This document shows positions 1 through 32,059 of a stretch of DNA of 32,059 bases, one piece after another (the first letter of the stretch is position 1; each line of letters starts with the position of its first letter). The DNA lies in contig JAQBNI010000003.1 in assembly GCA_028288625.1 (NCBI GenBank), positions 1-32,059 of the forward strand, in the 5' to 3' direction. The position numbers were made by a program, and so were the translations under genes. Under the pieces are notes generated by a model. It was not told the DNA's origin. It saw only the letters and a list, made by a program, of their open reading frames with translations, and did not search any database. Source of the DNA: Bacteroidota bacterium. Its GTDB lineage: Bacteria; Bacteroidota; Bacteroidia; Chitinophagales; JADIYW01.

Positions 1-823
1 TGAAGAAATACCGAATATTATTCGGTATTTCTTCAATGTAATTAAAAACTACTTCTACATTTTCCGGTGGATCTTTCCAAATCTGCGTAGCCGATTTTTC
101 TTCCTTGCCAATAAATGTTCCAATTACTGATTGCGGAAAAAATTTCTTATTCAATATTTTACGGCTGTCTGCAAGCACAAATACGGGTATGTCATAAGTT
201 TTCGCAGCTGCTAATAGCAAGTGTGTCCCGGATTTTGCAATAAAAGTTTCATGCATAATAATATCGCAGCCCATTAAAATAATATCAATCTCGTTAAATA
301 TTTTTCCCATTCCACTTACGTCAATTGCTTTAACGGGAATACCTTTGGATGCAATGATCTTCACCTGTTCTCTTCCCACTTCGCGGGATGTAACAACCTG
401 GATCACTTTGAATTTTTTCTGACTTACATCCAGCAACTCAATAAGAGATTGAATATTGATATCATTGCCATAAAGCAATAATGTCTTATTTTCAAAATCG
501 AAATTATGATTTGCAATTTCTGCAGTTTTCCTGTCTACATTTTTCCATCGCTCATGAAATACTTCCAGCAATTCTTTGATGACGATCGGCTGGTTTTCAG
601 GATCGATCTTTAATAAAAAGTGATTGATATAGTGATTGACAGAACTGATATTCGGCTTTTCTACAATTACTGTACGTAAACCTTTCAGCATTTCCCGCAC
701 GGAATTGGAAACCTTGTTATCAGAGATCAAAGAAATAAGGTTGTTAACCGTCTTCGTGGTGTTTTGCAGTGTTTGCACACTATCAACTAATTTGTTTTCC
801 CGGAATATTTTAAAGATGTCCAT
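1..823 (-). CDS. eIF-2B alpha/beta/delta-like protein (partial, runs off left edge)
   Basis: The reading frame is open from an ATG at 823 down to base 1, about 274 codons, with no stop inside the window. The first ~110 residues look helical. The second half resembles the Rossmann-like domain of the IF-2B family (eIF2B subunits, methylthioribose-1-phosphate isomerase, ribose-1,5-bisphosphate isomerase). The best match is the stretch MGCDIIMHETFIAKSGTH followed by LLLAAAKTYDIPVFVLADS, which parallels the family GADai...NKiGT...A..ygiPfyV motif. The usual Asn-Lys before Gly-Thr is replaced by Ala-Lys-Ser, so catalytic isomerase activity is uncertain. It is the last gene of a leftward run, 24 nt after the peroxiredoxin-like gene. 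A perfect hairpin lies in its last visible codons. Family assignment is fairly sure; the true function is unknown. Confidence 0.75.
   Translation of the reverse strand, partial: MDIFKIFRENKLVDSVQTLQNTTKTVNNLISLISDNKVSNSVREMLKGLRTVIVEKPNISSVNHYINHFLLKIDPENQPIVIKELLEVFHERWKNVDRKTAEIANHNFDFENKTLLLYGNDINIQSLIELLDVSQKKFKVIQVVTSREVGREQVKIIASKGIPVKAIDVSGMGKIFNEIDIILMGCDIIMHETFIAKSGTHLLLAAAKTYDIPVFVLADSRKILNKKFFPQSVIGTFIGKEEKSATQIWKDPPENVEVVFNYIEEIPNNIRYFF
2..34. repeat. Perfect 15-bp inverted repeat (hairpin) at window edge
   Basis: GAAGAAATACCGAAT (2-16), a 3-nt loop ATT, then its exact reverse complement (20-34). It lies in the visible 3' part of the eIF-2B-like reading frame, where both arms are read as codons. 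It could be a terminator overlapping the C-terminus if the stop lies just beyond base 1. It has no visible T-run inside the window. Confidence 0.7.
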
Positions 824-847
824 CGATTATTCTGTAACAATATTATT

Positions 848-1402
848 TCACTTCCATTTTATATTACATCCCATACTTGGAAATTGCGTTACGCTAACAG
901 GAATGCCGTTTAAAATATTATCCAATGCAATGCGTATATCTTTTCCATCAGAGATCGATCCAGATTTCGGTCTCGAATCATCGAGCTGCCCGCGGTACAC
1001 GCATAAAAGATCTTTATCGAAAATACTGAAATCCGGAGTGCACGCCGCATGATAAGCTTTTGCTACTTCCTGCGTCTCATCATACAAATACGGAAAGGGA
1101 TAATTTTCATTCTTCGCATTTTCTTTCATCAGCTCAGGGCTGTCTTCAGGATATTTACTCACATCATTAGAACTGATCGCAATAAATGAAATTCCTTTCG
1201 GCATGTAATCATTTGCCATCGCTACCAATTGCTTATTGACATGCTTTACATAAGGACAATGATTACAGATAAACATAACAACTGTTGCTTTTTCTCCTTT
1301 CAGGTCTTCCAAAGAAAAATACTTACTTGAAACGGTATCGCGCAAGTTGAAATCGGGCGCTTTATAGCCTAATGGGATTCGTATGGTTTCAGTGGCTGAC
1401 AT
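848..1402 (-). CDS. Thioredoxin-fold / peroxiredoxin-like (AhpC/TSA) protein
   Basis: This is a 184-residue cytoplasmic thioredoxin-fold protein with no signal peptide. The fold is marked by GYKAPDFNLRDT (residues 12-23), a beta strand VVMFICNHCPYVKH with redox Cys46 and Cys49 (CNHC in place of the thioredoxin CGPC), then FIAISSND and a YPFPYLYDETQEVAKAYHAACTPDFSIFD segment containing the cis-Pro region. This layout matches the PRX-like1 group of small thioredoxin family proteins common in Bacteroidota. Length is typical. The likely role is thiol reduction or peroxide defence; the substrate is unknown. It lies 64 nt downstream of the P450 gene on the same strand. That spacer holds three GTCAATRG copies, so co-transcription is possible but not shown. 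Confidence 0.85.
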   Translation of the reverse strand: MSATETIRIPLGYKAPDFNLRDTVSSKYFSLEDLKGEKATVVMFICNHCPYVKHVNKQLVAMANDYMPKGISFIAISSNDVSKYPEDSPELMKENAKNENYPFPYLYDETQEVAKAYHAACTPDFSIFDKDLLCVYRGQLDDSRPKSGSISDGKDIRIALDNILNGIPVSVTQFPSMGCNIKWK

Positions 1403-1408
1403 AGAATG

Positions 1409-1438
1409 GTCAATGGTTTATTAGTCAATAGTCAATGG
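1409..1438. repeat. Three short direct repeats GTCAATRG
   Basis: GTCAATGG (1409-1416), GTCAATAG (1424-1431) and GTCAATGG (1431-1438) sit in the P450/peroxiredoxin-like spacer, directly upstream of the peroxiredoxin-like ATG. Such low-complexity runs are common between Bacteroidota genes. A binding site is possible but unsupported. Confidence 0.5.
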
Positions 1439-1466
1439 TAAAATTAGTGCTTTTCAATTTTTCAAT

Positions 1467-2888
1467 TTAAACTCTTTTCCACACTTTTGCATAAATGGGA
1501 TACTTGGGACGAAGGGTCACTAACGGATCCAATTCAGGCACAAAATTCTCATCCACCTCAATATTAAATTTTTGTAATATCATCGCAAGACAAACCTGCA
1601 TTTCCTGGATGGCAAAATTATTTCCAATGCATAATCTTGGTCCGCCACCGAAAGGAAAATAAGAATATTTATGCTTTTCTTTTATATTCTGAATATTGAA
1701 ACGCTCAGGGATAAAATCAAACGGATCGTCCCAGACGGATTCGTCATGATGCACCACATAAATGGGCATGATGACATTTGTATATGTTGGAATTTCATAA
1801 CCATCGATCACATCTTTTTCAATGGTTCTTCTTCCCATGATCCACGCAGGCGGAAAACATCGCATCGATTCATCTACCACCTGTTTTAAATAATGCAAGC
1901 CGCGAATATTTTGTGGTGTCGGCGTTTCACCATTTAAAGTATTCTTAATTTCATCCGTCAAAATTTTTGTTTTGTCCGGATTTTGTGTGAGCAGGAAAAA
2001 AGTCCAGCCCAAAGCAATTTGCGTAGTTTCATGCCCTGCAACAAATATCGTCAGGATCTCATCACGCAATTGCTTATTGCTCATCACTTCCCCGGTTTCT
2101 TCATCGCGTGCTTCCATCAACATACTCAACAGATCCTGGTGCTGTTCTTTTTGTTTTCTTCGTCGTTCTATAATAGAAAAAAACAGTTTATCCATGGAAT
2201 GCAGTACGCGCGATTCTTTAATGTTATGGGGCGTTGGCACCCAATTCGGCAACTGCAACGGGTTATCAATGCGCTTCGTAATGTATTCACTTCCTTCTGA
2301 AACCAGTTTATAAATTGCATCCGTCGTATTATCAATTTCACTGTAAAAAAGCGTACTGTTTACAATATCCAGAGTGAGCTTGTATAATTCTTTTGAAAGA
2401 TTAACGGATTGATCCGTATCTGCGTATTTCTCCAGATTCTGAATACATTTCTCCGTTTGCTCCACCATATTCTGAAACATCAACGCAAGCTTTTCTTTAT
2501 GGAAAGCCGGCTGTGTAAGCCTGCGCTGTCTTTTCCAGAATTCTCCTTCACTCGTCAACAATCCATTCCCTAAAAACAAACGGATGGAATCGTATGCAAA
2601 ACTTTTTGTATAATTTTTGTTGTTGTCAACCAGCACATATTTTATCCAATCCGGATCTGTAAGCACCACCACTTTTCTCGTAGGCACTTTGATACGATAT
2701 ATATTTCCAATTTCTTTTTTCTGCTTTACAAAAAATTTGATCCGCTCTTTACGCAATTGCATCATATTCCCGAAAAAAACATTCAGCGTATCGGGATGCG
2801 GGAGATCTTCGAATTTTTTGGTGGCTAACATACGTGGATATTTCTTGCTGAGTAAGTTACGTGACTTTTCGAAATTTACCTTTAACAT
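1467..2888 (-). CDS. Cytochrome P450
   Basis: This is a 473-residue heme monooxygenase with all family landmarks. They are a C-helix GEFWKRQRRLTQPAFH, the I-helix oxygen-activation motif AGHETT (284-289), ExxR as ESMR (340-343), and the heme loop FPFGGGPRLCIG with proximal Cys420. There is no fused reductase domain and no N-terminal membrane anchor, so it should be soluble and depend on separate redox partners, none of which is in the window. The sequence resembles the bacterial CYP4/CYP102-heme-domain-like clade that hydroxylates fatty acyl or terpenoid substrates; the substrate cannot be read from sequence. The ATG at 2888 is only 3 nt from the divergent mtgA ATG. An in-frame ATG at 2831 would give 454 residues and is a real alternative start. 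Confidence 0.95.
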   Translation of the reverse strand: MLKVNFEKSRNLLSKKYPRMLATKKFEDLPHPDTLNVFFGNMMQLRKERIKFFVKQKKEIGNIYRIKVPTRKVVVLTDPDWIKYVLVDNNKNYTKSFAYDSIRLFLGNGLLTSEGEFWKRQRRLTQPAFHKEKLALMFQNMVEQTEKCIQNLEKYADTDQSVNLSKELYKLTLDIVNSTLFYSEIDNTTDAIYKLVSEGSEYITKRIDNPLQLPNWVPTPHNIKESRVLHSMDKLFFSIIERRRKQKEQHQDLLSMLMEARDEETGEVMSNKQLRDEILTIFVAGHETTQIALGWTFFLLTQNPDKTKILTDEIKNTLNGETPTPQNIRGLHYLKQVVDESMRCFPPAWIMGRRTIEKDVIDGYEIPTYTNVIMPIYVVHHDESVWDDPFDFIPERFNIQNIKEKHKYSYFPFGGGPRLCIGNNFAIQEMQVCLAMILQKFNIEVDENFVPELDPLVTLRPKYPIYAKVWKRV

Positions 2889-2891
2889 AAG

Positions 2892-3596
2892 ATGAAAAAT
2901 GCCGGCAAAACACTATGGAAATGGATAAAGCGATTGATTGTCGGTTTTTTTGTACTTAGTATTCTTTCCACTATTTTATTCAGATTTATACCAATACCTG
3001 TCACACCATTGATGCTGATGCGTTGCGTGGAACAGATGGTAAACGGTGAAGCACCTAAAATCAAGAAGGATTGGGTGAGCTTAAAAGAAATGTCGCCCAA
3101 TCTCGTACTTGCGGTGATCTGTTCGGAAGACCAGAAATTTTCAGAACACTTTGGATTTGATTTTGAGGCAATAGAAAAAGTGTCAAAGCAAAATGACAGA
3201 TTAAAGAAAAGAGGGAAACCGATAAAGGGCGCAAGTACGATCAGCCAGCAATGTGCGAAGAATGTTTTTTTATTTCCACAGCGAAGTTATATACGCAAAG
3301 CATTTGAAGTTTATTTTACATTTTTAATAGAAATATTCTGGAGCAAGAAAAGGATCATGGAAGTGTATTTAAATGTAATTGAAATGGGTGATGGTATTTA
3401 CGGCGCGCAGGCTGCAGCGAAGACCTATTTTACCACCGATGCTGAGAATTTGACTGCTGCTGAAGCGGCTTTAATTGCTGCGGTTCTCCCTAATCCGCGA
3501 AAGTGGAGTCCGGCGCATCCATCCGGATATATTGTAAAAAGAAAAAACTGGATATTGCGGCAGATGGGACATTTGCGTGGTACTATACAGTTATAA
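2892..3596 (+). CDS. mtgA: Monofunctional biosynthetic peptidoglycan transglycosylase
   Basis: This 234-residue GT51 enzyme polymerises lipid II into glycan strands on the periplasmic face of the inner membrane. One N-terminal membrane helix (residues ~12-32) is followed by the GT51 motifs in order. They are SEDQKFSEHFGFD with catalytic Glu79, KGASTISQQCAKNVFL (112-127) and KKRIMEVYLNVIEMGDGIYGAQAAAKTYF (152-180). There is no transpeptidase domain, which separates it from bifunctional PBP1-type enzymes, and the length is normal for MtgA. The start is fixed by the membrane helix that follows directly. Its promoter must lie inside the 5' codons of the divergent P450 gene; a near-consensus TACCTTTA at 2877-2884 is the best candidate. 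Confidence 0.95.
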   Translation: MKNAGKTLWKWIKRLIVGFFVLSILSTILFRFIPIPVTPLMLMRCVEQMVNGEAPKIKKDWVSLKEMSPNLVLAVICSEDQKFSEHFGFDFEAIEKVSKQNDRLKKRGKPIKGASTISQQCAKNVFLFPQRSYIRKAFEVYFTFLIEIFWSKKRIMEVYLNVIEMGDGIYGAQAAAKTYFTTDAENLTAAEAALIAAVLPNPRKWSPAHPSGYIVKRKNWILRQMGHLRGTIQL

Positions 3597-3677
3597 TGAT
3601 GAATGTTGAATGAAATTGGTAATGAAATAATAAAATAATAAATCTCAGGTTAATAATTCCTGATAACTAATAACTTT

Positions 3678-3685
3678 TACCTTTG
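3678..3685 (+). promoter_or_regulatory. Putative -7 promoter element TACCTTTG
   Basis: Exact match to the Bacteroidota -7 consensus TAnnTTTG, 19 nt before the ATG at 3705. No clear TTTG is seen at the -33 position. Confidence 0.5.
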
Positions 3686-3704
3686 ACACTGAAAATTTGA
3701 ATTG

Positions 3705-4082
3705 ATGAAATCCTTAATTTTTGCTGTCATACTGTTGCTATCATTTACGCTTCATGCCGGCGATGTGTATCTCTGTAAATCTTATTCTGCAAAAGGCGGA
3801 CCGCAGGGTGTAAGAGATCACTGGAAAGCAAAAACAGACAAGATCTGCATAGCTTACCATCATGATAAATATTATACAGATACGGCGACCTATAAACTAA
3901 GTATTGCCAAACGCGTGGAAAAGTACTATTTCGCTCGCTTTATTAATAAGGAAGTGAAAGTAACCAAGGGCACTAACTGGACGGTGGCATATTATAAAAT
4001 ACAGGAACCCGGTGATTATGTGATCTCTATTATAGACAACCATGGATATATCCTCGGAGAAAGTTATTGCGTTGTGAAGTAA
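3705..4082 (+). CDS. Small secreted protein of unknown function
   Basis: A 125-residue protein whose first ~19 residues form a clean Sec signal peptide (MKSLIFAVILLLSFTLHAG), with no lipobox. The mature part is basic and rich in Tyr and Lys. It has Cys near the start (LCKSY), in the middle (KICIAY) and near the end (SYCVVK), so a disulfide is possible. Beta-rich segments such as KVTKGTNWTVAYYKIQEPGDYVISIIDNHGYILG suggest a small beta-sandwich. I recognise no family. A TTG one codon upstream (3702) could also start it, but ATG 3705 is preferred because the promoter -7 box sits 19 nt upstream. It stands alone between mtgA and the sulfotransferase, each with its own spacer. Confidence 0.75.
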   Translation: MKSLIFAVILLLSFTLHAGDVYLCKSYSAKGGPQGVRDHWKAKTDKICIAYHHDKYYTDTATYKLSIAKRVEKYYFARFINKEVKVTKGTNWTVAYYKIQEPGDYVISIIDNHGYILGESYCVVK

Positions 4083-4131
4083 CTGTTTCTTCGTAACACT
4101 ATTTAGCTATTATATTTTAAGTGAATAATGC

Positions 4132-4139
4132 TATTTTTG
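4132..4139 (+). promoter_or_regulatory. Putative -7 promoter element TATTTTTG
   Basis: Exact TAnnTTTG match 16 nt upstream of the sulfotransferase ATG at 4156, in a short AT-rich spacer. The -33 element is not obvious. Confidence 0.5.
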
Positions 4140-4155
4140 CATTTCGCTCCTAAAA

Positions 4156-5307
4156 ATGAATTTCATTGACGCCTCTGTATACTATTCACGCCTTCGGACA
4201 CATTTCCGTTTTCTCTACCTGCATTGCATAAAATACTTTACTATCCGCCGTTTCTTTATCGGCATTCTTTATTTTATATCGGTAACTATCGTGGGTCTTA
4301 TAAACAGTTTGTCAAGATTGCTGGATGAGCTCATTTTTCCCAATTATAAAAAAATAATTGTAAAGCAGCCGGTTTTCATCATTAGTAACCCAAGAAGCGG
4401 AAGTACATTTTTACATCGTTTAATGTGTGTTGATGATGATAAGTTTGTTTCTAATTTACTTTACCAGACCACTTTTCCTTCTATTACGTTTTACAGGATG
4501 ATACAATTCTTCAGCAGCATTGATCATCGCATTGGCAAACCGCTTCACAGGATCGTGGATTTTATAAATGCAAGAATGTTTGGCGGGTGGGATGATATTC
4601 ATGCAACAGGTTTTAATAAATCTGAAGAAGATGAAGGTTTACATTTTTTATCCGGCATATCACCGAGTGTGGGTTTGGTTACACCATTTTTAAAAGAGTT
4701 CAGGGAATTGTATATCCCGGATAAGCTGGATGAAGACGCAAAAAAAAATATCAAAAAATTTTATAAAACTACGATCCAAAGATGGATGTATGCATTGGGC
4801 AGCGATAAGATCTTTCTGGCAAAAACAGTAATGAGCTCGGGAAGACTTGAAATTTTGCACGAGTTGTTTCCGGATGTAAAGATCGTATTTCTCATTCGCA
4901 ACCCTTACCAGGCAATACCATCGTTTACTTCAATGTTTGCTGAGCCCTGGAGTGTGTTGCATCCCGATATTCCTACAAAGTCTGAAGCTTATCGCGAATG
5001 GGGTGAAGTGGGTATAGCATATTATAAATATTTCAATGAGCAGAAAGCTAATTTCTCAAAAGAAAACCTGGTTACTATTCTATATTCCGATCTCGTTTCA
5101 GAACCAAAAGAAACTGTACTACATATTTATGAACAGCTAAAACTGGAAGTTACTCCTGCCCTGTTAAAGCGTCTCGACAAAGAAACGATGAAGGCTGAAA
5201 CTTATAGCAGCAAGCATAGTTACACATTGGAAGAATACGGCTTTGATAAAGACCATATTTATAATGAGCTGAAATTTATCTTTGATGAATTTGGGTTTGA
5301 GAAATGA
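4156..5307 (+). CDS. Sulfotransferase family protein
   Basis: This 383-residue protein resembles PAPS-dependent sulfotransferases (Sulfotransfer_3 type). The 5'-phosphosulfate-binding loop is FIISNPRSGSTFLHRLM (Arg80-Ser-Gly-Ser-Thr), and the 3'-phosphate-binding segment is KIVFLIRNPYQAIPSF around Arg248. FLAKTVMSSGRLEIL supplies a substrate-side Lys223. A hydrophobic stretch at residues ~34-52 may anchor it to the membrane. The sulfate acceptor is unknown; a lipid or glycan is plausible given the cell-surface genes upstream. Its TGA stop abuts the holA stop codon exactly (5307/5308), so the two genes converge with no spacer. Family assignment is firm, substrate open. Confidence 0.88.
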   Translation: MNFIDASVYYSRLRTHFRFLYLHCIKYFTIRRFFIGILYFISVTIVGLINSLSRLLDELIFPNYKKIIVKQPVFIISNPRSGSTFLHRLMCVDDDKFVSNLLYQTTFPSITFYRMIQFFSSIDHRIGKPLHRIVDFINARMFGGWDDIHATGFNKSEEDEGLHFLSGISPSVGLVTPFLKEFRELYIPDKLDEDAKKNIKKFYKTTIQRWMYALGSDKIFLAKTVMSSGRLEILHELFPDVKIVFLIRNPYQAIPSFTSMFAEPWSVLHPDIPTKSEAYREWGEVGIAYYKYFNEQKANFSKENLVTILYSDLVSEPKETVLHIYEQLKLEVTPALLKRLDKETMKAETYSSKHSYTLEEYGFDKDHIYNELKFIFDEFGFEK

Positions 5308-6318
5308 TCATTTTATGATGCGTACAACTAATTCTTTCAGCAGATCTGTATCTGAATTGTTTGCTGTTGCGTATAGTCCTTTTGCTTTTGCGTCGTATTC
5401 ACATAATAGCTGTATGATCTCGTTTGTTTTTTCTGCCGAATAATACCGCGTTCCTGTTTTTAGATCGTCCGGCATCCAACCGCCTTTAAAACCCATCGCT
5501 TCAGAAGCTGTTTTTATATCGCGGGTACTGTGGATCACAAACAGTTTGCTGAAATGATTATATAAGAAAGCCAATATCTGAATGAGCGGCCCGGCTTTAG
5601 GATTTTTTTCAAAATATAAAACCATCTTCATCGCTTTTGAAAAATCTTTCGTGATGACTGCTTTATTAAATTCAGTAACATTATATTCTTTTGAAATACC
5701 GATATATTTTTCAATGATCTCGAGGGAAATCTCCGCATTATCACCAAGCATCACGGATAACTTATCAATTTCTTTTGCAATTCGCGACAGATCATTTCCA
5801 AGATTTTCCGCAATTACCTGTGCAGCTTCATTGCTGATCTTAAAATTTCTTTTGGTTACATAACCGGTGATCCATTCCGGTATGCTTTCATCCGCATATT
5901 TTTTAGATTCAAAATAGACACTTTGCTTTTCAATCGTCTTCGCAATCTTCGTGCGCTTATCGAGTGTTTTATTCTTGTGAGCAAAAACAAGAATTGTAGA
6001 TGCAACAGGTTTCTCAAAATATTTTTCAAATACTTCCCAGTCCTTTGCCTTAAAATCCTGAGCTTCACGCACCACTACTAAACGCCGGTCTGCAAACGTT
6101 GGATATTGCTTTGCGTCATTCAGCACGCTCACCGCATCCGCATCCTTCCCGTAAAACATGGAGTAATTAAAATCTTTTTCATGCGGTTGCAATGCATTAT
6201 CGGATATAAAATTTTCTATTAAATCTATGTAATAGCTTTCTTCACCACACAAAAAATATAATGGCTCAAATTTCTTTGCCTGTAAATTTTTCCATATGGT
6301 AGGTAGCGTGGTTGCCAA
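5308..6318 (-). CDS. holA: DNA polymerase III subunit delta
   Basis: This is the clamp-loader delta subunit, which opens the beta sliding clamp during replication. The 336-residue product has the HolA pattern. An N-terminal EPLYFLCGEESYYIDLIENF leads into a RecA-like domain with the DRRLVVVREAQDF and STILVFAHKNKTLDKRTK segments. The EWITGYVTKRNFKISNEAAQVIAENLGNDLSRIAKEIDKL region follows, then a C-terminal collar domain ending DTDLLKELVVRII. There is no ATG in the first ~50 codons, and the frame upstream is open into glmM without an ATG. The TTG at 6318 (reading LATTLPTIWKNLQ) is therefore the likely start, which places the conserved block at its usual distance from the N-terminus. It lies 46 nt after glmM on the same strand. 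Confidence 0.93.
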   Translation of the reverse strand: MATTLPTIWKNLQAKKFEPLYFLCGEESYYIDLIENFISDNALQPHEKDFNYSMFYGKDADAVSVLNDAKQYPTFADRRLVVVREAQDFKAKDWEVFEKYFEKPVASTILVFAHKNKTLDKRTKIAKTIEKQSVYFESKKYADESIPEWITGYVTKRNFKISNEAAQVIAENLGNDLSRIAKEIDKLSVMLGDNAEISLEIIEKYIGISKEYNVTEFNKAVITKDFSKAMKMVLYFEKNPKAGPLIQILAFLYNHFSKLFVIHSTRDIKTASEAMGFKGGWMPDDLKTGTRYYSAEKTNEIIQLLCEYDAKAKGLYATANNSDTDLLKELVVRIIK

Positions 6319-6364
6319 TGTAGGTATAAATGATAAGGTAAGAAATAAGTTGATTACTTCTAAT

Positions 6365-7747
6365 TTATTTTGTATTCAGGATTTCTGTAATATCATTCTG
6401 CATTTTTTTTGCAATATTATTCGCGGTTTTTTCGGTAGAGCTTTCTGCAAAAATGCGGATGATCGGCTCCGTATTTGAGCCACGTAAATGCACCCAATCC
6501 TGATCGATATCTATTCGCAATCCATCTATCGTGTTTTGCGGATACTTTGAATATTTTTCTTTTATTTTTCCAATGATATCTGCAAGATCAATTCCTTCTT
6601 CGATCTGAATTTTATTTTTTGAAATCACGTATTTAGGATACACGGATCTTAATGCATGCGTACTTTTATTTGATGTGGCAAGGTGAGATAAAAACAATGC
6701 TATGCCAACAAGGGCATCGCGTCCGTAATGTAATTCGGGATAGATGACTCCGCCATTTCCTTCGCCGCCGATCACAGCATTTACTTCCTTCATTTTTTCC
6801 ACTACGTTTACTTCTCCCACTGCAGAAGCAAAATACTGCCCTTTATGCTTTTCCGTAATGTCTCTTAAAGCTTTTGTAGAAGATAAATTTGAAACCGTAT
6901 TTCCTTTTTTGTGAGATAAAACATAATCAGCGACTGACACCAGCGTATATTCTTCGCCGAAAGGAATTCCCTGCTCATCAACCAATGCCAGGCGATCCAC
7001 ATCAGGATCAACTGCAATACCGAGATGTGCTTTGTGTTCTTTTACCCACGCACACAAATTCGATAAATTTTCAGGGAGCGGTTCCGGGTTGTGCGCAAAT
7101 TTTCCGGTGGGTTCGCAAAATAATTCTACTACATCTGTCACTCCCAATGCTTTTAATAATTTTGGCACTGCAATTCCACCCACACTATTTACGGCATCTA
7201 CAACGATCTTAAATTTTTTAGCTTTGATTGCAGCTACATTTACAAAAGGAATTTCAAGAATTTTTTCGATATGGTGAGATAAATAATCCTTTTGAGTGAT
7301 ATGCCCTAAGTGGTCAACATCCACAAAATCAAATTTACCGGATGCCGCGCGTTTTAATACATCCTGACCAACCTGGTCAGAAATAAATTCACCTTTATTG
7401 TTTAATAATTTTAATGCGTTCCATTGTTTTGGATTATGACTTGCAGTAATAATAATTCCTCCGTCTGCCTTTTCTGCTGTTACCGCCATTTCCACAGTCG
7501 GTGTTGTTGCTAAGCCAATATCAATAACATCCAATCCGATACCCAGCAGATTTCCTACAACAATATGATGTACCATATCACCTGAAATGCGTGCATCTCT
7601 ACCAACAACAATTTTCTTAGCATCTTTTTGTTTAAGAATGATGCCGAAAGCCAGCGTAAATTTTGCAATATCAATCGGAGTTAACGCATCACCGGGTTTA
7701 CCGCCGATCGTTCCCCTTATCCCGGATATAGATTTTATTAATGACAA
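6365..7747 (-). CDS. glmM: Phosphoglucosamine mutase / phosphohexomutase
   Basis: This 460-residue alpha-D-phosphohexomutase probably converts glucosamine-6-phosphate to glucosamine-1-phosphate for peptidoglycan precursors. Motifs in order are the phosphoserine loop TASHNPKQWNALK with Ser103, the metal-binding DPDVDR (247-252), the sugar-binding GEGNGG (328-333), and the C-terminal phosphate-binding RGSNTEPIIRIFAES. The opening SLIKSISGIRGTIGG matches what I recall of Bacteroidota members, which places the start at a TTG (7747); no ATG is available nearby. A -7 box lies 20 nt upstream of this TTG, supporting it. A phosphomannomutase or phosphoglucomutase role cannot be fully excluded, because these families share motifs. 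Confidence 0.9.
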   Translation of the reverse strand: MSLIKSISGIRGTIGGKPGDALTPIDIAKFTLAFGIILKQKDAKKIVVGRDARISGDMVHHIVVGNLLGIGLDVIDIGLATTPTVEMAVTAEKADGGIIITASHNPKQWNALKLLNNKGEFISDQVGQDVLKRAASGKFDFVDVDHLGHITQKDYLSHHIEKILEIPFVNVAAIKAKKFKIVVDAVNSVGGIAVPKLLKALGVTDVVELFCEPTGKFAHNPEPLPENLSNLCAWVKEHKAHLGIAVDPDVDRLALVDEQGIPFGEEYTLVSVADYVLSHKKGNTVSNLSSTKALRDITEKHKGQYFASAVGEVNVVEKMKEVNAVIGGEGNGGVIYPELHYGRDALVGIALFLSHLATSNKSTHALRSVYPKYVISKNKIQIEEGIDLADIIGKIKEKYSKYPQNTIDGLRIDIDQDWVHLRGSNTEPIIRIFAESSTEKTANNIAKKMQNDITEILNTK

Positions 7748-7767
7748 AGTATAAAAATTTAGAGAAG

Positions 7768-7775
7768 CAAATGTA
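7768..7775 (-). promoter_or_regulatory. Putative -7 promoter element TACATTTG for glmM
   Basis: Exact TAnnTTTG match on the minus strand, 20 nt upstream of the TTG proposed as the glmM start. The position supports that start and suggests a very short leader. Confidence 0.5.
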
Positions 7776-7857
7776 GGAATAATACGTTATGACTAAGCAT
7801 AAACATTCCAACAGTTGTTAAAATAATTTTCAGAAAAACCAGGAAGATAATAAATGT

Positions 7858-8430
7858 TTAGAGGTCAGCCGTTTCTAAAGTACGATGATCTAAAATATGA
7901 GGGTATTTGCGTGATACATATTCATAAATTCCAAACAATACCGTAACGAAAAAAGCATCGCCCAGCAACGTATATTTAAAGAATGGGACTGCCATCGCAA
8001 AACATTTTGTAAAGCCTGCCGCATCCATGCTATATAACCCTCCGAAAAGCCACACGCCTATATTTGTGATCACAAAAAATAAAATGGAAGAAACCAGGGT
8101 AAACACTGCTGTTTTTCCAAAATTTAATTTGTCTCCTTGTAAATTTCTACCTAAAAATATGATGAGCAATATAGAGCCGTAGACAAAAAATATAGTGTCG
8201 TGAAACAGCGTATAATGATTCATCACGGATAATAAAATATCGCTTATAAACATGGAAATAACAGGGATTAATATCGCCCATTTTTTATCTCGGAATTTTG
8301 CCCCTGCAAACAACGAAATAGCAACTACCGGAGTAAAATTAAAAGGATGTGGAATGATCCTGAAAATAACCGCAACAGCAATCAGCGCAGTGATCAACAG
8401 GAATTTTGAGTTTGTCTTTAAAGTTTCCAT
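7858..8430 (-). CDS. Small integral membrane protein, DUF6580-like putative transporter
   Basis: This 190-residue protein has five to six hydrophobic helices. The opening is KFLLITALIAVAVIFRIIPHPFNFTPVVAISLFAGAKF, then WAILIPVISMFISDILL, the FVYGSILLIIFLG helix, FGKTAVFTLVSSILFFVITNIGVWLF, and a last VPFFKYTLLGDAFFVTVLFGIYEYV. The Arg-Ile-Ile-Pro-His-Pro-x-Asn-Phe-x-Pro motif and the size match what I recall as the DUF6580 family of putative transport proteins, which resemble ECF transporter substrate-binding subunits. It ends the B12 block, 46 nt after the Nudix gene, but has its own -7 box. A role in inner-membrane vitamin uptake is a guess from context. The C-terminus ends in a short hydrophilic tail. 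Confidence 0.7.
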   Translation of the reverse strand: METLKTNSKFLLITALIAVAVIFRIIPHPFNFTPVVAISLFAGAKFRDKKWAILIPVISMFISDILLSVMNHYTLFHDTIFFVYGSILLIIFLGRNLQGDKLNFGKTAVFTLVSSILFFVITNIGVWLFGGLYSMDAAGFTKCFAMAVPFFKYTLLGDAFFVTVLFGIYEYVSRKYPHILDHRTLETADL

Positions 8431-8434
8431 AGTA

Positions 8435-8442
8435 CAAATATA
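8435..8442 (-). promoter_or_regulatory. Putative -7 promoter element TATATTTG
   Basis: Exact TAnnTTTG match on the minus strand only 4 nt before the ATG at 8430. Transcription from it would start at or next to the start codon, giving a leaderless or near-leaderless mRNA for the membrane protein gene. Confidence 0.5.
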
Positions 8443-8476
8443 ATGAATAACCGTTACTTATGTCAAATGTTCAGCT

Positions 8477-9016
8477 TTATTTTTCAGGGAATGAGCCGTA
8501 ATGTGTATTGCATGTTCCTCCTTTCCTGTCTTCAAAAAATTTACGCAGGGCGAAAGCAGAAGAAGTAAATGCAAGTTCTTTCCACGGAATTTCTTCTTCT
8601 GCAAATAACGCGGATTCGATACTCTCCTCCCCATTTCGAATGATACCGTCTTTTAGCTTTGCCAGGAAATGAATATATACCTGGTTTGCCTGAGGAAGAT
8701 TGTAGACTGTCAGCACATTTTGGATTTCTATTTCTGCTCCGGCTTCTTCCCATGTTTCTCTTATTGCACCGTCTTCCGTTTTTTCAAAATCCTCGAGGTA
8801 ACCCGCAGGTAAATTCCAATAACCTCTTCTAGGCTCTATTGCCCTGCGGCACAACAAAACTTTATCTTCCCACACACACAAAGCGCCCACTACAATTTTA
8901 GGATTCGTGTAATGAATGGTATTACAAGATTCGCAGACAAACCTGTCCCTGCCTTCTGTAAATTTAAATACGACAGTATTTCCGCAATTGCTGCAATATT
9001 TCAGCTGGTGAATCAT
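8477..9016 (-). CDS. Nudix hydrolase with N-terminal zinc ribbon
   Basis: A 179-residue protein with a zinc ribbon (Cys8, Cys11, Cys28, Cys31 as YCSNCG...FVCESC) followed by a Nudix fold. The Nudix box is complete: Gly72-x5-Glu78-x7-Arg86-Glu87-x2-Glu90-Glu91-x-Gly93. The strand before it, IVVGALCVWEDKVLLCRRAIEPRRGYWNLPAG, is typical of ADP-ribose or NADH-type Nudix enzymes with a leading zinc ribbon. It hydrolyses a nucleoside diphosphate linked to another group; the substrate is unknown. It sits 45 nt after the frameshifted gene and 46 nt before the membrane protein, all leftward. A near-consensus TATTTTTA just upstream of the ATG could give it a promoter separate from the B12 riboswitch. 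Confidence 0.88.
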   Translation of the reverse strand: MIHQLKYCSNCGNTVVFKFTEGRDRFVCESCNTIHYTNPKIVVGALCVWEDKVLLCRRAIEPRRGYWNLPAGYLEDFEKTEDGAIRETWEEAGAEIEIQNVLTVYNLPQANQVYIHFLAKLKDGIIRNGEESIESALFAEEEIPWKELAFTSSAFALRKFFEDRKGGTCNTHYGSFPEK

Positions 9017-9061
9017 GCTTAAAAATAAGAAAGCTTTTTCAAGATAAAAATTTATAAATCA

Positions 9062-9683
9062 TCATTTAAAGACAAAACAACCGTACCCGAGATAACCATA
9101 TATTTCGCCGAAAGAATAATTTGTCTTTCCATAGGCAATTATACCCAATGGCTTTACATTTGTTACCTTGTATTTTGCATGTCAAGTGACACTACCACTT
9201 TGAAATATTGATTCTTAAAATCTACCCGCATATAGGTTTCGCCCCGTTTTACATACTCCTGGAACTCTGCATCAGAATATTCTCTAAGGAAATTAGTTGG
9301 ATAATAAAAAATGCTATCCGCTTTAGTTTTTCATATTGTATAGATGGATCATAATAGGAATAAAAAACTGCCTTATCGTTTCTGACCATGTCTATTAAAG
9401 TATTCATGCTGAAAAGACTGTCATTATCGTGAATATATTTCAGTATTGTTAGCGAGTCTTCTCCGTCGGATAAATAATTTGTTGAACCTGAATTGAGAAT
9501 CGGGTTGATGCCCTGCGCATACGTTCCTATAAAGTGACTGATAAAAGCAATATTTTTTTCTGAAGGATTTTGTGCCTCCATCAGCTTCAAAAAATAAATG
9601 TTCGCGGAGTCATTAAAAAAATACTGTCCGTAACTATACGAATGCAGCTTACACAGTAATATGATGAAAAATAATTTTCTCAC
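9062..9683 (-). pseudogene. Secreted protein gene with two -1 frameshifts
   Basis: From a GTG at 9683, the frame encodes a Sec signal peptide (VRKLFFIILLCKLHSYSYGQ) and a mature acidic domain down to QYEKLKR, then drifts into nonsense and stops at 9249. Restoring one A in the A5 run at 9327-9331 moves the reading to ADSIFYYPTNFLREYSDAEF and on to RVDFKNQYFKVVVSLDMQ. Restoring one A in the A4 run near 9173-9176 continues it as KYKVTNVKPLGIIAYG up to GYGCFVFK and a TGA at 9062-9064. The repaired product is ~207 residues with no other stop. The family is not recognised. It lies 40 nt after the BtuG-like gene in the riboswitch-controlled block. Either a recently inactivated gene or two assembly errors fits. 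Confidence 0.75.
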
Positions 9684-9723
9684 GTGATTAAAAATAAGAA
9701 ATTTATCAAGTGTAAAATCAGTT

Positions 9724-10806
9724 CTACAGGTTAAAGTACACAGAATTAGGAATAATCCCAACCTTAAACGAATCTATTACCTGCGCATTTGAATTATAGC
9801 GAATGATCTTTCCCGCTTCATTGAAATTACCTGCATCTAAACCCCAGATCTCGCCGGTATACGGATGCACATCCAATCCATAAAATAAACGCGTAATAAT
9901 GGGCGTTGAAGGCAGTGCAACTGCGGTGATAGGCATTGTATACACTTTATCATCCAGGCAAACAAAAAGCTTGCTGCCATCTCCGCTCATTGCAAGATTA
10001 TCTGCAGCGCTGTAATCATTGTTAGCTGCAATGATCTGTATTTGCCTGTCAATAGTATTTGTAGAAGGATTAATGCGAACAAGTGAAGCTGCGCTGTTTC
10101 GGTGTGGAGCATATGTTGGTGGATCATAGGATACATAGCCCTTACACAATACCCATATAAATCCTTGGGCATCTTTTTCCATTTCAGTCGGTACATCCTG
10201 CACGTTGATCTTGCTGAGTTCAACATCCGTATTTGCATCAATTACACTGATGGTATGATCATTACCATAACCACCGCTGTTTGCCACATACACCTTACTG
10301 TTGATCTGCAACATTTCTTCCGGACCGTTTCCTACATTGATCTTTTTTGCAACCGTAAAATTATTCATGTTTATCACCAGCACTTGTCCTGCTCCGCTGC
10401 CATTCGTTACATATACCTTGTCTGTTGTAATACCTAACGCATAGCGCGGGTAATCCGTACCATCTGTTAAGGTTGCGACCTCTTTAAAAGTCCGCGAATC
10501 AACAACTACAACCTTCTGAGAATTATTTGCACAAATAATCCCGAAATTCCCAATGCGTGTAAATGATTGCAAAACATCACCTGTGCTCTGCCCGTTATTC
10601 GCCTGCTCAAAAATATTATTGACGACTTCGTTATTATGTGAGATGTACGAAATACTGCCGTTGTTCTTGGTATATCCGCCTTCATTTACGATTAATGCGG
10701 AGCCTGTCTCAATGTAAGTATCCACCTTGGTTGTATTGTTTACCTTCTGACAGGAAAGAACAAACACTGCAATGGTAATTACTGAAAATTTTAAATAAGT
10801 TTTCAT
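9724..10806 (-). CDS. BtuG-like surface beta-propeller lipoprotein (B12 capture)
   Basis: A 360-residue lipoprotein: the signal peptide ends FVLSC with lipid-anchor Cys19. The mature part is a YncE/DUF5074-type beta-propeller. Repeating blades include FGIICANNSQKVVVVDSRTFKEVATL, PRYALGITTDKVYVTNG, QVLVINMNNFTVAKKINVG and PEEMLQINSKVYVANSGG, ending GKIIRYNSNAQVIDSFKVG. In Bacteroides, BtuG proteins of this fold sit on BtuB as a lid and bind cobalamin very tightly. Here the gene overlaps the upstream btuB-like stop in an ATGA arrangement, so the two are translationally coupled, and the riboswitch upstream points to the same ligand. Cobalamin binding is therefore a strong inference, not seen directly. 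Identity to characterised BtuG cannot be measured here. Confidence 0.85.
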   Translation of the reverse strand: MKTYLKFSVITIAVFVLSCQKVNNTTKVDTYIETGSALIVNEGGYTKNNGSISYISHNNEVVNNIFEQANNGQSTGDVLQSFTRIGNFGIICANNSQKVVVVDSRTFKEVATLTDGTDYPRYALGITTDKVYVTNGSGAGQVLVINMNNFTVAKKINVGNGPEEMLQINSKVYVANSGGYGNDHTISVIDANTDVELSKINVQDVPTEMEKDAQGFIWVLCKGYVSYDPPTYAPHRNSAASLVRINPSTNTIDRQIQIIAANNDYSAADNLAMSGDGSKLFVCLDDKVYTMPITAVALPSTPIITRLFYGLDVHPYTGEIWGLDAGNFNEAGKIIRYNSNAQVIDSFKVGIIPNSVYFNL

Positions 10807-12740
10807 AATGAATTATTTTGAAGTTTAGAAAAATTATAAATGAATGAAAAAGTGTAATAACGTTTAGGTTGGGCATACGAACGGATAGATTCATACGCAG
10901 TGTTGGTCACGTTGTTGATCTTAAAAATAAATTGAAGATGATGTTCTTTGATATCTGCTTTGAATGTGAGAAACATATCCAGTAAATGATAAGACTTCAG
11001 CGCGAAATACGCGAAATTTTCTTCGTCAGTAAAACGCCGGCTGATATACTGATAATTGATTCCTAATCCCAAAGAATAAATTTCAACATACATATTGGAT
11101 TTAAAAGTATGCTGTGGTTTATATCGGAGATAATGCCCTTTCAGATCAGCATTATTTTCATCTTGTATAATTTGTACACGATTAAAATTGTATATCTCAT
11201 TTACGGAAAATACTAAGTTTTTTGCAGCATAACTATAGGCAAGTTGTGATTCAATTCCGTATAACCTGGTAGATTTTAAATTCTTTGGTGACCAGATAAT
11301 GTTAGTGATTGGAGTCCATACAATATTGTTCTTGATCTTTGAATAATAGATGTTTACAACTGCGTTTAAATGATGTTTTGGATGATCAGGAAAAACATCT
11401 ATCGTATTTCCAAGATTTACAGTCCAACCCGTTTCCGGTTTTAAATAAGGATTGCCGCCCGGCGACCAATACCTGTCGTTCTGATCCGGATAACGGTATT
11501 TATCACTATATGAGAAAAGAACAGTATATTTTTTATTTGTCAGCATATATCCTGCATCAACATAAAACTGCGGACGGATATATTTAAAGGAAGAAAATGG
11601 TTGTGCGATCCGTAAAGAACCCTGCAAATCACCTTGTTTTATGCTGATATTAGAAGACGCTTCTCCCACATGATCTATCACTTTTCCGGCATATTCTTTA
11701 ACGTCCGCAATTAATAAATTGTAAGTATACCCGGTAGTTAATTTAAGCCGATGAGCAAAAGTATTCTCAACATAAAAAGTATTTGAAAGCCTGTGTGTAT
11801 TATACCCTGAATTGATCAGTAATACGGTATCGGTCGGACGTTTTTTATCTGTGTATTTTAAAACATCATAAGAATGAGCCAATGAAATATGGTAGCTGAT
11901 CTTTTCTCCATATTTATCTACGTTAATAAAATGCCGTATAGTTGCGTCTTTCTGAAATTTATTACTTGCTTCATAGCTTCCCATAATAGAAGGAATATTT
12001 TTTTGCTTTAACTGCAGCCAGCTTCCGATAGAAATCATCACCTGATCTTTCAATTGAATAAAAATACTGTTCACTGTTCCTTCATTTTTTATTTCATTGT
12101 GATTCGCAGTATCCGTGGGATGATTAAATTTATAGTTGTCGGTATAGAGGAAATTATTTTTTGCGATCAGAGAAAAGGTGTTGGATTGAAATTGTACTTT
12201 TTTATTGCCTGCAGTAAAGCCCACATTATTCCTGTAAGTTTCAAAGCTGCCGATATCGCTTCGCACATGCAACGAAAATTTCTTATTCCAATCCGGTTTT
12301 GAATTGATGGTAATATCGCCGCCGAGAGAAGAAGTATTTGTATGGATAGTGATCTCTTCACCTGATTCTATAGGGATCAGCGAAACATCGGTGCCGCCTA
12401 GCGGAGCGGAATTTATTTTCAATCCATTCCAGTAAACATTGGTGTGATCATCATTTCCACCACGTATAGAAATGGAAGCAATATTGCCGGGACCATAAGA
12501 ATTGATCTGTACAGGAGTGGTTGACTGCAGAAGATCCGCAAGATCATTTTGTGATGAAAATCTTTTTTGTAATGGCGTAATAGAAAATGTGGAAGAATTT
12601 GTTTGCCTGTTCACAGGATGATCGGTAATGCTTACTGTATCGATTTGTTGAATAGCAATCAACCCTTGCTGTGCAAAATTGTTTTTTGCCTGAATGGCAA
12701 TAAACACTAACAGTAGTATGTAATTAATTTTTAATCGCAT
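10803..12740 (-). CDS. btuB: BtuB-like TonB-dependent outer-membrane cobalamin receptor
   Basis: A 645-residue outer-membrane receptor. A signal peptide (MRLKINYILLLVFIAIQA...) is followed by a short N-terminal region and a plug domain (residues ~50-140). The plug contains LADLLQSTTPVQINSYGPGNIASISIRGG, then NVYWNGLKINSAPLGGTDVSLIP and EITIHTNTSSLGGDITI. A beta-barrel with alternating aromatic strands ends in YYTFSFIYNF plus eight residues. There is no carboxypeptidase-like N-terminal extension, so it is BtuB-sized, not SusC-sized. The ligand is inferred from the cobalamin riboswitch 40 nt upstream and the coupled BtuG-like gene downstream. Uptake would need TonB-ExbBD and an inner-membrane importer; no BtuFCD genes are in the window. 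Confidence 0.9.
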   Translation of the reverse strand: MRLKINYILLLVFIAIQAKNNFAQQGLIAIQQIDTVSITDHPVNRQTNSSTFSITPLQKRFSSQNDLADLLQSTTPVQINSYGPGNIASISIRGGNDDHTNVYWNGLKINSAPLGGTDVSLIPIESGEEITIHTNTSSLGGDITINSKPDWNKKFSLHVRSDIGSFETYRNNVGFTAGNKKVQFQSNTFSLIAKNNFLYTDNYKFNHPTDTANHNEIKNEGTVNSIFIQLKDQVMISIGSWLQLKQKNIPSIMGSYEASNKFQKDATIRHFINVDKYGEKISYHISLAHSYDVLKYTDKKRPTDTVLLINSGYNTHRLSNTFYVENTFAHRLKLTTGYTYNLLIADVKEYAGKVIDHVGEASSNISIKQGDLQGSLRIAQPFSSFKYIRPQFYVDAGYMLTNKKYTVLFSYSDKYRYPDQNDRYWSPGGNPYLKPETGWTVNLGNTIDVFPDHPKHHLNAVVNIYYSKIKNNIVWTPITNIIWSPKNLKSTRLYGIESQLAYSYAAKNLVFSVNEIYNFNRVQIIQDENNADLKGHYLRYKPQHTFKSNMYVEIYSLGLGINYQYISRRFTDEENFAYFALKSYHLLDMFLTFKADIKEHHLQFIFKINNVTNTAYESIRSYAQPKRYYTFSFIYNFSKLQNNSL

Positions 12741-12778
12741 ATACCTGAAATGTTTCCTCAGAACATTTTTAAGTGTGT

Positions 12779-12940
12779 TGAACCCGGCAGGTCTTCTGAC
12801 TTACACTTTGCTGAAACCTTCCCGCCCGGATCGGACAGTGGTTGTAGCGTTCAGCAATCTAAAGTGCTTACAGCAGCTGGGACTGTACAGGTATCTCACC
12901 TGTTTCCCTTTTAATCGCAGTATTGAAACTGCAAACCAAA
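12779..12940 (-). ncRNA. Cobalamin (B12) riboswitch
   Basis: Read on the minus strand, the 5' part is AAAAGGGAAACAGGTGAGA, then CTGTACAGTCCCAGCTGCTG, TAAGCACTTTAGATTGCTGA and CGCTACAACCACTGTCCGAT. The 3' part carries GGGCGGGAAGG and the B12 box AGTCAGAAGACCTGCC (12786-12801). These match the conserved core of adenosylcobalamin riboswitches in order and spacing. It ends about 40 nt before the btuB-like ATG with no separate terminator hairpin and T-run. Control is thus probably at translation initiation, with B12 binding hiding the start region. Only the 5' limit is approximate. This switch should control btuB and, through ATGA coupling, the BtuG-like gene. Confidence 0.95.
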
Positions 12941-13048
12941 TTCTAATGTAAAAGTAAAATTATTTTTGGAATTACAAACTAAGATTGGGATTAAATAATT
13001 CCTGAACTTTCTTTAATGTCGATTGTTGAATACATCTCAATGCTTTTT

Positions 13049-13747
13049 ATGAAAAATTTTATTGCCATTCTATGTCTTATATTATTGAACTGTAATATGA
13101 CAACTCATGCGCAGCTTAAGCCGGTGAAATACACCGACGGTAATCAGAAACTCAACGGGTTTAGCATACTGCCGAAAGACCCCTCTAAAAATAAAGCGGG
13201 AGTATTAATATTGCCTGCATGGATGGGAATCGACAAACATTCACAAACTACAGCAGAGCGCTTATCTGCCTTGGGTTACTATGCTTTTGTTGCAGACATA
13301 TATGGAGAAGGAAATTATCCAAAGGATATGAAAGCCGCGGGTGAAAGAGCAGGTTATTATAAATCTCATTACACGGATTACCAGAAACGCATTCGGCTTG
13401 CTATGGAACAGCTTGTATTAAGCGGTGCGGACCCGAACAAAATAGTTGTGATCGGGTATTGCTTCGGTGGCACGGGCGCAATTGAAGCCGCACGAGCCAA
13501 TATGCCCGTACAGGGTGTTGTATGTTTTCATGGAAGTTTAGGATGGGATGCTTCAAGAAAGATCTCTGCAATACAACCCAAAATATTGATTTGTCACGGT
13601 GCTGATGATCCTTATTCTACTGAGTCAGATATAAAAGAATTTGTAAAAGAATTGAATGATAGCAATGCTGACTGGCAAATAGTACTTTATTCCAATTCGG
13701 TACACTCCTTCACAGATACGGATGCGGGAAATGATAATTCAAAGTGA
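13049..13747 (+). CDS. Secreted dienelactone hydrolase family protein, C-terminus cut by in-frame TGA
   Basis: An alpha/beta hydrolase of the dienelactone hydrolase family with a signal peptide (MKNFIAILCLILLNCNMTTHAQ). The start at 13049 is preferred because the signal peptide follows directly; an ATG at 13016 adds 11 residues. The catalytic triad, numbered from 13049, is Cys138 in GYCFGG, Asp187 in GADDPYS and His219 in VHSFTD. It probably hydrolyses an ester or lactone in the periplasm. As it stands, the product is 232 residues and ends DTDAGNDNSK at a TGA. The same frame continues for 24 codons reading AAYNEKADKRSWKEMLSFLD and EVLK to a TAA at 13820-13822. That is the usual family ending with Gly expected at the TGA position, so GGA to TGA is the simplest explanation. 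Confidence 0.88.
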   Translation: MKNFIAILCLILLNCNMTTHAQLKPVKYTDGNQKLNGFSILPKDPSKNKAGVLILPAWMGIDKHSQTTAERLSALGYYAFVADIYGEGNYPKDMKAAGERAGYYKSHYTDYQKRIRLAMEQLVLSGADPNKIVVIGYCFGGTGAIEAARANMPVQGVVCFHGSLGWDASRKISAIQPKILICHGADDPYSTESDIKEFVKELNDSNADWQIVLYSNSVHSFTDTDAGNDNSK

Positions 13748-13822
13748 GCAGCTTACAATGAAAAGGCTGACAAGCGATCCTGGAAGGAAATGCTTTCATT
13801 TTTGGATGAAGTGCTGAAATAA
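13748..13822 (+). other. In-frame continuation of the hydrolase after TGA
   Basis: Twenty-four sense codons and a TAA follow the TGA at 13745-13747 in the same frame. They encode a family-like C-terminal helix (SWKEMLSFLDEVLK). The TAA ends at 13822, exactly against the hemF stop codon, as expected for the ancestral gene end in this compact genome. Confidence 0.75.
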
Positions 13823-14746
13823 TTACAACCAATTCTTTGCTTGAAAAAAAACTAAAGTTTTTTCTTCTTCACTATTTTTTTCAGGATGATGATCGTATTT
13901 CCATTCTGCATGTGGTGGTAGGCTCATTAATATAGATTCTATCCTTCCGTTGGTGCGCAAACCGAAATGCGTTCCGCGATCATATACTAAATTAAATTCA
14001 GCATATCTCCCGCGCCTGATAAACTGCCATTCTTTATTTTTTGGTGTGAAAGTTTTGTCGTTGTTGCGTTTCACCAATTCGGTATATAATGGAATAAAGC
14101 AATTGCCAACGGATTGAAGGAATGAAAATAATTTTTCTCTCTCGTTATCGTTTGCCGGACGAAGATGATCAAAAAATATTCCGCCAACACCGCGCATTTC
14201 TCGTCGATGCGTGATCGTGAAATAATCATCACTCCACTTTTTAAATTTTGGATAATATTCTGAATCGAAGTGATCGCATACAGTATTTAAAGTTGAATGA
14301 AAATGTTTAGCATCTGCTTCATTCGGATATGCCGGGGAAAGATCGATTCCTCCTCCGAACCATTCATCTATGGTGATCCCGCCTTCTTTATCGAGCATTT
14401 TAAAATAGCGGACATTCATATGAATAATGGGAACAAAAGGATTTTTCGGATGAATAACAATAGAAATACCTGTGGCATGAAAATATGCGTCGTCATTCTC
14501 TTTTGCAATTTCCTTTTTTAAAACTTCAGGTAATTTCCCGTAGACATGTGAAAAATTCACACCACCTTTTTCAAAAACATTTCCATCGAGAATTACTTTT
14601 GTGAGTCCGCCGCCGCCTTCTTCACGATTCCATTCATCGCTGTTGAACTTTGCACTGCCGTCGAGATGCTCGAGTGAATTACAAATTTCATTCTGCAGTT
14701 TTTTAAAGTACGCAATTATATTATCCAGTTCTGTATTCATTATCAT
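13823..14746 (-). CDS. hemF: Oxygen-dependent coproporphyrinogen III oxidase
   Basis: This 307-residue enzyme decarboxylates coproporphyrinogen III to protoporphyrinogen IX in heme synthesis, using O2. Family signatures run through its length. They are REEGGGGLTKVILDGNVFEKGGVNFSHVYG (41-70), HMNVRYF with the conserved His109, WFGGGIDLSPAYP (129-141), RREMRGVGGIFFDHL, and the C-terminal RRGRYAEFNLVYDRGTHFGL and RTNGRIESILMSLPPHAEW. Length is normal for HemF. A second in-frame ATG (14740) two codons in is an equally possible start. It follows miaE by 16 nt on the same strand, a likely two-gene operon of oxygen-dependent enzymes. Its stop abuts the ancestral end of the hydrolase gene. Confidence 0.97.
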   Translation of the reverse strand: MIMNTELDNIIAYFKKLQNEICNSLEHLDGSAKFNSDEWNREEGGGGLTKVILDGNVFEKGGVNFSHVYGKLPEVLKKEIAKENDDAYFHATGISIVIHPKNPFVPIIHMNVRYFKMLDKEGGITIDEWFGGGIDLSPAYPNEADAKHFHSTLNTVCDHFDSEYYPKFKKWSDDYFTITHRREMRGVGGIFFDHLRPANDNEREKLFSFLQSVGNCFIPLYTELVKRNNDKTFTPKNKEWQFIRRGRYAEFNLVYDRGTHFGLRTNGRIESILMSLPPHAEWKYDHHPEKNSEEEKTLVFFQAKNWL

Positions 14747-14762
14747 TCAACGTTCAACATTA

Positions 14763-15344
14763 TCAATGCATTCTATCGCCTCTTAATTCCATTTCATTTA
14801 AAATTTTTGTTTCATAATTCACCCATTCATCCCATCGTCTTTTCACTTTATTTTTATCGCAATACTGTTCAGCAATATTTATAAACAGCCTGTAATGATT
14901 AGCTTCTGCAATCATAAGCTTGTGATAAAACTGCTTCAACCCTTCATCATTTATCTGCAAAGATAACAAGCGAAATCGCTCACAGCTTCTCGCTTCAATT
15001 AATGCTGCCATTAAAATTCTATCCAGAAATCTTCCTTCTTCACTTCCACCTTTTACGAAAAATTGTTTTAATAACATTGCATATTCATCCTTTCTCTGTC
15101 CGCCTAATTTAAGACTGCGTTTCTTCAATTCTTCCAAAACCATTCTGAAATGCGTCCATTCCTCGTTTACCACAGGCGCTAATTTATCGACTAAATATTC
15201 ACGATCGGGATATAATTGTATCAAACCGATACACGTTGATGCAGCCTTTTGCTCGCAATATGCATGGTCGGTGAGGATGTCTGCAATAGATCTTTGCGCT
15301 AAGTTTACCCAACCCGGATCAGTAGCTAATTTCAATCCCAACAT
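14763..15344 (-). CDS. miaE: tRNA-(ms2io6A)-hydroxylase MiaE
   Basis: This 193-residue ferritin-like diiron enzyme hydroxylates ms2i6A at tRNA position 37, using O2. The carboxylate/histidine metal ligands are visible as Glu31 (HAYCEQK), Glu62-x2-His65 (NEEWTH), Glu117 (EARSCERF) and Glu147-x2-His150 (EANHYRLF), in the E-ExxH-E-ExxH order of the family. The N-terminal KLATDPGWVNLA and the VVNEEWTHFRMVLEEL and GRFLDRILMAALIEARSCERF segments are characteristic. Length is normal. The ATG is preceded by a TATTTTTG promoter element and an AGG. It leads a probable miaE-hemF operon. Confidence 0.95.
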   Translation of the reverse strand: MLGLKLATDPGWVNLAQRSIADILTDHAYCEQKAASTCIGLIQLYPDREYLVDKLAPVVNEEWTHFRMVLEELKKRSLKLGGQRKDEYAMLLKQFFVKGGSEEGRFLDRILMAALIEARSCERFRLLSLQINDEGLKQFYHKLMIAEANHYRLFINIAEQYCDKNKVKRRWDEWVNYETKILNEMELRGDRMH

Positions 15345-15348
15345 CCTG

Positions 15349-15356
15349 CAAAAATA
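15349..15356 (-). promoter_or_regulatory. Putative -7 promoter element TATTTTTG for miaE
   Basis: Exact TAnnTTTG match on the minus strand, 4 nt before the miaE ATG (CAGG lies between). Expect a leaderless or very short leader transcript for miaE-hemF. Confidence 0.5.
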
Positions 15357-15378
15357 TTGTTTTTTTATATGGTGAGTT

Positions 15379-15407
15379 CCCTATAAATTAAAAAAAATCA
15401 AATAGGG
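15379..15407. repeat. Short inverted repeat CCCTAT...ATAGGG
   Basis: Six-base arms (15379-15384 and 15402-15407) enclose an A-rich 17-nt centre in the divergent miaE/protease intergenic region. It lies upstream of both promoters. It might be an operator, but short arms in AT-rich DNA make this weak. Confidence 0.3.
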
Positions 15408-15410
15408 GTC

Positions 15411-15441
15411 TTGACATATTGAAATATGTGGTTTAAGTTTG
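15411..15441 (+). promoter_or_regulatory. Promoter of the metalloprotease gene with internal dyad
   Basis: TTG (15411-15413), a 20-nt spacer, then TAAGTTTG (15434-15441). This fits the Bacteroidota TTTG / TAnnTTTG promoter layout with the same spacer length as the yidC promoter. The spacer holds a perfect 16-nt dyad ACATATTGAAATATGT (15414-15429), placed where a bound repressor would block polymerase. The ATG is 37 nt downstream. Confidence 0.65.
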
Positions 15442-15478
15442 CATACCCTATTTTTTTTTAGAAACATAAAAACATAAC

Positions 15479-17956
15479 ATGAAACCCTACTTATTTGTCT
15501 TGGCAATACTATATTGCCATTGGTCAAGCGCCACGTGCATGCTGTCGAAAATAACCATCGACGAGCGTGCCAAATCCTCACAAACTATTATTGACGGTGA
15601 AATTACAGCCCAGCATTCTTTTTGGAATACTGCGAAGTCTAGTATCTTCACGGTTAATACAGTACAGGTAAACAATCGCTTAAAAGGAAGTGCACAAACA
15701 ACTATCGAGATCATCACTCCCGGTGGTGAATTAGATGGAAAGTTGCTCGTAGTAGAACCCAATGCAGAATTGCTGGTCGGTTCGAAAGGCGTTTTCTTTT
15801 TAAAGAACAGCACCGTTTCATTGCAGTACACTTCTGCCCTGAAACAGTATGAGATCTACTCTTTAGCACAAGGATTTATTGAACAGGATATATACACGGG
15901 AAAATACCGTGACCCGTTTGATGAATACTCGAACAGAACCGAAGTTTACGGACTTATCGGAAAAACAACGGGTTTTAATTACCGTTCATCAAATACGAGC
16001 AGTACAAACTCAGTGAGCGGCGGTACAATATCATCAATTTCACCTGCAAAAATAAGCGCCGGTACACAAAGCGTTCTCACAATAACAGGAACAGGTTTTG
16101 GTACAAGAACGGGTGCAGCTACAGTACAATTCAGGGATGCCAACAGCACCTCATCTATGACATTTGCTTCCATTCCGGATACCTCTTATATCGTTTCCTG
16201 GACACCAACGCAAATACAAGTAATCGTTCCGGGCGCATCTGCATTCAGACAAAGTGGTGCAGGTACAGGACAAGTAAATGTGATAGATGCAGCCGGAGGA
16301 ATTATCCAGTCATCAGCACAATTAACTGTAACCTACAATCAATTTGAATACAAGAAAAGACGGATCGCACTGATCGGTCAGAACGGCTTAGGCGGATATA
16401 CTTTTACCTTAAACAGCAGCTTTAATGCAAACGCTGATGCGAAGGCTACCTTCTTAAGAGCTTTGGATCAATGGAAATGTAAAACAGGTGTAAATGTAAA
16501 TATCAGCTCAACATTAACTTCCAATTCATGTAACAATCAATTGGACAACACTAACGTTATCACGTTTGCAGATGCAACTTGCCCATTACCTGCGGGTGCA
16601 TTGGGAACAACTTATTCCACCTATTCTTTATGCTCTAACTCACCGGTAATGCCCGATGGAATGGATATGGTATTCAGTCCTGACGCTAACTTTTATATGG
16701 GCACTGCTTCACCGGCAAGCAATCAATACGATTTTGAAAGTGTGATATTGCATGAATTAGGACATGCATTCGGGCAAGGACACAGCTCCAGCGGAATCGA
16801 GATCATGTATCCTTCTATCGCAAATGGATTTACAAAAAGAACTTTAAGTCCTTTTTCAGATCTGGCAAACATTGGTGATGTGCTTTTAAGAAGTGCAACT
16901 TCAATCAGCACATGTGGATTCTTAAAACACCTTTCTCTTTCAACATCATGTAATTCTATTCCTACAGTTATCGTGGCAAATTTCTTACCGGATAAAACCA
17001 GCGGATGCGCTCCTCTAACGGTAAACTTTACAGATAAAACAACAGGAAATCCCACACAATGGAGATGGGACATTTCCAACAACGGAACAACAGATTTTAC
17101 AACACAAAATCCTTCCTATACTTTTACACAAGCAGGCATTTACGCGGTGAAACTTGTTGCCACGAATGCAACCGGAAAAGATTCAATAGTAAAATCAACT
17201 TTAATAGTAGTATCGCCGCCGGTAACATCGAGTATAACAACAGCACAACAAATTACCTGTAATGGAAGTACAGGCAGCGTCAACGCTGTTGCAGCAGGCG
17301 GAGACGGCAGCTATACTTATTTGTGGAGCAACAATCAAACAGCAGCTTCACTTACAAATGTACCGGCAGGAACTTATTCCGTCACCGTAAAGTCAGGCAA
17401 TCAATGCTCATCAACCACAACAACCAATCTTACACAACCGGATCCAATCAACGTAAGTGTAAGTACACAATTAATGAACGGAAGTTCCAATTTCTCTGCC
17501 ACTTTAAATGTGACAGGTGGAATTACCCCGTACACATTTACTTTAAACAATTCAAGCGGCAGCAGAATAGAAGCCAGCACACAAACGATTTCAAATCTTA
17601 GCGCAGGTAACTATACGGTTTCAGTTAGAGATAAAAACAACTGTAGTAAAAGCTCAAGCTTTTCTATGTCGTCACCAACTGGCATAGAACAAGTGGAAAA
17701 TAGTTTTGACAAGCTTGATGTTTATCCTAATCCTGCAATCAATAGTGTAAATATCAATATTTCACTGAAAGAAGAAAAAACTGTTCAGGTAGAATTATTT
17801 GATATGTCGGGAAGAACAATGTTCAGTGATGAATACAGCAATATAAAAGATAAAGAAGCATCTGTAGATCTTTCTAATTTATCCGCAGGAACCTATATTT
17901 TAAAATTTGGCTTACCTGAAGGAAATACGTTTAGAAAAATCGTAGTCAACAGATAA
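15479..17956 (+). CDS. Secreted matrixin-type zinc metalloprotease with TIG, PKD, SprB-like and T9SS sorting domains
   Basis: An 825-residue multidomain exported protease. Order: signal peptide (1-~19), N-terminal region, IPT/TIG domain (~183-284), catalytic domain, PKD domain (~499-577), SprB-like repeats (~580-735) and a T9SS type A sorting domain (~746-825). The catalytic domain has the zinc motif HELGHAFGQGH (His425, Glu426, His429, His435) and a Met-turn at Met443 (IEIMYP). PKD carries APLTVNFTDKTTGNPTQWRW. SprB-like repeats have ITCNGSTGSVNAVAAGGDGSYTYLWS. The sorting domain runs LDVYPNPAINSVNI to LSAGTYILKF to FRKIVVNR. The type IX system would move it across the outer membrane and anchor or release it. 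Target protein unknown. Own promoter upstream and strong terminator downstream, so monocistronic. Confidence 0.93.
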   Translation: MKPYLFVLAILYCHWSSATCMLSKITIDERAKSSQTIIDGEITAQHSFWNTAKSSIFTVNTVQVNNRLKGSAQTTIEIITPGGELDGKLLVVEPNAELLVGSKGVFFLKNSTVSLQYTSALKQYEIYSLAQGFIEQDIYTGKYRDPFDEYSNRTEVYGLIGKTTGFNYRSSNTSSTNSVSGGTISSISPAKISAGTQSVLTITGTGFGTRTGAATVQFRDANSTSSMTFASIPDTSYIVSWTPTQIQVIVPGASAFRQSGAGTGQVNVIDAAGGIIQSSAQLTVTYNQFEYKKRRIALIGQNGLGGYTFTLNSSFNANADAKATFLRALDQWKCKTGVNVNISSTLTSNSCNNQLDNTNVITFADATCPLPAGALGTTYSTYSLCSNSPVMPDGMDMVFSPDANFYMGTASPASNQYDFESVILHELGHAFGQGHSSSGIEIMYPSIANGFTKRTLSPFSDLANIGDVLLRSATSISTCGFLKHLSLSTSCNSIPTVIVANFLPDKTSGCAPLTVNFTDKTTGNPTQWRWDISNNGTTDFTTQNPSYTFTQAGIYAVKLVATNATGKDSIVKSTLIVVSPPVTSSITTAQQITCNGSTGSVNAVAAGGDGSYTYLWSNNQTAASLTNVPAGTYSVTVKSGNQCSSTTTTNLTQPDPINVSVSTQLMNGSSNFSATLNVTGGITPYTFTLNNSSGSRIEASTQTISNLSAGNYTVSVRDKNNCSKSSSFSMSSPTGIEQVENSFDKLDVYPNPAINSVNINISLKEEKTVQVELFDMSGRTMFSDEYSNIKDKEASVDLSNLSAGTYILKFGLPEGNTFRKIVVNR

Positions 17957-17991
17957 AGATAAACTTGGTTATTAATGAATGTTATGTATTG

Positions 17992-18023
17992 CCCACGACC
18001 GTTTGTCGTGGGTTTTCTTTTTT
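17992..18023 (+). terminator. Rho-independent terminator after the metalloprotease gene
   Basis: An 8-bp perfect stem CCCACGAC (17992-17999) / GTCGTGGG (18005-18012) with a 5-nt loop is followed by TTTTCTTTTTT. It lies 35 nt after the stop codon. Confidence 0.9.
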
Positions 18024-18090
18024 ATTATTACTTCAACATCATCATTTCCCTTCTCCCCTTTTCAGATTTCCGATTTGCACACGATTTGAT

Positions 18091-18098
18091 TAATTTTG
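18091..18098 (+). promoter_or_regulatory. Putative -7 promoter element TAATTTTG for mnmA
   Basis: Exact TAnnTTTG match, 4 nt (CAGG) before the mnmA ATG. TTTC about 20 nt further upstream is the best -33 candidate. The transcript would be nearly leaderless. Confidence 0.55.
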
Positions 18099-18102
18099 CA
18101 GG

Positions 18103-19302
18103 ATGAAAAAACGAGTGGTCGTTGGCATGTCGGGTGGAGTGGATTCGAGCGTTGCTGCTTATCTTCTGCAACAGCAGGGGTATGAAGTGATCGGATTATT
18201 CATGAAGAACTGGCATGACGGAAGTGTAACTATCCAGGGAGATTGTCCCTGGATAGAGGATAGTAACGATGCATTAATGGTAGCGCAAAAACTCGGCATT
18301 CCTTTTCAAACTCTAGATCTTAGCGAGGAATACAAGGAGCGCATTGTAGATTATATGTTTGCCGAATATGAAGCCGGGAGAACGCCCAACCCGGATGTCC
18401 TTTGCAACCGTGAAATTAAGTTTGATGTTTTTTTAAAGCATGCTGTTGAATTAGGCGCCGATTTTATTGGTACGGGACATTATTGCAGAGTAGATGCGCA
18501 CAGCGGTGCGTATCCACATGCACATCCAATATATCGACTGTTAGCAGGAAAAGATACAAATAAAGATCAGAGTTATTTTTTATGCCAGCTCAACCAGGAG
18601 CAATTGAGTAAAGCCCTCTTCCCTATCGGGGAATTAACCAAGCCCGAAGTGCGAAAGATCGCAAAGAAACTCGATCTCATCACTGCAGAAAAAAAAGATT
18701 CACAGGGATTGTGTTTTATTGGCAAAGTACGTCTTCCGGAATTTTTGCAGCAGCAGTTGCTTCCAAAAAAAGGAAATGTTGTGTTGATCCCAAATGAAAA
18801 TGTACCAGAGAAGATCGCTAACGATTTTGAAAATTGTTCGCCTGAACAATTGAAAGAACTCTCAAAATCAAATCATTTTTCTGTTGAGGATGGAAAGATC
18901 ATCGGTGAACACAACGGAGCGCATTATTATACGATCGGTCAGCGCAAAGGGTTAGGCATTGGCGGCTTTAAAACGGGCTTGTTTGTGATCGCGACGGATA
19001 CGAAGGAAAATGTTATTTACCTCGGAGAAGGCGAAGAACATGGCGGATTGAACCGCCCGGGATTATTTATAAAGGATGAAGACATCCATTGGATACGTGA
19101 GGATCTTCAACTAAATATTGGTGAGAAAAAAAATTACATGGCGCGAATCCGCTACCGTCAGCCGCTGGAAGAATGTTGTCTTTACAAAGAAGAAAACGGG
19201 TTGTATATTATTTTCAAAAATCTGCAGCGGGGAATTACTCCAGGACAATTTGCAGCTTGGTATCACGAAGATGAATTGATTGGTTCTGGTGTGATTGCGT
19301 AG
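18103..19302 (+). CDS. mnmA: tRNA-specific 2-thiouridylase MnmA
   Basis: This 399-residue enzyme adds sulfur to U34 of Glu, Gln and Lys tRNAs in the cytoplasm, taking sulfur from a persulfide relay. The ATP PP-loop is SGGVDSS (10-16), and GLFMKNWHD follows. The two catalytic cysteines are Cys101 ([12 protein letters not shown]) and Cys204 (DSQGLCFIG). GTGHYCRV and [15 protein letters not shown] are family signatures, as is the C-terminal [13 protein letters not shown]. The stretch [27 protein letters not shown] looks like a small insertion within the central domain. Length is slightly above the ~360 residues usual for the family, consistent with that insertion. The ATG is set by the promoter element 4 nt upstream. 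The stop codon runs into a perfect hairpin. Confidence 0.97.
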
Positions 19303-19323
19303 ATACGCACCGATGTGCGTATC
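19302..19323. repeat. Perfect 9-bp hairpin at the mnmA stop codon
   Basis: GATACGCAC (19302-19310), loop CGAT, GTGCGTATC (19315-19323). It starts on the last base of the mnmA TAG stop. No T-run follows, so it is not a standard intrinsic terminator. It may protect the 3' end of the mRNA or act with the structured element downstream. Confidence 0.7.
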
Positions 19324-19354
19324 AAGTGAAATGTGAAAGTGAATTTTGCACAAA

Positions 19355-19456
19355 GCGCGTGAGGGATAGAAGTGGAAAGCGAGCGAGATACGAGCGATGC
19401 TTACAACGGATAGCCCGACCGAGCATTAAGCCTTAGCGCAGGTGCGAGGACACGCC
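19355..19456 (+). other. Structured Bacteroidota intergenic element (REP-like or ncRNA)
   Basis: A GC-rich island in AT-rich DNA, closed by GCGTG (19357-19361) / CACGC (19451-19455). It carries the blocks GTGAGGGATAGAAGTGGAAAG, ACGGATAGCCCGACCGAGC and AAGCCTTAGCGCAGGTGCGA. The last folds as a local hairpin pairing CGCA with TGCG. From memory, similar blocks recur in many Bacteroidota genomes at gene ends. I cannot verify copy number. Strand is uncertain. No reading frame of note. Confidence 0.5.
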
Positions 19457-19484
19457 AAAAAAAATATCCCCGGCATCGCCAGGG
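19457..19484 (-). terminator. Rho-independent terminator for the leftward small gene
   Basis: On the minus strand CCCTGGC-GAT-GCCGGGG folds into a 7-bp stem with one T:G wobble, followed by ATATTTTTTTT. On the plus strand the wobble becomes a C:A mismatch and no T-run follows, so it serves the leftward gene starting at 19754. Confidence 0.75.
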
Positions 19485-19520
19485 ACAAAACTTATAACCA
19501 TGAAAAACAAATGACCATCA

Positions 19521-19754
19521 TCAGTGATGATCTTTTTTTATGACCTTATCTTTTGCCAGCAATATTCCGAATCCAAGAATTAAAACAGCAACAACAAAAA
19601 AGTAGAAGACACCAGCCTGAGAAAATGTTTCTAACTTGCCTTTATTGTAATCTAAAGCCGCGGAACTGTTCCTGTATAAAAAGATGGATACCGTTAAATA
19701 GATCGTGCCTAACACACAAAAAATTGCTCCGAATACTTTAGTTAATTTTGGCAT
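19521..19754 (-). CDS. Small two-helix membrane protein of unknown function
   Basis: A 77-residue protein with two predicted membrane helices: KVFGAIFCVLGTIYLTVSIFLY and VFYFFVVAVLILGFGILLA. A short hydrophilic hinge (RNSSAALDYNKGKLETFSQAG) lies between them. It ends in a basic, His-rich tail (KDKVIKKDHH). I do not recognise the family. An upstream in-frame ATG at 19784 adds ten residues, but a TAATTTTG promoter box overlaps those codons, so ATG 19754 is preferred. It stands alone, with its own promoter and an intrinsic terminator downstream. Confidence 0.7.
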   Translation of the reverse strand: MPKLTKVFGAIFCVLGTIYLTVSIFLYRNSSAALDYNKGKLETFSQAGVFYFFVVAVLILGFGILLAKDKVIKKDHH

Positions 19755-19771
19755 TGTGTAATTTATTTTTA

Positions 19772-19779
19772 CAAAATTA
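19772..19779 (-). promoter_or_regulatory. Putative -7 promoter element TAATTTTG
   Basis: Exact TAnnTTTG match on the minus strand, 17 nt upstream of the ATG at 19754. It decides against the upstream start at 19784. Confidence 0.5.
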
Positions 19780-19835
19780 ATCAAACTTCCTTAAATCACT
19801 ATGCAAAAGTTTGCACATAAAATTAAATTAACATA

Positions 19836-21080
19836 CTAAACCAAGCTGACCACTTTCACCCTTGAAGCTACATAAATGGCGAGTAAGCCTGTCAGGACGG
19901 AAACATAACCCACATAATGAAAATTCTCTATCCTGCCACCAACGCCTTGTCTTACTATCATTCCACTCGCAATAGACGCCACCCCAGTGCCCAACTCCAT
20001 ACACGCGGACCGCATGCTCATGAAACCTCCGCGCTTTTGCGGGATAGTGGCAGCGCTCATCAAGGTATAAGCCGGAATCATCCTTCCTGCAGCTAAGATG
20101 AAGAAAAATGAACATATGATCGTAGCCATCGGCATGCTGGTACGATGAATATGCGTACTTGCAACGATGGGAATAAATGACAACAACACCAATGCCACAA
20201 AGGATGGATAATTTCCTTTTTTATCAGAGATCTTTCCGATAAAGGGTGAAGTGGCGATGGTACAAACGCCGCCAATTGCATACATGATCGGCACCAGGTT
20301 TTCATCGAACCCTACATTATTTACCATATATGGCACAATAAATTGAATGACCACGTAATGACTGAAGACCAGTAAAAAAGATAGCAGCAGCGCCATCATC
20401 TGGTTGTGATCGTGAAAGATATCCTTGATCGTCAGGAACGGATTTCTGAACGGATGCTTGTGTTTTAAATGCGTATTGATAGCGGGAATCCATACAATAA
20501 TTGCGATCAATGCGAAAAGAGAAATAAGCGCTAAAATTTTAAACGGCATTTGAATACTAAACTGTTTTGCAAGAAACAAACCAAAGGGAACTCCTGTAAT
20601 TGCAGCCACTGCAAACGACAGTGACATAATACTCATTGCTGTTGCCCTTCGCTTGTAAGGAACAATATCGCTGATGATCGCTACGCCTACGCCGCCGACA
20701 ATTCCGCCGAAAATTCCTGTAATTCCTCTGTACAGAATCAACAAATTAAAATTATACGCAAACCCGCATAAGGCAGTACCGATAATAAAACCCATGAAAG
20801 TAAAAACGAGTAATTTCTTCCTATCGAACTGGTCCATAAAGGAAGCAGAAGTAAAACCTGAAATACCAGCAAGCAATGAATATACAGAAACCACTGTGGT
20901 GGATTGGATCGGCGACACATTAAAGGTTTTCATTACGATATTTCCCAGCGGCATCAGCAGCATAGAATCTACCGAAGCGAGATAACTGATAAATGCCAAT
21001 AAGAATACGATGAGATATTCGTTTTGCTTGCCGTGAGGCAAACTACTTTCTTCTATCGCAAGACTGTCTACACTATCCAT
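19836..21080 (-). CDS. MFS transporter
   Basis: A 414-residue major facilitator with about twelve membrane helices in two six-helix halves. The loop between helices 2 and 3 has the MFS motif as SFMDQFDRKKLLV. Helix 4 and 5 regions carry LILYRGITGIFGGIVGGVGVAIISDIVPYKRRATAMS and SFAVAAITGVPFGLFLA, which resemble drug/proton or sugar-efflux antiporters (AraJ-like). The second half has the mirrored GKISDKKGNYPS loop. The start follows from an N-terminal hydrophilic leader of ~20 residues before helix 1. It lies 84 nt after galactokinase on the same strand. A role in sugar transport is possible by position, but the motifs fit efflux as well. Confidence 0.88.
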   Translation of the reverse strand: MDSVDSLAIEESSLPHGKQNEYLIVFLLAFISYLASVDSMLLMPLGNIVMKTFNVSPIQSTTVVSVYSLLAGISGFTSASFMDQFDRKKLLVFTFMGFIIGTALCGFAYNFNLLILYRGITGIFGGIVGGVGVAIISDIVPYKRRATAMSIMSLSFAVAAITGVPFGLFLAKQFSIQMPFKILALISLFALIAIIVWIPAINTHLKHKHPFRNPFLTIKDIFHDHNQMMALLLSFLLVFSHYVVIQFIVPYMVNNVGFDENLVPIMYAIGGVCTIATSPFIGKISDKKGNYPSFVALVLLSFIPIVASTHIHRTSMPMATIICSFFFILAAGRMIPAYTLMSAATIPQKRGGFMSMRSACMELGTGVASIASGMIVRQGVGGRIENFHYVGYVSVLTGLLAIYVASRVKVVSLV

Positions 21081-21164
21081 ATTTTAATTGTTGAGTTATA
21101 GAATTACTGAATGATGAAAAGTATAAAAATACGGTCTTTAATTAATTTTACTATTCCGCACTTC

Positions 21165-22316
21165 TTAAATTCGGTTAACCCCGTCCACGATCTTTGCTTT
21201 ATAAAATTCAGCTTTGAGTCCTGTCTTCTGTTCATATTTTGAACCAACATACGAAATAAAGCGGTCAACTTTTTCTTTTTTCACCAACGCAATACAACTG
21301 CCGCCAAAGCCTGCACCGGTCATTCGTGCACCAATGCAATCTTCAAATTTTGTGCTGTAATGTACAATCGTATTCAACTCCTCTCCTGTTACTTCGTAAT
21401 CTTCATCCAAGGAGATATGCGATTCGATCAGCAATTGTCCGAAGACTTCTATATTCCCGTTTTTTAATGCATTTGCCGCATGCAATACGCGCTTGTTTTC
21501 AAGCACTGCATGTTTTGCGCGCTTGTATAATGTTTCATCTTCCAGGTGCGTTAATGAAATTTCATGCATATGACAAAGATCTCCCGCAGGATCAAACTGT
21601 TTCAATATTTTAAATGCTTCATCACATTCTTTTCTTCGCTCGTTATATTTTGATTCCACCAGAGAACGCGGCTTGTTTGAATTGATAATGATCAGCTCAT
21701 ACGTTTTAAAATCTGCAGGAATATATTCATAATCCAGAGAAACGCAATTCAGCATGATCGCATTCTTCTCCTTACCATGCGAAACAGCGAACTGATCCAT
21801 GATACCGCAATTCACACCTACATAATGCACTTCTGCATGCTGTGCATCTAATGCAAGTAAGGTTCGCTCGTGCGCGTAAAACGGGTCATTAAAAATAAAT
21901 GCGGTTATACATTCCACTGCTGCTGAAGACGACAAGCCTGAAGCTAATGGAAGATCACTGTCGAGTATAATATCTGCGCCTGATAATTTTACATCGTGAT
22001 CTTTTAAAACCATTAAAGTGGCGATGATATAATCCTGCCAATACATCTCCGATTCTTTTTTTGGAGGAGAAAGTGTTGACAGATCGATGACCGCTTCTTT
22101 ATCAAAACCTTTGGAATATACCCGTACAGTTTGATCATCTCTACGGTTTACAATAGCTGTAATACCTAATGAAATAGCTGCAGGCAGCACGAAGCCGCCA
22201 TTATAATCTATGTGTTCACCGATAAGGTTTACTCTCCCCGGCGCAAAAAAATATTCCAATACTGATCCGCCATAGCGATGATGGAATTCTTCGTTGAGTG
22301 TATTAGGATCGATCAT
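21165..22316 (-). CDS. galK: Galactokinase
   Basis: A 383-residue GHMP kinase that phosphorylates galactose at C1 with ATP. The galactokinase signature is PGRVNLIGEHIDYNGGFVLP (26-45). The GHMP ATP-binding loop is LPLASGLSSSAAVE (122-135). The catalytic-base region is YVGVNCGIMDQFAVSHG, and the C-terminal motif is GARMTGAGFGGSCIALV. All three GHMP motifs are intact and the length is typical for GalK. The gene starts 14 nt after the nucleotidyltransferase stop, so they are almost surely co-transcribed. No galT, galE or galM lies nearby, which makes the nucleotidyltransferase upstream the candidate next enzyme. A related sugar kinase specificity (for example N-acetylgalactosamine) cannot be ruled out. 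Confidence 0.95.
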   Translation of the reverse strand: MIDPNTLNEEFHHRYGGSVLEYFFAPGRVNLIGEHIDYNGGFVLPAAISLGITAIVNRRDDQTVRVYSKGFDKEAVIDLSTLSPPKKESEMYWQDYIIATLMVLKDHDVKLSGADIILDSDLPLASGLSSSAAVECITAFIFNDPFYAHERTLLALDAQHAEVHYVGVNCGIMDQFAVSHGKEKNAIMLNCVSLDYEYIPADFKTYELIIINSNKPRSLVESKYNERRKECDEAFKILKQFDPAGDLCHMHEISLTHLEDETLYKRAKHAVLENKRVLHAANALKNGNIEVFGQLLIESHISLDEDYEVTGEELNTIVHYSTKFEDCIGARMTGAGFGGSCIALVKKEKVDRFISYVGSKYEQKTGLKAEFYKAKIVDGVNRI

Positions 22317-22330
22317 GCAGATTAGAGTTC

Positions 22331-23224
22331 TTAGCTTCGCAAATTATCAGGATAAATACCCTTTTCAATTTTATTTCTTATAGCATTAATTACAAGTTCT
22401 TTTTCTTCAGAGTAGGTTACACCGCACCAATCTTTTCCATCAGGCAATAATTTTACTTTTATTTTTCCTTCCGACATCATTTTGGAAACTACGGTCGGAA
22501 TTAAAAATTCCGCCTTCATTTCATTGCGGTTCTTTGTGTAAAATTCCTGCCATTGTTTTTCCAGCTCATCAAAAAGGAAGCAGGAAAATCCCCAGAAATT
22601 CATCGAAGCAAAACTTTCTTCATCAATCGTTGTAAACGATCCGTCTTCATTTTCATTTTGCAAAACACTATCGCGCCGATCTATTTTTGTCATCTCTGTA
22701 ATAGAAACCAGTTCGTTGTTTTCATTTAAAGTGCAAACACCGCGTGATACTGTTCCGATATCGGATAAAGTATTTTTTAAAGGATATCCTACGAGCGAAA
22801 ATACAGGCTCATCAATTTCAAGCTGTGATAAAAAATTCTGAATAGAGATATAAGCTTCTCTACCATAAAAATCATCTGCATTAATTACCGCAAAAGCATT
22901 CTTAATCAAATCCTTTGTTGCAAGGATCGCCTGCCCCGTTCCCCATGGTTTTGTTCGCGAAGGATTTGCATCTGCAGGAGGCTGCTGCAATGCAAAACGG
23001 ATCTCTATCTTATCTTTCCATATTTCATCTACATGCTCCTGAAGATCATTTAAAAGATCCTGTCGCGTTATGACCACAACATCATTAAAACCAGCTTGTT
23101 GTGCGTCATAAATGGCGTAATCCATTAACCACTCACCGGACGGACCAAAGCCCTCCGCTTGTTTAACACCGCCATACCTGCTGCCAATCCCGGCAGCCAT
23201 AATTACTAAAGTTGTATTTTTCAT
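22331..23224 (-). CDS. Sugar-phosphate nucleotidyltransferase family protein
   Basis: A 297-residue NTP_transferase fold. The nucleotide-binding start is TLVIMAAGIGSRYGGVKQ, where the usual G-x-G-T/S-R is GIGSRYGG. DDFYGREAYISIQNFL supplies the metal-binding Asp in an INADDFYG motif. SLVGYPLKNTLSDIGTVSRGVC continues the catalytic domain, and NFWGFSCFLFDELEKQW and EFLIPTVVSKMMSEGKIKVKLLPD lie near the end. There is no left-handed beta-helix acetyltransferase domain. It would join a sugar-1-phosphate to UTP or dTTP; the sugar is unknown. It is first in a leftward unit with galK 14 nt downstream. A -7 box sits 4 nt before the ATG. Confidence 0.85.
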   Translation of the reverse strand: MKNTTLVIMAAGIGSRYGGVKQAEGFGPSGEWLMDYAIYDAQQAGFNDVVVITRQDLLNDLQEHVDEIWKDKIEIRFALQQPPADANPSRTKPWGTGQAILATKDLIKNAFAVINADDFYGREAYISIQNFLSQLEIDEPVFSLVGYPLKNTLSDIGTVSRGVCTLNENNELVSITEMTKIDRRDSVLQNENEDGSFTTIDEESFASMNFWGFSCFLFDELEKQWQEFYTKNRNEMKAEFLIPTVVSKMMSEGKIKVKLLPDGKDWCGVTYSEEKELVINAIRNKIEKGIYPDNLRS

Positions 23225-23228
23225 GCCG

Positions 23229-23236
23229 CAAATATA
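23229..23236 (-). promoter_or_regulatory. Putative -7 promoter element TATATTTG
   Basis: Exact TAnnTTTG match on the minus strand, 4 nt (CGGC) before the nucleotidyltransferase ATG. Implies a leaderless or near-leaderless mRNA for the nucleotidyltransferase-galK unit. Confidence 0.55.
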
Positions 23237-23311
23237 AATAAAGATTGATTATAGAAAATTAAACCTGGAAACTCATCGACTTTGATAATTAACGTATTGT
23301 TGCTATTGCAT

Positions 23312-23343
23312 TTTGGGTGGTTCATGGTATTTTACTAACTTTG
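23312..23343 (+). promoter_or_regulatory. yidC promoter (TTTG-N20-TAACTTTG)
   Basis: TTTG (23312-23315), a 20-nt spacer, TAACTTTG (23336-23343). This is the cleanest match to the Bacteroidota housekeeping promoter in the window. It overlaps the codons of a longer TTG-started frame (23313), which argues that yidC starts at ATG 23361, 17 nt downstream. Confidence 0.75.
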
Positions 23344-23360
23344 CCCTTCAATTATTAAGA

Positions 23361-25217
23361 ATGAATTTTGACAGAAACACCATTATCGGTATCGCACTGA
23401 TAATCCTTATTTTCGTTGGCTTTTCCACTTATACTACACAGCAAGAAGCAAAATATAAAAAAGAACATCCGCAAAAAGCAGAAGAATCTGCCAAATATCC
23501 TAACACAGATTCTAACAGCAATGTTTCAACAGACAGCACAAAATCTTCAGCAGCTTTAACTGCACCTGTTGCTGCAGATTCAGCATCCTACGGCAGTTTC
23601 GGCGCTGCTGCAAAAGGAAGCGAGCAATTATTTACAGTTGAAAATGAAAATTGCATTTACACTTTTTCAAATAAGGGTGGAATTATTAAGAATGTAGAAT
23701 TAAAAGAATATAAGACTTCCCGCAAAACACCACTCCTTCTTTTTACGGATAAAGGAAATGACTTTAATTTTTCGTTTGTATCGAACGACAGTAAAACAAC
23801 GATACAGACTTCTCAATTATATTTCAATACTACTTCAACTGCTCAAAAAATTTCCGGCAATCAAACAGCTGACATTGTATTTAAAATTGATTTGGGTAAC
23901 GGGAAAAGCTTAGAGCATCACTATGTGGTGAATGGCAAGGGATATGTTGTTAGTTTCACAATAAATGCTTCCAATCTTGCTACAGTTATTCCACAGAATT
24001 CACCGATCACTTTAAACTGGAACCAGGATCTTCCTTCGCAGGAAGGCGGTATTGATGACCAAAGATATAACAGCTCGCTGCATTACATGAATGATGCGCA
24101 GGAAGAAGATGACCAATCGCGCGATAAAGAGAAAGTGCTGGATATGCCTTTAAAATGGGTGTCTTACAAACAAAAGTTTTTTAATGTCTCTGTAATTGCA
24201 GAAAAGGAACTCTTTAAAAAAGGTGCGAAAATCCAGGTAAGTACGCCAACCGACAATAAGGAAATTGTAAAAACATTTTCTACGCAATTGCAGATCCCGT
24301 ATAACCATTCCAATGCGTTTAGTTTCCCGATGAAGTTGTATATGGGACCAAACAGGTTTAACGAATTGAAAGCGACAAATGTGAGCCTGGATAAGATCAT
24401 TCCATTAGGTGGAAGTATTTTGGGTTGGATAAATAAATTCTTTATCATTCCTATATTTCATATCCTGAGCAGATTTATTTCCAACTACGGTGTCATTATT
24501 TTTATACTAGCGCTGATCATTAAACTGGTGACATTTCCGTTTACTTATAAATCAACGCTTTCGATGATCAAGATGAAGGTGTTGAAACCTGAGATCGATG
24601 AACTGAAAAAGAAACATCCTAACCAGGCGGAATTCGGACAGAAACAAATGGAATTATATAGCCAGACCGGTGTGAGCCCTTTTGGTGGCTGTCTGCCGAT
24701 GCTTTTGCAGATGCCTATACTGATCGCGATGTACCGGTTTTTTCCTGCTTCCATTGAATTAAGACAACAGCCGTTTTTATGGGCGACGGATCTTTCGAGT
24801 TACGATGCTATTTTTCACTGGAGTAAAGAAATTCCGTTGATTGGAAATCACATCAGCTTGTTTACGATCCTGATGGCAATCTCTTCTATCGTTGTTACTA
24901 AAATGACAAGCCAGTCACAGCCAAGCGCAGGCGGGGATGATATGATGGCGCAGCAAATGAAGATCATGCAATACGTGATGCCTGTGATGCTTTTGTTTAT
25001 GTTTAACAAGCAGCCAGCAGCATTGAGCTATTATTACTTCCTGTTTAATATATTTACGCTTGCTCAAAACTGGATCATTCAGAAATTTATTGTGGATGAA
25101 ATGAAGATCCGTTTACAGATCGAAGAAAATAAAAAGAAGCCGCCTAAGAAGTCCGCTTTCCAGGAAAAAATGCAGGAAATGATGAAGCAGCAGCAGCAAT
25201 TAAAAAAGGGCAAATAA
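23361..25217 (+). CDS. yidC: Membrane protein insertase YidC
   Basis: A 618-residue inner-membrane insertase that places proteins in the membrane with or without SecYEG. An N-terminal helix (TIIGIALIILIFVGFSTY) is followed by a Ser/Ala-rich linker. The large periplasmic beta-supersandwich domain spans roughly residues 80-350. The conserved five-helix core begins IPIFHILSRFISNYGVIIFILALIIKLVTFPFTYKS. The core includes the hallmark GVSPFGGCLPMLLQMPILIAMYRFFP and MKIMQYVMPVMLLFMFNKQPAALSYYYFLFNIFTLAQNW. The C-terminal tail is Lys/Gln-rich and could contact ribosomes. The start at ATG 23361 gives the normal MNFDRNTIIG opening and lies 17 nt after the promoter. The ComEC-like gene follows 63 nt downstream on the same strand. 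Confidence 0.97.
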   Translation: MNFDRNTIIGIALIILIFVGFSTYTTQQEAKYKKEHPQKAEESAKYPNTDSNSNVSTDSTKSSAALTAPVAADSASYGSFGAAAKGSEQLFTVENENCIYTFSNKGGIIKNVELKEYKTSRKTPLLLFTDKGNDFNFSFVSNDSKTTIQTSQLYFNTTSTAQKISGNQTADIVFKIDLGNGKSLEHHYVVNGKGYVVSFTINASNLATVIPQNSPITLNWNQDLPSQEGGIDDQRYNSSLHYMNDAQEEDDQSRDKEKVLDMPLKWVSYKQKFFNVSVIAEKELFKKGAKIQVSTPTDNKEIVKTFSTQLQIPYNHSNAFSFPMKLYMGPNRFNELKATNVSLDKIIPLGGSILGWINKFFIIPIFHILSRFISNYGVIIFILALIIKLVTFPFTYKSTLSMIKMKVLKPEIDELKKKHPNQAEFGQKQMELYSQTGVSPFGGCLPMLLQMPILIAMYRFFPASIELRQQPFLWATDLSSYDAIFHWSKEIPLIGNHISLFTILMAISSIVVTKMTSQSQPSAGGDDMMAQQMKIMQYVMPVMLLFMFNKQPAALSYYYFLFNIFTLAQNWIIQKFIVDEMKIRLQIEENKKKPPKKSAFQEKMQEMMKQQQQLKKGK

Positions 25218-25280
25218 CTACTTCTTTCCAATTTTAACCATACAGTTTTGTATTTGTTCCGCCGGTTTTTATATTGGTTG

Positions 25281-27377
25281 ATGGAATACAAGCTGTCGCA
25301 TCTTCCTTTATTTAAATTAATATTGCCGTTTATTGCAGGAATTTTTTTCTTCAATAGTTTTTCTGTTCCGTTTACTTTCATTTTAATTATTTCAGTTCTT
25401 CTCTTTTTTATATTGATGATCAGCCATCTGACAATAAAAGATTACGCTACAAAAATTCTTAACGCGATCATTCTTTTGATGCTGTTGTTTTTCACCTCAG
25501 GATTGATGATCAGCAATCATCAATTTAGAAACGATACGCAGCATTTTAATAAGCTGCAAGGTAGTTTTGCAATGGGGATAATCACAAAGCCATTAGAAGA
25601 AAGGAATAAAAGTTACCGCACTTCGATCGAGGTAACACAGGTTATAGATTCCATCAATCATATACATTTCTCGGATGGAAACTTATTGGTGTACATACAA
25701 AAAGATTCTACACTTTCTGCATTAGAAATTGGAGACGAAGTAATATTTCACTTGTATTTCAAATCCGTAGACGCACCGAAAAACCCCGGGCAATTTGATT
25801 ACAAAAATTATCTGCAGTATAAATCTATTTATGATCAGCAATATATCAGTGTCAATCAAATTGTCATTCATAAAAAACATGCTGCGTTATTTGTAAAAAG
25901 AGTGAGTAACAATATTGCCGTTTATGTGCAGTCGATCTTAAAAAGATTTATTCCCGGGAAACAAAATTTTTCGCTGGCGGATGGCATTCTGCTGGGACAT
26001 CGCGCTGATATTGATATGGAGCTGTACAATGATTTCGCGTATACCGGCATCCTGCATATTTTATCTGTATCCGGTTTGCACGTCGGGATCATTTATGGGA
26101 TGCTGTTGTTTTTTCTGAGCTTTATAAAAGACAAGAATAGAAAAATCAAGATCGCGAAATTCATTTTTATTTTTTTATTCATCTGGCTCTTCGCATTTGT
26201 TACAGGATTTTCAGCGGCGTGTGTTCGGGCTGCTATTTTATTTTCATTGTTGAATTACGGAAAACTCAGCAAGGAACATGTAAGCAATCTGAATTTATTG
26301 TCAGGCGCCGCGTTATTGCAGCTGCTGATCGATCCGAATAATTTATTTGATATCGGCTTCCAGCTTTCCTATCTCGCGATGCTGGGATTATTTATTTTTT
26401 ACAAACCCATATATGCGGGGTTTTATCACCCAAATAAACTGGTGGACTGGACATGGCAATTATGGTCGGCTTCTATTGCAGCACAACTTTTTACTGTGCC
26501 GCTGAGCATTTATTATTTTGGCAACTTCCCTACTTACTTTTTATTCGCAAATATTTTCGCTATACCGATGTCTACTGTTATTTTATGGCTGGGTATTGCC
26601 TTAATCCCTTTTAGCTTTATTCCTTTTATTGGACATATTATTGGCTCGCTGGAATCGCTCGTGATCAGATTATTTATTTGGTTCACCTATTTTTTTGCGG
26701 AGTTACCATTAGGGAAATTATTTAACTTGTATATTTCAATAGAACAGTTGCTTCTTCTACTCATCGCAATTGTATGTCTAACATTTTTTATTATGCAGAG
26801 ACAATCGAAATTCCTGTTTGCGTGTCTTGGACTATTCCTTATCACCATTCTGATTTCTTATTACTACAGTATCCAGCAGGTCCGGAGAAATGAGATTGTT
26901 TTTTATTCTATCCCAAAGAATTTATCTATCGCTATCAATACGAATGATCAGCAGCTTATTCTTTCAAAAGACAGTTTATCGGAAACTGCGTTTAATTTCT
27001 CGGTGAAAAATTCATACCGAAAGTTTCGTATCCGTGATCACAACCAACTTTTGTATAAGGATTCTTTATATTCTGCTTCCATCTACGTAAATAAAAATAT
27101 ACTGTATGCAAATGGAAAATGTTTTTATTTCCTGAGTAAAGCAAACAGCAGGAAAGCGTATTCGCCGGCTTTGCAGATCGATTATCTTATTTTAAGTGAT
27201 AACTGTTATCTCGATACTATGAGTCTCAAAACAAACTTTTTTTATAAACATCTTATTTTATCAAGTGATAATGATAACCGCCACATTAAAATTTACAGGA
27301 GACTGCTGGAGCAGAATGGAAAAACATATACAGACTTAAGCGAGCAAGCGCTGATCATTAATTCAGAGCATATTTAA
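25281..27377 (+). CDS. comEC: ComEC/Rec2-type DNA-uptake membrane protein
   Basis: A 698-residue polytopic protein. An N-terminal DUF4131-like part (two hydrophobic helices, then a beta-rich soluble segment to ~residue 210) contains SYRTSIEVTQVIDSINHIHFSDGNLLVYIQ. The Competence domain follows with its signature LSVSGLHVGIIYGMLLFFLSF, FVTGFSAACVRAAILFSLLNYG and LFDIGFQLSYLAMLGLFIF. In competent bacteria this protein forms the inner-membrane DNA channel. The last ~180 residues take the place of the metallo-beta-lactamase domain but show no HxHxDH metal motif, so nuclease activity is unlikely. The ATG at 25281 is chosen over a TTG at 25248 because it gives the usual short lead (MEYKLSHLPLFKLILPFIAGIFF). 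The 3' end overlaps bioA by 15 nt, tail to tail. Confidence 0.9.
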   Translation: MEYKLSHLPLFKLILPFIAGIFFFNSFSVPFTFILIISVLLFFILMISHLTIKDYATKILNAIILLMLLFFTSGLMISNHQFRNDTQHFNKLQGSFAMGIITKPLEERNKSYRTSIEVTQVIDSINHIHFSDGNLLVYIQKDSTLSALEIGDEVIFHLYFKSVDAPKNPGQFDYKNYLQYKSIYDQQYISVNQIVIHKKHAALFVKRVSNNIAVYVQSILKRFIPGKQNFSLADGILLGHRADIDMELYNDFAYTGILHILSVSGLHVGIIYGMLLFFLSFIKDKNRKIKIAKFIFIFLFIWLFAFVTGFSAACVRAAILFSLLNYGKLSKEHVSNLNLLSGAALLQLLIDPNNLFDIGFQLSYLAMLGLFIFYKPIYAGFYHPNKLVDWTWQLWSASIAAQLFTVPLSIYYFGNFPTYFLFANIFAIPMSTVILWLGIALIPFSFIPFIGHIIGSLESLVIRLFIWFTYFFAELPLGKLFNLYISIEQLLLLLIAIVCLTFFIMQRQSKFLFACLGLFLITILISYYYSIQQVRRNEIVFYSIPKNLSIAINTNDQQLILSKDSLSETAFNFSVKNSYRKFRIRDHNQLLYKDSLYSASIYVNKNILYANGKCFYFLSKANSRKAYSPALQIDYLILSDNCYLDTMSLKTNFFYKHLILSSDNDNRHIKIYRRLLEQNGKTYTDLSEQALIINSEHI

Positions 27378-28628
27378 AACCTCTTCTATTTCCATATATA
27401 CTTTTTGCAACTGATCTAGTGTAATAATATACGGTGGCATAATGTAAACTGTATTTCCAAGCGGTCGCAATAAAATTCCGCGTTCAATAAAATTATTATA
27501 AATACTACTTTTTATATCATTAAAATAACCGTTTCCCTTATTTGTTTGTATATCAAATGCCACTATTGTTCCCAGTTGACGTAGATTTTCAACCTTAGCA
27601 TTTTTTCTCAGCCCTTCACTCATTTTCTTTTGCAGAACAACAAGATCTTTTAATAACTTTTCTGAGCTTTGAAGTAATTCTATACTTGCATTACCAGCTG
27701 TGCACGCAAGCGGATTTCCCGTATAGGAATGTCCGTGAAAAAAAGTTTTCTTTGCATCTTCACTTAAAAAAGCTTCGTAGATCTTTTGCGTACAGGTTGT
27801 TACGCCTAACGGAAGAAAACCTCCTGTGATACCTTTTGATAAGCAAAAAATATCCGGCTTGTTTTGCAAATGATCACAGGCAAAATTCTTTCCGGTTCTT
27901 CCAAAGCCTGTCATCACTTCATCTGCAACACAGATCACTGAATTTTCCTGCGCTAATTTTATAAGCTGATCCAGGTATTCTGCTTCATACATCAGCATGC
28001 CTGCTGAACCTTGTATCAATGGTTCGAAAATAAAAACAGCTACATCTTTATTTTGAATGAGATCAGTGAATCGTTGTAAAACCTGTTCAAAATTTTCTTT
28101 GGAAGGCAGCTCGATAAATTCCACATCAAATAAAAAAGATTCAAAAGGCTCGTTAAATACACCTCTTGCGCCCACTGACATTGACCCGAAAGTATCGCCG
28201 TGATAGGCATTCTTAAAAGCGATCACTTTCTTTTTTTGTATTCCGGTATTATGCCAGAACTGGATCGCCATCTTTAAAGCCACTTCCACACAAGTAGAAC
28301 CATTATCCGAAAAAAAAACTTTTGACTGGTTTTCCGGCAGGATTCTGATCAGCTTTTCGGAAAGCTCAACAGCCGGCTGATGCGTAAAACCTGCAAAGAT
28401 CACATGTTCCAGCACATCAACTTGTTCCTTTATTTTTTGAGCAATATGCGGGTTCGCGTGACCAAATAAATTTGTCCACCAGCTGGAGATCGCATCAATA
28501 TATTCCTTGCCGTTTTCATCAAACAACAATGCGCCTTCTCCGCGTACAATAGCAATAGCCCCTTTATCTGCCTGGTGCTGCGTAAAAGGATGCCAGATAT
28601 ATTGTTTATCGCGGTCAGAAAGATTCAT
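27363..28628 (-). CDS. bioA: Adenosylmethionine-8-amino-7-oxononanoate aminotransferase
   Basis: A 421-residue PLP enzyme that converts KAPA to DAPA in biotin synthesis, with S-adenosylmethionine as amino donor. It is a class-III aminotransferase. It shows HPFTQHQ (13-19), ISSWWTNLFGHANP (the substrate-side Trp pair typical of BioA, 47-60), DNGSTCVEVALKM, YHGDTFGSMSVG, the cofactor Asp236 (ADEVMTGFGRTG) and the Schiff-base Lys265 (LSKGITGGFLP). The length matches the family. The bioD stop lies 14 nt inside the bioA 5' end, so bioD and bioA are translationally overlapping. The 3' end overlaps the convergent comEC by 15 nt. It is last in the bioB-F-D-A order. Confidence 0.97.
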   Translation of the reverse strand: MNLSDRDKQYIWHPFTQHQADKGAIAIVRGEGALLFDENGKEYIDAISSWWTNLFGHANPHIAQKIKEQVDVLEHVIFAGFTHQPAVELSEKLIRILPENQSKVFFSDNGSTCVEVALKMAIQFWHNTGIQKKKVIAFKNAYHGDTFGSMSVGARGVFNEPFESFLFDVEFIELPSKENFEQVLQRFTDLIQNKDVAVFIFEPLIQGSAGMLMYEAEYLDQLIKLAQENSVICVADEVMTGFGRTGKNFACDHLQNKPDIFCLSKGITGGFLPLGVTTCTQKIYEAFLSEDAKKTFFHGHSYTGNPLACTAGNASIELLQSSEKLLKDLVVLQKKMSEGLRKNAKVENLRQLGTIVAFDIQTNKGNGYFNDIKSSIYNNFIERGILLRPLGNTVYIMPPYIITLDQLQKVYMEIEEVLNML

Positions 28629-29295
28629 AGTCGATTGGTAGGTCAGCAGACGATGATTGCTCTGCTATGCCGGATAACAGCGGAATTAATTTTTCCCTAA
28701 TTTGTCCAGCCTGTTGCACGATAAAACCTTTAGACATAATATCCGCCTTTGGGATCTTACCCAGTAATTTTATCCGCGTATAATTCAGAATATAGTTTTC
28801 AGTTTCGGGATTTGCTTCACCATTAAAAATAATTCCTGCAACATTCACATTTTCATTCTTCATTGCCTGGATTGTCAGGAGTGTGTGATTAATACTCCCA
28901 AGATAGTTCATAGAAACTAATATGACCGGAAGCTGGAGTTTATTGATCAGATCTTTTATCAATAGGTTCTCTGTAACAGGCACCATAAATCCGCCCGCGC
29001 CTTCCACGATCAGGGGATTATTTATTTTGGGGATTTTAAGGTGTTGTATATCGATGATCTTATCTACGTTTCTAGCCGCTAAGTACGGAGAAACAGCATC
29101 CTGGAAAGTGTACTCCTCGTTATGCAATTGCCCGTGGTTGATGGTAAATTCCTTAATAAAATCCGTATCGGTAAAATCGAGGTTGCCGGCTTGTATGGGT
29201 TTCCAGTAGTCTGCTTTAAGCGCTTCCACCAATATAGCAGAGACAACTGTCTTTCCAACATCCGTTCCTATTCCTGTAACAAAAAAACCTTTCAT
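28615..29295 (-). CDS. bioD: Dethiobiotin synthetase
   Basis: A 226-residue ATP-dependent carboxylase that closes the ureido ring of DAPA. The P-loop is GIGTDVGKT (8-16). The remaining signatures are YWKPIQAGN (with the conserved Lys and Gln), SPYLAARNVD, PLIVEGAGGFMVPVTENLLIKDL with the EGAGG loop, and VILVSMNYLGSINHTLLTIQAM. All key motifs are present and the length is normal. The gene overlaps bioA by 14 nt and follows bioF by 4 nt, the tightest packing in the biotin cluster. Confidence 0.97.
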   Translation of the reverse strand: MKGFFVTGIGTDVGKTVVSAILVEALKADYWKPIQAGNLDFTDTDFIKEFTINHGQLHNEEYTFQDAVSPYLAARNVDKIIDIQHLKIPKINNPLIVEGAGGFMVPVTENLLIKDLINKLQLPVILVSMNYLGSINHTLLTIQAMKNENVNVAGIIFNGEANPETENYILNYTRIKLLGKIPKADIMSKGFIVQQAGQIREKLIPLLSGIAEQSSSADLPIDYESF

Positions 29296-29299
29296 GGCG

Positions 29300-30436
29300 T
29301 TAATGATTATCTACAATTATTTTAATTAACTGATCAATTTCTTCTGTAGTGTTATAGCTGTGCAGGATGATCCGCAGTCGCTCTGTGCCGGCAGGAACCG
29401 TGGGAGATAATATCGCCCTGACATCAAAATGATGATGCTGAAGCACAATAGACATGTTGACACTTTGTTCTATTCCCGGCATAATTATACCGAAGATTGG
29501 TCCATCACCAACCACAGGAAATCTTTCTTTCAGCAGTTTTGCTTGAGTAATGAAGTATTGATTCAATTTTTTCAATCTATATGGCTGATTTATATCCATT
29601 TGCAACATAAAATAAGTATGTTTCACGCGTAGTAAATTGTGTGTTTCGAGGGCTGTAGAGTAGATAAAATTCTTTGAAAAGTTGACGAGATACCGTTTTA
29701 AGCTTTCACTTCCAACAATTACTCCTCCGTGACTTCCGACAGCTTTTCCAAAGGTATAAACACGAGCAAAACAATCAATTTCAATTCCGGCTTCGTTACA
29801 TAAGCCGCTGCCTTTTTCTCCAAAAAGTCCGGTTGCGTGCGCCTCATCGATGATCAAATGAAGATGATACCGGAAAGCTAATTTTGCGATTTCCTGCAAC
29901 CGCGCCTTATCTCCTTCCATGGAAAAAACAGATTCGGTGATCAAAAATCCTGCGTTATAGCCGGTAATTGATTTTAGTTTATTTTCGAGATCATCCGGAT
30001 CATTATGCAGGAAGGGAATTAATTTTGCGCCGGATAGCCGCATCCCCTGGTGAATGGATGCATGCACAAATTCATCATAAAAAATTATATCTCCGGTCCT
30101 GGCTACTGTTGAAATTAATCCTACATTGGCATCAAAACCTGAATTAAATATCAGCGCTGCTTCTGAATGATGAGCTTCAGCAAGTAATTGTTCCACTTCT
30201 TCAAACAATAGAGAATTGCCATTTAATAACCGCGAGCCCGTAGAGCCTGATTTCCGGAAACGGTAATTTCGCATATCGTTTTCCACCTGTTGGCTTATAA
30301 ATGCTGAACGTGATAATCCGAGGTAATCATTGGAGGAAAAATCAATAAGATCCTGGCTTAAAGTTAGTGTGCGATAAAGACGATCATCTTTTCGCTTTTG
30401 TATGTAATCCTGTATCCTGTTGTCGAGTGCTTCCAT
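29300..30436 (-). CDS. bioF: 8-amino-7-oxononanoate synthase
   Basis: A 378-residue PLP enzyme of the alpha-oxoamine synthase family that joins pimeloyl thioester with alanine to give KAPA. The N-terminal SSNDYLGLS (34-42) is followed by KSGSTGSRLLNGNS. YDEFVHASIHQGMRLS, LIIDEAHATGLFGEKGSG (Asp197, His200) and VYTFGKAVGSHGG with the Schiff-base Lys231 complete the active site. The length is typical. Glycine C-acetyltransferase is a close relative, but placement between bioB and bioD settles the role. It starts 26 nt after bioB and ends 4 nt before bioD. Confidence 0.95.
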   Translation of the reverse strand: MEALDNRIQDYIQKRKDDRLYRTLTLSQDLIDFSSNDYLGLSRSAFISQQVENDMRNYRFRKSGSTGSRLLNGNSLLFEEVEQLLAEAHHSEAALIFNSGFDANVGLISTVARTGDIIFYDEFVHASIHQGMRLSGAKLIPFLHNDPDDLENKLKSITGYNAGFLITESVFSMEGDKARLQEIAKLAFRYHLHLIIDEAHATGLFGEKGSGLCNEAGIEIDCFARVYTFGKAVGSHGGVIVGSESLKRYLVNFSKNFIYSTALETHNLLRVKHTYFMLQMDINQPYRLKKLNQYFITQAKLLKERFPVVGDGPIFGIIMPGIEQSVNMSIVLQHHHFDVRAILSPTVPAGTERLRIILHSYNTTEEIDQLIKIIVDNH

Positions 30437-30462
30437 CTCCCTTATCTTTCTGCAAGGAGAAA

Positions 30463-31443
30463 TTATGCTAATTCTTTAATATTTTCATTTTTAAAGGCTT
30501 CACGCGGCTTTAAACCCAAGAGCTCAAACATTTGCATATCGTCTGTAAAGCTTGGATTCGGAGTGGTCAGTAATTTATCTCCCGCGAAAATAGAATTTGC
30601 ACCCGCCATGAAACACATTGCCTGTTCAGCAACCGGCATATCTAATCTTCCTGCGCTCAGGCGAACCATCGTTCGGGGCATCGTAATACGAACAGTAGCG
30701 ATCATCCGCACCATTTCGAATACGGATACACGCTTCATTTCTTCCAATGGCGTCCCTTCTACCGCCACTAATGCATTCACAGGTACAGATTCGGGGTGTG
30801 AAGGCAAATTTGCAAGCGTATGTATCATGCCAATTCTTGCATCGTCGCTTTCTCCCATTCCAATAATTCCGCCGCTGCACACGCTGATGCCCGCATTTCT
30901 TACATTGCCGATCGTATTCAGTCTGTCTTTATAATTTCTTGTCGTAATTATTTTATCATAATATTCTTCAGACGTATCGAGGTTGTGATTGTATGCGTAT
31001 AAACCTGCTTCCTTTAATTTTTTTGCCTGGGTTTCTGTTAACATGCCCATTGTGCAACAAACTTCCAAACCTATTTTATTCACCTCCTGAACCATTCCAA
31101 GCACTTTATCAAAATCCTTGTTATCGCGCACCTCACGCCATGCTGCGCCCATACAAAAGCGCGTAGAGCCGTTCTGTTTTGCATCCATCGCTTTAGATAA
31201 TACTTCATCAACATCCATTAGCTTGTGCGTCTTCACATCCGTGTGATAACGCGCAGCTTGCGGACAATATGCACAGTCTTCAGGACAACCACCTGTTTTT
31301 ACGGATAAAAGTGTGCATACCTGTACTTCTCCTGTTTTATGATATTCACGATGCACAGTTGCTGCTCTGTAGATCAGTTCCAGCAAGGGCTGATGATATA
31401 CTTCCTTTATTTCTTCAAATGACAAAATATTTTTACTGCTCAT
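30463..31443 (-). CDS. bioB: Biotin synthase
   Basis: A 326-residue radical-SAM enzyme that inserts sulfur into dethiobiotin. The [4Fe-4S] cysteines are Cys53, Cys57 and Cys60 ([18 protein letters not shown]). Candidates for the [2Fe-2S] site are the cysteines in [18 protein letters not shown] and [12 protein letters not shown], with the Arg in [13 protein letters not shown] as the fourth ligand. [12 protein letters not shown] and [14 protein letters not shown] are further signatures. The length is normal. It follows the DUF4296 lipoprotein gene by 5 nt, so the biotin operon is probably transcribed through that gene. I see no BirA-type operator in the short spacer. Confidence 0.97.
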
Positions 31444-31448
31444 ATGGA

Positions 31449-31967
31449 TTACTTGTTTTTATCTTTATTGGATTCCTGTTTTCTTTCCTCTAGTTTTTTC
31501 TTTATGAATTCCTCACGCATTGCTTTTTCCTGTTCATTGAAATTAGGCAATTTTTCTATATTTTTTGGAACCGAAACATACGGAGCCGTGCGTATAGTAT
31601 CGAGCGGCACTATTTTATGCATAGTTGAATCTGTCAGTTTCAATATAGCAAGAAAGTCTTTTGGATGTGCCTGGAGATAATTAAATGTGGTATAAAATGT
31701 AACGCTGTCTACTTTGTGATATTCCAGTATCTTTTTATAGAATGACATCTTTATAGATGTTATAGAATCGGGGTAATGCCCCTGCATCTTTTCATTAACA
31801 TATGATTCCATCAGGAAAATGTCTGTAAGAATAGATGTCATTTTTTTATCACTCAGCTTGTTTTTATCAAAATCAAACTTATGCTTTGGAACGCAGGAAA
31901 TAATTGTGACAAATGAAAATGTACAAAAAATAAATTTTAAACTATATTTATAAAAATTATCGGGCAT
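31449..31967 (-). CDS. DUF4296-type lipoprotein
   Basis: A 172-residue lipoprotein: signal peptide ([14 protein letters not shown]) with lipid-anchor Cys25. The mature part is helical and matches my recollection of DUF4296: [63 protein letters not shown]. It ends in a Lys/Glu-rich coiled tail (EREFIKKK-type residues, residues ~145-172). The function of the family is unknown. It is first in the leftward unit that runs into bioB with a 5-nt gap. Its ATG lies 3 nt from the divergent yggS-type ATG, so its promoter is inside that gene. Confidence 0.8.
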
Positions 31968-31970
31968 ACA

Positions 31971-32059
31971 ATGGCAAATATTTCTGCCTTACAAGATATA
32001 ACAAAAATAGCTAAAGAGAAAAATGCTCTTTTAGTTGCCGTATCAAAAACGAAAACGAT
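31971..32059 (+). CDS. YggS/PLPBP-family PLP-binding protein (5' fragment)
   Basis: Only 29 codons are inside the window: an opening MANISALQDITKIAKEKNAL, then LVAVSKTKT. The last motif is the PLP-binding opening of YggS/PLPBP homeostasis proteins (usual LVAVSKTK, with Lys as the PLP ligand). The frame is open to the right edge. The start is 3 nt from the divergent DUF4296 ATG. A short fragment, so the family call rests mainly on AVSKTK and its distance from the start. Confidence 0.75.
   Translation, partial: MANISALQDITKIAKEKNALLVAVSKTKT
32002..32009 (-). promoter_or_regulatory. Putative -7 promoter element TATTTTTG for the lipoprotein-bio operon
   Basis: Exact TAnnTTTG match on the minus strand, 34 nt upstream of the DUF4296 ATG and inside the yggS-type coding region. 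No good -33 element is seen. Confidence 0.4.

Follow-up and report, generated by a model that had tools for sequence, protein, structure and literature searches.

A putative orphan gene, apparently interrupted twice, in a variable slot behind the btuB-btuG pair of a Bacteroidota bacterium

The accessory proteins of Bacteroides B12 loci are a diverse group (BtuH, BtuJ, BtuK and BtuL; PMC8941943, PMC12751083), and nearly all of the B12-uptake accessories known so far are lipoproteins (PMC12751083). The gene described here, called X in the following, resembles them in that it appears to encode a small exported protein beside btuB-btuG in a riboswitch-headed locus, but differs from them in that it has no lipobox that could be seen by eye, bears no credible similarity to PDB chains (best E 0.52), is not conserved with the locus, and is broken. 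A second likeness is that to species-specific (ORFan) pseudogenes in variable operon slots, since X was likewise found in a single genome, has no relatives and carries frame breaks in short runs, and since sister species fill the slot with different genes. It differs from such pseudogenes in that no intact copy is known, so that its decay cannot be dated.

The window, i.e. the whole stretch of 32,059 bases that was analyzed, is one entire contig of a 3.71-Mb Bacteroidota draft genome consisting of 161 contigs. The features on which the argument rests are:

12769..12955, minus strand: cobalamin riboswitch (RF00174, 104 bits)
10803..12740, minus strand: BtuB-like TonB-dependent receptor, overlapping btuG by 4 nt and matching the BtuB partners in solved BtuB-BtuG complexes
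9724..10806, minus strand: BtuG-like surface lipoprotein (PF16819, DUF5074 beta-propeller)
9688..9701, minus strand: TTTCTTATTTTTAA, similar to the Bacteroidota -7 box, directly before the start of X
9062..9683, minus strand: X, interrupted orphan gene, 207 codons with both frame changes bridged, starting at GTG 9683 and stopping at TGA 9064-9062
9331..9683, minus strand: segment 1 of X, in frame 0, whose N-terminus (MRKLFFIILLCKLHSYSYG) looks by eye like a plausible signal peptide
9252..9330, minus strand: interval for the first frame change, containing an A5 (9331-9327) and a T6 (9311-9306)
9166..9330, minus strand: segment 2 of X, in the second frame, open between TGA 9333 and TAA 9165
9166..9181, minus strand: interval for the second frame change, containing an A4 (9176-9173)
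9065..9181, minus strand: segment 3 of X, in the third frame, open between TGA 9184 and TGA 9064-9062
8477..9016, minus strand: nudix hydrolase with N-terminal zinc ribbon, conserved across the genus as the border of the slot on its right

As an earlier note on this DNA had described, X directly follows the BtuG-like gene of a riboswitch-headed locus. It lies on the same strand at a distance of 40 nt. The BtuG-like protein itself matches chains of solved BtuB-BtuG complexes such as 8p97_B (E 9e-33), and past X the gene order continues with the nudix hydrolase, a DUF6580 gene, glmM and holA.

Three reading frames and one possible protein

Read from the GTG at 9683, frame 0 of X comprises 144 open codons and ends with the TAA at 9251-9249. 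Two further open frames overlap in succession, and bridging the two frame changes joins all three into a single protein of 207 residues, just as the earlier note had outlined. The same note had placed the first change at the A5 at 9327-9331; this run does fit and is preferred by the codon scores by about 5 bits (30.9 bits compared to 25.6 bits for the T6), but the change may lie at any place within 9330-9252, where the T6 fits as well. For the second change just 16 nt come into question, and among them the A4 that had been proposed is the sole run of at least four. The longest homopolymers of X, namely A7 (9559-9553) and T7 (9621-9615), are both in register, and no inactivating change beyond the two frame breaks was seen.

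When codon scores trained on other genes were applied to each frame of X, all three segments proved gene-like in their own frame, as open wrong-frame windows scored equally high in 0 of 143 cases for segment 1, in 2.5% for segment 2 and in 6.1% for segment 3. When the 266-nt tail was shuffled 3000 times with its dinucleotides preserved and at most two -1 shifts permitted, its mosaic score was reached in just 4 cases, so that the mosaic past the first break resembles a gene more than 99.9% of the shuffles do. Among antisense strands of real genes, used as a control, 3.8% reached the score of the tail. The corresponding fraction of intergenic windows was 17%; as 12.5% of these windows are open over their full length, this control includes undetected real genes.

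These numbers bear directly on the simplest alternative, namely that X really encodes just the 144 residues of the ORF up to 9251 and that the open frames downstream are accidental. Frame 0 is indeed a normal ORF, the longer form has no support from homologs, and the match of the tail score by 17% of the intergenic windows would be in line with such an accident. On the other hand, frame 0 is coding-like only to about 9330 and slightly negative past that point; its codon score drops below zero from about 9341, and the score of the second frame becomes positive soon after. Moreover, the shuffles matched the tail as rarely as stated above. We hence consider this alternative quite unlikely. Since the tail mosaic beats the shuffles, and with the weaker controls taken into account, one interrupted gene is likelier than a chance tail, although the shortness of the tail and the intergenic fraction set limits to this reading. 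As in pseudogenes, the coding-like sequence carries on in another frame past the premature stop. X is probably one gene broken twice, in keeping with the earlier view of one disrupted gene, whose small product plausibly carries a signal peptide.

A different way to reconcile three frames with one protein would be programmed -1 frameshifting at both sites, by which the full protein would still be made. X shares with genes known for this mechanism, such as dnaX and the transposase genes of insertion sequences, that the changes are of the -1 type, as at classical slippery sites, and lie at A-rich positions, and a modest structure follows the second site (z = -1.66). It differs from them, however, in having two changes within a short gene and no conservation. 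Neither site reads as an X XXY YYZ heptamer in its zero frame (GAA AAA CTA, 9332-9325; CAA AAT ACA, 9178-9170), and the first site is not followed by any structure (z = +0.63). Programmed frameshifting is as such very unlikely. Runs of the A4 and A5 type are also too short for transcriptional slippage.

Decay of the gene or error in the sequence

If X is one gene, the two missing bases could still be homopolymer base-calling or assembly errors, with X being intact in the organism. The loss of one base from a run of A (or T) explains each break, and there is no further defect; since X carries no other inactivating change, either its decay is recent or the breaks are such errors. The runs affected are short (A4, and A5 or T6), whereas the longer A7 and T7 are in register. 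In addition, a survey in which 229 sister-species proteins were aligned to 729 kb of the genome, with alignments spanning about 225 kb of coding sequence, revealed no true frameshift in these 229 conserved genes. One frameshift had been flagged at the right (contig) end of the window, but this was an artefact caused by the start of a conserved gene on the antisense strand. Among conserved genes, the assembly is thus almost without frame errors.

Even at a rate of one event per 225 kb, two errors inside 0.6 kb would be very unlikely if errors are evenly spread, and such a pair would hardly be expected except where coverage is poor in this region. The earlier note had left it at "freshly inactivated or mis-assembled"; the low frameshift rate favours real inactivation over the second option, and sequence errors thus appear to be an unlikely explanation, albeit one to be reckoned with. 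We infer that the breaks lie in the living genome and that an intact ancestor of X existed.

Absent relatives and a variable slot

Using the bridged 207-residue protein as query, no match to X at a threshold of E 0.001 was found in 60 relatives, which include seven other members of the genus, and no credible homolog was found in 398 genomes of the order or in 395 genomes of the class (these samples partly overlap and together come to about 850 genomes within the class). Nothing was retrieved by exact-peptide scans across the genome contigs of 84,980 species and across viral contigs, or by tblastn against plasmids and phages, and X matched no entry of Pfam, NCBIfam or PHROGs. With no homolog of any sort in the genomes and contigs searched, there is also none that runs intact across the breaks, which keeps the pseudogene call inferential. 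The suggestion that related genomes might keep the gene therefore found no counterpart in relatives, order or class.

Several weak matches were inspected and taken as chance. These were a repeated match to residues 134-192 of X in ORFs of about 200 residues from one family, which are YceI-like by eye; a match in another order (E 5e-4) to what by eye is a GldD-type lipoprotein; and matches near residues 108-195 in unrelated ORFs of about 880 residues.

The far border of the slot behind btuB-btuG is formed by a run of nudix, DUF6580 and glmM genes that is conserved in the genus. Between btuG and this border, sister species carry the following genes:

L035:5641-5868, L036:6425-6625, L038:7666-7899: small Cys_rich_CWC (PF14375) protein, directly after btuG in three sister species
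L035:5960-7225, L036:6696-7961, L038:7949-9217, L039:5694-6962, L040:6655-7926: protein of about 421 residues, in five sister species

Both proteins are encoded in the slot of three sister species, whereas two others have the gene for the protein of about 421 residues and no called CWC gene. Of the remaining genus members, one has an empty slot and another carries a PAP2-like gene there in the opposite orientation. As its contents differ in this manner across the genus, the slot can be regarded as a site of gene turnover. X is present at btuB-btuG in none of the seven other genus members that have the homologous pair; their BtuG proteins are 45-73% identical, and their slot holds other genes or none. 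The 421-residue slot gene, in turn, is absent from the X-bearing genome altogether, and homology of X to its product in a sister species was rejected (hhalign probability 0.1). This product has a hydrophobic N-terminal segment and no Pfam match above the cut-off, and since distant family members carry its gene on contigs without btuG, its link to B12 is local to the genus. As a side observation, one family member has a btuB homolog that is apparently split into two ORFs of 514 and 84 aa (L044:5259-7135).

Taken together, we lean towards X being a lineage-specific orphan that encoded a small secreted protein and has since lost its function. X would have been acquired or born in the variable stretch that separates btuG from the nudix gene, and two single-base frame disruptions in short A/T runs would have abolished its function. 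A ribosome today would stop at 9251 and yield at most a truncated product of 144 residues.

Expression signals and the question of a role in B12 uptake

No terminator-like site was found in the 40-nt gap between btuG and X, so that read-through from the riboswitch operon into X is possible. X may also have had its own promoter, since the promoter-like TTTCTTATTTTTAA box, which is one base off the consensus, lies directly before the GTG; the mRNA of this putative promoter, for which the box is only suggestive, would start at or beside the start codon. Both here and in one sister species, TAnnTTTG, the -7 box of Bacteroidota, is enriched at a distance of 3-7 nt ahead of start codons, which suggests that many mRNAs have a very short leader or none. 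Shine-Dalgarno-like sequences are rare. An identical copy of the 14-mer is found at 9019-9032, directly before the ATG of the nudix gene and within a longer imperfect similarity, and the two copies may reflect either a shared promoter type or a duplication that stems from the arrival of X.

Independently of X, the TAnnTTTG box was also observed upstream of the window genes at 14763-15344, 18103-19302, 22331-23224 and 7858-8430, and genome-wide. The last of these, the DUF6580 gene (window 7858-8430), which in most members of the genus comes after the nudix gene, has a promoter-like site of its own, TTGACA-18-TATATT / TATATTTG.

The question arises whether X, for which the earlier note had suggested a possible accessory role in cobalamin uptake, is or was a protein that binds cobalamin or assists B12 uptake under control of the riboswitch. 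This idea overlaps with the other readings and draws on the position of X, 40 nt past btuG and on the same strand of a riboswitch-headed locus, as well as on the varied accessories of Bacteroidetes B12 loci (PMC8941943, PMC12751083). Against it stand the retention of X in 0 of 7 genus members with homologous btuB-btuG, the promoter-like box of its own, and the missing lipobox and PDB match already mentioned. An accessory role is from this perspective very unlikely and was not borne out by the homology search or by the slots of the genus. As a homolog of X was found in no genome searched, there is no conserved link to btuB/btuG, and its place beside the pair is probably a matter of neighbourhood rather than function. 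One could also speculate that X is intact in other strains and represents a new B12-scavenging accessory, either fast-evolving or of very narrow distribution and without known relatives, but we regard this as highly improbable.

Overall, X matters little as it stands, being probably an orphan gene that decays beside a conserved nutrient-uptake pair in a variable slot. Should an intact strain be found and the X protein bind B12, it would add just one more accessory to a group that is already diverse. For the present locus, X is a caution against inferring function from a neighbouring riboswitch alone.
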